A stretch of 64,000 bases of DNA from Williamsia sp. 1135 (GTDB lineage Bacteria; Actinomycetota; Actinomycetes; Mycobacteriales; Mycobacteriaceae): the NCBI RefSeq assembly GCF_002095395.1, contig NZ_MJEI01000092.1, positions 1-64,000 on the forward strand. The letters are read 5' to 3'. Positions 1 through 64,000 of this stretch are shown here, in pieces. The notes under the pieces are model-generated. The model was not told where the DNA came from. It did not search any database and saw nothing but the letters and a program-made list of their open reading frames with translations. The translations under genes were made by a program, and so were the position numbers. Every line of letters starts with the position of its first letter. The stretch's first letter is position 1.

Positions 1-132
1 TCACCCCAAACGGTAACTAACCGACACCAAGGTCGGATCCACCGTTAATCGGACACTCCCGTTGTAAGACAGCAGGAGTGGTAGGGAGGGGTGCAACAGG
101 TGGGTTCGACTGCATTGGGTGGGTTTGTTGGA

Positions 133-906
133 TCAGCCGGCAGGCGCAGGTGCCGGCGCCGGTTCGGTCGGAGCGGGAGCGGGGGTCTCGCCACCGGGCG
201 CGGCGGGGTCCGATCCGACCCCGGTACTCGACGGTCCTGGGTCCATCTGCGAGACAAGCCATTTACCGTCATGCTTCTCCAGCGTCAACCGGAACATACC
301 GACGTTGGTCACCGGCTGCGTGGCGACACTGCTGGTACCGCTGATCTCGGCGACAACCAAGGTGGTCGCCGAGTCGCCGTCGACCGAGACGACACCCGAC
401 GACCAGATGTCCGGCGTGATCTTCAGCTGCATCTGCGTGATGTCAGCCTGTGTCTTGTCGCGTTCCTTGGTCAGGTTGTCCCGGAACTGACCGGTCGTCA
501 GCGGCGACATCGTGTCGACGTACTCGCTCGCCGTAGCGGTGTTCATGGAGTTCAGCAACTGCGTCACGAAGTAGTCGGACGCCTGCTTCGCGTCGGACGC
601 CGAGGCCAGCTCATCGGCATCCGACTTCCATTTGACGCCGAAGAAGATCGCGACCGCGATCAACGCCACCACCAGCGCACCCGCGACGATCTTGCCGACA
701 GAGGACACGTTGATCGTGATCTGCTTGCCGGGCTTCGCGGCCCCTGAACCAGTCGACGCGGGCACGGTGGCCTCGACGGTCGGCGCATACGAGGCGGATT
801 CCGCGGGCTTCTTCCGCGACTTTCCCGTCGGCCGTTTGCTCACCGAGACACCCTCGGTGGGCTCGGTTCCGGTGTCAGGGTTTTCGGGCACACTGTTGTC
901 GGCCAT
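133..906 (-). CDS. Mce-associated membrane protein
   Basis: 257 residues. The first 65 or so are polar and Ser/Thr/Pro-rich, then comes one membrane segment (about 70-92, VGKIVAGALVVALIAVAIFF), then a soluble extracytoplasmic domain of the kind found in Mce-associated (Mas) proteins, and a Pro/Ala-rich tail. The domain resembles small SnoaL/NTF2-like modules with the late pattern 'GKWLVSQMDP'. Such proteins are encoded at the 3' end of mce operons and are thought to stabilise the importer complex. The ATG follows a GAGGTAG ribosome site, 55 bases after the mceF stop, so it is very probably the last gene of the operon. The class is clear; a specific function is not known. Bases 1-132 downstream hold no gene that I can support. 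Confidence 0.8.
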   Translation of the reverse strand: MADNSVPENPDTGTEPTEGVSVSKRPTGKSRKKPAESASYAPTVEATVPASTGSGAAKPGKQITINVSSVGKIVAGALVVALIAVAIFFGVKWKSDADELASASDAKQASDYFVTQLLNSMNTATASEYVDTMSPLTTGQFRDNLTKERDKTQADITQMQLKITPDIWSSGVVSVDGDSATTLVVAEISGTSSVATQPVTNVGMFRLTLEKHDGKWLVSQMDPGPSSTGVGSDPAAPGGETPAPAPTEPAPAPAPAG

Positions 907-961
907 ACGGCGTTTCTACCTCATAGACTCTCGGGGTTTGTCGGGCAGCGCTGGCCAGAGA

Positions 962-2119
962 TCAGCCCAACGGGGCCGTGCGCGCGTTCGGATCGAAGTT
1001 CGGCGGCGGTCCTGCCGTGTCGTCGCCCGGTGGCCGCGGCGCGTTGGCCGCGCCTCTGATCTGCTGCGTCGGGTCTTCGGTGACGCAGTACATGTTGACC
1101 GGAACCGAGCTCTGCAAGAGCTCGGTCGGCGGCTGTTTCAACACCGGATAGTCGCAGTACGGTCGCGGATAGATCGACCCGTAGGCCCACCAGGCACCGT
1201 CGTGGAACATCGAGAGTGATGTGATCGCCCCATCGCGGATCGAGGGAAGCAGGTTGACGAGAGCGGGAGCGCGTAGCGCGCCCTGCTGAGCGATGTCGAG
1301 GAATTGCTTGAGCACGTCGGTCAGCGGATCGGTGAGGGTGTTCAGTGACCCACCGAGCGTCGTCAACTGGGCGGGCGCACTGCCCAGAAAGGTGCGCAAC
1401 TCTTGGTCGGACGCCACGAGCGCGTCGATCAGACTGCTGATGCCGCCGGTCAACGTCCCCAGGTCGGGTTGAACGTCTGAGGTGGTCTCGAGGACCGTGC
1501 CAGTGTTCTGGATCAGCGACACGGTCTCGGGCAACACCCGATACAGATCGGCGAAGATGACTCCGCCACTGTTGAACAGGGCGCGCAGCTGATTCTTGCC
1601 ACCGCTGTCGAGCGCGACGTCGAGTTCGTCGATCGTCACCTTGAGCTCGTCGGGATCGATCTGGTTGACGACGTTGACGGTGGACTCGAGGAGTTTCGGG
1701 AACGCCACGGTCGACGAGGTCTGCCGCGTGCTGATCTTGTCGCCATTGGAGAAGTACGGACCTGCGTCGGTCGACGGCTGGAAATCGACGTACTGCTCAC
1801 CGACCGCGGACAGGCCGAGAGCTTCGACCGCTGCATCCTTGTTGATCTTGTACTTGCTGTCGATGGTCACCTTGACCTCGACGGCGTTCGGTGTCGTGAG
1901 GATCGTGTCGACCTCACCGACCCGGGCGCCACGCAGCGTGACGTCGGACGTCGACTGCACACCACCTGAGTTGGCGAACTCCACCGTCAACGAATACGAG
2001 TCCGCGAGCGGTCGCCACCGCAGCACGCCGAGACTCAGGTACGCGACGCCGACCAGCATCACCAGCACCAATGCGAGGTTGGAGAGCAGGATCTTGTTTC
2101 TGAGCAACCAGGCAGTCAT
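962..2119 (-). CDS. mceF: MceF, Mce-family substrate-binding protein
   Basis: About 385 residues starting MTAWLLRNKI. One N-terminal membrane anchor (about 8-32) is followed by the MlaD/MCE domain (about 40-118, with GGVQSTSDVTLRGARVGEV), a helical region, and a proline-rich C-terminus. Mce proteins form a hexameric tube that carries lipids or sterols across the periplasm to the YrbE permease. The ATG at 2119 is preferred over longer forms because the membrane anchor follows directly. It begins 8 bases after the mceE stop. It is the last of the six mce genes, which matches its placement as the F paralogue. The substrate cannot be read from the sequence. Confidence 0.88.
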   Translation of the reverse strand: MTAWLLRNKILLSNLALVLVMLVGVAYLSLGVLRWRPLADSYSLTVEFANSGGVQSTSDVTLRGARVGEVDTILTTPNAVEVKVTIDSKYKINKDAAVEALGLSAVGEQYVDFQPSTDAGPYFSNGDKISTRQTSSTVAFPKLLESTVNVVNQIDPDELKVTIDELDVALDSGGKNQLRALFNSGGVIFADLYRVLPETVSLIQNTGTVLETTSDVQPDLGTLTGGISSLIDALVASDQELRTFLGSAPAQLTTLGGSLNTLTDPLTDVLKQFLDIAQQGALRAPALVNLLPSIRDGAITSLSMFHDGAWWAYGSIYPRPYCDYPVLKQPPTELLQSSVPVNMYCVTEDPTQQIRGAANAPRPPGDDTAGPPPNFDPNARTAPLG

Positions 2120-2126
2120 CGTCGCA

Positions 2127-3245
2127 TCACCCGCAACATCCCTGGGTACCGGCGAGCCGGGCCAACACTCGCACCAGGGTCTGGTGCAGTGAGTTGACAC
2201 CCTGGTCGATGTCTCCGACCTCCGGTAGGCGGCTGGCAGCGTCGAATCCGAAGCCCGGTGAGAGGAACCACACCCTGGCTGCGACGGTCGCGGCGCTGCC
2301 CGGGGTCGCGTTGACCCACTTCGGCGTCAGAACCTTCAACTTGTCGGCGACCGGGCCGAGCTCTCCGATGGCACGCCCGAGCGCCTCGACGTCGACGAGC
2401 AGGTTGTTGGTCAGCTCCACCGTGTTCCCGGTCTGGGAATCGAGGAAGTCGTTGAGTGCATCGGTGACGACCTTTGTCTTGTCGAGAGTTGTCACGATCG
2501 AGGGGATCTGCGCGTCGACGACACTCAGCGCAGGCCCGACGGTGTTGATGGAGGCGACGAGTTGCTCGCGGCCGTTCGCGAGGTCGGTGGACAGCCCGTC
2601 CAGCGACGCCAGCGCGGTGTCGATCTCGGTCGTGTTCTGTGCGAGCCTGCTGATCGCCGTTGTCATCCCGGTGATCAGGCCGGTCAGCTCAGGAGCTTTG
2701 CCGCCCACCGCGTTCGACAGTTCGTTGATGATCTCGGTGAGGTTCTTGATCGCCCCGCCGTCGACAAATGCCGTGGCGGTGACAAGGAGGTCTTCGACCG
2801 TTGCGGCCTCGGAGGTCTCGCCACTCAGCGAATCTCCGGGCTTCATGATTCCGGCGGAATCCCCACCTTCGGGAGGCAACAGGGCCACGAACACGTCGCC
2901 CAGCGGCGTGCCCTGACGCAATTCGGCACCGGTCCCCACCGGCAATTCGATGTCCTTTCGAACCATCATCGTGATGTCGGCGGCGTAGTTGTTCGCCGAG
3001 ATCGAGTCAACGAGGCCGACGTCGTTGCCGTTCAGCTTGACCTTCGCCCGAGACGGCAGATTCAAGGCATTGCCGAAGGAGCCCTTGATCTCGTAACCGC
3101 CGCCGACGCCGCCGGGTGCAGGCAACGGGATCTGATCGATTGTCAGGCCGGGGATCACCCCGCACCCGGACAGCAACATCATTCCGGCCAGACCGGTGAC
3201 GACGGCGGCCTTCGCCCTGTGGGCGCCACCGGAGAGTGCGCTCAT
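2127..3245 (-). CDS. mceE: MceE, Mce-family lipoprotein
   Basis: 372 residues. The signal peptide ends in a lipobox, LLSGC (cysteine near residue 28), so the mature protein should be lipid-anchored on the outer face of the membrane, as in the LprK/LprN proteins of mycobacterial mce operons. The MCE domain lies at about 50-130 (SRAKVKLNGNDVGLVDSI), followed by a long helical segment rich in TAISRLAQNTTEIDTAL-type heptads that would form the tube. It starts in an ATGA overlap with the mceD stop. Position five and the lipobox both support the MceE call. Confidence 0.9.
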   Translation of the reverse strand: MSALSGGAHRAKAAVVTGLAGMMLLSGCGVIPGLTIDQIPLPAPGGVGGGYEIKGSFGNALNLPSRAKVKLNGNDVGLVDSISANNYAADITMMVRKDIELPVGTGAELRQGTPLGDVFVALLPPEGGDSAGIMKPGDSLSGETSEAATVEDLLVTATAFVDGGAIKNLTEIINELSNAVGGKAPELTGLITGMTTAISRLAQNTTEIDTALASLDGLSTDLANGREQLVASINTVGPALSVVDAQIPSIVTTLDKTKVVTDALNDFLDSQTGNTVELTNNLLVDVEALGRAIGELGPVADKLKVLTPKWVNATPGSAATVAARVWFLSPGFGFDAASRLPEVGDIDQGVNSLHQTLVRVLARLAGTQGCCG

Positions 3246-4351
3246 TTGGTCATCTCCACAAGAGCCGAGAACACGCCGAGATCGGGGCCGAAGCCGGTCA
3301 GCTTTCCTGTCCGGCAGCCGTCTTGCTGCAAGTTGATGGCCTCACAAAACGTCGAGAGCAGCTCGTTGTCGAACAACGACTTGTCGATCAACACCTGCGC
3401 TCGCCAGGCCCGCTGCTCGACAGAGACCGAGTTCGCGAGGTTGTCGAATGCCAAGGGCGCCACGTCGATCGTGTCGACGAGTTGCCGGGAGTAGTCACTG
3501 AGGTTGCTGATCACGGCAGCCAGCCGTCCCATCGAGCCACCGAGTGTGGTGGTGTTGCCTTCGAGAAAGGTCGCGGTGTTGTTCAGGGTCTGGTTGAGAC
3601 CCTCCATGGTCGCCTGCAGTCCGGGCGCCTGGTCACCGAGCATTTGCGACACCTGGGTGATCGAGGAGGAGAACGCGGTCATCTTCGGGTAATTCTCGAC
3701 GAGTACCGAGGTCAGCTGATCCATGTTCTTGATGACCTCGACCAGGGCGTCGCCGTTGTCGACGCCGACCTGCGCAGCTTTGCTCAGTTCGTCGATCGCG
3801 GCCTTCATACGAGCTCCGTTGCCGCCGAAGATCCCCGAGCTGATCGACAGCATGTCGCTGAGTGGACCGTTTCCGCCCGGATCGGCCTCGAACTGCTCGA
3901 CCAGGTTGTCGACGGTGTCGAACAGGGTGCCGATCTCGACCGGGCTCTTCGCGTCGGTGATGACGTCGCCGTCTTGCAGTTTGGGTCCTTCGGAATACGG
4001 CGGCGAGAGCTCGATGTGGCGGGTGGTCACCAGGGAGGTGTTGATGATCGCGGCCGTGGCGTCGGCAGGGATCGGAATGTCTTTGTCGACTGTGAACTCG
4101 ACCTTGACGCGGCCACCCTGCGGGGTGATCGACAGCACTCGGCCGACCGGCATCCCCAGCACGTCGATGTCGTTGTCGGCGTAGAGACCCGCCACGCTCT
4201 CGAAGTAGGCGGTCACCTTGATCGATTGCCCCACCGCGTGTTTCAGATCGGCCGGTATCAGGGTGCACCCAGCCGCGATCAGTGCGGTGCTCATCAGCAC
4301 TGTGACGAGAGTGATGGTCCGGCGTAGTTGTCCGACAGATCGATTCAGCAT
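3242..4351 (-). CDS. mceD: MceD, Mce-family substrate-binding protein
   Basis: 369 residues from the ATG at 4351 (MLNRSVGQLRRT). A hydrophobic N-terminus (about 12-28) is followed by the MCE domain (about 45-120; DVLGMPVGRVLSITPQGG) and helical repeats. The hydrophobic segment runs into ALIAAGC, a lipobox-like end with Ala instead of Leu/Val/Ile at -3, so this subunit may also be lipidated; MceD proteins are usually simple membrane-anchored proteins. The gene overlaps the mceC stop by seven bases and ends in an ATGA overlap with mceE, so translation is coupled. Assignment as the D paralogue rests on gene order. Confidence 0.87.
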   Translation of the reverse strand: MLNRSVGQLRRTITLVTVLMSTALIAAGCTLIPADLKHAVGQSIKVTAYFESVAGLYADNDIDVLGMPVGRVLSITPQGGRVKVEFTVDKDIPIPADATAAIINTSLVTTRHIELSPPYSEGPKLQDGDVITDAKSPVEIGTLFDTVDNLVEQFEADPGGNGPLSDMLSISSGIFGGNGARMKAAIDELSKAAQVGVDNGDALVEVIKNMDQLTSVLVENYPKMTAFSSSITQVSQMLGDQAPGLQATMEGLNQTLNNTATFLEGNTTTLGGSMGRLAAVISNLSDYSRQLVDTIDVAPLAFDNLANSVSVEQRAWRAQVLIDKSLFDNELLSTFCEAINLQQDGCRTGKLTGFGPDLGVFSALVEMTK

Positions 4352-5343
4352 CCGTTCACCACCCGGGCTGCGCAGAGCCAGTTGTCGGGAAAGATGCCCC
4401 ACGGCAGATATCCCATCGCGTACGGTCCCGATCCGGTGGTGTTAGCGATCGACCGCACCGTCAGCGGCAGCACTTCGAGCATGTGCCGCAAATTGTCCCG
4501 GTTCTTCTCGAGTCCTTCGGAGACGGTGTTCAGGTTCCCGATCAACGGCGCGAACTGATTGTTGTTCTCTGCGCCCATCGCTTCCATCTGCTGGGCGAGA
4601 TTGGCGACACCGTCGAGTAGCTGGACCACCAACTGCTGGCGGGTGACGATCTTCTGCGCGAGAAGCTGCCCCTGGCCGACGATGACGGACAGCTGGTATT
4701 GGCTGCTGTTGATCACATCGGTCACCGTCTCGGTGTCCTTGATGAGCAGATTGATCTGGTCGCTGCGGTTGCTGATCACCTTCGACATCTCGGTGAGCGC
4801 GTCCAACGTCGTCCGGGTGACCCCGGGCGCATCCTTGAGCTGACTGTTCAGGGCGCTGACGCTGTCGCTGAGTTCTTCGGCGTTGACGCCCGCGAGTATG
4901 GGCGTCCCGCGCTCGATCGTTTCCTGCAGGTCGTAGGGAACCTGGGTCAGTGGGATCCGTGATCCTTTGAGAGGCACGGTGGAGTCACCGATCTTGATGT
5001 CGACGTAGCGCTGCCCGAGCAGCGTCGACAGCTTGATCTCGGCGGACCCGTCGTCGCGCACCTCGACCTTCTTGTCGACCTCCATCGTCAGCGTGACGTG
5101 GTCACGTACCAATTCGGTCCCCGACACCTCACCGACGTCGATGCCCGCGACCCGCACCTTGTCGCCCGGCCGGATGCCACCGGCCTGTGAAAAGTCGGCG
5201 GTGTACTCCCGCTTGCCGATTCCCGAGTCCGAGACGGCGAACGTCGCGAACACGATCACGATCAGCACCACCGCTCCGATAGCGCCGAGCCAGAAGAATC
5301 GATGGCTGCGCCAGCTGCGGCCCAACGCCCCGGCCCGGCTCAT
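4345..5343 (-). CDS. mceC: MceC, Mce-family substrate-binding protein
   Basis: 332 residues from the ATG at 5343 (MSRAGALGRSWRSHRFF). One membrane anchor (about 18-42, FFWLGAIGAVVLIVIVFATF), then the MCE domain (about 48-125; GGIRPGDKVRVAGIDVGEVS and LLGQRYVDIKIG), then a long alpha-helical region. The end reads AMGYLPWGIFPDNWLCAARV, with a late cysteine seen in several Mce paralogues. It starts in an ATGA overlap with mceB. It should be one of six different subunits of the hexameric lipid tube joined to YrbEA/YrbEB. Confidence 0.88.
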   Translation of the reverse strand: MSRAGALGRSWRSHRFFWLGAIGAVVLIVIVFATFAVSDSGIGKREYTADFSQAGGIRPGDKVRVAGIDVGEVSGTELVRDHVTLTMEVDKKVEVRDDGSAEIKLSTLLGQRYVDIKIGDSTVPLKGSRIPLTQVPYDLQETIERGTPILAGVNAEELSDSVSALNSQLKDAPGVTRTTLDALTEMSKVISNRSDQINLLIKDTETVTDVINSSQYQLSVIVGQGQLLAQKIVTRQQLVVQLLDGVANLAQQMEAMGAENNNQFAPLIGNLNTVSEGLEKNRDNLRHMLEVLPLTVRSIANTTGSGPYAMGYLPWGIFPDNWLCAARVVNGC

Positions 5344-6359
5344 CGACACACCACCGAGTGGTTGGTGCCACCGATCTGGCTGATCAAACCGGGCGGGAAC
5401 AGAACTCCTCCGATCGACACATCCAGCTCGCACGCATAGATGTTGAGGTAGGCACCTTCCCCCATGACCATCGGGAAGTGCACCAGGAACAGTGGCAGAT
5501 CGATCGCGAGTTGGTCGAGCTTGGGACCGATGTCGATCATGCGGTCGGTGGTGTTCTTCAGGTCCTGACCCAGCTCCTGGACATCAGGCCGGATCGTGCC
5601 GAGCAGGTTGCCGAGCCGATCGGTCGCACTGCCGATGCTCTGCACTGCTGACCCGAGCGCCGGCGAGTTGGCGTTGAGACCTTCGATCAGACCGGCGAGG
5701 TTGGCGACGAGCTCTTGCATCTGTTCGCCCTGCTTGCTCAGATCCCCCATGACCGCGCTCAGATTGGTGATCACGGCCCCGATCACCTGGTCGTTGTCGG
5801 CGAAGTTCGTGGCCACCTTGCCGACCTGTTCGATGGTGTAGCTCAGCGAGACCTCGTTGCCCTGGAACGTTTGAACCAGGCTCTCCGACAACGCATTCAC
5901 CTGATCCGGATCAAGGGTGTCGAAGACGGGCTGAAATCCGGCGAGCAACGCAGAGACGTCGAACGAGTCCTGCGAGGGTTCCTTCAGGGTCGATCCCGGC
6001 GACAGCCGCATCTGCTCGGAGTCCTCGACCAGGTCGAGTCCGACGTACCGCTGCCCGATCAGGTTCTGGTATTTGATCGACGCCCTGGTGTTGGAGTAGA
6101 TCGACTGATCCTTCTGAACCTCGAAGGTCACCTCAGCGCGATCGGTGTCGAGTTCGATCGACGCCACCCGGCCGACGCGCACACCGGCCATCCGGACGTC
6201 ATCGCCTTCGTGCAGACCGGAGGCATCGTTGAAATACGTTGTGAACTGGTTGGTCTCGCCGGGAACCGATCGTTCCAGGGTCGACCAGATCGTCCAGGTC
6301 AGCACGAGCGCCAGCACTGCGAACAGGCTGAATCCGATGAGCGGCTTGCTGTAACCCAT
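5340..6359 (-). CDS. mceB: MceB, Mce-family substrate-binding protein
   Basis: 339 residues. The N-terminal membrane anchor is at about 7-26. The MCE domain at about 38-115 contains GLHEGDDVRMAGVRVGRVAS and NLIGQRYVGLDL, both typical of the family. A helical domain follows. The C-terminus carries two cysteines (YACELD and VVCR), which may form a disulphide in the extracytoplasmic end. It starts in an ATGA overlap with the mceA stop. All spacings in this stretch indicate one polycistronic message. Confidence 0.9.
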   Translation of the reverse strand: MGYSKPLIGFSLFAVLALVLTWTIWSTLERSVPGETNQFTTYFNDASGLHEGDDVRMAGVRVGRVASIELDTDRAEVTFEVQKDQSIYSNTRASIKYQNLIGQRYVGLDLVEDSEQMRLSPGSTLKEPSQDSFDVSALLAGFQPVFDTLDPDQVNALSESLVQTFQGNEVSLSYTIEQVGKVATNFADNDQVIGAVITNLSAVMGDLSKQGEQMQELVANLAGLIEGLNANSPALGSAVQSIGSATDRLGNLLGTIRPDVQELGQDLKNTTDRMIDIGPKLDQLAIDLPLFLVHFPMVMGEGAYLNIYACELDVSIGGVLFPPGLISQIGGTNHSVVCR

Positions 6360-7654
6360 CAGCCCTCACCACCTTCGGCAACCTGGACCGACTGCACAAG
6401 TGGGCCGAGCATCAGGGTGTCCGCGGCCGAGGGTTCCCGCTCGAGCGCAGCTTTGAGTGTCTTGTTGTCACTGGCCGTGGTGACCGCGACGGGCGCGTCC
6501 GCCGGGACCACGCCGCCGTCACCCTGTGCGCTGCTCGGGGTGATGACGAGCGGCCCTGAACTCGTCGGCCCGGTCCCCGTACCCGGTCCCGAACACCCTG
6601 GTCCCCTGGTCATCCCGTACTTTCCGCCGTCGTAGACCGGGCAGTTCTGCCTGTTGTACATCACAAACGGACTGAAGCTGACCCCGATGTTGAGTTGAGG
6701 CTTGCCGTTGACGCCCGTGAACACGGTGAGCACCTTGCCTGCGAGATTGTTGAGAGCGCGAATCGCGCCGGGTAACGCTTCCGAATCGACAGCGATCGCG
6801 CCTGTCATGGTGTTGAGGTTTTCCACGATCTGGATACCGGAGTCCCCGTTGCGGGCGAACAGGGTCTGGATCCTGTCGATCATGCCCTGGGCTGCGGTCA
6901 ACGTCCCTGCGAGTTCACGCTGGCGCTCGATGATGGTGATCGACGGGATCACCGCGCGCCCCATCGCGTCGAGGAGTTGCGGGGTCGACTGCTCGATCCC
7001 GCGCAAGGAGTCGTTGAAGTTGTCGAATCCTGGAGGTGCACCGTCGGGGAACTGCGCGTTGATCTGCTCCCAGTACTGATTGAGCGTTCCGACGAACGCG
7101 CTGAACACATTTCCGCCGCCACGCATGGTATCGGCAATCGTGCCCAGGACCCGCCCGATCTGCTCCGGCGGTACCGCCGTGAACAGTTCACGCAGGTCGT
7201 TCTGGACAGATTGCAGCGCGATCGTCTCTTTGGATTCGTCGGCCACCACCTTGCTGCCGTTCGACAGATGCCCCTTCGGATCGGCCGGTGGGATGAGTTC
7301 GATGGAGTTGACACCGAACAAATTGCTCGGCACCGTGCGGGCCGTCACGTTCGCCGGAATACCTTCGGCCTGATCGGGAACGATCTCGATGTTGACATCG
7401 GACAGGTTGGTCTCCGTCGCGTCGATGGAGGTCACCGAACCCACGATCAGACCGTTGTAGCGCACGTCTGCCTGGCTGACCAAGCCGTCGCCGATGTCGT
7501 CGAGGGTGGCTGTCACCTCGACCTTTGTTTCGAACGTGCCCTGATACCGCAACATCAATCCCACCAGGACCAGTGCGACGACGATGAGGAACACGACTCC
7601 GCGCAGGGCGTACTGCGCCGTGGAGGGGTTTCGCCCGGTTGTGTCTACAAACAT
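6359..7654 (-). CDS. mceA: MceA, Mce-family substrate-binding protein
   Basis: 431 residues, the longest of the six paralogues here. An N-terminal membrane anchor (about 20-42) precedes the MCE domain (about 45-130; LVSQADVRYNGLIVGSVTSI). The C-terminal half is helical and holds a CPVYDGGKYGMTRGPGC region, a cysteine-flanked loop typical of MceA proteins, and a long low-complexity Gly/Thr/Pro tail. The ATG lies four bases after the yrbEB stop and follows a GGGGTG ribosome site. First of the Mce subunit genes after the two permeases, hence MceA. Confidence 0.9.
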   Translation of the reverse strand: MFVDTTGRNPSTAQYALRGVVFLIVVALVLVGLMLRYQGTFETKVEVTATLDDIGDGLVSQADVRYNGLIVGSVTSIDATETNLSDVNIEIVPDQAEGIPANVTARTVPSNLFGVNSIELIPPADPKGHLSNGSKVVADESKETIALQSVQNDLRELFTAVPPEQIGRVLGTIADTMRGGGNVFSAFVGTLNQYWEQINAQFPDGAPPGFDNFNDSLRGIEQSTPQLLDAMGRAVIPSITIIERQRELAGTLTAAQGMIDRIQTLFARNGDSGIQIVENLNTMTGAIAVDSEALPGAIRALNNLAGKVLTVFTGVNGKPQLNIGVSFSPFVMYNRQNCPVYDGGKYGMTRGPGCSGPGTGTGPTSSGPLVITPSSAQGDGGVVPADAPVAVTTASDNKTLKAALEREPSAADTLMLGPLVQSVQVAEGGEG

Positions 7655-7658
7655 GCGT

Positions 7659-8525
7659 TCACCCCGAAATCCTGATTCCCGGCGACAGACCCCAGAACAC
7701 CAGGGTCAGCAGCAGATTGGCGAAGACCAGCACGATGATCGCGAGTCGAATGGCGTGGCCGGCCGCCACCCCGACGCCTTCGGGTCCACCCGAGGCGAAG
7801 AAGCCGTAGTAGCACTGGATGAAGGTGGTGAGGAGCACGAACACCACCACTTTGATGACCGAATACACCATGTCCTTCGACAAGATGAACTGGTAGAAGT
7901 ACGACAGGTACGCACCCCGCCCCTGACCGCTCTGGATCTGGAACATGAACTGGCACGCCAGGTAGTTCGCGGCCAGCGAGACCGTGTACAGCGGGATGAT
8001 CGAGATGACGGCGGCGATCATGCGGGTCGTGACGAGATACGGCATCGGACGAATCGCGATGGATTCGAGGGCATCGATCTCCTCACTGATGCGCATCGAA
8101 CCGAGTTGTGCCGTGAAACGACATCCCGACTGGGCGGTGAACGCGACCGCGGCCAGCAGAGGGCTGAGTTCGCGGGTCGTCGCAAACGCGGAGATCGCGC
8201 CGGTCACCGGTGACATACCGAGCAGGTTCAGCGCGGTGTAGCCCTCGATACCGACTGTGGCCCCGCCCATCACCCCCAGCAGGATGATGACGCCGATGGT
8301 GCCGCCACCGACCACGATCGCCCCGTTGACCCACGTCACGTCGGACAGCAGTCGCCAGATCTCCTTGCTGTAGTGCTTGAAGGCGATCGGTACCGCGCCG
8401 ACCGAACGCACCAGAAAGGTGAGCTGGTGTCCCATGAGGACCAGCAGGTCACGTGGTGTTTGGTAGAGCTTCTTACTCCACTCCAGCGGCCGCAGGGCCG
8501 GGGGTGTGTACTTGGACGCGACCAT
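7659..8525 (-). CDS. yrbEB: YrbE-family permease B of the Mce transporter
   Basis: 288 residues of the MlaE/YrbE permease family, with five or so hydrophobic segments. The family signature region is visible as RELSPLLAAVAFTAQSGCRF followed by the EIDALESIAI cytoplasmic helix, which contacts the ATPase (MceG-type). No ATPase is encoded in the window; in actinobacteria it usually sits elsewhere and serves several mce operons. The ATG directly follows the yrbEA TAG. Together with YrbEA it should form the membrane pore under the Mce tube. Confidence 0.93.
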   Translation of the reverse strand: MVASKYTPPALRPLEWSKKLYQTPRDLLVLMGHQLTFLVRSVGAVPIAFKHYSKEIWRLLSDVTWVNGAIVVGGGTIGVIILLGVMGGATVGIEGYTALNLLGMSPVTGAISAFATTRELSPLLAAVAFTAQSGCRFTAQLGSMRISEEIDALESIAIRPMPYLVTTRMIAAVISIIPLYTVSLAANYLACQFMFQIQSGQGRGAYLSYFYQFILSKDMVYSVIKVVVFVLLTTFIQCYYGFFASGGPEGVGVAAGHAIRLAIIVLVFANLLLTLVFWGLSPGIRISG

Positions 8526-9389
8526 CTAGACCACCCTCGTCGGGACTACCACGGCGAAAATCTGGGTGAGGATCACATTCACGGTGAACAGCAGGATCAC
8601 AGAGTTCACCACCGCGGCGTTGACCGAGTTGGCGACTCCGGAGGGCCCACCCTTTGTCGTGAGTCCACGGTCGCAGGCGACCACCGCCACGATGGCGCCG
8701 AAGATCACCGCCTTGGTGATGGCGAACGCGAGGTCGGCCGGGGACGCAAAGGACGCAAAGGTGCCGGTGTAACTTCCCGGCGTTCCGCCCTGGAAGTACA
8801 CGTTGAACACATAACCGGTGACGAACCCGATGAAGCAGACGAAGCCGCACAGCAGGAAGCTGACCACCATGGTGGCGAGGAGTCGTGGGGAGATCAGCCG
8901 CTGGACCGGATTGACGCCCATCACCTTCATCGCGTCGATCTCGTCGCGGATGGTGCGGGATCCGAGATCGGCGGCGATGGCCGAGCCCACAGCCCCTGCC
9001 AGTAGCAGCGAGGTCACCAGCGGCGCGCCCTGCCGGATCACACCGAGCCCGGTGGCGGCTCCCGAGAATGACGTCGCGCCGATCTGGTTGGCGATGTTGC
9101 CGACCTGGATCGACACGACGACCCCGACCGGGATGGCCACCAGCAGCGTCGGCATCACGGACGTGTTGGCCATGAACGCGCACTGCCGGATGAACTCGCC
9201 GAACGGAAATCGCCGTTTGGCTATATCGACGAACAGCACTTTGAAGACCTCGAGGAAGAGCGTCATCTGACGCCCGAACGTCTCGAACGAGGCGAACACG
9301 TGCTCACGGAACCACCGACGTAGCGGCCCGAAACGACCACGCGTTCGCGAAGTGCCCCCTGCACCTGCCGCCACGGTTGCTGTACTCAC
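8526..9389 (-). CDS. yrbEA: YrbE-family permease A of the Mce transporter
   Basis: 287 residues, first gene of the operon, with a GTG start at 9389. The MlaE/YrbE signature is present: RQGAPLVTSLLLAGAVGSAI, then ADLGSRTIRDEIDAMKVMGV, the coupling helix. Compared from memory with mycobacterial YrbE1A and YrbE4A, the 'VSIQVGNIANQIGATSFSG' region differs from both. I therefore do not assign the operon to the Mce1 or the cholesterol-importing Mce4 class. The promoter must lie in the 307-base region shared with the divergent treZ. Confidence 0.92.
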   Translation of the reverse strand: MSTATVAAGAGGTSRTRGRFGPLRRWFREHVFASFETFGRQMTLFLEVFKVLFVDIAKRRFPFGEFIRQCAFMANTSVMPTLLVAIPVGVVVSIQVGNIANQIGATSFSGAATGLGVIRQGAPLVTSLLLAGAVGSAIAADLGSRTIRDEIDAMKVMGVNPVQRLISPRLLATMVVSFLLCGFVCFIGFVTGYVFNVYFQGGTPGSYTGTFASFASPADLAFAITKAVIFGAIVAVVACDRGLTTKGGPSGVANSVNAAVVNSVILLFTVNVILTQIFAVVVPTRVV

Positions 9390-9696
9390 ACCCTGCCTTC
9401 GTTGTCCCCGTCACACGCACCCGGTGCGTATGAGTTCGCTCATAGTTCCACATAGCTAATCGGAGCATCCGACTAACGCGTTATTTACCCGAAGAACTCG
9501 TCACCATAACGAAAGTTATGCTCTGTGCAGCGGAGACTCTGTTCACCTGGATCTGAATCAGGCGTTGTCACATTAACTCATCAGCGCCCCAAACCGTAAC
9601 AATGCCGCGATTCCCGGTTAACTTACCGGATTCGGACGACGACCCCGGCCGCCCCTCCGCTCGGCATCGACGTGGCCCACCAACTACCGTTCAGAG
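9390..9696. promoter_or_regulatory. Divergent mce/treZ intergenic region with two inverted repeats
   Basis: 307 bases without a gene, visibly more AT-rich than the flanks. It must hold the mce promoter (minus) and probably that of treZ (plus). Two exact inverted repeats are seen: TAACGCGTTA at 9474-9483 and CATAAC-GAAA-GTTATG at 9505-9520. The first contains AACnnGTT, the core of the KstR sterol-regulator consensus, but the outer T and A of that consensus do not match. A 14-base string at 9587-9600 (CCCCAAACCGTAAC) recurs with one difference at 4-17, beyond the other end of the operon. No convincing -35/-10 pair was identified. Confidence 0.5.
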
Positions 9697-11412
9697 GTGA
9701 CCTTTCTTCCGGTATGGGCCCCCGACGCCCGGCAGCTCCGCGTAGTGATCGACGACCGCACCCACGAGATGCACCCGACAGACGGAGGCTGGTGGGAATC
9801 CCCGGTCACCGCCGAAGCCGGTGCCAGGTACGGCTACCTCATCGATGACGCCGCGGATCCTCGGCCCGACCCCCGGTCCCCCCGGCAGCCGGACGGGGTG
9901 CACGGGCTGTCCCAGGTTCACGATGTCGACCCGGAGATCTGGTCCGACTTCGCGTGGACGGGACGTCCGATCGCAGGTGCGGTCGTCTACGAACTGCACA
10001 TCGGCACCTTCACCACCGCCGGCACCCTCGACGGCGCGATCGATCGACTCGATCACCTGGTCGAGTTGGGAGTCGACTTCGTCGAGCTGATGCCGGTGAA
10101 CGCCTTCAACGGCACCCACAACTGGGGGTACGACGGAGTCGGTTGGTATGCAGTCCAGGAAACCTACGGCGGACCCGACGCACTGGCACGGTTCGTGAAC
10201 GCGTGTCACGTGCGGGGTCTCGGCGTCATCGTGGACGCCGTGTACAACCATCTCGGGCCATCCGGCAACTACCTTCCGGAGTTCGGGCCATACCTGACCA
10301 CGGGCGCCACCTCATGGGGACAGTCCGTGAACCTGGACGAGGCAGACTCCGACGAGGTCCGCGAATACATCCTGGGCTCCGCACTCCGGTGGCTCGAGGT
10401 GTTCCATGTCGACGGCCTGCGGCTCGACGCAGTACATGCGCTTGTCGACCGGACCGCGCTCCATCTGCTCGAGGAACTGCAGATTCGCACCGACGCACTC
10501 TCCCGGCGCGTCGGCAGGCCGCTCGCGCTGATCGCGGAGAGCGATCTCAACGATCCGAAGCTGATCACCGCGCGTTCGGAGGGTGGATACGGCCTCGCCG
10601 CCCAATGGAGCGATGACGGCCACCATGCCATCCACACCACCATCTCCGGCGAGCGCCAGGGTTACTACGCAGACTTCGGAAGTCTGGAGTGCCTGTCAAA
10701 GGTGCTGCGCGAAGGTTTCTTTCACGGCCTGACCTACTCCTCGTTCCGGCGCAGGCGCCACGGTCGCCCGATCGATCCGCAGCATGTCGCGACCACATCT
10801 CTCGTCGTCTACACGTGCAATCACGATCAGATCGGTAACCGCGCCATCGGTGATCGCCCCAGCGCGTATCTGACACCGGGGCAGTTGGCCGCGAAGGCAG
10901 CACTGGTTCTCACCTCACCCTTCACACCGATGCTGTTCATGGGCGAGGAATGGGCAGCGAGTTCGCCGTTCCAGTTCTTCACCTCCCATCCCGAACCTGA
11001 GCTGGGTGAGGCCACCGCCAACGGGCGCAAAGCCGAGTTCGCCGAGCACGGGTGGGATGCGGACGAGGTTCCCGACCCACAGGACCCCGAGACATTCGAG
11101 CGATCGAAGCTTCTCTGGGATGAGATCGAGAAGCCCGGACACGCCCGGGTGCTGGAGTTCTATCGCTCCCTGATCGCCCTGCGTAGGGGCGAGCCAGAAT
11201 TCTCGGACGACGACTTCGCCTCCGTCGCCATCGATTTCGACTCCGAAGGGGCGTGGTTCGCCATGCACCGCGGTGCGCTCACCACCGTGGTCACCCTGAC
11301 CGAGACGCCGGTGGCGAACCCCTTCCCTGGCGACGTGCTCCTCGCGTGGGAACCACCCTCGGACGATGGCATTCTGAGTGGGCACAATGCCGTGATCGTC
11401 CGCCGCACCTGA
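9697..11412 (+). CDS. treZ: Malto-oligosyltrehalose trehalohydrolase
   Basis: 571 residues from a GTG. TreZ (GH13) releases trehalose from maltooligosyl-trehalose in the TreY-TreZ route from glycogen; trehalose is needed for mycolate transport and stress tolerance. An N-terminal beta-sandwich (1-90) is followed by the (beta/alpha)8 barrel with VYELHIGTFT, the NHLG loop (VIVDAVYNHLGPSGNY), the nucleophile region DGLRLDAVHAL, the acid/base region ALIAESDLND, and CNHDQIGNRA. The C-terminal domain runs from about 480. treY and treX, usually adjacent, are not in the window; the mce operon lies where they might be expected. The gene converges on ilvA. Confidence 0.95.
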   Translation: MTFLPVWAPDARQLRVVIDDRTHEMHPTDGGWWESPVTAEAGARYGYLIDDAADPRPDPRSPRQPDGVHGLSQVHDVDPEIWSDFAWTGRPIAGAVVYELHIGTFTTAGTLDGAIDRLDHLVELGVDFVELMPVNAFNGTHNWGYDGVGWYAVQETYGGPDALARFVNACHVRGLGVIVDAVYNHLGPSGNYLPEFGPYLTTGATSWGQSVNLDEADSDEVREYILGSALRWLEVFHVDGLRLDAVHALVDRTALHLLEELQIRTDALSRRVGRPLALIAESDLNDPKLITARSEGGYGLAAQWSDDGHHAIHTTISGERQGYYADFGSLECLSKVLREGFFHGLTYSSFRRRRHGRPIDPQHVATTSLVVYTCNHDQIGNRAIGDRPSAYLTPGQLAAKAALVLTSPFTPMLFMGEEWAASSPFQFFTSHPEPELGEATANGRKAEFAEHGWDADEVPDPQDPETFERSKLLWDEIEKPGHARVLEFYRSLIALRRGEPEFSDDDFASVAIDFDSEGAWFAMHRGALTTVVTLTETPVANPFPGDVLLAWEPPSDDGILSGHNAVIVRRT

Positions 11413-11433
11413 CCGTAAACGAGCCGGAAATCG

Positions 11434-11465
11434 GAAGACGCGCCAACTGTAGGCGGCGCGTCTTC
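11434..11465. terminator. Bidirectional terminator hairpin between treZ and ilvA
   Basis: An 11-bp perfect stem, GAAGACGCGCC pairing with GGCGCGTCTTC, with a 10-base loop. It lies 22 bases after the treZ stop and 27 bases beyond the ilvA stop, so it can serve both convergent genes. No clear T-tract, which is usual in high-GC actinobacteria. Confidence 0.75.
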
Positions 11466-11491
11466 TGATACGTGGAGCTTTTGTGGCCCGG

Positions 11492-12859
11492 TCAGGTCAG
11501 ATAGCGGTACGCGGGTGATCCCGGTTCGAGCCGCTCGCAGATCAACCGCGAACTGTTCATCCGGTCCAGGAGCGGACTGAGTCCACCGGGTGCACCGAGC
11601 TCGACACCCACGAGCGCGGCACCGGTCTCGCGGTTGTTGCGTTTGACGTACTCGAACAAGGTGATGTCATCGTCTGGACCCAGGACCTCGTTGAGGAACC
11701 CCCGCAATGCGCCGGGCTCCTGAGGGAAGTCCACCAGGAAGTAGTGCTTGAGCCCCCGATGGACCAGCGACCGCTCGATGACCTCGCCGTAACGGGACAC
11801 GTCGTTGTTGCCACCTGACAGCAGGCACACGACCGTCCACCCCGGTTCGATGGGCAGATCCTCGAGCGCTGTCACAGCGAGCGCTCCCGCGGGTTCGGCG
11901 ATGATGCCTTCGTTCTGATACAGCTCGAGCATCGCTGAACAGATCGCACCCTCATCGACATGGGTGATGTGCACGGCACCGGGAGGCAGCTTCTCGTGGC
12001 CACGATGGACGGTGGCTGACGGCGGCAGATCCGGATGCTGAGCGACCGTGGCACCGGCCTGCGACATCACCCGGTGCCCGAGTCCGCCGATCCGTTTGAC
12101 CGCGGCGCCGTCGACGAAGGGGTCGATGCCGCTCAGCGTGACCGGTCCCCCATCGACCAGAGCAGCCGACAGCGACACAGCACCGGTCGGCTCCACACCG
12201 ACGATACGGACCTGATCGCCGAGCGAACGGAGATAGGTGGTCATGCCGGCGATCGCGCCGCCGCCGCCGACCGGGACGATGACCAGATCCGGCAGCTGTC
12301 CTAGCTGCTCGACGATCTCTTTGGAGATCGTTCCCTGACCAGCGGCGGTGCGGGTGTCGTCAAAGGCATGGATCCAGGTGGCCCCGGTCTCGAGGACGTC
12401 GGCCTGCGCAGCCGCGGCCGCCGCATCGTAGGTGTCGCCCACCGAGATCAACTCGACGAATTCCCCACCATGCCAACGGATCCGATCGCGCTTCTGCTTC
12501 GGCGTGCTGGTCGGCACGTAAATCCTGCTACGGATCTTCATGGTGCGGGCCGCATACGCGACACCCTGTGCGTGATTCCCAGCGCTCGCGGCCACCACCC
12601 CCGCGGCCCGTTCGGCCTCAGTGAGCATCGACATCACGTTGTAGGCGCCGCGGATCTTGTACGACCGCACCGACTGCAGATCCTCGCGCTTGAGGTACAC
12701 CTGCGCACCGGTGGCTGCAGACAGCCGCTCCGAGATCTGGAGTGGAGTCGCAACCACCACACCGCCGATCCGCTCGGCCGCCGCGTCGATGGCGGCGGCG
12801 TCCAGAGCGGTGTGTACGTGCGGTGTGGTGGTCGAATCGACCGGCTGTCCTCTAGTCAC
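11492..12859 (-). CDS. ilvA: Threonine dehydratase (biosynthetic)
   Basis: 455 residues from a GTG. It deaminates threonine to 2-oxobutanoate, the first step of isoleucine synthesis. The PLP fold type II domain (about 20-340) has the Schiff-base lysine in VRSYKIRGAYN, the asparagine loop SAGNHAQGVAYAA, and the phosphate-binding glycine loop VPVGGGGAIAG. A single ACT-like regulatory domain follows (about 365-455, KHYFLVDFPQEPGALRGFL), as in the shorter corynebacterial/Bacillus-type enzymes rather than the two-ACT E. coli form. Isoleucine feedback inhibition is expected from this domain. Probably transcribed alone; weak ribosome site TTGGTGG. Confidence 0.95.
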   Translation of the reverse strand: MTRGQPVDSTTTPHVHTALDAAAIDAAAERIGGVVVATPLQISERLSAATGAQVYLKREDLQSVRSYKIRGAYNVMSMLTEAERAAGVVAASAGNHAQGVAYAARTMKIRSRIYVPTSTPKQKRDRIRWHGGEFVELISVGDTYDAAAAAAQADVLETGATWIHAFDDTRTAAGQGTISKEIVEQLGQLPDLVIVPVGGGGAIAGMTTYLRSLGDQVRIVGVEPTGAVSLSAALVDGGPVTLSGIDPFVDGAAVKRIGGLGHRVMSQAGATVAQHPDLPPSATVHRGHEKLPPGAVHITHVDEGAICSAMLELYQNEGIIAEPAGALAVTALEDLPIEPGWTVVCLLSGGNNDVSRYGEVIERSLVHRGLKHYFLVDFPQEPGALRGFLNEVLGPDDDITLFEYVKRNNRETGAALVGVELGAPGGLSPLLDRMNSSRLICERLEPGSPAYRYLT

Positions 12860-12927
12860 GCCACCAATCGTCTCAGACGATGGTCGAGCTCCGCCTCCGG
12901 CTTCGTCTCACCTCACCCCAACAGAAA

Positions 12928-13365
12928 TTACTCCGCGGGTTCGAGGACGAACACCGGGATCTCCCGGTCGGTCTTTTCCTGGTAGTCGGTGTACGGGGGG
13001 AAGGCTGCCACGGCGCGCTCCCACCATTCGGCCTTCTCGTCGCCGGTGATCTCGCGAGCAACCATGTCCTGGATCTTCGGGCCGTCCTGCAGTTCGACCT
13101 GCGGGTGCGCGACCACGTTGTAATACCAGACCGGGTTCTTCGGAGCGCCACCGAGCGAGGCGACCACTGCGTACTTTCCGTCGTGCTCGACGCGCATCAG
13201 CGGGGACTTGCGAAGCTTGCCCGACTTGTTGCCGACAGTGGTCAAGACCACGACCGGCATACCGTTGAGCTCCGTGCCCTCGGTGCCGCCGGACTTCTCG
13301 TACTTCTCGGCCTGCTCCCGCGCCCAGTCGCTGGTACTCGGCTCGTATTCACCCTGAAGTGGCAT
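12928..13365 (-). CDS. Ddn-family (F420-dependent) nitroreductase/quinone reductase
   Basis: 145 residues, start supported by GGAGG nine bases upstream. Ddn-like split-barrel protein: [20 protein letters not shown] is the characteristic strand and phosphate-binding segment, followed by [17 protein letters not shown]. Relatives in Mycobacterium use reduced deazaflavin F420 to reduce quinones and nitroimidazoles. The N-terminal 35 residues are polar (ANs like [20 protein letters not shown]), as in Ddn itself. It lies downstream of dnaE1 but is separated from it by a hairpin, so it is probably its own unit. The substrate is not predictable. Confidence 0.85.
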
Positions 13366-13386
13366 CGATCAACCTCCATGTTGTTC

Positions 13387-13420
13387 TCACACGCTCCCGA
13401 GGTCCCCCGGGAGCGTGTGA
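13387..13420. terminator. Terminator hairpin after dnaE1
   Basis: A perfect 12-bp stem, TCACACGCTCCC with GGGAGCGTGTGA, and a 10-base loop. It lies between the dnaE1 stop (13478) and the start of the Ddn-like gene, read from the minus strand. On the plus strand it is followed by a short T-run (GTTTTT, 13426-13431), although no plus-strand gene ends here. Confidence 0.7.
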
Positions 13421-13477
13421 AGCGTCGTTTTTCGTCAACCACACTTGCGAGTCCAGTATTCCAGGCCGTGGGCGGAG

Positions 13478-16400
13478 TCAGCTGGCCATGCAGGCCGGTC
13501 CGAGCAACGCTTTCAGGTCGCCCATCAGCGCCGACGTCGGGTTCACGCGTAGTTGATCGTCGAGTTTCAGAGTGGTCTGCTTGTTGCCGCTGACCAGCCG
13601 CACGTGCACGTCGGCCGTCCCTGGATGACGCACCAGCACCTGCTTGAGTGCGCTGACCCGGTCCGCGGTGCACAGCCTGGTCGGCATGATCAGCGAGAGC
13701 GGCTTGTCCACACCCACGTGCGAAAGATCTGGCACCGCAAGATCATTGGCGGAGATCATCATGCTGTCGTCGCGTAGGTTCACCCGAGCCTTGACCAGGA
13801 CGACGGCATCGGAGGCGATGTCCATGCCGTAGGCCTGATAGGCACGCGGGAAGAAGTACACCTCGACCCCACCGACCATGTCCTCGATTTGGACCACGGC
13901 ATAGGACTCGCCCTTCTTGTTCACCCGTCGGGTGACCGCCGAGATGATCCCGCCGATGACGATCTGGGCCCCGTCCTTGACGTTGCCCTCGAGCAACGAG
14001 CTGATCGAGGTGTCGGTCTGCGCGGAGATGACGTGCTCGACGCCGTTCAGCGGATGCCCGGACACGTAGAGACCCAACATCTCTCGCTCCAGCGCGAGTT
14101 TGTGTTTGGTGTCCCACTCTTCTTCCGGCACCTTGACCGCGAAGGCGTCGTCGGTCACCCCTTCGCCGCCACCGGCATCACCGAAGAGGTCGAATTGACC
14201 GACTGCCTCAGCCTTCTTGGTGCCCAGAACCGCATCCACGGCATCGGCGTGCACGAGGAACAGGCCCTTTCGGGCATGGCCCAGCGAGTCGAACGCCCCC
14301 GCCTTGATGAGGGACTCGGTGACCTTCTTGTTGCAGGCCGTGACACTGATCTTGCCCAGGTAATCCGAGAAACTCGTGAAGTTCGACTTCTCTTCCCGCG
14401 CAGCCAGGATCGAGGCCACCACCCCCGTACCCACGTTGCGCACCGCGGCCAGGCCGAAGCGGATGTCGCCGCCGACCGCGGCGAAGTTCTGCTGCGACTC
14501 GTTGACGTCGGGCGGCAGCACGGTGATACCCAGGCGACGGCAGTCGGCCAGATAGATTGCGGCCTTGTCCTTGTCGTCGGCCACGGAGGTGAGTAGTCCG
14601 GCCATGTACTCGGCCGGATAGTTCGCCTTGAGGTAGGCCGTCCAGAACGAGACCAGGCCGTAGCCGGCGGCGTGCGATTTGTTGAAGGCGTAGCCGGCGA
14701 ACGGGAGAATGGTGTCCCACAGCGCCTTGATGGCCGCCTCGGAGAAGCCGTTGTCCAGCATACCCTGGCGGAAACCGGCATACGCTTTCTCGAGCTCCGA
14801 CAGCTTCTTCTTACCCATGGCGCGACGCAGGAGGTCGGCCTGTCCGAGCGAGTACCCGGCGACCTTCTGGGCGATCTGCATGATCTGCTCTTGGTAGACG
14901 ATCAGGCCGTAGGTGTCGGCGAGGATCTCCTTGAGAGGTTCCTCGAGTTCAGGGTGGATGGGCGAGACGGGCTGCCGGTTGTTCTTGCGATCGGCATAGT
15001 CGTTGTGGGCGTTCATGCCCATCGGACCGGGGCGGTACAGCGCGAGGACGGCGACGATGTCCCCGAACCCGGTGGGCTGCATGCGCTTGAGGAGCTCGCG
15101 CATCGGGCCACCGTCGAGCTGGAAGACGCCTAACGTGTCGCCCCTCGCCAGCAGCTCATAGGTCTTCGGATCGTCCAACGGCAACGAATCCAGATCGAGA
15201 TCCATGGTGCGGTTGAGTTTGAGGTTGTCGATCGCGTCGCCGATGACCGTGAGGTTGCGAAGCCCCAGGAAGTCCATCTTCAGCAGCCCGATGGCCTCGC
15301 ACGACGGGTAGTCCCAGCCGGTGATGATGGCGCCGTCCTGGGCACGCTTCCAGACGGGTATCGCCTCGGTCAGCGGCTCCGACGACATGATCACCGCGCA
15401 GGCGTGTACGCCCGCGTTGCGGATCAGGCCTTCCAGCCCCAGCGCGGTGTCGTAGATCTTCTTGACGTCCGGGTCGGTCTCGATCAGCTGGCGGACTTCG
15501 CTGGCCTCTTTGTACCGCTCGTGCGAGCTGTCCGTGATGCCGGCGATCGTGATGTCCTTGGCCATGATCGGCGGCGGCAGCGCCTTCGCGATCCGGTCCG
15601 CGATCGCGTACCCGGGCTGACCGAACTGGACGCGGGCCGAGTCCTTGATGGCGGCCTTGGTCTTGATGGTGCCGAAGGTGATGACCTGGGCGACCTTGTC
15701 GCTGCCCCAGCGCTCGGTCGCATACCGCACCATGTCGCCGCGGCGGCGATCATCGAAGTCGATGTCGATATCGGGCATCGACACACGCTCGGGGTTGAGG
15801 AATCGCTCGAAGAGCAGTCCGTACGGGATGGGGTCGATGTTCGTGATGCCCAGAGCCCAGGCCACCAGTGATCCGGCAGCGGAACCGCGACCCGGACCCA
15901 CCCGGATCCCGACCTCGTTCGCGTGGCGGATGAGGTCACCGACGACGAGAAAGTACGCCGGAAAACCCATCTGGATGATGACGTCGAGCTCGTAGTTGGC
16001 GCGTTCGAGGTACTCCTGGGGCACCTCGCGACCGGGGAACCGCCGGTTCTTGAGACCTTCGACGACCTCTTTGCGCAGCCAGGTCTGCTGAGTCTGTCCT
16101 TCCGGCACCGGGAACACCGGCATCCGGTCGCGGTGCTCGAAGACCTCCGCGTAGCTCTGCACCCGCTCACCGATGAGCAGGGTGTTGTCGCAACCACCCG
16201 GGACCTCGGAGTCCCAGAGCTCGCGCATCTCGGCGGCGGATTTGAGGTAGTAGCCGTCGCCGTCGAACTTGAAGCGAGTCGGGTCCGAGAGCGTCTTGCC
16301 GGTCTGCACACACAGCAACGCCTCGTGGCTCGCGGCATGCCCCTTGGTGACGTAGTGACAGTCATTGGTCACCAGCGGCGGGATCCCGAGTTTGCGGCCG

Positions 16401-17023
16401 ATCTCCAGCAACCCGTCCCGGACCCGGCTCTCGATCTCGAGGCCGTGCTCCATCAGCTCGAGAAAAAAGTTCTCCTTGCCGAAGATGTCCTGCCACTTGG
16501 CTGCGGCCTCGAGGGCCTCCTGGTCGTGGCCGAGGCGCAAGCGGGTCTGCACCTCACCTGAAGGACACCCGGTGGTCGCGATGATGCCTTCGGCATGGGT
16601 GGCGATGATCTCCGCGTCCATCCGCGACCACTTACCGAGCTGACCCTCGATCGAGGCGAGCGAGGACAGTTTGAACAAGTTCTTCAGACCGGTCGCGTTC
16701 TCGGCGACCATCGTCATGTGGGTGTATGCGCCGCTACCGGAGACGTCATCACCCTTTTGATCCCGGTTGCCCCACAACACCCGCTTGGTGTTGAAGCGCG
16801 ACTCGGGCGCGATGTACGCCTCGATACCGATGATCGGCTTGATGTCCATCTTGGTGGCGACGTTGTAGAACTCGCTGCCGCCGAACATGTTTCCGTGGTC
16901 GGTCATGCCGATCGAAGTCATCTCGAGGCGCTTGGCCTCGGCAATCATCGGGTTGACCTTGGCCGCCCCGTCGAGCATCGAGTACTCGGTGTGGTTGTGC
17001 AGATGGACAAACGAATCCGACAC
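13478..17023 (-). CDS. dnaE1: DNA polymerase III alpha subunit (replicative)
   Basis: 1181 residues, the normal DnaE1 length. The N-terminal PHP domain starts [20 protein letters not shown], with the metal-binding histidines that give proofreading in mycobacterial DnaE1. The polymerase core contains [12 protein letters not shown], the catalytic Asp pair, and the finger/palm elements [14 protein letters not shown] and [14 protein letters not shown]. After [12 protein letters not shown] comes the tandem HhH region, then an OB fold ([20 protein letters not shown]) and the C-terminal tau-binding region. The start is the GTG at 17023, because homology begins there and GAGAGG sits seven bases upstream; in-frame codons upstream look non-coding. 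Confidence 0.97.
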
Positions 17024-17202
17024 GCGTCGCCTCTCATTTCGAACCCACGAACGCCTGCGGCTACCCGAGATCAACTCCGACGCCGCAAGAACCCTCAGTC
17101 TAGGCGGGGCCACCGACGCGGTTCGGCAGGCGCGGCGCAGTGGTGCCGAAGTGGTGACGGTGGGTCTGATGTGACTGGGATCGAGACCTCTCACCGTCGC
17201 CC

Positions 17203-17256
17203 CAGAACGGCTCGGGCGACGAGTGCGGCTCAGGCGACCAGAACGGCTCAGGCGAC
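17203..17256. repeat. 18-bp tandem repeat, three copies, at the kinase 3' end
   Basis: Three adjacent 18-base units at 17203-17220, 17221-17238 and 17239-17256, sharing the core CGGCTC(A/G)GGCGAC. The third unit covers the last codons and the stop of the minus-strand kinase, so on that strand the ending GTC-GCC-TGA recurs every 18 bases in frame (the third, most distal, unit has CGA for TGA). It looks like slippage duplication of the gene end. Confidence 0.85.
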
Positions 17257-18534
17257 GAGGAGAATCGCCACCAAGATGGCGACGGCTATGACCACCAACC
17301 CGATGAACAGCGCGATCATCACGGCGTTCGAGCCCGACTGGTCATCCTTGCCGCCGGCTCGATGCGGCGCGCTCTGGTGCTGCGGTGAGATCTGGGCCGC
17401 ATTCTGCTGGGGCCCGGAATGACTAGAGACCCCCTGCGCGGGACGAGAAGCTTGGCCGTATTGGGGGCCCTGACCGTAGAGGGAACTCCGGCCGTACTGC
17501 GGACCTTGGCCGTACTGGGAGCTGGGAGCGGGCGTGTTCGATCTGGAACCGGCCTGCCCTGGCGGAGGTGTCGAATACCGCGTCGCGCCCTGCTGAACCG
17601 GTCTCGACGAATTCGACGACCGGTCGGGCACGCCCTGGAACGACCCCTGACCACCGCTCTGCCGGAACGCAGATTGCAAGGCATCGGTGAACTGTCTGCA
17701 ATTGGCGAAACGATCATCGGCTTCCTTCGCCATCGCCTTGGCGATCACCGAGTCCACGGCCGGAGGGACCGCAGGCACCAGCTCCGACAACTTGGGAACA
17801 GGTTTGCTCAGATGCCCGGTGATGACATCGGCCGTGCTGTCACCCTTGAACGGCACCCGACCGGCGATGAGATGAAAGGTCGTCGCCGCCAACGAATATT
17901 GATCGGTCCGCGGATCGACCTGCTGACCTTTGAGTTGTTCGGGCGACGCATACGACAACGTCGCCAGCACGGTGCCGACGACCGTGAGCGACTCGGTCTC
18001 GTTCGCGGCCTTCGCCACGCCGAAGTCGGTGAGCAACACGCGCTGTTCGTCGGCCAGGCTCGGATCAAGGCTCCCATCGACCTCGGACAGCAGGATGTTG
18101 GCAGGCTTGATGTCACGGTGCAGCAGTTGCTTACGATGTGCGTAGTCCAGCCCGCGCGCGATCTCCGACGCGATCCGGACCACCCGCTCTGGTGGCAGAC
18201 CCACCTGCGAACCCGCCTTCTCCTGCGTCCGGTGCAGTTCCTGCGCACAGTCGGTACCCGCGACGTACTGCATCGAGATCCACAGCATGCCGTCGCTGCG
18301 CCCGCGGTTGTAGATGGTCACGATGTTCGGGTGATCGAGCCCGGCGGCGACCTCTGCCTCACGCAAGAAACGCTTACGGAACTGCTCGTCCTCACCGACC
18401 TGCTCGCCAAGCACCTTGATCGCGTCGCTACGCGGCAGTTCCGGGTGTTTCGCGAGGTAGACAGCGCCCATCCCACCGCTGCCGAGCGCCCGCTCCACCC
18501 GGTAACCGGCGATCCAGGACCCCGGCTGCAACAT
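17248..18534 (-). CDS. Membrane Ser/Thr protein kinase
   Basis: 428 residues from the ATG at 18534, preceded by AGGGGAG. Hanks-type kinase domain (about 10-285): glycine loop [15 protein letters not shown] lysine in SDAIKVLG, catalytic [10 protein letters not shown], metal-binding LTDFGVAKA, activation segment [19 protein letters not shown] Pro/Gly/Gln-rich linker with repeated QYGQ/SQYG units follows, then one membrane segment at the very C-terminus (about 403-428) with essentially no extracellular domain. It therefore cannot sense ligands as PknB does and is more likely regulated by localisation or the linker. It is not clearly orthologous to a named mycobacterial Pkn. Confidence 0.9.
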
Positions 18535-18631
18535 GATCTCCCCTATCGGCCCGCGGGCACCGTGCTCGAGTCGCGCCCCACCTGGTCTGTGTCCATCCAT
18601 CGTCGATTTCTAGGGGACACCCTATAACGAC

Positions 18632-19315
18632 CTACGCTGCGGGAATCGCTCCATCGTCAGGGGTCGGTGCGACAACGGTCGTCATCGTCGGCAACAACGG
18701 GACCACAGAAAAGAGCCCGGAAGAGGCGTCTGCAGGCAACGCCTGCACTGCCCGCACCTGCGACATCTCGGCCAACGTCCGCAGCCGATCGAGCGACGCC
18801 CGCACCACGACGCCGATCACGCACACACAGCCCGCGCGCAGGCGCGCGGCTGCGACGTCGCCGACGGCGCGGGCGCGTTCGGTACCGGTGGACCGCTGGA
18901 GCACAGATACCGCAGCGACCTGAGACGAGGCGATGAAGGACGATTCGGTGTTGCCGCTGGGTACCGCCACGGTCGGCGTCTGCACGCGATCGATCGGCAC
19001 GTTGAAGATGCTCTGCGACAACGACGTCGAGGCGTTCCGGGGCATCGAGGTGTTCTGGGTCAACGACCAGACGTCCACGGTCTCCATGGGGTCCACCAGC
19101 GAGATCAGCGCCCACCGCTCGTCATCGGCCCCGCTCAGCGAGGCCTCGGCACGGACGAGATACGCCGATACCTCCTCGCCGTTGTCCGGGCCGAGCACAT
19201 CGCCCGTGATCACCGGAGCGGGTACCGGATTGAGCCGGCCGACAACGTAGAGCCCTGCCACGAGCACACCCACGACGAGTACCACGGTACATGCGGTACG
19301 GGCGGCTGAGTTCAC
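18632..19315 (-). CDS. Uncharacterised single-pass membrane protein
   Basis: 227 residues from the GTG at 19315, six bases after the rluD stop. A short cytoplasmic start (VNSAART) is followed by a membrane segment (about 8-28, CTVVLVVGVLVAGLYVVGRL). The rest should be extracytoplasmic: a mixed alpha/beta region with GDVLGPDNGEEVSAYLVRAE and DDERWALISLVDP. Two cysteines lie together in RAGCVCVIGVVVRA, and the tail is hydrophobic and Pro-rich. The spacing suggests a lspA-rluD-this gene operon. I do not recognise the family. Confidence 0.65.
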   Translation of the reverse strand: MNSAARTACTVVLVVGVLVAGLYVVGRLNPVPAPVITGDVLGPDNGEEVSAYLVRAEASLSGADDERWALISLVDPMETVDVWSLTQNTSMPRNASTSLSQSIFNVPIDRVQTPTVAVPSGNTESSFIASSQVAAVSVLQRSTGTERARAVGDVAAARLRAGCVCVIGVVVRASLDRLRTLAEMSQVRAVQALPADASSGLFSVVPLLPTMTTVVAPTPDDGAIPAA

Positions 19316-19320
19316 CGAAG

Positions 19321-20247
19321 CTAACCGGCCCGCAATTCGTCCAGCGCATGCTGGAGATCGGCGGGGTATGGACTGGTGAACTCCACCAGTCGACCGTCGG
19401 ACGGATGAGCGAACGACAGTGCTCGGGCGTGCAGCCATTGCCGCTCGAGCCCCAACCGCTTGGAGAGCACCGGGTCGGCGCCGTAGGTCAGGTCGCCGCA
19501 GCACGGGTGGTGCAGGGCGGAGAAGTGCACCCGGATCTGATGGGTCCGGCCGGTCTCGAGATGGACGTCGAGCAGGCTCGCAGAACGGAACATCTCGACC
19601 GTGTCGTAATGGGTGATGCTCGGTTTTCCCGTGGCGGAGACGGTGAACTTCCAGTCGTTGCCGCGGCTGCGGCCGATGGGTGCGTCGATGGTGCCACTCG
19701 GAGGGTCGGGATGTCCCTGCACGATGGCGTGGTACCGCTTGTCGACGGTCCGCTGCTTGAAGGCCCGCTTGAGCAACGTGTAGGCCCGCTCGGAGACCGC
19801 CACGACCATGACCCCGGAAGTCCCCACGTCGAGGCGATGCACAATGCCCTGTCGCTCATGCGAACCCGACGTGGAGATCCGGAAACCTGCGGCCGCGAGG
19901 CCACCGATCACGGTCGGTCCGGTCCAGCCGACCGATGCGTGGGCGGCCACCCCGACCGGCTTGTCCACGACTACGATGTCGTCATCGGAGTAGATGATCT
20001 CCATGCCCTCAACCGGCTGGGCCTCGATGGTCAGAACCCGGGCGGGTGCGGGCAACAGGACATCGAGCCATTGACCGCCGACCAGCTTGTGCGACTTGCC
20101 CACCGCGACACCGTCGACACTGATGTCCCCGTCATCGGCCAGCGTGGCCGCCACCGTGCGGGAGAGACCGAGCAGGCGTGCCACCCCGGCGTCGAGCCGC
20201 ATGCCCTCGAGCCCTTCGGGGATCGGCATGGATCGTGCTTCGCGCAT
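19321..20247 (-). CDS. rluD: RluD-type 23S rRNA pseudouridine synthase
   Basis: 308 residues. An N-terminal S4-like RNA-binding domain (about 8-70, [21 protein letters not shown]) precedes the catalytic RluA-family domain with the catalytic aspartate in [17 protein letters not shown] and the later [11 protein letters not shown] motif. The start ATG overlaps the lspA stop (ATGA), so the two are translationally coupled, an arrangement shared with M. tuberculosis Rv1539-Rv1540. Pseudouridylates large-subunit rRNA during ribosome assembly. Confidence 0.93.
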
Positions 20248-20912
20248 CAGTGTTCCTGTCGCTTGCCATTGTCCGAGGCCTCGGACCGCTCGTTCGCCGA
20301 TGGAGTCGACGAAGTCTTCGACTCCCGCACTGCGGGCACATCGGTCTCCGACTCCGGTGGTGCATTCTTTCCGGTGCGGGTGCCGTCGAACTCGAACCCG
20401 AACAACGTCAGACCGACCAGCAGGACCGCACCGCACACGACCGCCGAGTCGGCGATGTTGAACACCGGCCACCAGCCGACGGACATGAAGTCCACCACGT
20501 GTCCGCGCAGCGGACCGGGCGCGCGAAAGATTCGGTCGATCAGGTTGCCCAGCGCACCGCCGAGCACCAGTCCGAGGCCCAGCGCCCACCAGATCGACCC
20601 GAGTCGCTTGCTGTACCGGATGATGCCCGCGACCACCGCGAGGGCGACGATCGTCAGGATCCAGGTATAGCCGGTGGCCATCGAGAAGGCAGCGCCACTG
20701 TTGCGGACGAGTTTGAAGGTGACGGTGTCGCCGATGATCTCGACGGGGTCGCCGGGTTCGATGAGGGCGACGGCGAGGATCTTGGTGATCAGGTCGGCGG
20801 TCAACACGACCGCGGCGACGATGAGCAATACCAGCCACATTCTTGGCCGGGGTCGGACACCGGTCGGGTCGACGGAATCGTCCGCGGCGGGTGGGGTGGG
20901 GTCGGTCGTCAC
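20247..20912 (-). CDS. lspA: Lipoprotein signal peptidase (signal peptidase II)
   Basis: 221 residues from the GTG at 20912. Aspartic protease that removes signal peptides from prolipoproteins at the lipobox cysteine; the window itself encodes several candidate substrates. Four membrane segments follow a polar N-terminus of about 25 residues. Both catalytic aspartates are present, in GNLIDRI and FNIADSAV, along with the conserved asparagine in [10 protein letters not shown]. The C-terminal tail of about 45 residues is hydrophilic ([19 protein letters not shown]). Length suits actinobacterial LspA. The start has only a weak ribosome site; a start further upstream is possible. Confidence 0.93.
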
Positions 20913-20951
20913 CTGACCATCATCCACGATCGGCTCGATACGCTGGCTGCC

Positions 20952-21938
20952 GTGTCCTCTCCAGCTCCTGCGCGCATTCCCCATCGACTCCAGATCTCCC
21001 GCCTGCTCACCCCACCCGTGGTGGTCGCCGCGGTGACCCTGCTGACCCTCGGACTGGCGGGTTGCGGCTCGGACGACGATCAACCGCCGCCACCGGCACC
21101 GACCGGTTGCGCCACGGACTCCACAGCCGGGCAGAGCGCAGCGGCGCTGCTACCGGTCCCTCCGGCGAAGGTCACCATCCTCGATCCTGGCGTCGAGCCG
21201 CGGTCTGTCCCGTTGAGCGGATTCGACCGCGCAAACGCGCAGTCCGCGCAGCTGGTCACCACATCCACGTCATCGTCACCCCCCACCGACCAAGGTCCGG
21301 CGACGACGGCGACCACAGTGGATCTGCCCTTGACCGCGCGGGTGAACTGCTCTGATGCCACCGACATAGATCTGCGGATCGGGGCTGCGGGGTCACCCGA
21401 CACCGCCCTCAACCAAGCGCTCAAGGCCCAGGACGGGTCGCGGGCCGGCATGAGCATCGGCCCCGGCGTCGTCCCGATCTCCTTGCGGATCCTCCCGGGT
21501 GAAGGCGCCGACGACACCGCGCGGCAGGCGGTCGAGGAATCCCTGTTCGCCACGTTCCAGCGGTCGGTGACACTTCCCACAGAACCCGTGGGTGTGGGCG
21601 CGCGCTGGGAGGCGGTCCGCACGGTCAACGCCGGCGCCACCGTCCGTCAGACGATCACCGCAACCCTCACCAAACGGGAGGGTGACGTGCTGACCGTCGA
21701 TTACAGCGTGGATGAATCGCCCGTCGGTTCCACGTTCCGTCTGCCCGACGGGGGTGTGCTCACCATCGAGAGCTACTCGATGACCGGCACGGGAACCGTG
21801 GTCGTCGACCTGGCCCGCGGCGTCCCGGTGTCCGGGCAGTCGAAGATATCGGGCGGGCGCACGCTGATCGGCGCGGACGCGAGCCAGCCGTTCAGTCAGC
21901 TCCTCGGGTTCGAGTCGACCTGGTCGCCAGGACAGTGA
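20952..21938 (+). CDS. Secreted lipoprotein, unknown function
   Basis: 328 residues from a GTG, divergent from lspA with 39 bases between the two starts. The signal peptide ends in LGLAGC, a good lipobox, with an acidic GSDDDQ after it. The mature part has a Pro/Thr/Ser-rich stretch, then a beta-rich domain with duplicated flavour ([52 protein letters not shown]) and a late FESTWSP. 'VGVGARWE' followed by alternating strands resembles lipoproteins of the DUF6263 type, but I am not certain. No neighbour suggests a role beyond surface location. Confidence 0.75.
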
Positions 21939-21962
21939 CGGGTCGCCCGGGACACAGACAAG

Positions 21963-21995
21963 CGGCGGCCCCGCGATCAGATCGCGGGGCCGCCG
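21963..21995. terminator. Strong bidirectional terminator between two lipoprotein genes
   Basis: A perfect 15-bp stem, CGGCGGCCCCGCGAT with its complement, around a 3-base loop. It lies 25 bases after the plus-strand lipoprotein stop and 23 bases beyond the stop of the convergent Mtb12-like gene. Confidence 0.85.
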
Positions 21996-22017
21996 TTGAT
22001 ACTGCTCGGGCGAGAAC

Positions 22018-22542
22018 CTAGCTACTCGCCGGGCACATCGGGCTCTTGACGTTGGCACCGCTCAGGAGCAGGCACACGGTTGTCGACGAGAGCTTCCACG
22101 TGCCGTTGTCGAAGACGATGAGGGCTTCTACCTGCTGCTGCGGAGCGTCCGGCAACTGGACCTTGACGTTGGCCTTGGCCTGGTTCGTCCCGGCCGGACG
22201 CACCGGTGCGACGATCTCGTAGGTCAGGTCAGGGTTCGCTTCGCGACCTGCGACGAGCTTGTCGAAGAGCGCCGGGTCCTTCTCCGAACCCTCGACGAGT
22301 TCGGTCTTCTCCGTCGCCGGGACGTTCGGATCGAGAGCCTTCTCCAGCATCTGGTTGAGAGCAGCAGCCGTCGGCGGCTTCTTGGCGTCGGTCAGGCCAC
22401 CACCGCCGGTGCTCGTCTCCGAGGACGCGGTCGTGCTGGTCGTTGTGGTCGGGTCGTCGCTACCGCCGTCGTCGGAACAGGCAGCGATGGACAGAAAGGC
22501 GCACACGGCAACGCCGGCGGTCACGAACTTGCGAAACTTCAA
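22018..22542 (-). CDS. Mtb12-like low-molecular-weight lipoprotein antigen
   Basis: 174 residues from a TTG with AAGGA seven bases upstream. Signal peptide with lipobox SIAAC near residue 22, a Thr/Ser/Gly-rich linker (DDPTTTTSTTASSE), then a compact domain beginning PPTAAALNQMLEKALDPNVP, which resembles the MTB12/CFP-2 secreted antigens of mycobacteria. Those start their domain with the same 'AAxLxxxLxxLLDPxVP' pattern and the following 'ELVEGSE'. The late C-x7-SPMC segment offers a disulphide. Surface or secreted; biochemical function unknown. Confidence 0.8.
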   Translation of the reverse strand: MKFRKFVTAGVAVCAFLSIAACSDDGGSDDPTTTTSTTASSETSTGGGGLTDAKKPPTAAALNQMLEKALDPNVPATEKTELVEGSEKDPALFDKLVAGREANPDLTYEIVAPVRPAGTNQAKANVKVQLPDAPQQQVEALIVFDNGTWKLSSTTVCLLLSGANVKSPMCPASS

Positions 22543-22690
22543 AATCCGTCCTTCTCATTGACACCTCAACACCTCGAAAAGTGTGCAGGTGAGATCTGGT
22601 CGTCAGGCCGCTGGGGCCATTGGTCCTGCACCACTATGCCAAAAACATATGGATTTGACGCGTGCCCACCGTCGGCAGAAGCTATCGAGC

Positions 22691-23623
22691 ATGGTCAAGA
22701 CGGGTGCGGTGGTGTCGGTTCTCACCACCGGCGGAACGATTGCCAGCCGTGGATTCGCCGATGGCGCCCGGCCCGACGTCAGTGGCGGCGATCTCGTCCT
22801 AGGCATCGCGCCAACTGACATCGCGCTCCACGTCCGCGAGATCTTGCACGTCGACTCGTCGGCCATCCTCCCGGCGGATCAGGACGCCATCCGAATCGCA
22901 GTCGAGGCGGAGCTAGCCGATCCCGCCGTCCGCGGTGTCGTCGTGACCCATGGCACCGACACCATGGAAGAAACGGCGATGTTGCTCGACCTCATGCATT
23001 CCGATCCCCGGCCGGTCATCATGACCGGGGCGCAGCGTCCGGCCGACTCCCCCGATGCCGATGGCCCCGCGAATCTGTCGGCGGCCATCACAGCGGCCGC
23101 TGACGAGCACCTTCGGGACCGGGGCGTGCTGATCGCGATGGGTGACACGCTGACGCCCGCTCGCGGTGCGACCAAACTCGACAGCGGGGCTCCCGCTCCG
23201 TTCGCCGCTGTCCGCCCCGATCTGCCCCGACCGGTACTCCCGCCGACTTCCATCGCCGGAACGAGGGTGGATCTGCTCGCCCTGCACCCCGGCGTCGACC
23301 CGGCCCTGCTCGACTGGAGCGCAGACCGCGGGGCAGCCGGGATCGTTTTGGCAGCAACGGGTTCCGGCAACACCCACGCCGACGTTGTCGACGCGGTGGC
23401 GCGGGTCATCGACCGTGGAGTGGTCGTGGTGGTGTGCTCGCGGGTCCCGAAGGGCCACGTGATCGCGCACTACGGAGGTGGCGGCGGGGCCGTCGACCTG
23501 ACCAACCGCGGCGCCGTCATCTCTCCGTGGCTCCGCGCCTCCCAGTCTCGAATAGCGTTGCAGGCCATACTCGCCGGCGGCGGTGGACGCTCCGAGGTCG
23601 CCGAGTTCTTCGCCACCGCATGA
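22691..23623 (+). CDS. ansA: L-asparaginase
   Basis: 310 residues. Bacterial class I/II asparaginase fold. The N-terminal nucleophile threonine sits in VLTTGGTIASRG (about residue 15), the second catalytic motif is HGTDTMEETA, and the MTGAQRPADSPDADGP segment follows. No signal peptide is visible, so it is probably cytosolic. In M. tuberculosis ansA also neighbours dinX, lspA and rluD, which supports the call. The ATG at 22691 gives a start just ahead of the first strand; an ATG at 22649 is also possible, and neither has a clear ribosome site. It converges on dinB. Confidence 0.92.
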   Translation: MVKTGAVVSVLTTGGTIASRGFADGARPDVSGGDLVLGIAPTDIALHVREILHVDSSAILPADQDAIRIAVEAELADPAVRGVVVTHGTDTMEETAMLLDLMHSDPRPVIMTGAQRPADSPDADGPANLSAAITAAADEHLRDRGVLIAMGDTLTPARGATKLDSGAPAPFAAVRPDLPRPVLPPTSIAGTRVDLLALHPGVDPALLDWSADRGAAGIVLAATGSGNTHADVVDAVARVIDRGVVVVVCSRVPKGHVIAHYGGGGGAVDLTNRGAVISPWLRASQSRIALQAILAGGGGRSEVAEFFATA

Positions 23624-23640
23624 CGCGAGCGCGTCCCGCA

Positions 23641-25044
23641 TCACTCCTCTTCCGCCGCCGCCGCTTTCAGGAACTCATCCGGCCAATCCAGGGTGTGCAG
23701 CGAGTCCGCTTCTTCCAGCGCCGGGTCGTCGAGAGCGAAGGTCTTCGCGAATCCGGGTCCACTGCTGCGGGTCTCGAAACGGACGGTTACCCGGCCATGG
23801 CCGCTGCCCTGCACCCAGCCGAGTCCGTGTTCGGGATGTCGCACATCGTTACCGGTTGACCACCGCAGTCGGTCTGCCTCCGGGTTGCGGCCACCGGGAT
23901 GGAACGCCTCTTCGGTCGACGACTCGTCGGCGCTGCATTGCGCCCCCTCGAACTCGTCCAACTCCGGGAACATCGAGAACTGTTGCACCGCAGTCAAACC
24001 CGAGTACCCTACCCCGACGAGCCTGATGGGTCCGATCTGTTGTGGATCGATCGCCAGGCGCTGCGCCGCGGCGGCGAGGACCGGCAATTCGGTCGTCGCC
24101 GCCGGCAACGTGCTCGATCGGGTCAGTACCGACATGTCCGACTTCTTCAGCTTGACGACCACCGTCCGCGACCCCCGCCCGTCGCTCAGCAACCGCCGGT
24201 GAGCCGAGGCCGCGGCGCGCTCGACGGCTGCGCGCAGCCGGACCAGATCGGTGATGTCCTCGGCGAAGGTCGATTCCGCGCTGATCTGTTTGGCCGACGC
24301 CCGTTCGGCGACAGGCCGGTCATCCACGCCTTGCGCAAGCAGGTGCAACCCCGGGCCCACCGTGGCACCCAAGACCGACGACACTTCCACCGGCGACATC
24401 CGGGCGAGATCACCGATGGTGTCGATCCCCAACCGCTGCAGCCGCTCTCCCGCAACCGGGCCGATGCCCCACAGCTTGCGCACCGGCAAGCGCGCGAGGA
24501 ACTCCCGCTGCTCGGCGGGAGTGACGACGACAACCCCATCCGGCTTGGCCATCCCGGAGGCGATCTTGGCAATCTGCTTGCCGCTCCCGAAGCCCACCGA
24601 CGCGGCCAGACCTACTTCGTCGCTGATCTGTTTACGCACCCGCTCCGCGAACGCCCGGGCATCGTCGGCGTCCGCACCGGCCAACTCCGCGGGTTCACCG
24701 AACGCCTCGTCGAACGAGAGCATCTCGATCACGGGCACCAATTCACGGATGAGGCCGAACACGCGGACACTCACCGCCCGGTAGACCGATCCGCGCGGTG
24801 GCAGCACCACGGCGCCGGACCCGACGAGTCGTCGCGCCTGGTGCATCGGCATCGCAGAATGGGCTCCGAAGACGCGTGCCTCGTAGCTGCAGCCGGCCAC
24901 GACCCCCCGGCCGCCCAGTCCCCCGACCAGCACTGGGCGGCCGCGCAGTGTCGGCCGCGTGAGCTGCTCGACGGACGCGAAGAACGCATCCATGTCGATG
25001 TGCATCACCCATCGGGAACTACTGTTCCCGTCTTCCTGCCGCAC
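23641..25044 (-). CDS. dinB: DNA polymerase IV (Y family)
   Basis: 467 residues. Lesion-bypass polymerase. Palm: [14 protein letters not shown] (first catalytic Asp) and [11 protein letters not shown], where the usual SxDE pair is kept although Phe replaces Ile/Val. The [15 protein letters not shown] thumb/HhH element and little-finger domain follow. QQFSMFPEL is a candidate beta-clamp-binding motif. The C-terminal extension past about 380 ([21 protein letters not shown]-like) marks the longer DinX/DinB1 type, Rv1537. The start is the ATG at 25044; homology begins within 15 residues. Not preceded by an obvious LexA box. Confidence 0.93.
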
Positions 25045-25073
25045 AAGATCGATGGTAAGCCTCCTCGGCTCTC

Positions 25074-25535
25074 TCAGGTGCGCGGCTGCGCGATCAGTTC
25101 GAAGACCGGTATCGATCCAGCTGCGGACAGCAACTCAGCGTCGGTTGACTTGGCCGTGATCTTGACCGGCATCAACGCCCCGACCTCCCAGCCCCACCGC
25201 TTGAGGTAGGGCCGCAGTACAACCGGCTTGTCCTCGAGGGCGACCTCGAGCGCACGGTAGGTGACTGCGTTCCTGCCACCACGCAAGGCGCAGCTTCCCG
25301 CCGCACGGACGTTGCGCGACCACTGGGTGTCGCCGCGTGCGCCGATCAGGTAGGTACGACCACCGAGCCGGAGCGGATTGACCGGAATACGTTGCAGATT
25401 ACCGGACTTGCGTCCCCGGACCTCGAGCGTCCTGGCGCCGGCGAACCTGATGCCGCGATTGGCCAACCAGGCGACCATGCCGTTGAAGAAGTGGACGCTC
25501 TTGCCGGGGCGGTTGTAGTGGGTCGTTGCGGTCAT
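25074..25535 (-). CDS. Ddn/DUF385-family deazaflavin-dependent oxidoreductase
   Basis: 153 residues, start supported by AAGGAGC upstream. Same superfamily as the protein at 12928-13365 but a different branch: [20 protein letters not shown] is the characteristic segment, then [14 protein letters not shown] and the C-terminal IPVFEL strand. Probably uses F420 or flavin. It is divergent from the TetR-family gene at 25651, with two palindromes between them, so its expression is probably controlled by that regulator. Substrate unknown; detoxification of a small electrophile or quinone is an inference from the regulation. Confidence 0.82.
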
Positions 25536-25563
25536 GGTGGGCTCCTTGATCGGAAATCGGATC

Positions 25564-25580
25564 AGAGAGCACTGCTCTCT
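25564..25580. promoter_or_regulatory. Operator O1 (17-bp perfect palindrome) of the TetR divergon
   Basis: AGAGAGCA-C-TGCTCTCT, perfect around one central base, 29 bases upstream of the reductase start. Size and symmetry suit a TetR-family dimer. Confidence 0.7.
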
Positions 25581-25616
25581 GTTCTTCGAGTGTGCACCCC
25601 CCGCCCCCGAAAAGCA

Positions 25617-25629
25617 AGAGCACCGCTCT
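25617..25629. promoter_or_regulatory. Operator O2 (related palindrome) of the TetR divergon
   Basis: AGAGC-ACC-GCTCT repeats the inner arms of O1, 21 bases upstream of the TetR start. Binding here would allow autoregulation. Confidence 0.6.
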
Positions 25630-25650
25630 CCGTTATGGCACGATCGATAG

Positions 25651-26367
25651 ATGACCGACTCCCCGATCCCCGATCAACTGACGCCACGAGCACAGGCCAG
25701 GGCACGCACGCAGGAACGGATCCTCGAACTCGGTCGCGAACACCTCGCCACCTACGGCGCGGCCGCGCTGTCCTTGCGCGCCATCGCCCGTGACCTCGAC
25801 CTGGTGTCGTCAGCGGTGTACCGGTACGTGGCCTCGCGGGACGACCTACTGACCCTGCTGGTCGTCGACGCCTACACAGAACTCGCCGATCGGGTCCTCG
25901 AGGCGCACGCCGCCGCGCCCGCCGACGATGCCCGCGAGCAGTTGAAACTGAGCTGCCGTGCCTTCCGGGACTGGGCGGTGGCCGAACCGGCCCGTTACGC
26001 GCTGCTGTACGGCAGCCCGGTTCCCGGATATCAAGCGCCTGCAGAACAGACGACCGAACCCGGCACCCGCGTGGTCGGACTCCTCGTGCGGACGTTCGCC
26101 GCGGCCGACGAGCACATCGTGTTCGCCTCGCCGGAGGCCGCCGCCCTGCCGACGCTGGACTTCGACTCGGTCACCAGCGAGTTCGATGTGCAGATGAGCG
26201 ACGACGCCATGCACGCCGCACTCGCGCTGTGGGCCATCACCGTCGGGCTCACCAGTCTCGAGGTGTTCGGCCAGTTCGGCGCCGAGCCTCCCATCGATCT
26301 GTCGGTACTGTTCACCGTGCAGATCGACGGGCTGCTCGACCGGGTCGGCCTCCCCGCCTCCCGATAA
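25651..26367 (+). CDS. TetR-family transcriptional regulator
   Basis: 238 residues. N-terminal TetR helix-turn-helix (about 16-65): RTQERILELGREHLATYGAA, then LSLRAIARDLDLVSSAVYRY and VASRDDLLTLLV. The C-terminal ligand domain has the WAVAEPARYALLYGSPVPGY pattern of the TetR_C_13/WHG group. Two related palindromes in the 115 bases shared with the divergent DUF385 gene are its likely operators, making it an autoregulated local repressor. The ligand is unknown. It converges on ileS with 59 bases between stops. Confidence 0.9.
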   Translation: MTDSPIPDQLTPRAQARARTQERILELGREHLATYGAAALSLRAIARDLDLVSSAVYRYVASRDDLLTLLVVDAYTELADRVLEAHAAAPADDAREQLKLSCRAFRDWAVAEPARYALLYGSPVPGYQAPAEQTTEPGTRVVGLLVRTFAAADEHIVFASPEAAALPTLDFDSVTSEFDVQMSDDAMHAALALWAITVGLTSLEVFGQFGAEPPIDLSVLFTVQIDGLLDRVGLPASR

Positions 26368-26426
26368 TGGGGCCTTGTGGCGAACAAAAGACCAGGTAGG
26401 GTCCGCCAAAAGGGCACACTATCGGG

Positions 26427-29400
26427 TCAGGCCTTGGAGATGGTGGCCTGAACTCCGTCGCCGAGGGCGATCCAGGGACCCGTGGGATCCTCGGAACGAC
26501 CGTCGACAAGCTCCAGATCGACCGCGAGGATCTCCCCGGCGATCAGGTCGCGATGGCGCTGCGCCCATTCCAGGTGATCGGCCGGGACGGCCAGGACCAC
26601 CCTGATGCGGTCGGACACGTCGAGACCGGCCGACCGCCGCGCCTCCTGCAGTTCGCGGACCCGGTCCTTCGCCCAGCCCTCGGCCTCGAGTTCCTCGGTG
26701 ACCGCGGTGTCGAGCACGACCAGGCCGGCGGCGGCCGGGAGCTCGGCCGTCGACTCCGGCTTCACCGCAACGAGTTTGCGGGTGAACTCGCCGTCCAACA
26801 GTTCGATGCCGTCGGCGCTCACCACCTCGACACCGTCACGCTCGGTGATGCTGACGTTCCCCGACTTGACCGCCTTGATGACTCGCTGCACGTCCTTACC
26901 CAGCCGTGGTCCGGCGACTCTCGCGTTCACCGCCAGCTCCACTCGCCCGTACTGATCGGCGTCCTCGGTCAGTTGCACCGACTTCACGTTCATCTCGTCG
27001 GCGATGAGGTCGGTGTACGGCGCCAGCCGCGCGGCGTCGGCCGATGCGATTGTCAACGACGGCAACGGAAGTCGCACACGCAGCTTGTTCGCCTTGCGCA
27101 GACTGGACGCGACCGAGCACACCGCCTGTACGTCGTCCATCGCCGCGACCAGCTCTGTGTCCGCGGGGAGTTCATCGTCGGTCGGCCAGTCGGTCAGATG
27201 TACCGACCGCTCCCCCGTCAGCCCACGCCAGATCGCCTCGGTGGCCAGCGGCAGCAGCGGAGCCGCAAGGCGGCACGCCACCTCGAGCACGGTGTAGAGC
27301 GTGTCGAATGCTTCCGGGGCCTCGTCCTGGCCCGCCCAGAACCGCGAACGTGAGCGCCGCACATACCAATTGGTGAGTGCGTCGCAGAAGTGCCGGAACT
27401 CCTCGCATGCACCGGCGACGTCGTAGGTCTCCAGCTGCCCGGTCATCGCGTCGCGGGTCGCGGCGGCCTTGGCGAGGATGTACCGGTCCAGGACGTTGGT
27501 CGACGCGGTGCTCCACTGTGCGGGCCGCTCGGCATACAACTGCAAGAAGCTGTAGGCGTTCCACAGCGGCAGCAGCGCCTGCCGGACACCCTCACGGATA
27601 CCGCGCTCTGTGACAACGAGATTGCCGCCCCGCAGGATCGGCGACGCCATCAAGAACCACCGCATGGCGTCGCTGCCGTCGCGGTCGAACACCTCGTTCA
27701 CGTCGGGGTAGTTCCGCTTCGACTTCGACATCTTCTGTCCGTCATCGCCCAGGACGATGCCGTGGGCGGCGACCGTTCGGAACGCCGGCTTGTCGAACAG
27801 CGCCGTGGACAGCACGTGCAGGTTGTAGAACCATCCGCGCGTCTGCCCGTTGTACTCGACGATGAAATCACCGGGACTGTGTCCGGGTTCGGTATCGGTG
27901 CCCTCGAACCAATCAGTGTTCTCGAACGGATAGTGCACCTGGGCAAACGGCATCGATCCCGATTCGAACCAGCAGTCGAGGACCTCGGGTACCCGGCGCA
28001 TGGCCGACTTGCCGCTGAGATCATCGGGATTGGCGCGCGTCAGCTCGTCGATGTGTGGCCGGTGCAGGTTGTCCGGGCGCACCCCGAAGTCGCGCTCGAG
28101 TTCATCGAGGCTGCCGTACACGTCCACGCGCGGGTACTCGGGATCGTCGGACACCCACACCGGGATGGGTGCACCCCAGTAACGGTTGCGGCTGATGTTC
28201 CAGTCGCGAGCACCTTCGAGCCATTTGCCGAATTGGCCGTCACGGATGTGTTCCGGTGACCATTCGATCTGCTTGTTCAGCTCCACCATGCGATCACGGA
28301 ACGTCGTGACGGCAACGAACCACGACGGAACAGCCATGTATATCAACGGTTTTCCGGACCGCCACGAGTGCGGGTAGGAGTGCTCGATCGTCTCGTGGCG
28401 CAGGACCTTTGCGGCCGCCTTGAGGTCTTTGATGATCACCGGGTTGGCGTCGAAGACCATCAGGCCCTCATACGGCGGCACGAGCGCGGTGAACTTGCCG
28501 CCGGGATCGAGTGGTTGGACCACCTCGATGCCGTAGGCCGTCGCGAGCTCCATGTCCTCTTCACCGAAGGCCGGCGCCAGGTGCACTATTCCGGTACCGC
28601 TCTCGGTGGTGACGTAGTCGCCGAGCAGTACTCGATGAGCACCCTCGTGGCCGAGGAAGAAATCGAACGGGGGCCGGTACTTCAGGTTTTCGAGCTGCGC
28701 ACCGGTGTAGGTTCCGAGAACCTCGGGGGCGTCACCCAGTTCGCGTGCGTAGGAGCCGAGCAGAGCAGCCGCGAGTAGATACTGCTTCCCGTCCTCGGCG
28801 CGTACATGGCTGTACTCGGTGGCGGGATTGACGGCGATTGCGAGGTTCGATGGAAGCGTCCACGGCGTGGTCGTCCAGATCAGTGCGTCGACACCGTTCA
28901 GTTCGGCGGGACCGGAGTCACCCGTGTCCAACGTCATCCGCACCGTGAGAGCCGGATCCTGCCGCATCTTGTACGCGTCGTCGAGCTTGCTCTCCTGGTT
29001 CGACAGGGGTGTCTGCTCGTACCAGGAGTACGGCAGGACCCGGTAGCCCTGATAGACCAGCCCCTTGTCATGGAGGGCCTTGAAAGCCCACATCACCGAT
29101 TCCATGAAATCGATGTCGAGGGTCTTGTAGTCGTTGTCGAAGTCCACCCAGCGGGCCTGACGGGTGACGTACTCGCGCCACTCGTCGGCGTACCGCATCA
29201 CCGACGCGCGGCAGTAGTCGTTGAACTTGGCCACACCCATCGTCTCGATCTGCGACTTGTCGGTGATACCCAGCTGCCGCTCGGCCTCGAGCTCGGCGGG
29301 CAGACCGTGGGTGTCCCACCCGAAACGTCGGTCCACTTTCTTGCCGCGCATGGTCTGGAAGCGGGGCACCAGGTCTTTGACGTACCCGGTCAGTAGATGA

Positions 29401-29663
29401 CCGTAGTGCGGCAGACCGTTGGCGAACGGCGGGCCGTCGTAGAAGACGAACTCGGGGGCATCGCTGCGATTGTCGATGGACGCGCGGAAGGTGTCGTCGG
29501 ACTGCCAGTAGGCGAGGACCCGTTCCTCCACCTCGGGGAACGATGGCGCGCCCGACTTCGATCCGTCGGTCAGATCGACGACCGGGTAGACCCGGCCGGT
29601 CTGCGATGCGGTGTCCGGCTTCGGTCCGTTGTCGGACGTAGCCGTCGGGTTCTGTGGATTCAT
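26427..29663 (-). CDS. ileS: Isoleucyl-tRNA synthetase
   Basis: 1078 residues, the long actinobacterial/eukaryote-like type. Class I signatures: [15 protein letters not shown] (HIGH variant HYGH) and [11 protein letters not shown] (KMSKS). The CP1 editing domain lies between, with [15 protein letters not shown]. The anticodon-binding domain starts around 740 ([15 protein letters not shown]). The C-terminus has the extension [19 protein letters not shown] seen in this type. Start ATG at 29663 with GAGGAG upstream, which is the ribosome site controlled by the T-box leader. Isoleucine starvation should raise translation. Confidence 0.97.
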
Positions 29664-29667
29664 TGCC

Positions 29668-29885
29668 GTCTCCTCGTGCGCTGGCGTTGCTGCCTGGGCA
29701 CGGGGACGAACCGACTGCTACGTCGGCCGCGGTACCACCCCGCTTGCGCCGGAAAAGGCGCCACTCACTCGATCAACCGGCGGACCGGCAAAATCGTCCG
29801 AGGCGTTGACGGGCCTCACCCGCCTGGTTCTACTGAGGGCCTTACAGCCCCGTTCTTCCAGGTGCTCCCCGGTGATGGCCGGATC
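29668..29885 (-). ncRNA. ileS T-box leader (translational type)
   Basis: The 5' leader of ileS, read on the minus strand, contains the T-box core GGGTGGTACCGCGG (complement at 29727-29740), which pairs with the free CCA end of uncharged tRNA. Upstream, the segment with AGCACCTGGAAGAACGG and CAGTAGAACC resembles the short Stem I leaders of actinobacterial ileS. An AUC codon at 29874-29876 is a candidate specifier. The ribosome site GAGGAG lies just before the start, and no terminator with a T-run separates it from the T-box, which fits translational control. Ends are approximate. Confidence 0.85.
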
Positions 29886-29900
29886 AACGCGAATACAAGT

Positions 29901-30275
29901 CTAACTCGGCCTGTCGAACCGTATTTCTTCGGTCGGCGGATCGTCGTTGCCGTGGCGCGAGATCCGAGGCATCCGTCCGGTCACCTCATTGTCGGATTCG
30001 GGCTGCCGCGATTCGGGACCTTCCTCAAGGTCCGATTCTGTGGACCGATCCCGAACCTCGTCAGCGTCTTCGTCAGCGCGACCGTCATCACTCGTGTCCT
30101 CGCGCGCCGGCTCACTGTCAGGGCGGCCGATCCCGAGCAGGTCGGCGATCAAGAACCCCACGCCGATCACGCAGACGACGATGCAGGCGATCGCAAGCCA
30201 CAACAGACCGCTGAAGAGGGCCCCCACCAGCAGGACGAATCCCACCAGGGTGGCCCCCAGCGCCAGCACCAGCAC
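29901..30275 (-). CDS. Small membrane protein with acidic tail
   Basis: 124 residues from a GTG with AGGA upstream. Two hydrophobic segments (about 1-20 and 22-45: LVLALGATLVGFVLLVGAL, then LAIACIVVCVIGVGFLIADL) are followed by a long, very acidic cytoplasmic tail of about 75 residues ending TEEIRFDRPS. It lies between wag31 and ileS, 46 bases after the wag31 stop. Similar two-pass proteins with a charged tail are found beside wag31 in related genera, but I know of no assigned function; a role near the division or growth machinery is only inference from position. Confidence 0.7.
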   Translation of the reverse strand: MLVLALGATLVGFVLLVGALFSGLLWLAIACIVVCVIGVGFLIADLLGIGRPDSEPAREDTSDDGRADEDADEVRDRSTESDLEEGPESRQPESDNEVTGRMPRISRHGNDDPPTEEIRFDRPS

Positions 30276-30321
30276 AGCAGTGTCCTAGTAGTCGAAAACG
30301 TCGGCGAAGTTCAGCCGGCGG

Positions 30322-31140
30322 TCAGTTGCCAGGCTTGCTGAACCCGCCCGAGTTGGTGAATCCACCATTACCCGGATCGGAAGAGAAGGCGTCGCCGCCA
30401 CGCGCGTTGTCGACCGGTGCCGCGCTGCCCCGTTGCTGCAACTCCTCGAGCTGCGACTCCAGGTACGTCTTGAGGCGGGTCCGGTACTCGCGTTCGAAGG
30501 TCTTGAGCTGTTCGATTCGACCTTCGAGCACCGACCGCTGCTGGTTGATGGTGCCCATGATCTCGGTGTGCTTGCGCTCGGCGTCGGCCTGCAGGGCATC
30601 GGCCTTTTCCTGAGCCTGTCGCGTCTGCGTCTCGGCGCGGGTCTGCGAGTCGGCCAAGATCGCCTCGGAACGCTGCCGGGCATCGCTCAGCATCGCCTCC
30701 GACTTGGAGCGGGCATCGCCCACAAGCGCATCAGCGCGAGCGCGGGCATCGGTGACCATTGCCTCGGACTCGCTACGAGCGTTGTTCGTGAGGCGATCGG
30801 CGGTCTCCTGAGCCAGGCCGAGCACGCGGGCAGCCCGAACGCTGTGGTCCTCACCCTGGGGCGCGGCCTGCGCAACGGGTTCCGGAGCCGGTGCTGCGGG
30901 TTGCGCGAATGTCTGCGTTGCAGGCTCTGCCGCCGGTGCGGGTGATTTCTTGGCCTGATCGACCTCACCCTCGAGCTCTTCGACCCGCTGTTTCAGGTCG
31001 GAGTTCTCTTCGATCAAACGCGCCAGCTCGGCCTCGACAAAGTCGAGGAACTGGTCTACCTCGTCCTCGTTGTAGCCGCGTTTGCCGATCGGCGGTTTGC
31101 TGAACGCGACGTTGTGCACATCAGCTGGTGTCAGCCGCAT
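30322..31140 (-). CDS. wag31: Cell-pole scaffold Wag31 (DivIVA)
   Basis: 272 residues. The DivIVA N-terminal domain starts [20 protein letters not shown] with [18 protein letters not shown], the membrane-binding and coiled-coil start. A Pro/Ala linker (about 65-95) separates it from a long coiled coil (about 100-235) with regular Ala/Glu/Arg heptads such as [20 protein letters not shown]. The tail is Gly/Asn/Ser-rich. Wag31 organises polar elongation and is a PknA/B phosphorylation target in mycobacteria; threonines in the linker (PATQTF) lie where the known site would be, not confirmed. AAGGGGA ribosome site. Confidence 0.96.
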
Positions 31141-31525
31141 TGGTCGGTCCCCTTATACCTTGTGTCGAGCATTGGTCTTCTACTTGTGTAGGTGCTGGCT
31201 CAGCTGCGCGCCGATCCATGAATCACTGTTCCGATCGACCCGGAATGTGGGTCGGTCAGCCATATTATTCACGATCAACATCCAGGCTGTAACTGGCGTC
31301 CATCCTGTCACACTAGAACCGTTCGTCGCACCCTGTGGTTGCTATGTCGAAATCAAACGGTCTCCAAAACGAACCATTTACTGCGGCGCGCCGGACATCT
31401 GTGACCCGTTTGTTATCAACCTACTCGATACTAGTGCGCCGATCTCGGAGCCGGCGACTGGGACGGCGTCTCGGCGAGTCGCATCCGTCCATCGGCGACG
31501 ACGGGGTGGCCGATGCCTCAGCGCG
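31141..31525. other. Intergenic region between yggT and wag31
   Basis: 385 bases without a supported gene, more AT-rich than its surroundings, and it must contain the wag31 promoter on the minus strand. I found no -35/-10 pair that I would defend. The part next to yggT (31441-31525) is GC-rich and could hold a weak hairpin (GCGCGTCAGGGCGCG), a possible attenuator or terminator for the upstream division genes. Confidence 0.4.
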
Positions 31526-31807
31526 TCAGGGCGCGACCAGCGACATCGCGATCAGGACCACGATCATGGTGATCATCAGAGACAGGTCGAGCCGGACCGG
31601 GCCGAGAGGGATCGGCGGCAAAATCTTCCGCAGGGCCTTGATGGGCGGATCAGTCGTCGTGAACACGCTCTCGATCACCACCACCGAGGCTCCGGTGGGT
31701 CGCCATTCCCTGGCAAAGGTTCGGACCAACTCGATCACCAGGCGCCCCAGGAGCAGCAGCCAATAGATGAAGAGGATGTAGTAAAGAATTTCGCGGGCGA
31801 TCGTCAC
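31526..31807 (-). CDS. YggT-family membrane protein
   Basis: 93 residues. Two hydrophobic segments flank the conserved YggT middle: VVVIESVFTTTDPPIKALRKIL followed by PPIPLGPVRLDLS. Normal family length. In actinobacteria it sits between sepF and wag31 (Rv2146c) and is linked to division or osmotic tolerance, with no biochemical role known. Sixty-six bases separate it from sepF; probably the same transcript. Confidence 0.92.
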   Translation of the reverse strand: MTIAREILYYILFIYWLLLLGRLVIELVRTFAREWRPTGASVVVIESVFTTTDPPIKALRKILPPIPLGPVRLDLSLMITMIVVLIAMSLVAP

Positions 31808-31873
31808 GACACAACTCTGCCTGAAATCGGACGCAAATGGGAAAACGGCAGGACGCGCCGACCCCCGAGCGAC

Positions 31874-32626
31874 CTACTGATGGTTGTAGAAACCGGTTTC
31901 AGCGATCTTGCGGCGATCCTCGGGCGAGACGTCGATGTCGGACGGAGCGAGCAGGAACACCTTGGTGGCGACCTTGTCGAACGAGCCGTGCAGCGCGAAC
32001 GCCAGGCCGGCAGCGAAATCGACGAGTCGCTTGGCGTCCGCATTCGTCATTTCCACGAGATCCATGATCACCGGACTGCCGTCACGGAACCGCTCCCCGA
32101 TCGTGCGTGCCTCGGCGTAGCTGCTGGGTCGCAGGGTGGTGATCTTGCCCAGCGGGCTGCCTTCCTCGAAGACCCGGTCGATCTCGGCGCGCGAATCGAG
32201 CGCGAGCGCACCGCGGGTACTCGCTCCGACGGACGGGCCCGGCCGGGAAGCGGTGGGCCGTGCCGACGACAGCGGCTCGAGGCGCCCGGAGACGCGGGCC
32301 GGAGCCGCCGCGTAGCGGTCGATGGCCTCGAACTGGGGCCGACGCGCGCCGGCGTAGGCGTACTCGGGAACGCGCTCGTACTCACCTTCGCGGAAGTCGG
32401 CCTCCCGGAAGTCCCGATCCTCGACCTCGTCGCGGTAGAAGGGCCTCGCGGCGGCGGGCTCGTCGGCGTACTCCCGGTATTCGGGATCCCGGTAGTCCGC
32501 CTCGTCGCGGTAGTCGCGGTCGTAGCGACGCGCCCGGGCGGGGGCAGGATCGGCGAGGTAGTCGTCTTCGTAGTCACCGGGCGGGACCATGCCGAAGTAC
32601 GCCTTGAACTTGTGGATGGTGCTCAT
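31874..32626 (-). CDS. sepF: SepF, FtsZ membrane tether and ring assembly factor
   Basis: 250 residues from the ATG at 32626, with AGAGGAAA upstream. The N-terminal amphipathic helix [13 protein letters not shown] should bind the membrane. The C-terminal DUF552 domain (about 160-245) has [20 protein letters not shown], the [20 protein letters not shown] core and [13 protein letters not shown]. Between them is an unusually long, Arg/Asp/Tyr-rich disordered stretch (about 20-120) with repeated YRD/YRE units. SepF replaces FtsA/ZipA in actinobacteria; no ftsA is present here. Encoded two genes from ftsZ, as in mycobacteria. Confidence 0.95.
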
Positions 32627-32706
32627 CGCATTTCCTCTTTCAGCCGCGGCCGGTACTCGACAATCCCTGTTAGTCATGGTGCTCGTGTTACTCATGTGAC
32701 TAACCG

Positions 32707-33465
32707 TTAGGGCGAGATTACTGGTCGCTCGCCCATGATCGCGGTACCGACACGCACGCATGTCGATCCGTACTCGACAGCAATTTCCAAGTCGCCCGAC
32801 ATCCCCGCCGACAATTCGACGGCACCGGGGTGGTCGGCGACAAACCGCTGATGTATACCGGCGGCCTTGGCCATCCAGGCCTCGGCCGATCCGTGTAGCG
32901 GGGTGATGACCATCAGTCCGCACAGCCGCAGGTTGGCACTCTGCTCGATGTCGTCGGCCAATGCGGGCAGTTCTCCCTCGACGACCCCACCACGCCCCTT
33001 GGCCTCGTCGTCGTCCAGGCCGATCTGGATCAACACCTCCAGCGTCCCGTCGCGGTCCCCACCCTCACGGGCGCCCCCGACGGCACGATCGAGGGCAGTC
33101 GCCAGTTTCGTGCTGTCCACCGAATGCACGCGATCAGCCCACCGCGCAACTGTTTTCGCCTTGTTCCGTTGGAGTTGACCGATCATGTGGAACCGCAGAT
33201 CGCCGCGGCCGGTGGTGGCCCGGACCTCCTCGGCCTTGCGGCCGGCCTCCGGTTCACGTGATTCACCGAACTCGGCCGCGCCGGACTCCACGAGCGCAAT
33301 CACATCCGATGCCGGGAAGAACTTGGTGACCGGGAGCAGTTGCACGTCGGACGGCTCGCGCCCCGCGGCGGCGCAAGCCGCGTCGACCCGGCCGCGTACA
33401 GCGCTGAGTCTCGACGCGAGCTCGGTGCGGCGACCGGCAGGATCACTTCCGCCAAGATCAGGCAC
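32707..33465 (-). CDS. YggS-family PLP homeostasis protein
   Basis: 252 residues from the GTG at 33465, which overlaps the pgeF stop by eight bases (GTGCCTGA). A PLP-binding barrel without known catalytic activity: the PLP lysine is in [12 protein letters not shown], followed by [16 protein letters not shown] and [15 protein letters not shown]. Late motifs [23 protein letters not shown] match the family's phosphate-binding end (the window region is split here only for brevity). It buffers free PLP and affects amino-acid pools. The sepF-yggS-pgeF-ftsZ order is conserved. Confidence 0.94.
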
Positions 33466-34195
33466 TGCCCGTATCCATCCAGATGACGGACGCGATGCGG
33501 CCGGTCGGCGCATCGCGTCGGTGACTGAAGAGTGCGACGTCGGTGATCGTGCACCGTGGGTCCTGCGCCACCGCCGAAACGCCCGCGGCCAGGAGTTGAC
33601 GTCTGATACCCGCCCGGAGGTCGAGTCCCGGGGTGCCCTTGGCAGTGCGGGTGGCGCTACCGGGCAGATGCCGCTCGACGTCCGCCTGCATGTCAGCAGG
33701 CACCTCGTACTGGGCTCCGCTCGCGGCAGGACCCAGGAAACCGCCGATCCTGCTGACCTTGGCGCCCGCCCGTTCCATCTCCTCGAGTACGCGGGGCACG
33801 ATGCCGATACGGGCTCCGACACGTCCCGCATGCACGGCGGCGATCACGCCCGCCTCCTCGTCGCTAAGCAGCAGCGGCACGCAGTCTGCGCTCAAGACGG
33901 CCAGCGCCAGATCCTTTCTCGTCGTCACCAGTGCGTCGGTGGCAGGCACAGGTTCGGACACGGGACCGTCGACCGTGGTGACGTTGCGGCTGTGGATCTG
34001 TTCCATCCACACCACGCGGGCGGGATCGACACCTATCTTCTCGGCGAGTCGAACCCGGTTCTGGCGCACCGCCTCCGGGTCGTCACCGACGTGGTCACCG
34101 AGATTGAACGATGCGAACGGTCCGGACGAGAAGCCACCCGCCCGCGCGGTGACGACCCGCCTGACCCGAAACCCCTCGGAGGCACTGGACCCCAC
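33458..34195 (-). CDS. pgeF: Peptidoglycan editing factor / purine nucleoside phosphorylase-like (PgeF, YfiH family)
   Basis: 245 residues. Members remove misincorporated L-Ser from peptidoglycan precursors (PgeF) or act on purine nucleosides (LACC1/YlmD). The likely zinc ligands are present: His in MEQIHSRNV, Cys in LSADCVPLLL, His in AAVHAGRVGA. The usual HAGWRG reads HAGRVG, and the later GPxIxxCxYEV reads GPAASGAQYEV without the cysteine; I believe mycobacterial homologues are similar, but this was not checked. Nine bases separate it from the ftsZ stop. Confidence 0.9.
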   Translation of the reverse strand: MGSSASEGFRVRRVVTARAGGFSSGPFASFNLGDHVGDDPEAVRQNRVRLAEKIGVDPARVVWMEQIHSRNVTTVDGPVSEPVPATDALVTTRKDLALAVLSADCVPLLLSDEEAGVIAAVHAGRVGARIGIVPRVLEEMERAGAKVSRIGGFLGPAASGAQYEVPADMQADVERHLPGSATRTAKGTPGLDLRAGIRRQLLAAGVSAVAQDPRCTITDVALFSHRRDAPTGRIASVIWMDTGSA

Positions 34196-34203
34196 CGAAG
34201 CAC

Positions 34204-35403
34204 TCAGCGTTTCATGAACGGCGGAACGTCCACCTCGTCATCGGCCTCGTCCATCCCGTGCGCGGGACGCGACGACGTTCGCGGCGACCTGTCGTCGGCG
34301 AACGGATCGCCGGCAGGAACCTGGGCGAACAGCGGATCGCGGCGATCGGCATCGCTCTTGCCGTTCGCACTGCCGTTGGCGACGCGTCCCGAGCCGGCGG
34401 CGGCACTGGTGCGGGCCGCAGCAGTGGCTGCGGACTCGACCGGTTTGCGGGCCGGGGCACCACTGTCGAAGCCGGCGGCGATGACGGTCACCCGTACCTC
34501 GTCGCCGAGGTTGTCGTCGATGACCGTTCCGAAGATGATGTTGGCATCGACATGTGCGGCTTCCTGCACCAGCGTCGCGGCCTCGTTGATCTCGAACAAT
34601 CCGAGATCGCTGCCACCGGCGATGGAGATCAGGACCCCGTGGGCGCCTTCCATCGATGCTTCGAGCAGCGGTGAGTTTATTGCCGATTCCGCAGCCTTGG
34701 TCGCGCGGTTCTCGCCGCGCGACGAGCCGATACCCATCAGCGCACTGCCGGCGTTGCTCATCACGCCCTTGACGTCCGCGAAGTCGACGTTGATCAGGCC
34801 GGGCGTGGTGATCAGGTCTGTGATGCCCTGGACGCCATTGAGCAGGACCTCATCCGCACTGCGGAAGGCATCCATGAGGCTGACGGCCGCGTCCCCCATC
34901 TGCAGGAGACGGTCGTTGGGGATCACGATCAATGTGTCGCAGGACTCGCGCAGCGACGTGATTCCGACCTCGGCCTGTCCGCCGCGCCGTTTGCCCTCGA
35001 AAGAGAACGGCCTGGTGACCACACCAACGGTCAGCGCGCCGAGTTTGCGGGCGATACTCGCGACCACGGGGGCGCCACCGGTGCCGGTCCCGCCGCCCTC
35101 GCCTGCGGTGACGAAGACCATGTCGGCGCCCTTGATGAGCTCCTCGATCTCGTCTTTCGCGTCTTCGGCGGCGCGGCGGCCGACCTCGGGATCGGCTCCG
35201 GCGCCGAGCCCACGGGTGGAGTCACGACCGACGTCGAGCTTGACGTCGGCATCACTCATCAGCAGGGCTTGTGCATCGGTGTTGATGGCGATGAACTCGA
35301 CACCTTTGAGTCCTTGTTCGATCATGCGGTTGACGGCATTGACTCCGCCGCCGCCAATACCGACGACCTTGATCACGGCAAGGTAGTTGTGCGGGGGCGT
35401 CAT
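34204..35403 (-). CDS. ftsZ: Cell division tubulin-like GTPase FtsZ
   Basis: 399 residues. GTPase domain with [21 protein letters not shown], the tubulin signature [15 protein letters not shown] (about 105-119) and the synergy-loop region [11 protein letters not shown]. The C-terminal linker (about 315-380) is Ala/Ser/Arg-rich, ending in a conserved peptide [11 protein letters not shown] that binds SepF and FtsW. Ribosome site AAGGAAGG. A probable promoter with a perfect TTGACA lies 78 bases or more upstream, within the 206-base ftsQ-ftsZ gap. Confidence 0.98.
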
Positions 35404-35480
35404 AGCGCTCGCCTTCCTTTTGGTCTAGTTCCGAACCAGCTGGCTCTGCAGCGCACGGCTTCGGAGAACAAAACCCTCAA

Positions 35481-35509
35481 CCTAAACCACAGGCTTAGAG
35501 TTATGTCAA
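35481..35509 (-). promoter_or_regulatory. Candidate ftsZ promoter
   Basis: On the minus strand: a perfect -35 TTGACA (complement at 35504-35509), a 17-base spacer, and a weak -10 TTTAGG (35481-35486). It lies 78 bases from the ftsZ start. The -35 is convincing; the -10 matches only half of the consensus. Confidence 0.45.
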
Positions 35510-35609
35510 GTAGTCGCGTGCTGATGGAAACGCTAAGCATCTTTGGTGGGTGGAGCCAGCAAGCGCCGCGGCGTGTCGCCACAAACTCTGCGAATTGCGC
35601 CCGAAACGG

Positions 35610-36563
35610 CTATTTGAAGGTCGGATTCTGCGGACTGGACACGTTGTACTCGGTGCCCTCCTGCGTCAGCACGTGCCGCAGGGTTTCCGCCTTCTCCGCG
35701 TTTCGCTCGTCGTCGCCCCAGACAACGGTGCGTTTGTCCTTGAGCCGCAAGACGATATCGACCGGGGAATCGACCTCGATGGCGGCGATCTGATCTCGCA
35801 CGTAGGGAGGAACTTCACCCATCACCGTCAACGCGGCCCGTGTGGACGGATCGCCCGATCCGGGATTCGCGGTTCTGAGTTCGGCGAGCCCGGGCGGCGG
35901 ATCCTGTTGGGCGAACTCGAATCCCAATTTGTCCATCAGGTACTTCTGACCGTCACGCTGGGTGAAGACCACAGCGACCCTTTCGACAACCGAGATCGTG
36001 ATCGTCGAGGGGTATTCGCGCTTGACCCTGACCGTGGCGATACGCGGGATCATCGACACCCGCTGAGCAGCTGCGGCGGTGTCGACCTGCATGAGTGGCT
36101 GGCCCTCGGAAAGGGCTGCCGCAGAAAGGATTTCTTCCGCCGGCACCACCGAGTTGCCCGCCACGTCGATGGTCCGGACCGACATCAGCGGTGTGAAGTA
36201 CGCGACGACGAATGCAGCGATCACCACCAGTATCGTGACGATCGTCGTCACCAGCAAGCGCATCCCACTCACGGCTGGCCTGCGGACGCCACGGGTCCGG
36301 TCCCGGCGACGCGTCCGGGAACCCGCCCCCGAGTCGTTGTCCTCGTCTTCGTCGATGTCGTCGCTGCCGTCGTCGAGGTCGTCTGGCTCGGCGCCCTCGA
36401 CGTACGGATGGGCACCGCGGGCGGGGATCGTCAGATCCGCCAGCACTGTGAGGTCGTCATCCTCGAGGTCGGCCCGCTCGAGATCTGGGGGCTCAGGGTC
36501 GCGCCCGGCCCGATCACCGCGACGGGCGTCGTCACCACCACGAGGGCGGCGACGATCGCTCAT
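35610..36563 (-). CDS. ftsQ: Cell division protein FtsQ
   Basis: 317 residues. A long acidic cytoplasmic N-terminus (about 1-85, with [17 protein letters not shown]) ends in an Arg-rich stretch, then a single membrane segment (about 101-124), a POTRA domain ([20 protein letters not shown]) and the FtsQ beta domain ([20 protein letters not shown]). Connects cytoplasmic and periplasmic division proteins with FtsL and FtsB. ATGA overlap with murC; 206 bases before ftsZ. Confidence 0.95.
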
Positions 36564-38095
36564 CTGTGTCCCCCGGAGGACGGATCGGTGTCACCCCGAG
36601 GTGCCCGGGACGCCGCGCGCAGCGCATCGACGATCTCGGGTGCCTGGATCGTGACATCACCCGCACCGATGGTCAGCACGACGTCGTCGGGTTGCGCGAG
36701 CTGCGCGACCTGATCCGGTAGCGCAGAGACATCCGGTTGAAAGGCAACCGGTCGTGTCACTTTCTCGGCGATGGTGAACCCGCTGATCCCGGGGACCGGC
36801 TGCTCCCTGGCGCCGTAGACATCGAGGACGATCACCTGGTCGGCCAGATCCAGCGCAGCGGCGAACTCGGTCGCGAAGGCCCCGGTGCGCGAATAGAGGT
36901 GGGGCTGGAACACCGCGACCACACGTCCGCCGTCGGCGTCGACCATGTCGCGCGCGGCCGTCAGGACCGCTCGCACCTCCGTCGGGTGATGGGCGTAGTC
37001 GTCGTAGACCCGAATCCTGCCGATCCGGCCACGCAACTGAAATCTGCGGTGCACGCCGGCGAAACCTTCGAGGCCTTCGATGACCTCGGCCACGGGTGCG
37101 CCTACGCAGACACCTGCGACCAACGCCGCAACAGCGTTGAGCGCCATATGTTTTCCGGGCACCGTCAAGGCAATGGTGTGCTCGGTGACGTCGATGCCAT
37201 CACCGGCCGGATCGGCGAACCGGATGCGGGCGACACCGCCGCCGTCCTTGCTCTGCCAGCTCAGCAATCGCGCGATCGGCTCGAGTCCACCGGCGAGGTC
37301 GCTGTGCACACCTTCGCCGTAACCGAGCACCGCGACACCGCGTTCGGCCAGTCGGGGCGACACCCTGGCCGCCAACGCGGCCGAACCCGGGTCGTCGAGA
37401 CACACGATCAGGCTGCCACCGGGCCGGATACAGTCGGCGAAGTCGTCGAAGACCTGGACGTAGGCTTCGGTGCTCCCGAAGTAATCAAGATGGTCGGACT
37501 CGACGTTGGTCACCACGGCGACGGTCGGCGAGTACTGCAGCAGCGAACCGTCGCTCTCGTCGGCCTCGGCGACGAACACACCGCCGGACCCGTGATGGGC
37601 GTTCGTGCCGGATTCGTTGAGCTCGCCGCCCACCGCGAACGACGGGTTGAAGCCGCAATGCTGTAGTGCGACCACCGTCATCGACGTCGTCGACGTCTTC
37701 CCGTGTGTGCCCGCGATCAAGAGGTTGGTATACCCCTCCATCAACGTCGCGAGGACCGCAGGCCGGAGCAGAACGGGGATGCCGCGTTCGCGGGCCGCCA
37801 CCAGTTCGGGGTTCGTCTTCGGAATCGCCGCCAGTGTCGTCACCACCACGGTCGGGCCGCCGTCGAGCAACTCGAGTGCCGCCGGGTCGTGCCCGATGTG
37901 GATCTTCGCGCCCCTGGTCCGCAGATCGATGACGCCACGTGATTCCTTGGCGTCACTTCCCGACACCTGGCCGCCGCGGGCCAGCAGGATCCTGGCCAGC
38001 CCGGACATCCCGGCGCCGCCGATTCCTACCATGTGCACACGGGAAAGAGCTTGTGGCAGAGACTGATCCGCCTGAGGAGTTGCCGAGTTGTTCAT
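36560..38095 (-). CDS. murC: UDP-N-acetylmuramate--L-alanine ligase
   Basis: 511 residues. Adds L-Ala to UDP-MurNAc (here possibly UDP-MurNGlyc). All three Mur ligase domains are present: UDP-binding start [23 protein letters not shown] loop [14 protein letters not shown], the [12 protein letters not shown] region, and the C-terminal domain with [19 protein letters not shown]. Overlaps murG upstream and ftsQ downstream by four bases each (ATGA). Normal length and a complete motif set, in clear contrast with the murF remnant of the same cluster. Confidence 0.97.
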
Positions 38096-39222
38096 CGCTG
38101 TCCCCTACTGCGGCGCGAGCGTGCCAACTCGATGCCTGCCGCGGCAACGGCGTGGGCCGCACCGCGCGCACCGGCACCTGCCGCCGCGAGCGACATCGCC
38201 GACAGCTTGGCGGGGTCGGTCAGCAGTGGCGGGATCGTCTGCGCCACATACTCGGGCGTGAGGTCGGCATCGTCGACGAGGAGTCCACCACCTGCTGCCA
38301 CCAGTGGTGCGGCGTTGAGCCGCTGCTCGCCGTTTCCGTGCGGCAAGGGCACGTAGACCGCAGGTAGCCCGGTCGCCGACACTTCGGCCACCGTCATGGC
38401 GCCCGCGCGGCAGATCGCGAGGTCCGCGGCGGCGTACGCAAGATCCATCCTGGAGACGTAAGGCACCCCCACATATGGCGGCGACCCGTCGAAGTGCTCG
38501 ATGGTGTTCTTCTTGCCGTATGCGTGCAGGACACCGATCTTGTTGTCCGCCAACACTTGCGCCGCGCCGCGTACGGCATCGTTCAGACTTCGCGCACCCT
38601 GCGAACCGCCGAAGACCAGCACGGTCGGCGCATCCGGATCGAGACCGAAATACGCCCGGGCCTCCGCCCGCAGAGCGCCTCGGTCAAGATCGGAGATCGC
38701 GGCACGAACCGGGATGCCCACCACATCGGCCGACTCCAACCCGGACCCGGGAACCGCGACGAGAATCCGCTGCGCGAGTCGGGCGCCCACCTTGTTGGCG
38801 ATTCCCGCACGTGCGTTCGCCTCGTGGATCACCACCGGCAGCCGGTTCCCTGCTCGCACATGCATACGGGCGGCCAGGTACGCGGGTAGCGCCACGTAGC
38901 CACCGAATCCGATCACCACGTCGGCATCGACCTCGGCGAGCACCCTCCGGGTGGCCGCGACCGATGCACGAAGGCGTAGCGGCAGCTTTGCCAGATCGGC
39001 ATTGGGCTTGCGGGGCAACGGAACCGGCGGAATCAGTTCGAGGCGGTACCCACGCTCCGGCACCAGGGTGGTCTCGAGTCCGCGAGCGGTGCCCAGAGCG
39101 GTCACCCGGATCGTCGGGTCGATGTCCATCAGGGCGTCGGCCACCGCCATCGCGGGCTCGATATGGCCCGCCGTACCCCCACCGGCCACCACGATCGACA
39201 GCGGTGCGGTCGGCTCACTCAT
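38092..39222 (-). CDS. murG: UDP-GlcNAc:lipid I N-acetylglucosaminyltransferase
   Basis: 376 residues, GT28 family. Makes lipid II from lipid I on the inner membrane face. N-terminal glycine loop [20 protein letters not shown] and [20 protein letters not shown]; the C-terminal UDP-GlcNAc domain has [36 protein letters not shown] and [16 protein letters not shown]. Complete. Lies between ftsW (39 bases) and murC (overlap). Confidence 0.97.
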
Positions 39223-39261
39223 ATCCTCGAACTCCGATTCCGGCCGGACGGGACAGATCCG

Positions 39262-41070
39262 TCACCGGCGCCTGTCCGGATCGCGATATCTTCCTCGCGG
39301 CTCTTCTCGCTGAACTCCTCGAGCATAGGGATCATGGCCTCGTCGGGTCTCACGTGGCTGACGGTCTCGGGCATAGGGGTCATTGTTGCGCAACGGCACC
39401 TGCCGCGTCCTGGGTGGGCTGGCAGTACCCCGCGTCGAGCTCCGCTGCGCTGCGTCTGGGCCGCCATATCCCCAGTCCTTGGTCCGCACCGGTCGCACTC
39501 GACCGCCCTGATCGCGATCTCGGGGCGGGTAACTCCTCGCCGGTTGTGCGCTGCGCGCGGCGCGACGGGTCGGTTCGGTGGCCACTGCGCGGCGGGCGCG
39601 CACAGCCGGGCCGGGACGCTGTCCGCGGCGCCGATCGAGCCGATCACGAAGCGCCTCGGCGCGGGTCTGCGAGTACGGAACAGGGTTCGGTAGACGCAGG
39701 ATCCGGCCGAACCTACCGTCTCCACCCGAGGCGAGCGCTGCGACCGCTTCCGGTTCGTGGCGCGCAGCGTTGGCCAGTAGACCGAACATCACGAGCGTCG
39801 TGAAGGTCGAGGTACCGCCGGCCGACAGCAGCGGGAGCTGAATACCGGTCACCGGCAGCAGGCCGACCACGTAGCCGATGTTGATCAGTGCCTGCGCGGT
39901 CACCAACACCGTGATCGTTGCCGTCAGCAGTCGCAGGAACGGGTCGACCGACCGCATCGCGATGCGCAGGCCGACGAAGGCCAGCAACCCGAAAAGCAAC
40001 AGCACGATGAGCCCGCCGATGAGACCCAGTTCTTCACCGATGATCGCGAAGATGAAGTCGTTGTGGGCGTTGGGCAGGTAATTCCATTTGGCGCGACTCT
40101 GGCCGAGACCCTCGCCGAACGGCCCCCCGTTCGCCAGCGCGTAGCGCGCCTGACGGGCTTGATACCCGGCGCCCTGGGGATCGTCGATGTGCCCGAAGAA
40201 GCTCCGCACCCGCTCGCTCCGGTAACCGGCGGTCATCGCGAGCACGCCCGCCAACAGCACGCCGGACACGGCGAAGAATCCGAAGACCTTCATCGGCAGA
40301 CCCGCGAACCACAGCAGTGCCCCGACGATGATCGCGATCGTGACCGTGGTGCTCAGGTTCGGCTCGAGGACGATCAGCACACAGATCAGGAAGGTGACGG
40401 GGATGAGAGGGATCAGCAGCTCGCGGAGCGAGGCGTTGTCGCGGCGACGGGAGGCCAGCAGGTGCGCACCCCAGACGCAGAGCGCGACCTTGACCAACTC
40501 CGACGGCTGGACCGAGAGACCGCCGACGACAAACCAGCGGCGCGCGCCCTGGCTGAGGGTTCCGATGCCGGGGATCAGCACCAGGATCAACATGATCGTC
40601 GTGATGATGATCGCGGGCGCAGCGAGTCTGCGCATCAACCGGACGGGCATCCTCACCGCGAAGTAGAACAGCACCACCCCGAGGGCGGCGAACACCAACT
40701 GGGTGGTGAACAGTCCGTAGGACGATCCGGTCTTCGAATAACCCTCCACCGACGACGCCGACAACACCATGACCAGACCGAACGTGGTGAGCAGCACGGT
40801 GAGTGTGACGATGAGATGGAACGAGGCCAGCGGACGACTGAGCACTCCGGCGACCGCCGAGATCACCGATCCGATTCCCTCGCCCAGCGAGACGACCTTA
40901 CGGTCACGGGTGGGAGATGTTCGGCGCGTGGATGATTCGGCTTCTTCGGACTCCTCGACGGTGCCCTGACCCGACGCGACGTCCGGTTCGGAGGAGGCAT
41001 CGGTGTCCTCGTCCGGTGCCTCGATGAGATCCAGCTCGTCCGGGTTGCCGACGTCCGGACCCTTCGGCAT
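39262..41070 (-). CDS. ftsW: Lipid II polymerase FtsW (SEDS family)
   Basis: 602 residues from the ATG at 41070, which overlaps the murD stop (ATGA). An acidic cytoplasmic N-terminus of about 60 residues precedes ten membrane segments with SEDS signatures: PSELVKVALCVWGAHLL, GLGQSRAKWNYLPNAHNDFI with the catalytic-loop region, and GIQLPLLSAGGTS. The C-terminal tail of about 140 residues is strongly basic, with repeated R/P/Q and DPYAR units, longer than in most relatives (M. tuberculosis FtsW is about 524 residues). Works with PbpB at the septum. Confidence 0.96.
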   Translation of the reverse strand: MPKGPDVGNPDELDLIEAPDEDTDASSEPDVASGQGTVEESEEAESSTRRTSPTRDRKVVSLGEGIGSVISAVAGVLSRPLASFHLIVTLTVLLTTFGLVMVLSASSVEGYSKTGSSYGLFTTQLVFAALGVVLFYFAVRMPVRLMRRLAAPAIIITTIMLILVLIPGIGTLSQGARRWFVVGGLSVQPSELVKVALCVWGAHLLASRRRDNASLRELLIPLIPVTFLICVLIVLEPNLSTTVTIAIIVGALLWFAGLPMKVFGFFAVSGVLLAGVLAMTAGYRSERVRSFFGHIDDPQGAGYQARQARYALANGGPFGEGLGQSRAKWNYLPNAHNDFIFAIIGEELGLIGGLIVLLLFGLLAFVGLRIAMRSVDPFLRLLTATITVLVTAQALINIGYVVGLLPVTGIQLPLLSAGGTSTFTTLVMFGLLANAARHEPEAVAALASGGDGRFGRILRLPNPVPYSQTRAEALRDRLDRRRGQRPGPAVRARRAVATEPTRRAARSAQPARSYPPRDRDQGGRVRPVRTKDWGYGGPDAAQRSSTRGTASPPRTRQVPLRNNDPYARDRQPRETRRGHDPYARGVQREEPRGRYRDPDRRR

Positions 41071-42569
41071 CAGGAAACCCCCGCGGTCGAAGCTCCCGGC
41101 AGCGCCCGGGCCGCAGCGGCGAAGCTGTCGCCGCGAGCGCCGTAACCGGCGAACATGTCCAGCGAGGCGGCCGCAGGCGCGAGAAGAACCGCGTCCGGCG
41201 TGTCGGGATCGGCGGCGCACAGGTCCCAGGCGGCCCGCACCGCGCCGGCCATGATCGCAGTGGGGGCAGCTGTCTTCACCCCGTCATCTTCCCCTGTTAC
41301 TACTGTGACTGTTGGGACCAAAGGGGCGTGTCGTGCCAATGCGTCGGCAATGACATCACGATCGACTCCGATGATCACCACCCCGGCGAGCCGATCGCGA
41401 ACCGCGACGACGAGATCGTCGACCGCCGCACCCTTGAGTTGTCCCCCGGCGACCCAGACCACCCGGCGATGTCCGAGGATCGACGCCTGAGCAGCGTGGG
41501 GGTTGGTGGCCTTGGAGTCGTCGATGAACATGGTCGCGCCGATGACAGCGACCGGCTGGCTACGATGACCGCCGACCGTGAAGGTCTCGAGGCCCCGCTC
41601 GACGGCTTGCGGAGAGATCCCGATCGCCCGGCACAGGGCCGCAGCCCCCAGCGCATCGAGCTGGCCGGAGGGGCCTGTGGGACGAACCTTCTCGACCCTG
41701 ATCAGGGGTACGACCGACTGATCACCACTGCCATCCCAATCGACATGGTCGACCAGTTGGCCGTTCGAGATACCGAGTTCCCCGTCGTGCGGGGACCCCA
41801 GCCGGAAACCGATCGTGCGTGCGCCCGGTGTGCCGGCCGTGAGTTCCCCCGCCACCGGATCGTCGAGTCCAACCACGGCGATCGGCCCGGACAACGCAAC
41901 CGCTTTCGCCGCGACGTAGGCGGCCATCGACCCGTGCCAATCGAGGTGGTCTTCGGCGATGTTGAGGACGACCCCCGCGGTCGGGCGGACCGATGGCGCC
42001 CAGTAGAGCTGGAACGACGACAATTCGACTGCGAGCACCTCGACCCGGGGTTCGGCGACGAGGACGTCGAGGACCGGGAGACCGATGTTGCCGCACGCCG
42101 CCACCGGCACGCCGGCAGCGGTCACGATCGACTCGATCATCCCGGTCGTGGTGGTCTTACCGTTGGTGCCGGTGACCACCAGCCACCGTCGCGATGGGCC
42201 GAGTACTCCGGACTTGTCGATATGCCAGGCCAATTCGACCTCGCCCCAAACCGGTAGTCCGGCAGCGAGCGCGCCCGTCGGCAGCGGACCATCCGGCCGG
42301 AAACCCGGTGAAACGACCAGCAGGTCGTAGCCGGCGGTCCAGTCGGGGCGCTCGAGGAGCTCATCTGTCGAGACCGCGGTCGCCCCGGCGCTCACGAGCG
42401 GGGCGGCGATCTCGGTGTTGTTGTCGCAGACGGTCACCACGGCGCCGAGGTCGAGCAGGAATCGCGCTGCCGACGCACCCGCGACCCGGGCCCCGGCGAC
42501 CAGAACTTGACCCGACCACAGTTCCGGAGCTACCGAGCCGGGTACGGAGTTCCCGGGTTCTGCACTCAT
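41070..42569 (-). CDS. murD: UDP-MurNAc-L-alanine--D-glutamate ligase
   Basis: 499 residues from the ATG at 42569. Three complete Mur domains: N-terminal Rossmann (VLVAGARVAGASAARFLLDL), ATP loop VVTGTNGKTTTTGMIES, NIAEDHLDWHGSM, and the C-terminal domain with GATMFIDDSKATNPHAAQ, the MurD equivalent of the DDxYNANP element missing from the murF remnant. Stop and ftsW start overlap (ATGA). Two bases separate it from mraY. An open frame continues far upstream antisense-free but overlaps mraY and is not translated from there. Confidence 0.97.
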   Translation of the reverse strand: MSAEPGNSVPGSVAPELWSGQVLVAGARVAGASAARFLLDLGAVVTVCDNNTEIAAPLVSAGATAVSTDELLERPDWTAGYDLLVVSPGFRPDGPLPTGALAAGLPVWGEVELAWHIDKSGVLGPSRRWLVVTGTNGKTTTTGMIESIVTAAGVPVAACGNIGLPVLDVLVAEPRVEVLAVELSSFQLYWAPSVRPTAGVVLNIAEDHLDWHGSMAAYVAAKAVALSGPIAVVGLDDPVAGELTAGTPGARTIGFRLGSPHDGELGISNGQLVDHVDWDGSGDQSVVPLIRVEKVRPTGPSGQLDALGAAALCRAIGISPQAVERGLETFTVGGHRSQPVAVIGATMFIDDSKATNPHAAQASILGHRRVVWVAGGQLKGAAVDDLVVAVRDRLAGVVIIGVDRDVIADALARHAPLVPTVTVVTGEDDGVKTAAPTAIMAGAVRAAWDLCAADPDTPDAVLLAPAAASLDMFAGYGARGDSFAAAARALPGASTAGVS

Positions 42570-42571
42570 GC

Positions 42572-43660
42572 CTATCCCCCGCTGGCGGTGAGGAACTCGC
42601 TGTAGAACAGCGACAGTCCCAGCGCGCAGGCGATGGCCGTGAGCAGCCAGAACCTGATGATCACCGTGGTCTCTGCCCACCCGGACAGTTCGAAGTGGTG
42701 ATGGAAAGGCGCCATTCGGAAGACTCTCCGGCCTGTGGTCCGGAACACCGCGATCTGGATGACCACCGAGATGATCTCTGCGACGAACAGTGCACCCACG
42801 ACCACCATCAGCAGTTCGGTGCTGGTAGTGATGGACAGGCCGGCCAGCATGCCGCCGAGTGCGAGTGAGCCGGTATCGCCCATGAAAATCTTCGCAGGCG
42901 CGGCATTCCACCAGAGGAATCCCAGACACGCGCCGCCGCCGGCCACAGCGATGAGCGCGAGGTCGAGTGGATCGCGCACGGTGTAACAGCCGGGTTCGGC
43001 AGTCTTCGGTCCACCGACGCAGGCATTCCGGTACTGCCAGAACGTGATCAGGACGTAGGAGCCCAGCACCATCGCCATCGATCCGGCGGCGAGACCATCG
43101 AGTCCATCGGTGAAGTTGACGGCGTTCGACCAGGCCGAAACCACCAGCCAGACGAACACGACGAACGCGACCGAGCCCATCGTGATGGCGTCGATCTCGC
43201 GTACGTACGACAGGTTCGTGCTTGCCGGTGTGTACCCGGCATCGTTCCGGAACTGCAGTGCCAGGACACCGAACAGGAGGGCGGCGATCAGCTGGCCCAC
43301 CGACTTCGCTGTCTTGTTCAGACCGAGGTTGCGCTGCTTGCGGATTTTGATGAAGTCGTCGAGGAACCCGACCACTGCCAGCGTCGTGGCCAGCGAGAGC
43401 ACCAGGATGCCGGACGCGGTGGGACCGCCTCCGTCGGTCGCGAGTCCGACCAGATGGGCGCCCCAGTACCCGGCCCACAGAGCCGCGACGATGGCGACGC
43501 CACCCATCGACGGGGTGCCGCGTTTGGTCTGATGACTCTTGGGCCCTTCGACCCGGATCTCTTGGCCGAAGCCCTGTCGTGAAAAGACCTTGATCAGCAC
43601 CGGGGTCAGCAGGATCGCGACAGCCAGCGAGATCACCCCCGCAATCAGGATCTGTCTCAC
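42572..43660 (-). CDS. mraY: Phospho-MurNAc-pentapeptide translocase
   Basis: 362 residues from a GTG that directly follows the stop of the murF remnant (TAGGTG). Makes lipid I from UDP-MurNAc-pentapeptide and undecaprenyl phosphate. Ten membrane segments; signatures [42 protein letters not shown] and the [11 protein letters not shown] loop with catalytic Asp residues; HHHFELSGW near the end. A complete enzyme, which needs pentapeptide substrate and therefore implies MurF activity somewhere in the cell. Confidence 0.97.
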
Positions 43661-44164
43661 CTAGAAGTCCTCACCTTTCGATACCCCGTCGGCCACAAAT
43701 GATTCGGCCAGTCTCAGCTCACGTCCACCCATGACCAGGACCACGTCGTCTTGGCCGAGTTGCGCATCCAGTATGTCCAGCGCCTCCTTCGGGCCCGACA
43801 CCAGCACCGCCTCCGAACCCCACGACCCTTCCATGACCGCCCCCTGGTGGAGGCCGTGCATCGCCCGCGACGTCCCGACACAGATCACCTGAGCGATGTC
43901 GAGTCGTACCGCGAGCCGCCCGAGTTCGTCGTGTGCGACCACCCATCGCGTCATCTCGAGCGCGTCGCCAGCGTCGAGTTCGTCGGGCGGATCGAGCTCA
44001 CCGAGTATGGCCCAGCTGCGCCGTTCCGGCTGGGCATGCACGGCATCGGCGAGTTCACGCAGCGCCGACCGCACCGATCGCGCAGTCACGGGCCCGGCCG
44101 GATGGGGCAGCAGATGACCCGCCGTGCGTCCGTCCGACAACGTCAATCGTGTCTGCGGGGTCAA
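43661..44164 (-). CDS. MurF remnant: stand-alone C-terminal Mur-ligase domain, catalytically incomplete
   Basis: 167 residues at the murF position between murE and mraY. From about residue 34 (VRSALRELADAV) to the end it follows the C-terminal domain of mycobacterial MurF as remembered: RRSWAILGEL, HDELGRLAVRLDIAQVICVG, MHGLHQGAVMEGSWGSEAV, GQDDVVLVMGGR. MurF is normally about 480-510 residues; the UDP-substrate domain and the ATP domain (GTSGKT) are absent. In what remains, the DDxYNANPxSM segment is replaced by an unrelated GHLLPHPAGPVTARSV stretch, the usual VLVKASR lysine is Met, and about ten residues are inserted after GEL. Start is a TTG overlapping the murE TGA, with GGAGG seven bases upstream. 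The frame is intact, so it may be expressed. Confidence 0.82.
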   Translation of the reverse strand: MTPQTRLTLSDGRTAGHLLPHPAGPVTARSVRSALRELADAVHAQPERRSWAILGELDPPDELDAGDALEMTRWVVAHDELGRLAVRLDIAQVICVGTSRAMHGLHQGAVMEGSWGSEAVLVSGPKEALDILDAQLGQDDVVLVMGGRELRLAESFVADGVSKGEDF

Positions 44165-44177
44165 TCGTGCCTCCGGG
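44142..44177. repeat. 18-bp tandem duplication at the murE/murF-remnant junction
   Basis: Units 44142-44159 and 44160-44177 agree at 16 of 18 bases (GTCAATCGTG then TCTGCGGG or CCTCCGGG). On the minus strand the upstream unit supplies the GGAGG ribosome site and the TTG start of the murF remnant as well as the murE stop; the downstream unit repeats the CACGATTGAC core. It may be a scar of the event that shortened murF. Confidence 0.75.
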
Positions 44178-45786
44178 ATCGCGCCGGCCCATCCGCAGCG
44201 GGAGAGCTGCGCTCGGTCAGCACCTCGTCGATCGCCTCGGCGAGGACGACGCGGTCGTCGAACCGGTGTTTGACGCCATGGATCTCCTGCCCGGCTTCGT
44301 GTCCCTTACCTGCGATGAGGACCACGTCGCCGGGCCGCGCCCACGCCACCGCGGCGCGGATGGCCTCGGCGCGGTCCCCGATCTCGCGCACGGCTTCTGC
44401 GCCGTCGGGCCGCGCCGAGGCCGCCACAGCGTGCGCGCCGGACAGTACCCGTGCCCGGATCTCCGAGGGCGTTTCGGTTCGAGGGTTGTCGTCGGTGATC
44501 ACCACCAGCTCCGCTCCCCGCGCCGCAGCCTCTCCCATGAGCGGCCGCTTGCCCGTGTCCCGGTTGCCACCGGCTCCCACCACAACCGCGATCCGCCCGT
44601 TCGCCTGACCGCGTAGCGTCTCGATGACTGCGTCGAGCGCCGCAGGCTTGTGCGCGTAGTCGACCACGGCGAGGAAGTCCTGCCCTCGGCTCACCCGTTC
44701 GACCCGGCCTGGCACTGCAACATCGCTGATCGACGCGATCGCGACGGTGGTCGCCACGCCCGCCACCGAGGCGATCGCGACGGCGGTCAAGGCGTTGGCG
44801 ACGTTGAATCGCCCAGGCATGGGGACGGTCATCGTGAACGTGTCCCCGGCGGGATCAGTCAGCGTCACCGTCTGACTTCCGTCGGCAGCGACGTCCGATG
44901 GGCCGGCGTGCCAGTGGGCCGCGGTGTCGCCGGTCGAGAGGGTGATCGCGTTCTCCCCGGCGATACGGGCCATCTCCCGGCCCCATTCGTCGTCGACGCA
45001 GATGACGGTGCGCAACGCGTGCACCGCCGAATCAGGGTGGAAGAGCAACGATTTCGCGTTGAAGTAGTCGCGCATCGTGGGATGGAAGTCGAGATGGTCC
45101 TGCGAGAGATTGGTGAACGCTCCTATCCCGAACACGCTGCCGTCCACCCGGCCGAGCTCGAGGGCATGGCTCGAGACCTCCATGACGGCGGCGTCCACGC
45201 CCTGCTCGAGCATCGCAGCGAGGAGACCCTGCAGTTCCGGGGCCTCCGGGGTGGTCAGGGCGCTCGGCTGACGGATACCCGCGATACGGGTCTCGACCGT
45301 ACCGATCAGGCCGACCGAGTGACCATCCGCCATCAGGGCCGCCTCGGTGAGGTAGCTGGTGGTGGTCTTGCCCGAGGTACCGGTGATGCCGACCAGCGTC
45401 ATCCGGCGCGAGGGCTGGCCGTAGATTCGCGAACTCAGCTCCCCGAGCACCTGACGCGGCCGGGGATGCACCAGGACGGCGCAATCGATCGGCCCCGCGA
45501 TAGCCTCGACGATGTCGCGGCCCGCCCGGTCGGTGAGCACGGCGGTGGCCCCGGCGGCCAGGGCATCGGCGGCGAACTGAGCACCGTGCACCTTGCTTCC
45601 GGGCAGGGCCGCGAAGAGATCGCCGGCACGTACGTGCTGCGCGCGCAGGGTGACGCCGGTGACCTCGGTCTTCTCGGTGACTTCGCCGATCAGATCGATC
45701 CGCGCACCACTCGCCGCCGACAGCACCGCGACTTCGGTCGGTGTCACCGCGGCTGGGCGCAGCACCGAGTTCTCGGGAGCAGACAT
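44161..45786 (-). CDS. murE: UDP-MurNAc-tripeptide synthetase (meso-DAP-adding)
   Basis: 541 residues from the ATG at 45786 (a GTG two codons earlier is also possible). Full Mur ligase: N-terminal domain with TLRAQHVRAGDLFAALPGS, ATP loop GITGTSGKTTTSYL, EVSSHALELGRVDG, NLSQDHLDFHPTM, and DDNPRTETP, the DNPR motif for meso-diaminopimelate. Normal length, so the missing part of murF has not been fused to it. The stop overlaps the TTG start of the murF remnant. Follows pbpB by 23 bases. Confidence 0.96.
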   Translation of the reverse strand: MSAPENSVLRPAAVTPTEVAVLSAASGARIDLIGEVTEKTEVTGVTLRAQHVRAGDLFAALPGSKVHGAQFAADALAAGATAVLTDRAGRDIVEAIAGPIDCAVLVHPRPRQVLGELSSRIYGQPSRRMTLVGITGTSGKTTTSYLTEAALMADGHSVGLIGTVETRIAGIRQPSALTTPEAPELQGLLAAMLEQGVDAAVMEVSSHALELGRVDGSVFGIGAFTNLSQDHLDFHPTMRDYFNAKSLLFHPDSAVHALRTVICVDDEWGREMARIAGENAITLSTGDTAAHWHAGPSDVAADGSQTVTLTDPAGDTFTMTVPMPGRFNVANALTAVAIASVAGVATTVAIASISDVAVPGRVERVSRGQDFLAVVDYAHKPAALDAVIETLRGQANGRIAVVVGAGGNRDTGKRPLMGEAAARGAELVVITDDNPRTETPSEIRARVLSGAHAVAASARPDGAEAVREIGDRAEAIRAAVAWARPGDVVLIAGKGHEAGQEIHGVKHRFDDRVVLAEAIDEVLTERSSPAADGPARSRRHD

Positions 45787-45809
45787 TTCCACAACATACC
45801 GCCGACGGA

Positions 45810-47822
45810 TCAGTTCGCCTGCAACACCAGTGGTGGGGTGGGCTCAGCCGAGAGTGGTACCTGCTCGCGCTGCAGCATCCACGACGCGATGGTCTGGAAC
45901 AGCGGTGCCGCGCTTTGTCCACCGCTGCCGTCGCTGCTCCGCGAGGGATTGTCGAGCATGATGCCGATCACGTAGCGCGGGTTGTCGGCGGGCGCGATGC
46001 CGGCGAAGGTGATGTTGTAACTCGATTGCGAGTAGCAGCCACAGTCAGGGTCGACCTGCTGGGCGGTTCCGGTCTTGCCGCTGATCTGGTAACCGGGTAC
46101 CCCGGCCTTCGACCCCGTGCCCATCTGCACACCCATCGGGTCGTTCTGGATCACCGCGCGGAACATGTCGCGCACCGTCTTGGCGGTCTGTGGGCTGACC
46201 ACGCGCACCCCGTCGGGCGGTGCGAGTTCACCTTCTTGACCATCGCCGTTGATGGACTTGATGATTCGCGGTTCGACGCGAACACCGTCGTTGGCGATCG
46301 CCTGATACATCGCGGTCATCTGCAGCAACGTCATCGTCAGGCCCTGCCCGATCGGCAGGTTGGCGAACGTACCGCCGGACCACTGACTGCGGGCCGGTAC
46401 GACTCCGGCGCTCTCCGCCGGTAGCCCGACATTGGCACGCTGGCCGAGTCCGAATCGTTTGACCATGTCGGCGAATCGGTCTTCACCGACTTTGTCTGCC
46501 AGCATCAGGGTCCCGACGTTCGAGGACTTACCGAAGATGCCGGTGGTGGTGTACGGCTCGACCCCATGCGCCCAGGCGTCTTTCACGGTGACGTCAGACA
46601 TGTCGATGCTGCCCGGCACCTGATGAACCTGATCGGCGGTGGTGACCCCGTACTCGATCGCGGCTGCCGCGGTGATGATCTTGTTCACCGAACCGGGCTC
46701 GAAAGGCGATGTGACGGGCAGGTCACCGAGTTGTGCATCACCCTGCTCGTCAAGGGGTTTGGCGGGATTGAAGGTGCCGTCGTTGGCCATGGCGAGAACT
46801 TCGCCGGTCTTCACGTCGAGAACCACCGCAGAGGCGTTCTCGGCCTTGGACAATTCCTTGGCACGCTGCACCTGGTTCTGCACGTACCACTGGACATCGG
46901 AATCGATGGTGAGTTCCACGGTGCCACCGTCGACCGATGGATGCAGGTTGCGTGAACTGCCGGGAATCACCGCGCCGTCGGAACCGCGGTCGTAGGTCCG
47001 CGAGCCATCGGTACCCGAAAGCACGGAATCCATGGATGATTCGAGTCCGATCAGGCCATTGCCGTCGAAGTCGACGTCGCCGACGATGTTGGCGGCCAAC
47101 GGACCACCGGGGTAGAGGCGGATGTCCTGCCGTTCGGACCCGACCTCCGGGAACTCGTCGATGATCTTGTTCGCGGCCTCCGGGCTGACGGCACGGGCGA
47201 GGTACACGAAGCTCTCGTTGCTCTGTAGCAGTTCCCGCAGGGACGACTCCTCGAACTCACCCCCGAGCTCGGCACTGATCCCCGCTGCGATCTGACTGAT
47301 CCTGGTCGACACGTCCGGCAGGGCAGAGTTCTTTGTGTGGGCATCCTCGATCTCCTTGCGCACCTTCACCGGCTGGAAGGTCAGCGCGCGGGCATCGTCG
47401 GTATACGCGATCGCCTTGCCGTTGCGATCTTCGATCGCGCCGCGTTTGGCGGGTAGGACCTCGGTCACCGCGCGTTGGCTCGCGGCCTCTGCCGACAGTC
47501 CCGGCGCATCCACGATCTGGAGCATCACCATCTTGATGGCGACCACCGCCACGACGAGCAGGATCAGCGCGGTGGCAAAGCGATGCCGCACGAGGAACTG
47601 CCGCCCCGCCTTGACCGCTTCTCCCCGACCATGCACCGAACCGCCCACCGGAAAACCGCTACGAACACCGTTCGATCGCGGTGCACCACTGGGATTTTCG
47701 GTGGCGCGGGCCGAGGCGCCGCCATTTCCCTGCCTGCCTCGAGGCCTCCGCGATGGTCCCATACGTTCGCGTCCGGCGGCGGGACGGACGGTGCGTCGTT
47801 CGCCACGGGTCGGCCGGGTCAT
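45810..47822 (-). CDS. pbpB: Septal class B penicillin-binding protein PbpB (FtsI)
   Basis: 670 residues from the ATG at 47822, with AAAGGG about eight bases upstream. A basic, disordered N-terminus (about 1-75), one membrane anchor (about 80-100, ATALILLVVAVVAIKMVML), the pedestal (TEVLPAKRGAIEDRNGKAIA) and the transpeptidase domain with SxxK in PGSVNKI, SxN in GKSSNVG and KTG in ISGKTGTAQQ. A CGC pair follows KTG. Cross-links septal peptidoglycan with FtsW. Seventy-odd bases lie between it and the ftsL-like gene. Confidence 0.96.
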   Translation of the reverse strand: MTRPTRGERRTVRPAAGRERMGPSRRPRGRQGNGGASARATENPSGAPRSNGVRSGFPVGGSVHGRGEAVKAGRQFLVRHRFATALILLVVAVVAIKMVMLQIVDAPGLSAEAASQRAVTEVLPAKRGAIEDRNGKAIAYTDDARALTFQPVKVRKEIEDAHTKNSALPDVSTRISQIAAGISAELGGEFEESSLRELLQSNESFVYLARAVSPEAANKIIDEFPEVGSERQDIRLYPGGPLAANIVGDVDFDGNGLIGLESSMDSVLSGTDGSRTYDRGSDGAVIPGSSRNLHPSVDGGTVELTIDSDVQWYVQNQVQRAKELSKAENASAVVLDVKTGEVLAMANDGTFNPAKPLDEQGDAQLGDLPVTSPFEPGSVNKIITAAAAIEYGVTTADQVHQVPGSIDMSDVTVKDAWAHGVEPYTTTGIFGKSSNVGTLMLADKVGEDRFADMVKRFGLGQRANVGLPAESAGVVPARSQWSGGTFANLPIGQGLTMTLLQMTAMYQAIANDGVRVEPRIIKSINGDGQEGELAPPDGVRVVSPQTAKTVRDMFRAVIQNDPMGVQMGTGSKAGVPGYQISGKTGTAQQVDPDCGCYSQSSYNITFAGIAPADNPRYVIGIMLDNPSRSSDGSGGQSAAPLFQTIASWMLQREQVPLSAEPTPPLVLQAN

Positions 47823-47905
47823 CGGCCACACCCTTTGCGCTCAGCGCACCGGATACCTGCGCTCCTCGCACATACGGACTTCATGGTTACCAATTCTCCG
47901 GTGCG

Positions 47906-48730
47906 CTAACGTGTTTGACCCGAATTTGAGCCCGGCGCGCCGCCAGTTGATGGCAGAACATTCGAAAAGGTCGGTGGCGCTGCCGGATTTGCCGGAGTCT
48001 GTCCATCAGGAGCCGACTGCACTGGGGCCGCGGGATTCGGCGTCGCGGCCTCCGGCGTGGTGCCGGCTCCGATCGGCGTGCCCTGAGCACCCGGCGTCGG
48101 CGTGGTGCTCGGGCGCCCCGAGGTGGTCGGAGTTCGCGGCGTCGCAGCGGGTGCATCATTCATCGACGGCGCCTTGGGTCCATCAGCCGGCTTGACCTCG
48201 CCGACCACGAACGATTTCCCATCGGGACCCACCACGAGCCGGGCCTTGTCATTTCCCGGGATCATCCCCAGTGCCCCCGCCTTGTCGGAGAGTTCTGGGG
48301 CCGAATCCCCGGATTCGTAGGCCTTTTTCAGTGCGTCACGACGATCGGACAACTGCTCGTTCTGCTCACGCACGACACCGAGTTGATAGGAGTCCTGGGC
48401 GGACTTGGTCGACAGCCACAGGGTGAGCGCCAGACCGGCGAGGAGCAACGCCACCACCACGACCACGAACGGTACCCGTTTCGCGGCGCGCAACGGCGCA
48501 AACGTGACACCCACGACGGAGCGCGGATTCGCCTTTTCCTTCTCGACCGGAACCGAACGGACCCGCGCGCCGCGTGCCGAGCGCTCGGAAACCGTTTCGC
48601 CCCCAAGACGTTTGCGGCGCTTGTCGAGCGCACGCTGGGCCGCCGCCGAGCGCACCCTGGTGCCGTCCGCCTTCCGTGCCGCCGGGGCCCTGCGCTCGCG
48701 AGTACTCGCCTGATTGTCGGTGATGGTCAC
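47906..48730 (-). CDS. ftsL: FtsL-like division membrane protein
   Basis: 274 residues. Position between rsmH and pbpB and topology match actinobacterial FtsL (Rv2164c): basic cytoplasmic part (about 1-85), one membrane segment (about 87-107, [20 protein letters not shown]), then a short coiled coil ([20 protein letters not shown]) and [20 protein letters not shown] Pro/Thr/Ala-rich tail of about 100 residues makes it longer than classical FtsL. The ATG overlaps the rsmH stop. FtsL links FtsQ/FtsB to activation of FtsW-PbpB. Confidence 0.88.
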
Positions 48731-49710
48731 TGATTCCTCCTGGCGATCCGTTCGACAGCCCGCACCCGGACGGACGCCGATCGTGGGTTGAGCTCGATTT
48801 CTGTGTCAGGTGCGCGCTCGGCGCCACGGGTCAGAAGCGTGAATTCCGGTGCGGTACCAGGCAAGTCGACGGGCAGGCCAGGCGGCGTGGTCGACGTCGT
48901 ACGCGCGGTGAACTCCCGTTTGACGATGCGGTCCTCTAGCGACTGATACGACATGATCGCGAGCCGACCACCCACGGCCAGTGAATCGAGCGCGGCGGGC
49001 AGAGCCGCACGCAATGACGTCAGCTCGCCGTTGACCTCGATTCGCAACGCTTGAAAGGTGCGTTTGGCCGGGTGTCCACCCGTTCGCCGCGTCGCGGCCG
49101 GTATCGACCGGTACAGCAACTCGACCAGGCGGGCGCTTGTCGTGAACGGTTCGACCTCACGCTCGCGCAGTACGGCAGACGCAATCTTCCCGGCGAATCG
49201 TTCATCGCCGTATTCCGATAGAACACGGGCAAGTTCACCGTGCGAGTAAGTGTTGAGCACGTCTGCCGCGGTCAGCGGATCGTCGGCGTTCATCCGCATG
49301 TCGAGCGGGGCGTCGACAGAATATGCGAATCCGCGGTCGGCCTGATCGAGTTGCATTGACGATACGCCGAGGTCGAAGAGCCCTGCGTCATAGGCGGCCA
49401 CGTCGGCCCGCCGAAGCGCTTCGACGATGTCGTCGTATCGCAGGTGCACGAACGTGATCCGCTTACCGAAAGATGCAAGACGTTCCTGGGCGAGCGCAAG
49501 TGCGTTCTCGTCACGATCGATCCCGATGATCGATACTTCGGGAAAAGTTCGAGCGACCAATTCAGTGTGCCCACCGGCTCCGAGCGTTCCGTCGACATAC
49601 ACCGCACCACGACCGTGCTCGTCGTATCGGGTGATCGCGGGGGCCAGCAGCTCTGTCATTCGCTCTGCCATCACCGGGACGTGTCCGAATACGTTCTCGG
49701 CGTGATCCAC
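48727..49710 (-). CDS. rsmH: 16S rRNA (cytosine-1402-N4)-methyltransferase
   Basis: 327 residues from the GTG at 49710, chosen because AAGGGG sits nine bases upstream; an ATG at 49764 would add 18 residues but has no good ribosome site. SAM-binding domain: [57 protein letters not shown]; then [12 protein letters not shown] and the catalytic-end [16 protein letters not shown] hairpin of the mraW type lies in the leader. Second gene of the dcw cluster. Confidence 0.95.
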
Positions 49711-49805
49711 GATGCTGGGCCCCTTCGCGTGTGTCTGGTTACAAAAAGAGGTCGGCAACATCATTCACACCGCCGGTGCGGCGACCCGCGGATGAGTCCT
49801 GGTCC

Positions 49806-49857
49806 CTGCCCGACCGAACCTGGCGCTGGGGAAGTGCGTCAGGGTCGGATCGGGCAG
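49806..49857 (-). ncRNA. mraW-type RNA hairpin in the mraZ-rsmH leader
   Basis: Between mraZ and rsmH, minus strand. A long imperfect stem (CTGCCCGA at one end, TCGGGCAG at the other, with further pairing inside) is capped by stem CCTGACGC/GCGCCAGG and a loop ACTTCCCCA. The loop CUUCCCC and the place in front of mraW agree with my memory of the published actinobacterial mraW RNA motif. The C-rich loop could pair with a Shine-Dalgarno sequence such as the AAGGGG of rsmH. Function of the motif is not established. Confidence 0.7.
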
Positions 49858-49891
49858 AGGCCTCGATTCACCCACGTGAGTCCGCTTGGCG

Positions 49892-50341
49892 TTACGGCCC
49901 TTCGACCGCATCCAGCGCGTCGAAGCCCACGCTCGAGAAGTTCTCCTCGTGCTCGTCCTGGTAGTCGCGCCACGTCTGCGCGTCCCAGATCTCCAGGTGG
50001 CTCATGTTTCCAATCACCACACACTCTTTGGCCAGACCCGCATAGCGACGATGGTCCAGTGCCAGACTTATCCGGCCTTGCCCATCGGGCCTCTGCTCGT
50101 CTGTGCCCGAACTCAACTGACGCTGGAATGCGCGGGCCGCCGGATCGTTCTTCGGCGAACTGAGCACCTTTCGCGCCAACTCGTAGAAGTCATCCCGCAG
50201 ATACACCGCGAGGCTGCGATCTTGACCTTTTGTGATCATCACGCCTCCCGCTAACGCATCTCGGAACTTGGCGGGCAACGTCAGCCGCCCCTTGTCATCG
50301 AGCTTGGGCGTGTAGGTGCCGAAAAACATAGCGTCAGCCAT
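49892..50341 (-). CDS. mraZ: MraZ, transcriptional regulator of the dcw cluster
   Basis: 149 residues from the ATG at 50341, preceded by GGAGGTG; the conserved [20 protein letters not shown] begins four residues later. Two AbrB-like swapped-hairpin repeats, the second with [19 protein letters not shown]. MraZ binds tandem TGGG-like repeats in its own promoter, and such repeats lie 45-80 bases upstream. The C-terminus [18 protein letters not shown] is typical of mycobacterial MraZ. First gene of the cluster. Confidence 0.95.
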
Positions 50342-50385
50342 GTCGACACCTCCAACCCAGTTGACTGGAAGATTCCGGGCTCTCC

Positions 50386-50420
50386 CACCAACAAGCACCA
50401 CCATACCCCACAACTCTCCA
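50386..50420 (-). promoter_or_regulatory. MraZ-binding repeats upstream of mraZ
   Basis: Four TGGNG boxes at exactly 10-base steps on the minus strand: TGGAG (50416-50420), TGGGG (50406-50410), TGGTG (50396-50400) and TGGTG (50386-50390). A fifth TGGAA at 50423-50427 is out of phase. One helical turn between boxes suits the ring-shaped MraZ oligomer, so this is probably the autoregulatory operator of the whole dcw operon. Confidence 0.75.
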
Positions 50421-50649
50421 CTTTCCACCCCCTTCTTGGCTGATTTTCAATGAGCCGCCCCATCTATGCAGGCAGAGGGAGTAATGACTGGTGGGGCAGC
50501 ATTCCTGCGGAAGCGCGTTTCGGGCCGCTCTGGACCGTGCACGGGTGCACCATGGGTCACTGCAACCACAGAAGCGGCACGTCGGCCAAAAAGTGGGCGA
50601 GAGTGGGGAACGCGGGGGTGAACGGGACCTCAGAGGGTCAAGACACAAA

Positions 50650-50683
50650 AAAACCGCGTATCGCACATGCGATACGCGGTTTT
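50650..50683 (-). terminator. Rho-independent terminator after the DUF3040 gene
   Basis: AAAACCGCGTATCGC with its exact complement around a 4-base loop. On the minus strand the hairpin is followed by TTTTTTT, a true T-tract (complement at 50647-50653), rare in this window. It ends transcription of the gene at 50703, 19 bases past the stop, and insulates the mraZ promoter. The remainder of the 361-base gap (50464-50646) holds no gene that I can support. Confidence 0.9.
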
Positions 50684-50702
50684 GAAGATCTCGAGCCCTG
50701 GA

Positions 50703-51107
50703 CTACTCCTCTTCGAACCTGCGGTTGAACCGCTCTTCCATTCGCTCGGAGAACTTACGGCCCTGGCGCGGCTCACGACCAGACCTACGGGAGGTCGACC
50801 CCGCCGCGGCAGCACCGTTCGCCGGACCGCTTCGTGAACCCCACAAAGCCATCAGACCGGCGCCGAACATCACCAGGAATCCGACGAGACTGATGATGGG
50901 GAAACCACCGATCATCACGTCTACGACCAACCCTCCGATGAGAAGGACCAGACCAACTATGAACAAGACCGCCGCTTGCAGGCGACGACGAGCAGTGGAG
51001 CCGCCGAAGCGACGCGATCGGACGTTGGACGCAAACTTGGGGTCTTCTGCGTACAGAGCGTTCTCGATCTGTTCGAGCATGCGCTGCTCGTGCTCTGAGA
51101 GTGGCAC
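50703..51107 (-). CDS. DUF3040 membrane protein (Rv2169c-like)
   Basis: 134 residues from a GTG with AAGGAGG upstream. The DUF3040 N-terminus MPLSEHEQRMLEQIENALY is unmistakable, followed by DPKFASNVR, two membrane segments (about 43-66 and 67-88) and a basic/acidic tail (KFSERMEERFNRRFEEE). Conserved beside mraZ in mycobacteria; function unknown. Its own terminator suggests a monocistronic unit. Confidence 0.92.
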   Translation of the reverse strand: MPLSEHEQRMLEQIENALYAEDPKFASNVRSRRFGGSTARRRLQAAVLFIVGLVLLIGGLVVDVMIGGFPIISLVGFLVMFGAGLMALWGSRSGPANGAAAAGSTSRRSGREPRQGRKFSERMEERFNRRFEEE

Positions 51108-51278
51108 CCGCCCCCTCCTTCAGCACGTGGTTTCCGTAGAGCTCGCGGGGGACGATTCCGGTTGCCCGGGCCCACTGCGGTGGGCCCACTTGAAATGATA
51201 CGAGGTGTTGGAAGTCCCGACCACCATTCCCCGCCACAAGTTCGTCAAGATTGGTCCATCTGAGCGAAATTCCCGCGT

Positions 51279-51761
51279 TCAGGCCGCTCCGGCGGGCATT
51301 TTCGACGACTTACCCTGCTCGCGTCGCACGATTTCGGTTTCGACGGCGTGCAGGAACTCGTCGACGCGGGGTCGCAATGATGCGATCTGGTCCTCCGAGA
51401 CCGCGCGGAGCCCGACCTCGGCGTCCGCACGAAGGCGCGACAGACCTGCGAAGTAGGTGGCCCAGTCCGTCATTTCCGGAACCGCCTGCGGCAACCGGGA
51501 CCAGGCGCTGCGGGAGCCGCGCCGGCGCGTCGGCCGCTCGGTCACGGCGAGCACCGCACCGGCCGCCCTGAGCGCCGACTGATAAAGCGCACTGAACTCT
51601 TCGGTGGGATCGGTCACAACATCGGATTCACGAAGCCGGGACTCGGCCCGGACCAGCAGGTCCCGTGCCGAGATGATCTGGGCCGGATCTGGAGGCGGGT
51701 TCGATTTCAGGCTGCGCGCAGCAGCGGCCCCTCGTGACGGATGCGAGATTGTCGTCGACAT
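51279..51761 (-). CDS. SAV_6107-family HEPN-domain protein
   Basis: 160 residues from the ATG at 51761, chosen over an upstream ATG (51785) because AAGGA lies nine bases before it. All-helical: PAQIISARDLLVRAESRLRE, EEFSALYQSALRAAGAVLAV, then RLPQAVPEMTDWATYFAGLS. This pattern matches the small actinobacterial HEPN family. No RxxxxH RNase motif is visible, so RNase toxin activity is unlikely. Divergent from the GNAT gene with 207 bases between starts. Function unknown. Confidence 0.8.
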   Translation of the reverse strand: MSTTISHPSRGAAAARSLKSNPPPDPAQIISARDLLVRAESRLRESDVVTDPTEEFSALYQSALRAAGAVLAVTERPTRRRGSRSAWSRLPQAVPEMTDWATYFAGLSRLRADAEVGLRAVSEDQIASLRPRVDEFLHAVETEIVRREQGKSSKMPAGAA

Positions 51762-51968
51762 CTGTTGTGATCCTTCCGTCGGCATCTTGTCCGTGTGGGT
51801 CCGGTCCGGTGGCCCACGCTTCCCTCGTCGACCACCGGACCGCCCTCACGTCGTGCGGGCAACGATGTGGCTCGGCCTTTGCGGAGGTTGAAGCCTCGAA
51901 CACCCGTTCGACATATTCAATATACCTACGACGGCGACAACCCTCAAGCGAAGAAGGCGGAAACTTCT

Positions 51969-52547
51969 GTGCCCATCCGGCTCGTGGACCTTTCGGCCCA
52001 AGACGCTCGGACGTGGTTACCCGATGCCTTGACGGTTTACGTGACCGCGATGAACTATCCGGAGGGCACCGAGGTGCAGCGCGCTCCCCTGTGGCAGGAG
52101 CACGTCCACCGTCCCGGCTGGCAGGCGGTCGCAGCCGTGGAGTCACCCGGCGCCGCCTCCTCGCAGGAAACCATCGTGGGGATCGCGTACGGATACCGTG
52201 GCGCAGGCGACCAGTGGTGGAACCAGCAGGTTCGCTCCGGGCTGACCCGCGCCGGTGCCGATCCGGAGCGGATCCGGTCGATCACCGACGACTATTTCGA
52301 ACTGACCGAACTGCACGTGCACCCCGCCGCGCAGGGTCGGCAGATCGGTGAGGCGCTGCTGGTGCGACTGCTCGCAGACAGAACCGAACCGCAAGTCTTG
52401 CTCTCGACCCCTGAGATCAGCGAGGAGAACAACCGCGCGTGGAGGCTCTATCGTCGACTGGGGTTCGCCGATGTGTTGCGTCGCTTCACTTTCTCGGGGG
52501 ACCCGCGGCCATTTGCTGTACTTGGTCGAACTCTGCCACTGAAGTAG
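51969..52547 (+). CDS. GNAT-family N-acetyltransferase (Rv2170-like)
   Basis: 192 residues from a GTG with GAAGGCGG upstream. GNAT fold with acetyl-CoA motif A region ELTELHVHPAAQGRQIGEAL (Q/RxxGxG/A type) and the C-terminal NNRAWRLYRRLGF. Position next to DUF3040 and lppM matches M. tuberculosis Rv2170, reported to acetylate protein or drug substrates. Eight bases separate it from crtO, so the carotenoid gene has been placed directly in its transcript. Confidence 0.88.
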   Translation: MPIRLVDLSAQDARTWLPDALTVYVTAMNYPEGTEVQRAPLWQEHVHRPGWQAVAAVESPGAASSQETIVGIAYGYRGAGDQWWNQQVRSGLTRAGADPERIRSITDDYFELTELHVHPAAQGRQIGEALLVRLLADRTEPQVLLSTPEISEENNRAWRLYRRLGFADVLRRFTFSGDPRPFAVLGRTLPLK

Positions 52548-52555
52548 GAGCATCA

Positions 52556-54151
52556 ATGATCGACACCGTCGTCATCGGAGCGGGCCACAACGGTCTTGTT
52601 GCCGCCGCATATCTGGCCGCCGCGGGACAACGGGTCGTGGTGGTCGAACGCGACAGCATCCCCGGTGGCGCCGTGTCGACCGTCGAGAGGTTCCCCGGAT
52701 ACCGGGTGGATCGTGGATCATCGGCGCACCTGATGATCCGGCACACGCCGATCCTCGAGGAACTGGCACTGGCCGATCACGGTCTCCGCTACATCGATTG
52801 CGACCCATGGGCATTCAGCCCGGGCAGTGACACCCACGAGCCGATCATCTTCTACAAAGACCTCGATCGCACTTGCGCGTCCATCGAGAATGCCTGCGGC
52901 GCACCCGACGCCGAGGCCTACCGCGCGTTCGTGGCCGTCTGGTCCGAGCGGTCGGCCGCGATGATGTCGGCATTCACCTCCTCGCCCTCCCCCATCGCGC
53001 TCGGAAGAGCATTCTGGGGCCTGCAGGGCCGCATACCCGGCAAAGGGGCCTCGTCCGGCCTCGGACTGTCCCAGGAGTTCCTGATGTCGGGCGACTCCTT
53101 GCTGGACTATTGGTTCGAGTCCGAGCAGCTCAAGGCGGCCCTCGCCTGGTTCGGCGCCCAGTCGGGACCGCCGATGAACGAGCCCGGGACCGCCCCCATG
53201 GTCGGTTTCGCGGCCGCGATGCACACCATCCCACCCGGCCGCGCGATCGGTGGCAGCGGCGCTCTGACCGAAGCCCTGGTCCGCAAGCTCGAGTCGGACG
53301 GAGGCGAGGTACGCCTCTCCGCCGCCGCGACGGCTCTGGAAAAGCGCGGCGACGACTGGCTGGTGCGGTGTGAGGACGGCAGCGAACAGCGAGCCCGCTC
53401 GGTCGTGAGTGCCTGCCACATCCTCACCACCCTGAAGCTCCTGCGGGCCGGCGGTTTTGATTCCGCAACCGCCGATCGCTGGGCGGCACAGATCCGGGTC
53501 GGAAACGGGATCGGGATGGCGGTACGCCTCGGCGGCACCGCTCTGCCCAGCTATCGCGGTATCGGCGATGACGCCGGAGTCCACTCCGCACTCGGGCTCC
53601 TGGTGACGGACCGGGGGCAACTCGCCCGGGCGTACGCCGACGCCTCTGCGGGCGACCTCCCGAATCGGCCCGCCCTGGTGGCGATGAGCTACTCCGCGAT
53701 CGACCCGACCCTGACGCCTGCCGGGCACCACTCGACGAGCCTGTGGGCGCAGTGGCACCCGTACCGCCTGTCCGGGGGTCGCAGCTGGAGCGACCTCGCC
53801 GCCGAGGCCGCGGCCGGCATCGTCGCGGAACTCGACCGGCACGCTCCGGGGTTCTCCGATTCCATCGAGCACACCCGGATCCAGACCCCGGCCGATCTCG
53901 AGACCGAACTCGGTCTCACCGGAGGCAACATCATGCACGTGGAGATGTCGCTGGATCAGATGATGATCTGGCGCCCCCATCCGGAAATGGCCCAGCACCG
54001 CATCCCCGGTGCCCCCGGCCTCGTGCTCGCGGGCGCCTCCACCCATCCCGGCGGCGGGGTCTGCGGAGCGAACGGCCGGATTGCCGCCACCGCAGTACTG
54101 TCCGACCGGCGATCGACACTGGCCAAGATCACCCGCGGCAGATGGAAATGA
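52556..54151 (+). CDS. crtO: Beta/gamma-carotene ketolase, CrtO type
   Basis: 531 residues, start supported by AGGAG. FAD-dependent, related to phytoene desaturases. The dinucleotide motif is VVIGAGHNGLVAAAYLAAAG. Then GGAVSTVERFPGYRVDRGSS, HLMIRHTPILEELAL and IDCDPWAF, with FGAQSGPPMNEPGTAPMVGF further on and ASTHPGGGVCGANGR at the C-terminal FAD site. By memory this is very close to the Rhodococcus erythropolis CrtO ketolase (532 residues), closer than to any CrtI. It adds the 4-keto group to the beta-ionone ring. The stop overlaps the next start (ATGA). Confidence 0.88.
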   Translation: MIDTVVIGAGHNGLVAAAYLAAAGQRVVVVERDSIPGGAVSTVERFPGYRVDRGSSAHLMIRHTPILEELALADHGLRYIDCDPWAFSPGSDTHEPIIFYKDLDRTCASIENACGAPDAEAYRAFVAVWSERSAAMMSAFTSSPSPIALGRAFWGLQGRIPGKGASSGLGLSQEFLMSGDSLLDYWFESEQLKAALAWFGAQSGPPMNEPGTAPMVGFAAAMHTIPPGRAIGGSGALTEALVRKLESDGGEVRLSAAATALEKRGDDWLVRCEDGSEQRARSVVSACHILTTLKLLRAGGFDSATADRWAAQIRVGNGIGMAVRLGGTALPSYRGIGDDAGVHSALGLLVTDRGQLARAYADASAGDLPNRPALVAMSYSAIDPTLTPAGHHSTSLWAQWHPYRLSGGRSWSDLAAEAAAGIVAELDRHAPGFSDSIEHTRIQTPADLETELGLTGGNIMHVEMSLDQMMIWRPHPEMAQHRIPGAPGLVLAGASTHPGGGVCGANGRIAATAVLSDRRSTLAKITRGRWK

Positions 54152-54951
54152 CCTCGACCGACACCCGATTCGGAATATCTGCTGCGCTCTTGGCGGTCTC
54201 GATAACGGCGCAGATCGTGTACCCCCTCGTGGAGGGTTCATCCCGGGACCGGGTGACGATCGTCGTCGTCGTCGCGTCCGCGGCGGCGATGGTGTTCCAT
54301 GCCTTGGCCCGCCTCGGCACGCTACGAACCGTGGCGGTGGTGGCCGCAACTGCGGGCGTCGGCTGGAGCGCTGAGATCATCGGTACCGCAACGTCTTTCC
54401 CCTTCGGCGCGTACGAGTACGCCACGGGCCGAATCGGCCCGTCGATCGCCGACGTACCCATCGTCATCGGCCTGGCCTGGACGGCCGGCGGTTATTGCAT
54501 CTGGTGGATCAGCTCATTCATCACGACGGCACCGTGGCTCCGGATCCCGCTCGCGGCCGCGGGAATGGTCGGCTGGGACCTGTATCTAGATCCGCAGATG
54601 GTCAGCGCGGGCTTGTGGACCTGGGAGATCAGGGAGGCCGGCCTGCCGGGGATCGAGCAGATCCCCATCACGAACTTCCTCGGTTGGGCCGGCGTCGCCG
54701 CAGTGATGTTCACGCTCCTGTCGTTCATCGACCGGCAGCCGATCGTCGTCACCTGGCGCTCGGCGATCACCCCCATCGGCTGGTTCACCTGGACCTGGCT
54801 CGGATCGGCATTGGCCTTTCTCGTCTTCCTCGACGATCCGGAGTTGCCCGCCGCGGTCCCCTACGGGCTGATCGGAATGGGCATCGTCGGTGTACCCGCC
54901 GCGATCTGCCTGTTCGGCACGGTCGGCAGGAGGCGGCCGACCTCGGCTTGA
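54148..54951 (+). CDS. cruF: CruF-like carotenoid 1',2'-hydratase (carotenoid biosynthesis protein)
   Basis: 267 residues from the ATG that overlaps the crtO stop (an ATG six bases earlier is possible). Integral membrane protein with seven or so segments. Family DUF422 signatures: GWSAEIIGTATSFPFGAYEY, DVPIVIGLAWTAGGY, GMVGWDLYLDPQMVSAGLW and PITNFLGW. CruF and bacterioruberin hydratases add water to the acyclic psi-end of lycopene or gamma-carotene, giving the 1'-hydroxyl that is then glycosylated. The glycosyltransferase two genes downstream supports that. Confidence 0.85.
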   Translation: MTSTDTRFGISAALLAVSITAQIVYPLVEGSSRDRVTIVVVVASAAAMVFHALARLGTLRTVAVVAATAGVGWSAEIIGTATSFPFGAYEYATGRIGPSIADVPIVIGLAWTAGGYCIWWISSFITTAPWLRIPLAAAGMVGWDLYLDPQMVSAGLWTWEIREAGLPGIEQIPITNFLGWAGVAAVMFTLLSFIDRQPIVVTWRSAITPIGWFTWTWLGSALAFLVFLDDPELPAAVPYGLIGMGIVGVPAAICLFGTVGRRRPTSA

Positions 54952-55007
54952 CCGCACGAGGGCGCGCCCTTGCCACGGCGGCCCAGCACTAATGGCACGA
55001 TAGCTGC

Positions 55008-55778
55008 GTGCCTCAGATCACCCGACAGCCCCGCGGCCGACAGCGCCGCGGCACCGTGAGCCTGGTTCTTGCCCTGCTGGTCCTGGTGTGCGGTCCCGCG
55101 CTCGCGGCCTGCTCGAACTCGCCGACCGAATTCGGCGACCGTCTCTGGGGAGCCATGGTGCTGGCCGAGAAGGACGTCGGCCAGGAGAAGGGGCCGCAAA
55201 TCGTCGTCCCGCAGTCGTTGGAGTCGGTGGTCAGCGCGACCGAGTTCAAACGAGACGGGTTGATCGGGACGCGCGCGACCTTCACCGAGGCGACCCTCGG
55301 GCAGTTCACCCAACTCGGAGAACTGGTCGACGACGCCTATCCGGACACGTCGGTGACGATGGACCTCAACGCACAGCGTCGCGGCGATGTCGTCGCCTTC
55401 CGTGGTACCGCCGATCTGCAGGGCCTCGCGCCCGGCAGGGACTACGTCGAGTTCTCCGTCCAGTTCGCCGGCCCGGTCAGCGCCACCAACGGGCAGCAGG
55501 ACGGCGAGGACGCGGTCTCGTGGAAGCCGGAGATCGGCAAGGCCTCACCCATGACCGCCGAGGCGAACTACGAAGAACCCGGAACCGCTGCGTTCACCGG
55601 ATGGACCGGACTGATGGCGGGAATCGCGCTGGCCGTCACGGTGATCGTCGTTGCGCTGGCGTGGGTCAATCGCGACCAGTCACCTCGACCCGGCGCTCCG
55701 GCCCGACGACCTGTGGACACTCGGCAGAACGCCACGACGCCGGGCGGCCCTCGCGACGACGACCGGTCGACCCGCTGA
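55008..55778 (+). CDS. lppM: LppM-family lipoprotein
   Basis: 256 residues from a GTG. Signal peptide with lipobox ALAAC (about residue 35), the LppM (DUF3153) domain (MVLAEKDVGQEKGPQIV; LESVVSATEFKRDGLIGTRA; LGQFTQLGELVDDAYPD), then a C-terminal membrane segment (about 200-222, LMAGIALAVTVIVVALAWV) and a polar tail. M. tuberculosis LppM affects phagosome trafficking and is thought to bind a polar lipid. Here the gene lies between the CruF hydratase and the glycosyltransferase. No clear ribosome site; the start gives a normal signal peptide. Confidence 0.88.
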   Translation: MPQITRQPRGRQRRGTVSLVLALLVLVCGPALAACSNSPTEFGDRLWGAMVLAEKDVGQEKGPQIVVPQSLESVVSATEFKRDGLIGTRATFTEATLGQFTQLGELVDDAYPDTSVTMDLNAQRRGDVVAFRGTADLQGLAPGRDYVEFSVQFAGPVSATNGQQDGEDAVSWKPEIGKASPMTAEANYEEPGTAAFTGWTGLMAGIALAVTVIVVALAWVNRDQSPRPGAPARRPVDTRQNATTPGGPRDDDRSTR

Positions 55779-55798
55779 TCGGCTGGTTACCGCTGGGA

Positions 55799-56887
55799 TT
55801 GTCGGCAGTCAATGTGGCTGTGGCACTTGCCAATGTCCGGCGGGTCGGATCGTTGGCCGAACCGAGCGGGCCGATCGACGAACCCGTCTGGGTGTGCATC
55901 CCGGCTCGCGACGAGGCCTCTCGGATCACGTCGCTGATCTCTGACCTCAAGGCCCAGACCGGGATCCCGGATCTGCGGGTGCTGATCTGCGACGACGATT
56001 CGTCCGACGGCACCGGCGACATCGCAACCGCAGCGATTGCCGACGATCCCCGCTTCGAGTTGTACCGCAACGACATTCCCCCACCACCGGGCTGGACCGG
56101 GAAGATCCACGCCATGACCCTGCTCGCCGATCGCGTCGGCGAGGGGATGATCGCGTTCGTCGACGCCGACGTCCGCTTGGCGCCGACCGCCCTCGCCCGG
56201 GGTGTGCGCACCTGCGGCAATGCAGGCGGCCTGCTGTCTGTATGGCCCGCGCAGCGCGCCGGATCCGTCTTCGAGCACCTGGTCCAGCCCTTGCTGTGCT
56301 GGTCATGGTTGGGCTCGGTGCCCCTGGGCGTCTCCGAACGACTGCAATGGCGATCGATGGCGGTGGCGAACGGTCAATTCCTGATCACCTCGAGTGCTGA
56401 TTACCGGCGGTCCGGTGGCCATGCGTCGGTGCGCGGAAAGATCACGGACGACCTCGCGCTTGCTCGGGAGTACCGCGACATCGGACTCGGCTCGACCGTC
56501 CGCAGTGGCAAAGACGTGGCGTCATGCCGGATGTACGACGGTCCCGCCGAGACCTGGCAGGGCTATCGACGCTGGCTGGGAACAGAATTCGGGGGTCCGG
56601 CCGGAGCCGTGGCCGTAGCCGTGGTGTTCGGCTGGGCGAACCTGATCCCACTTGTCGACGTAGCCGCCGGAAGACGGCGCCGTCGGGCCGCGGCAGCACT
56701 CGCCTGCAGCATCGCCTCGCGCCTGATCGCCCGTCGTGTGGAGACCGGAGCCCTGGGTCGCCCCGACGTGCTCTCCGCGATCGCGCACCCGCTGTCGATG
56801 ATCATCAGCGCGGTGGCCGTCGCAGACTCACTGCGGGCCCGCGTCACCGGGAAGCTGATCTGGAAGGGCCGTACGCTGGCGCCCTGA
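55799..56887 (+). CDS. GT2-family glycosyltransferase, CruG/CrtQ-like
   Basis: About 362 residues from a TTG at 55799; a GTG at 55814 is an alternative, and the start is uncertain. N-terminal membrane segment, then GT-A domain: PVWVCIPARDEASRITSLIS, ICDDDSSDGTGDIA, PPPPGWTGKIHAM (a signature of carotenoid glycosyltransferases of the CruG/CrtQ type), AFVDADVRLAPTA (DxD) and the late KITDDLALAREYR. C-terminal hydrophobic segments anchor it to the membrane. Probably glycosylates the 1'-hydroxyl made by the CruF-like enzyme. It converges on metF. Confidence 0.8.
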   Translation: MSAVNVAVALANVRRVGSLAEPSGPIDEPVWVCIPARDEASRITSLISDLKAQTGIPDLRVLICDDDSSDGTGDIATAAIADDPRFELYRNDIPPPPGWTGKIHAMTLLADRVGEGMIAFVDADVRLAPTALARGVRTCGNAGGLLSVWPAQRAGSVFEHLVQPLLCWSWLGSVPLGVSERLQWRSMAVANGQFLITSSADYRRSGGHASVRGKITDDLALAREYRDIGLGSTVRSGKDVASCRMYDGPAETWQGYRRWLGTEFGGPAGAVAVAVVFGWANLIPLVDVAAGRRRRRAAAALACSIASRLIARRVETGALGRPDVLSAIAHPLSMIISAVAVADSLRARVTGKLIWKGRTLAP

Positions 56888-56897
56888 CCCCGGCGGC

Positions 56898-57833
56898 TCA
56901 GGCAGCCATCACGTTCATGCCGAGGCGCTCGAGCACCTCGCTGGTCGCCTTGGCGAAGTTCAGACTGCAAAAGTGCAGGCAAGGAACACCTTCGGCGATC
57001 AGTCGCTGCGCCATCTGCGTGGCGAGGTCGATACCAACGGCTCGGACGGCCTCCCGGTCTTCTTCCGGTCCGCCACCAGCCGCCGCCGCCAGGCGCCGAT
57101 CGATGTCGGCGGGCAGCACCGAACCCGACAGTTCCACCATGCGACGGACCGATGCCAGCGACGTGATGGGCATGATCCCCGGAATGAGGGGCTTTGCGCC
57201 CTGCTCGGGATCGGCCGCGACCACCCGGTCACGCAAACGCAGGAAGTCATCGACGTCGAAGAACATCTGGGTGATCGAATACTGAGCTCCGGCACGGAGT
57301 TTCGACACCAGATACTTCGTGTCGTGGTCGAGGTCGGGAGCTCTGTGGTGGCCTTCGGGGAACGATGCGACGCCGACGTTGAAGTCGCCGAGCTCTTGCA
57401 CCAGTCGGACGAGCTGCTCAGCGTACTCGAGCCCCTCGGGATGCTTGACCCACTCGCCCAGCGGGTCACCGGGCGGATCCCCGCGCAGCGCGAGGATGTT
57501 GGTGATCCCCTGATCGGCAAAGCCGCCGACCATCGCCCGCAACTCCTCCACGCTGTGCCCGACCGCGGTCAGATGAGCAACCGGCAGCAACGTGGTCTCG
57601 CGGGCCAGCTGCCCGACGATCCGCAGGGTGCGGTCGCGGGTTGACCCGCCGGCGCCGTAGGTCATCGAGACGAATGCAGGACCCATGCGCTCGAAGATGC
57701 GCACCGCACGCCACAGCCGCGCCTCGGCCTGCTCATCGCGGGGCGGGTAGAACTCGACGGAAAATGGAACCGGCCCCGGATGTGGCTCGGCCAGCCGCTG
57801 CACGATCGATGTCTGGGGTAGCTGCGAACTCAC
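56898..57833 (-). CDS. metF: Methylenetetrahydrofolate reductase-like protein (Rv2172c type)
   Basis: 311 residues from the GTG at 57833. MetF barrel: FSVEFYPPRDEQAEARLW, FVSMTYGAGGSTRDRTL, VAHLTAVGHSVEELRAM, NILALRGDPPGDPLG, SITQMFFDVDDFLRL, GIMPITSLASVRRMVELSG and CLHFCSLNFAKATSEVL. Produces 5-methyl-THF for methionine synthesis. The Rv2172c group in this locus is reported to be an unusual, possibly flavin-independent form; whether this copy binds FAD was not judged. Lies on the minus strand between plus-strand carotenoid genes. Confidence 0.92.
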   Translation of the reverse strand: MSSQLPQTSIVQRLAEPHPGPVPFSVEFYPPRDEQAEARLWRAVRIFERMGPAFVSMTYGAGGSTRDRTLRIVGQLARETTLLPVAHLTAVGHSVEELRAMVGGFADQGITNILALRGDPPGDPLGEWVKHPEGLEYAEQLVRLVQELGDFNVGVASFPEGHHRAPDLDHDTKYLVSKLRAGAQYSITQMFFDVDDFLRLRDRVVAADPEQGAKPLIPGIMPITSLASVRRMVELSGSVLPADIDRRLAAAAGGGPEEDREAVRAVGIDLATQMAQRLIAEGVPCLHFCSLNFAKATSEVLERLGMNVMAA

Positions 57834-57919
57834 CCGGCAATCATACGATTGCCCAGGCGAGCCCGGCCACGTCGCCCGGTCGGCCGAGCCGATCATCACC
57901 CCGCAGTTAAGGTGACCAG

Positions 57920-58996
57920 GTGCCCATCGAGTCCCTGCGCGACGTCCCAGCGGCGACCTCCGAGCTACTACAACAGATCTTTGCAGAGCGCCGACCTGCA
58001 GCTTCTGACATCGCCCCCGGGTTCGCCGAGGCGGTGGAGTCGATGGGCGGATTCGTGCTGCGGGGTGGCAAGCGGGTGCGCCCGACCTTTGCCTGGGCCG
58101 GATACCAGGCCGCGGGCCCCGCCCGGCCTCTCCCCGACCAGATGCTGACCGTGTGCGCGGCCCTCGAGTTCGTGCAGGCCTGCGCATTGATCCACGACGA
58201 CATCATCGATCGATCCGACACCCGTCGCGGGCATCCGACGTTGCACCGTGAGTTCGAGCGACTTCATCGCGACGCGGGGTGGCACGGCTCCCCGGCGTCG
58301 TACGGCGAGGGTGTCGCGATCCTGCTCGGCGATCTGGCTCTGGCCTGGGCCGACGACCTCTTCTTCGGGGCGGGTTTGACCCCGGATGTGATCGCCGCGG
58401 TCGCCAGCATCTGGGCTGGGATGCGTACCGAGGTCCTCGCCGGTCAGTACCTCGACATCACGGCCGAGGCCGCCGGCGACGAGTCGCCCGTGGCGGCCCA
58501 TCGGGTGATGCGCTTCAAGACTGCCGCCTACACGGTGGAGCGGCCACTGCAGCTCGGCGCCGCGATCGGCGGCGCCGACGCAGACCTGATCGGGGCCCTT
58601 CGCTCGTTCGGAACCGACGTGGGCGTCGCTTTTCAGCTCCGCGACGATGTGCTGGGCGTCTTCGGCGATCCAGAGGTGACCGGCAAACCAGCGGGCGACG
58701 ACATCATCGCGGGCAAACGGACGGCGCTGCTCGCTGCCGCGCTGAATCTGAGTGACATCGACAACCCCGCAGCAGCGCAGGTGTTGCGTCGGCGCATCGG
58801 CAAGAACCTCGACCCGGCGGAGCTGGCCGAGACGACCCAGATCATCCACGACAGCGGCGCGGTTGCCAGGGTCGAATCGCAGATCGGCGAGCTCGTCGAA
58901 TCAGCACTGATCACCCTGTTCGCGAGCAGTGCCCCTGCCACCGCGAAGGCGGACCTCGCAGAGTTGGCGACCTCCATGACGCAGCGGCGGGCGTGA
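57920..58996 (+). CDS. idsA: Geranylgeranyl-diphosphate-type polyprenyl synthase
   Basis: 358 residues from a GTG. Trans-prenyltransferase: GGKRVRPTFAWAGYQ, first Asp-rich motif LIHDDIIDRSDTRRGHPTL, second FQLRDDVLGVFGD, and KPAGDDIIAGKRTALL. Position matches M. tuberculosis idsA2 (Rv2173) beside metF and mptA. In this genome it is directly followed by crtI (stop/start overlap TGATG), so it probably supplies GGPP for phytoene synthesis, acting as CrtE. Confidence 0.92.
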   Translation: MPIESLRDVPAATSELLQQIFAERRPAASDIAPGFAEAVESMGGFVLRGGKRVRPTFAWAGYQAAGPARPLPDQMLTVCAALEFVQACALIHDDIIDRSDTRRGHPTLHREFERLHRDAGWHGSPASYGEGVAILLGDLALAWADDLFFGAGLTPDVIAAVASIWAGMRTEVLAGQYLDITAEAAGDESPVAAHRVMRFKTAAYTVERPLQLGAAIGGADADLIGALRSFGTDVGVAFQLRDDVLGVFGDPEVTGKPAGDDIIAGKRTALLAAALNLSDIDNPAAAQVLRRRIGKNLDPAELAETTQIIHDSGAVARVESQIGELVESALITLFASSAPATAKADLAELATSMTQRRA

Positions 58997-60522
58997 TGGT
59001 CGTTTCGGTCTCCGGCTCCACCGATCGGATAGTGGTGGTCGGCGCGGGACTCTCCGGTCTGACCGCGGCGCTCCATCTGCGCGGCGCCGGGCGAGAGGTC
59101 ACAGTCCTCGAAGCCGCCGCACACCCGGGCGGCCGGGTCGCCACAGAAACCATCGGCGACAACCACTTCGACACCGGCGCAACCATTCTCACCATGCCCG
59201 AGCTGGTGCACGCCCCCCTCGCCGCGGTAGGCGTCGAGCGGGAGGACGCAGTACGCCGCCTCGATCTCATCGACGTCGATCCCACGTACAACATGCGCTA
59301 CGCAGACGGCGCCGAGCTCGCCGTCCACCGCGACCACGATCGGTTCGCTGCGGCCATCACCGACGTGTTCGGGCCGCAACAGGCCCGCGGCTACCGCGAA
59401 CTGACCGAGTGGATGAGGCAGCTGTACGCCGTAGAGATGGACACCTTCATCAACCGGAACTTCGACTCGGCGCTCTCCCTCGCCCGGGATCCGGCCACGC
59501 GCACCGGCGCAGCCGAGTTGCTGCGGCTCGGTGCCCTGGGCCGGTTGTCCGCGCGCGTGGGAAAGTTCGTCACCGACGAACGCTTGTTGCGCGCCTTCAC
59601 CTTTCAGGCCCTCTACGCAGGGGTACCACCTGAGCGCGCGCGGGCCGTGTACGCGGTGATCGCCCACATGGACATCAGTATGGGCGTGTACTACCCGCGG
59701 GGCGGGATGGGCCGCGTCGCCGACGTGATGGCCGGAGCGCTGCAGGACGCAGGCGGGCGCGTCGAACTCGGCACCGCCGCGTCGAGCGTGCAGTGGACCG
59801 GCGACCGCGTCACCTCGGTGACGAGCACCGACGGACGCGTCTGGAATTGTGACGCAGCTGTTTTCACCACCGACGCACCCGTCACCGAGCGTCTCTTGGG
59901 GCGCCGACGCACCAGGCGCTCGCGGCGGATCGTCTACTCACCAAGCGCCGTCGTGGCCCACGGCGTGGTTCCCACCGAGGTCACCGCCGGGTGGCCGGGC
60001 GGTCACCACACCCTCGACTTCGGCGCCGCCTGGTCCCAGACCTTTCGGGAGCTGACCGCCCGGAACGGTCGGGGCCGACTGATGAGCGATCCGTCGCTGC
60101 TGATCAACAGGCCCGGCCTCTCCGACCGCGAGCACGGCATCAGCACCGCCGGCGAATCGGTCACGGTGCTCGCACCCTGCCCGAACCTCGATTCGGCGCC
60201 CCTGCCGTGGCAGCAGCTCGCCGGACCCTACATACAGGAAGTGCTGGCGGTCCTCGAGGCCCGCGGCTACTCAGGCATCAGTGAGACCTTCAGGATCGCG
60301 CGCGTCGACGATCCGGCCACCTGGGCGGCGGCGGGTATGGCGGCGGGGACACCGTTCGCCGCAGCCCACACCGTCGCGCAGACCGGCCCGCTGCGCACGC
60401 GCAATCTCGTACCGGGCGCCGACAACGTCGTGTTGGCGGGTAGTTCCACGGTGCCCGGTGTGGGGATTCCGCCCGTGCTGGTCTCCGGACGACTCGCGGC
60501 CCAGCGCATCACAGGTGAATAG
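58996..60522 (+). CDS. crtI: Phytoene desaturase
   Basis: 508 residues from the ATG that overlaps the idsA stop. FAD motif VVVGAGLSGLTAALHLRGAG, AAHPGGRVATETIGDNHFDTGAT, NRNFDSALSL, LLRAFTFQALYAGVPPERA, YYPRGGMGRVADVMAGAL, and the C-terminal CrtI signature around VLAGSSTVPGVGIPPVLVSG. Converts phytoene to lycopene or a less desaturated carotene. Encoded between idsA and mptA, which are adjacent in mycobacteria. Confidence 0.93.
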   Translation: MVVSVSGSTDRIVVVGAGLSGLTAALHLRGAGREVTVLEAAAHPGGRVATETIGDNHFDTGATILTMPELVHAPLAAVGVEREDAVRRLDLIDVDPTYNMRYADGAELAVHRDHDRFAAAITDVFGPQQARGYRELTEWMRQLYAVEMDTFINRNFDSALSLARDPATRTGAAELLRLGALGRLSARVGKFVTDERLLRAFTFQALYAGVPPERARAVYAVIAHMDISMGVYYPRGGMGRVADVMAGALQDAGGRVELGTAASSVQWTGDRVTSVTSTDGRVWNCDAAVFTTDAPVTERLLGRRRTRRSRRIVYSPSAVVAHGVVPTEVTAGWPGGHHTLDFGAAWSQTFRELTARNGRGRLMSDPSLLINRPGLSDREHGISTAGESVTVLAPCPNLDSAPLPWQQLAGPYIQEVLAVLEARGYSGISETFRIARVDDPATWAAAGMAAGTPFAAAHTVAQTGPLRTRNLVPGADNVVLAGSSTVPGVGIPPVLVSGRLAAQRITGE

Positions 60523-60535
60523 GAACTCAACGGCG

Positions 60536-62131
60536 ATGTCCACGTCCACGTCGATGCCGGCCGGCGGTGTCCGAGCCCGACTGACCCGCACCCGGCTCTC
60601 GGTGGGTGATTTCTGCCGCACCGACCTCGGTCGCCAGGTGCTGATGGGGTGTGCCGGATCTCTGCTCGTCACCGCAGGCAGCTTCGGTGTCGGGGACGTC
60701 CCCCGCAACGAGACGACGCTGCAGACGATGCACCTGACGTGGCTGTACTTCGGGCACGGGAAGACTTTGAGCAGCCTCGTCTTCTGGCTGGGGGTGGCGC
60801 TGATGGTCATCTCGTGGGTCCAGGTGGGACGCACCCTGCGCGCCGACCCATCCGCCGATCGTCCCACTCGCGCTCTCGGCTGGGCCTCCCTGGCCCAGTC
60901 CGCCCCGCTGATGATCGCGGTGCCGCTCTACAGCCGCGATGTCTACGCCTACCTCGCGCAGGGCGCCTTGCTCCGAGACGGTTTCAATCCGTATTCCGAT
61001 GGCCCGGTGGTCCGGCCCGGACCGCTGCTGGACTCGATGGCACAGGTGTGGGCCACCACCACCGCGCCCTACGGACCGGCGTTCATGTCGCTGACCCGGT
61101 TGGTCACCACCGTGACCGGTGACCAGGCGATCGTCGGTGTGCTGGTGATGAGAGTCGTCCTGATACCCGGGTTGTTGCTGACCCTCTGGGCGCTGCCGCG
61201 GCTCGCCCGGCACTTCGGGACCGACCCCGCGATGGCGATCTGGGTGATCGCCCTCAATCCACTGCTGCTGATCCACCTCGTCGGCGGCCCGCACGTCGAG
61301 TTGCTGATGATGGGCGTGCTCATCGCGGGGATCACGTTGGTCGTCCAGCGCCGACACGTTGCGGGGGTGAGCGTGCTGGCACTGGCCGCCTCGATCAAGA
61401 TCACCGCCGGTGTCGCGATCCCTTTCGTCCTGTGGATCTGGCTGGCGCACATTCGGGAAGACCGGCACACGCGAGCCCGGTCCGAGGGTGACCCCCCGGG
61501 TATCCGACCTGCCGACGTCGCCGGCGTGCTGGCGTGGATCGTCGGACTCAGTGCCCTCATCTTCGGTGTGCTGACCCTGCTCGTCGGCCACGGATTCGGA
61601 TGGCTGCTCGGACTGACCTGGGCCGCCAAGATCATCAACTGGCTCACGATTCCCACCGCGATGGCACATCTGACCACTCTCGTCTCGTCACCGTTCGTGA
61701 GCCTGCCGCTGCTTCCTGTTCTCGAGGTCGCCCGGTCCATCGGTTCGATCGTGTTGTCCCTGACGCTGATCGGACTCTGGGTGTGGTTCCGGCGCAGTGA
61801 GCGCGATGCGGTCAAGGGTATGGCGTGGGCGATGCTCGCGGTCCTGCTGCTCGAGCCGTCCACGCTCCCCTGGTACTACACCTGGGCGCTGGTGATCGCA
61901 GCAGTCTTCACCATCGATCGCCGGGGTCTGGTCGCCATCGTGGCGTTCACTGTGTTCCTGCTCCAGGTATTCGGACCGAGCGATGACATCTTCATGTACG
62001 AGATCACCGATGTGATTGTCGCGATTGCTCTCTCGGCTCTCGCCGGCTGGTCCCTGGTGCGGCGTGATCCTTTGCGTATCCGGCGATTGACCCGCGGTCG
62101 GGCCACCGACAGCGCGGATCAAGCCTCATGA
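60536..62131 (+). CDS. mptA: Alpha-(1->6)-mannopyranosyltransferase MptA
   Basis: 531 residues from an ATG 13 bases after the crtI stop, with AGGAA upstream. GT-C polytopic enzyme with 12 or so membrane segments. First-loop motif PLYSRDVYAYLAQGALLRDG (Asp near the entrance of the active site), NPYSDGP, TTAPYGPAFM, GGPHVELLMMG and LEPSTLPWYYTWAL. Extends the mannan core of lipomannan/lipoarabinomannan with polyprenyl-phosphomannose. MptA rather than MptB because its neighbours match Rv2173-Rv2175c. The stop overlaps the crtB start (ATGA). Confidence 0.9.
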   Translation: MSTSTSMPAGGVRARLTRTRLSVGDFCRTDLGRQVLMGCAGSLLVTAGSFGVGDVPRNETTLQTMHLTWLYFGHGKTLSSLVFWLGVALMVISWVQVGRTLRADPSADRPTRALGWASLAQSAPLMIAVPLYSRDVYAYLAQGALLRDGFNPYSDGPVVRPGPLLDSMAQVWATTTAPYGPAFMSLTRLVTTVTGDQAIVGVLVMRVVLIPGLLLTLWALPRLARHFGTDPAMAIWVIALNPLLLIHLVGGPHVELLMMGVLIAGITLVVQRRHVAGVSVLALAASIKITAGVAIPFVLWIWLAHIREDRHTRARSEGDPPGIRPADVAGVLAWIVGLSALIFGVLTLLVGHGFGWLLGLTWAAKIINWLTIPTAMAHLTTLVSSPFVSLPLLPVLEVARSIGSIVLSLTLIGLWVWFRRSERDAVKGMAWAMLAVLLLEPSTLPWYYTWALVIAAVFTIDRRGLVAIVAFTVFLLQVFGPSDDIFMYEITDVIVAIALSALAGWSLVRRDPLRIRRLTRGRATDSADQAS

Positions 62132-63030
62132 CGGACGGCACACGCCTCGAGACGGCCTACGTGCACTGTGAACAGCTCACCGCGACCCACGGGCGCACCT
62201 ACTATCGCGGAATCCAATTGCTCTCTCCCGCACGGCGCAGCGGCGTCTACGCACTCTATGGGTTCGCGCGGATGGTCGACGACATCGTCGACACGACGAC
62301 CGGGCCGGATCGGCTGGGACAACTCGACGACATCGAGGCAGACCTGCACACCGCGCTGGCGCGTCCCGATCACAGAGCCCGACATCTCGAGGTGCTCGCC
62401 GTCGCCGACACCGCGGCCGCGTTCAGGATCCCCCACGAGTATTTCGACGCCTTCCTGCGATCGATGCGGATGGACCTCCCCGACAGCGACCTGCACGTGG
62501 CCACCTACCGCTCGATGGCACAGCTGCGCGAATACATGTACGGGTCGGCGAGCGTCATCGGATTACAGATGCTCCCCATCCTGGGAACAGTCGGGGACGT
62601 CGAGAGTGCGATGTCGGCAGCGCGAGCGCTGGGCGACGCCTTTCAGCTCACCAACTTCATCCGCGACGCCGGGGAAGACCTCGACCGCGGCCGTATTTAT
62701 CTGCCGACCGATGAACTCGCCGCGTTCGGGGTGGACGAAGCCATGCTCCGACGGTGCCGCCGCAACGGCCAGGTACCGCCGCAGCTACGTCGGGCGTTGG
62801 CGCATCTGATCGCCATCACCCGCGCCGAATATCGGCTCGCAGAGCCCGGAATCGCGCTCTTGGCGCCTGCCAGCAGACCCGGGATCAGGGCAGCGCTGAC
62901 GATGTACCGAGCCATCCTCGATCAGGTCGAACAGAACGGTTACCGCGTCCTGACGCAGCGGGCCCGCCTGTCGAAACCGGCCCGGGTGGGGCACATCGCC
63001 GCGGCTCTGGTGCGCCGCGGACGCGTCTAG
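62128..63030 (+). CDS. crtB: Phytoene synthase
   Basis: 300 residues. Squalene/phytoene synthase family: RGIQLLSPARRSGVYALYGF, the first Asp motif ARMVDDIVD, MQLREYMYGSASVIGLQML-type region, and the second Asp motif FIRDAGEDLDRGRIYLP. Condenses two GGPP to phytoene. Translation is coupled to mptA by ATGA. Its stop shares a CTAG with the stop of the convergent Rv2175c-like gene, so the two frames overlap by four bases. Confidence 0.94.
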   Translation: MTDGTRLETAYVHCEQLTATHGRTYYRGIQLLSPARRSGVYALYGFARMVDDIVDTTTGPDRLGQLDDIEADLHTALARPDHRARHLEVLAVADTAAAFRIPHEYFDAFLRSMRMDLPDSDLHVATYRSMAQLREYMYGSASVIGLQMLPILGTVGDVESAMSAARALGDAFQLTNFIRDAGEDLDRGRIYLPTDELAAFGVDEAMLRRCRRNGQVPPQLRRALAHLIAITRAEYRLAEPGIALLAPASRPGIRAALTMYRAILDQVEQNGYRVLTQRARLSKPARVGHIAAALVRRGRV

Positions 63031-63392
63031 AAGGCTTCGGCCTGGGCGCGGCGCACCATCTCGCGTGCCTGGTGCCCGTGCAGCGCCTCCGCCGGGCAGA
63101 TGCCCAGGTCATCCTGGATCTCGAACAGCCATCTCATCGCCTCGTCGCGGCTGAAACCGCCGTCGAACAACACCTTGATCAAGCCGACGAGGTGCTTGGT
63201 GATCTCCGGGCCGTCGAAGAACAATGCCGGGATGGCGACCTGTCCGTCACGGCGCACCGCGAGCAGACGCTCGTCGGTGATCAGATTGAGGACCTTGCTG
63301 TTGGAAAAGCCCATTCGGGAAGAAACCTGGGACACGGACAAAACCTCTGTGTCAGCAGGCAGCGTGTCTTCTGAAAGCGGTACGGAACCCAC
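63027..63392 (-). CDS. Rv2175c-like DNA-binding protein, probable PknL substrate
   Basis: 121 residues from the GTG at 63392. The N-terminal half is a winged helix-turn-helix (LSVSQVSSRMGFSNSKVLNL; LLAVRRDGQVAIPALFF) and the C-terminal half the family domain (PEITKHLVGLIKVLFDGGFS, AMRWLFEIQDDLGICPAEAL). M. tuberculosis Rv2175c binds DNA and is phosphorylated by PknL on an N-terminal Thr; the N-terminus here (VGSVPLSEDTLPADTEV) has Thr/Ser in a comparable place. Divergent from pknL across 186 bases. Confidence 0.9.
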   Translation of the reverse strand: MGSVPLSEDTLPADTEVLSVSQVSSRMGFSNSKVLNLITDERLLAVRRDGQVAIPALFFDGPEITKHLVGLIKVLFDGGFSRDEAMRWLFEIQDDLGICPAEALHGHQAREMVRRAQAEAF

Positions 63393-63578
63393 GTAGGTGA
63401 CACTACCGAGCGGGTCGGCGCGCAGTCGAGTCGCTCTCCCTCTCCGACCGGGAAACGGTCGAACTCCGCTGCGCTTCGTCCGCACACACCCGCGCTCGTG
63501 ATCGTTTCTAGACCGGGCGTCGCTACTGTGGACTCGTAAATCTGCCCACCTGTCCGGCCGCGAAAGGATCTGACGCCT
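63393..63578. other. Divergent intergenic region Rv2175c/pknL
   Basis: 186 bases that must carry both promoters. No clear palindrome or -35/-10 pair was found. Confidence 0.4.
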
Positions 63579-64000
63579 GTGAACGCTCCCTCCGACATGC
63601 TGATCGGCATGCTGCTGGAGCGCCGCTACCGGATCGATGCGCTCATCGCCCGCGGCGGCATGTCCAGCGTCTACCTCGGAATGGACCTGCGGCTCGATCG
63701 GCCTGTCGCCGTCAAGGTGATGGACCCGAGATTCTCGGCAGACCCGCAGTTCCTGGCGCGCCTCGAGTTCGAGGCCCGGTCGGTCGCCAGGCTCAAAGAT
63801 CCCGGACTCGTGGCCGTCTACGACCAGGGCGCAGACGGCGACTATGCGTTTCTCGTCATGGAATTGGTGCAGGGCGGCACCCTGCGCGAGCTGTTGCGCG
63901 AACGCGGCCCGATGCCACCCCATGCCGTGACCGCCGTGACGGCACCGGTCCTCGGAGCACTCGGGTCAGCCCACCGCGCCGGGCTCGTACACCGCGACGT
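63579..64000 (+). CDS. pknL: Ser/Thr protein kinase PknL (5' part, cut by window end)
   Basis: The first 140 codons from a GTG with AAAGGA upstream. Kinase N-lobe: RYRIDALIARGGMSSVYLGM (glycine loop), RPVAVKVMDPRFSADPQ (ATP lysine) and LVAVYDQGADGDYAFLVMEL. The window ends inside the catalytic loop, at GLVHRDV. Identified as PknL by the divergent Rv2175c partner and the adjacent mptA. Full-length relatives have a single membrane segment near the C-terminus; that part lies outside. Confidence 0.92.
   Translation, partial: MNAPSDMLIGMLLERRYRIDALIARGGMSSVYLGMDLRLDRPVAVKVMDPRFSADPQFLARLEFEARSVARLKDPGLVAVYDQGADGDYAFLVMELVQGGTLRELLRERGPMPPHAVTAVTAPVLGALGSAHRAGLVHRD

Follow-up and report, generated by a model that had tools for sequence, protein, structure and literature searches.

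A MurF domain-3 stub kept between murE and mraY in Williamsia and related genera, and a possible second function of actinobacterial MurF

The essential protein MurF is targeted by drug development and, to our knowledge, is generally regarded as an enzyme alone. The window analysed here, a stretch of 64,000 nucleotides from Williamsia sp. 1135 (contig NZ_MJEI01000092.1; the genome is in 107 contigs and estimated to be 100% complete), holds a dcw cluster in which murE, a frame of 167 codons and mraY follow one another without gaps. A sequence-only reading had taken the short frame for a lone, catalytically incomplete domain 3 of MurF between complete murE and mraY genes. What is this frame, how did it come to stand there, and what might it do? 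The features concerned are as follows.

43661..44164, minus strand: the stub, 'MurF-C' (MurF domain-3 stub), 167 amino acids, TTG start with a GGAGG site; it retains the QGAVMEGSWGSE block but not the catalytic elements
43811..43846, minus strand: coding for residues 107-118 of the stub (QGAVMEGSWGSE), its best-conserved block; coordinates derived from the residue numbering and confirmed against the sequence
44161..45792, minus strand: murE, complete, overlapping the stub by 4 bases
42572..43660, minus strand: mraY, complete, with its GTG start directly after the stop codon of the stub

The four bases shared by murE and the stub are TTGA, and GGAGG stands 5 bases before the stub's TTG. The stop codon of the stub, TAG, abuts the GTG of mraY, and the last stub codons form an AGG-rich stretch just ahead of that start. 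Overlapping one gene and abutting the other in this way, the stub could be a relic kept for operon mechanics, supplying mraY with a ribosome site and coupling its translation, while the protein itself is dispensable. We consider that improbable on the evidence of selection, residue conservation and gene fusion given below. The stub is 93% identical to its counterpart in Williamsia sp. 1138 and 92% identical to that in W. soli.

Profile searches placed the stub within MurF. It aligned to positions 310-412 of the 418 in TIGR01143 (MurF) with 32.2 bits, short of the cut-off of 288.6. In Pfam it matched Mur_ligase_C alone (27.7 bits, slightly below the cut-off of 28.4), and the ATP-binding middle domain, Mur_ligase_M, was not found in it; domains 1 and 2 are absent. 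Among solved structures only MurF chains matched the stub, and weakly (best E 0.0059); the three alignments inspected leave the conserved block uncovered. The homology to the domain 3 of actinobacterial dcw MurFs extends over the domain, with HD..GR.AVRL and EGSWG in common, whereas the YNANP, GEMxELG and VLVKAS elements of those enzymes are lost. Going by what is established for Mur ligases, the stub cannot be the ligase. The locus is also distinct from a bifunctional MurE-MurF (profile NF008896; 22.9 bits against a required 1023), and murE and the stub are separate frames in the window.

The same gene is widespread in related bacteria. A stub was present in 9/9 Williamsia genomes (152-167 codons, starting with ATG, GTG or TTG), each with exactly one full-length MurF elsewhere, and in 40/40 sampled genomes of five related genera: g9 (29), which we take to be probably Gordonia, g34 (8), and g12, g16 and g7 (1 each). 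These 40 likewise carry exactly one full MurF at a site other than that of the stub. The layout was established from the murE-mraY interval or the frame in 47 of the 49 genomes, and in the other two (G113 and G125) from stub frames that are 225 and 223 residues long plus a full MurF on a separate contig; the order murE, stub, mraY held in all 44 genomes read in detail, including Mycobacterium sp. MYCO198283, described below. Projected from alignments, the interval is bimodal, at 365-676 or 1388-1583 bases, and seven Tsukamurella loci have the long form (1466-1517 bases). The sequence-only reading had also raised a recent deletion or an assembly error, and that proposal is the sole support for either; a layout shared by 49 genomes of six genera and one Mycobacterium, with a full MurF elsewhere in all 49, leaves them next to no probability. 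A frame error at the stub was rejected on the same common layout.

The Mycobacteriaceae sample comprised 301 genomes, of which 264 matched, and the stub genera are those recognised among the matches listed, so stubs of other genera may have been missed. A single full MurF was also found in 24/24 genomes from 24 other Mycobacteriaceae genera. The stub query matched inside that full MurF in 17 of them, the remaining 7 not being comparable from the lists, and 8 of the 17 were read as lying between murE and mraY. Overall, one full MurF per genome was the rule in 9/9 Williamsia and 64/64 other genomes. Three loci appeared under unexpected names. L058, titled Kitasatospora arboriphila NRRL B-24581, has a Williamsia dcw cluster (mraY 96% identical) and is likely mislabelled, while L063 (titled Acidobacteriaceae bacterium) and L130 (titled Bifidobacterium breve) have Mycobacteriaceae-type dcw clusters, with mraY 83% and 75% identical to that of Williamsia, and are likely mis-binned contigs.

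The one full-length MurF above cut-off in Williamsia sp. 1135 lies at C75:7723-8955 (391.6 bits). It is divergent from a ddl gene whose product is by far the top Dala_Dala_lig_C match of the genome (224.1 bits, against 61.6 for the next). We examined 20 such distant MurFs of the 49 (9 from Williamsia, 8 from g9, 2 from g34 and 1 from g7, with g12 and g16 left out). The divergent arrangement with ddl recurred in 20/20 loci (L001 and 19 others), so the two genes may share a promoter region. The 20 proteins form one clade with a support of 0.999, and in a midpoint-rooted tree of 66 this clade falls outside both the Mycobacteriaceae dcw MurFs and those of the class, with weak deeper branching (0.578). 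No donor was found among the 26 best class loci outside the stub-bearing genera, which are 49-54% identical; a xenologous origin of the distant MurF is likely.

The stub itself sides with the dcw enzymes. It matched 19/19 Mycobacteriaceae dcw MurFs with a median of 85.5 bits but only 12/20 distant MurFs, with a median of 20.8 bits, the other 8/20 giving no match. A partial duplication of the distant MurF was rejected as the source of the stub, since the similarity to the dcw MurFs is far greater. By its position between murE and mraY and its nearest relatives in sequence, the stub descends from the dcw gene. It had been suggested that a full-length murF moved elsewhere and that the remnant gained a structural or regulatory role. 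A full MurF is indeed found elsewhere, but it is not the old gene moved, because the 20 distant proteins form a clade of their own that is not nested among the Mycobacteriaceae dcw MurFs, which it is the stub that resembles. In a tree of MurE and MraY the stub-bearing genomes did not form one clade (support 0.306), and 12 rows with a full-length gene fell inside. Most stubs probably descend from one event; for the main group the support comes from the single clade of the 20 distant MurFs and not from the MurE/MraY tree.

To define which residues the stub has lost and kept, we compared 48 stubs (9 Williamsia, 29 g9, 6 g34, and 1 each from g12, g16, g7 and MYCO198283) with 94 full-length proteins. 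As the sequence-only reading had claimed, the YNANP element and the late VK[AG]S lysine are missing: both strings, and residues D22, Y24, N25, N27 and K145, occurred in 0/48 stubs and 94/94 full-length proteins. Conversely, E112, G113, S114 and W115 of the EGSWG block were found in 48/48 stubs and 94/94 full-length proteins, 70 of the 94 having come from a search whose patterns held part of the block and L065 and L108 having been excluded beforehand. Residues H78, D79, G82, R83, V86, R87, L88, G97, R100, G108, E112-G116 and E118 were each kept in 46-48 of the 48 stubs, M111 in 47, A109 in 45 and V110 in 43. Q107 was present in 48/48 stubs but in 44/94 full proteins. Because most stubs probably share one origin event, the 48 do not amount to 48 independent trials.

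In sets not drawn by motif, EGS[WF] occurred in 18/19 Mycobacteriaceae dcw MurFs (chosen by family score), in 18/26 class MurFs and in 0/20 distant MurFs. The block is thus not universal, being absent from 8 of the 26 and 1 of the 19. L192, from genus g5, is a full-length Mycobacteriaceae MurF without the block and offers a natural test of the need for it. Since the block kept by the stub is also conserved in full-length dcw MurFs, any role it may have looks retained rather than gained. Alternatively, the domain might need the block only in order to fold.

Purifying selection acts on the stub, slightly less strongly than on MurE. Over core residues 26-156 its dN/dS was 0.024-0.318 (NG86, 19 of 78 pairs), compared with 0.051-0.340 for murE and 0-0.176 for mraY in the same 19 pairs, with synonymous change near saturation in the distant pairs. 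The stub value was higher than that of murE in 11 of the 19 pairs (by up to 3.5-fold), lower in 7 and equal in 1. Across the whole 167 residues it was mostly higher still (0.117-0.257 in five pairs among the four closest strains), indicating that the ends are freer to vary. With dN/dS well below 1 and the same gene in 8 other Williamsia, the frame is not a chance one, and the earlier view of it as retained rather than decaying holds.

Additionally, in 8/29 g9 genomes murE runs on into the stub with no intervening stop codon, and MurE, a linker and the stub, EGSWG included, are read as one frame. The eight cluster together and separately from the remaining g9 rows, in a weakly supported region of the MurE/MraY tree. 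Here the separate start that a relic for operon mechanics would supply is abolished, yet the domain is still kept; a dN/dS far below 1 over residues 26-156, and the presence of EGSWG in 48/48 stubs against YNANP in none, likewise speak against a dispensable protein. The fusion, together with the 4-base overlap with murE, could instead mean that the stub is a stabilising or activating extra domain of MurE alone, with no tie to other machinery. This would leave the conservation of the block inside a separate full-length MurF unexplained, unless the block serves folding alone, and we regard it as unlikely.

The same outcome was apparently reached in a separate lineage. Mycobacterium sp. MYCO198283 (L062; G542 and G684 lie at the same contig place and were treated as one genome, 99% complete) has murE, a stub of 139 codons and mraY, with overlaps of 1 base and about 4 bases, the latter with a projected mraY start. 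Its stub retains EGSWG but neither YNANP nor VK[AG]S. Its MurE and MraY are mycobacterial, and in the tree of these two proteins it is nested in Mycobacterium with a support of 0.985. No MurF above cut-off was found in this genome. The best match (191.8 bits) is a protein of 507 residues with Mur_ligase_M and Mur_ligase_C and without the block; this protein may do the work of MurF. Its N-terminal part appears hydrophobic on visual inspection, and at L264:1045-3706 it is followed by a divergent relative of D-Ala-D-Ala ligase, the best Ddl match of the genome. Because the adjoining pair are the best matches to both enzymes, MurF and Ddl may have been replaced together. A search of 396 Mycobacterium genomes gave matches in 381, and among the best 30 of the 381 loci 29 keep YNANP and VK[AG]S, the sole exception being MYCO198283 itself; it may not be the only such Mycobacterium.

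Two separate lineages appear to have lost the catalysis of the dcw MurF; each has another MurF beside a Ddl, and in each the same part of domain 3 survives. Most simply, that part would perform a task of which the other MurF is incapable. Our favoured reading, which we think somewhat better than even, is that the stub is a kept non-catalytic MurF domain 3 with a second function, probably that of docking MurE and MraY to the growth or division machinery. Another MurF would have taken over catalysis in an ancestor. The domain 3 of actinobacterial MurF would have a second function, with the QGAVMEGSWGxE block at its centre, and because the replacing MurF lacks that block the old domain could not have been discarded. 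Placed next to MraY, and serving MurE as a small partner or an added domain, the stub would then tie the late cytoplasmic Mur steps to proteins of division and polar growth or to their kinases.

Docking is favoured because of the site beside MurE and MraY, the fusion to MurE and the contacts reported for mycobacterial Mur synthetases. In M. tuberculosis these synthetases interact with FtsZ, FtsW, FtsQ, Wag31, the SepF orthologue, PknA and PknB, according to PMC3605390. The same study found no contacts among the Mur synthetases themselves, MurE-MurF included, which disfavours a simple MurE-MurF contact in mycobacteria. It also reports that DdlA and the NamH homologue interact with MurF only. 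The DdlA contact, the adjoining MurF and Ddl genes of the 20 loci examined and the full MurF elsewhere in all 49 main-group stub genomes would be consistent with a stub that serves the distant MurF, or the pair of MurF and Ddl, as a regulatory subunit, binding the enzyme or the former ligand of domain 3 and tuning pentapeptide synthesis. That is doubtful, however, as the block is also found in the full dcw MurFs of genomes without a second full MurF, the fusion partner in 8 genomes is MurE rather than MurF, and the block is likewise kept in MYCO198283, where the MurF-like protein is a different one. Under the docking reading, more broadly, actinobacterial MurF would be a moonlighting protein, in which an old non-catalytic role of domain 3 (the EGSWG block) was cut out and kept at least twice, stand-alone or as a MurE appendage tying precursor synthesis to the growth machinery; we put this at about an even chance.

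Two apparent natural replacements, in which dcw catalysis was removed but one part of a single domain was kept, suggest that MurF has a second function, and the residues of the block are shared by the MurFs of mycobacteria and of many other actinobacteria. The stub is also a small protein that could reveal the tethering of the cytoplasmic Mur steps, long a question in work on Mur complexes. In the open literature (subscription papers were outside the scope) we found no paper naming a MurF domain-3 stub and none on murF with Gordonia and Williamsia or on the dcw cluster with Williamsia; searches for a truncated, paralogous or pseudogene MurF returned the muscle protein MuRF1 or single mentions. 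The stub and the implied second function of MurF thus appear to be new, while non-catalytic relics that keep a function are known in general.

MurT of the MurT/GatD pair, as generally known, is likewise a Mur-ligase relative with another role. It keeps the Mur-ligase middle domain, and the stub differs in having domain 3 only. The MurE-MurF fusion of Bordetella (NF008896; PMC6420597) joins MurE to MurF sequence, as in the fused g9 genomes, and interacts with MurG; its chain contains both enzymes in active form, whereas the g9 fusion, in 8/29 genomes, carries a MurF domain 3 without catalytic residues. Lastly, murF-like genes near glycopeptide-resistance genes in Actinobacteria (PMC8698665) resemble the present case in placing a murF-like gene near D-Ala-D-X ligase genes. 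Unlike those genes, the distant MurF beside ddl is the only full MurF of its genome, and the reduced copy is the one in the dcw cluster.
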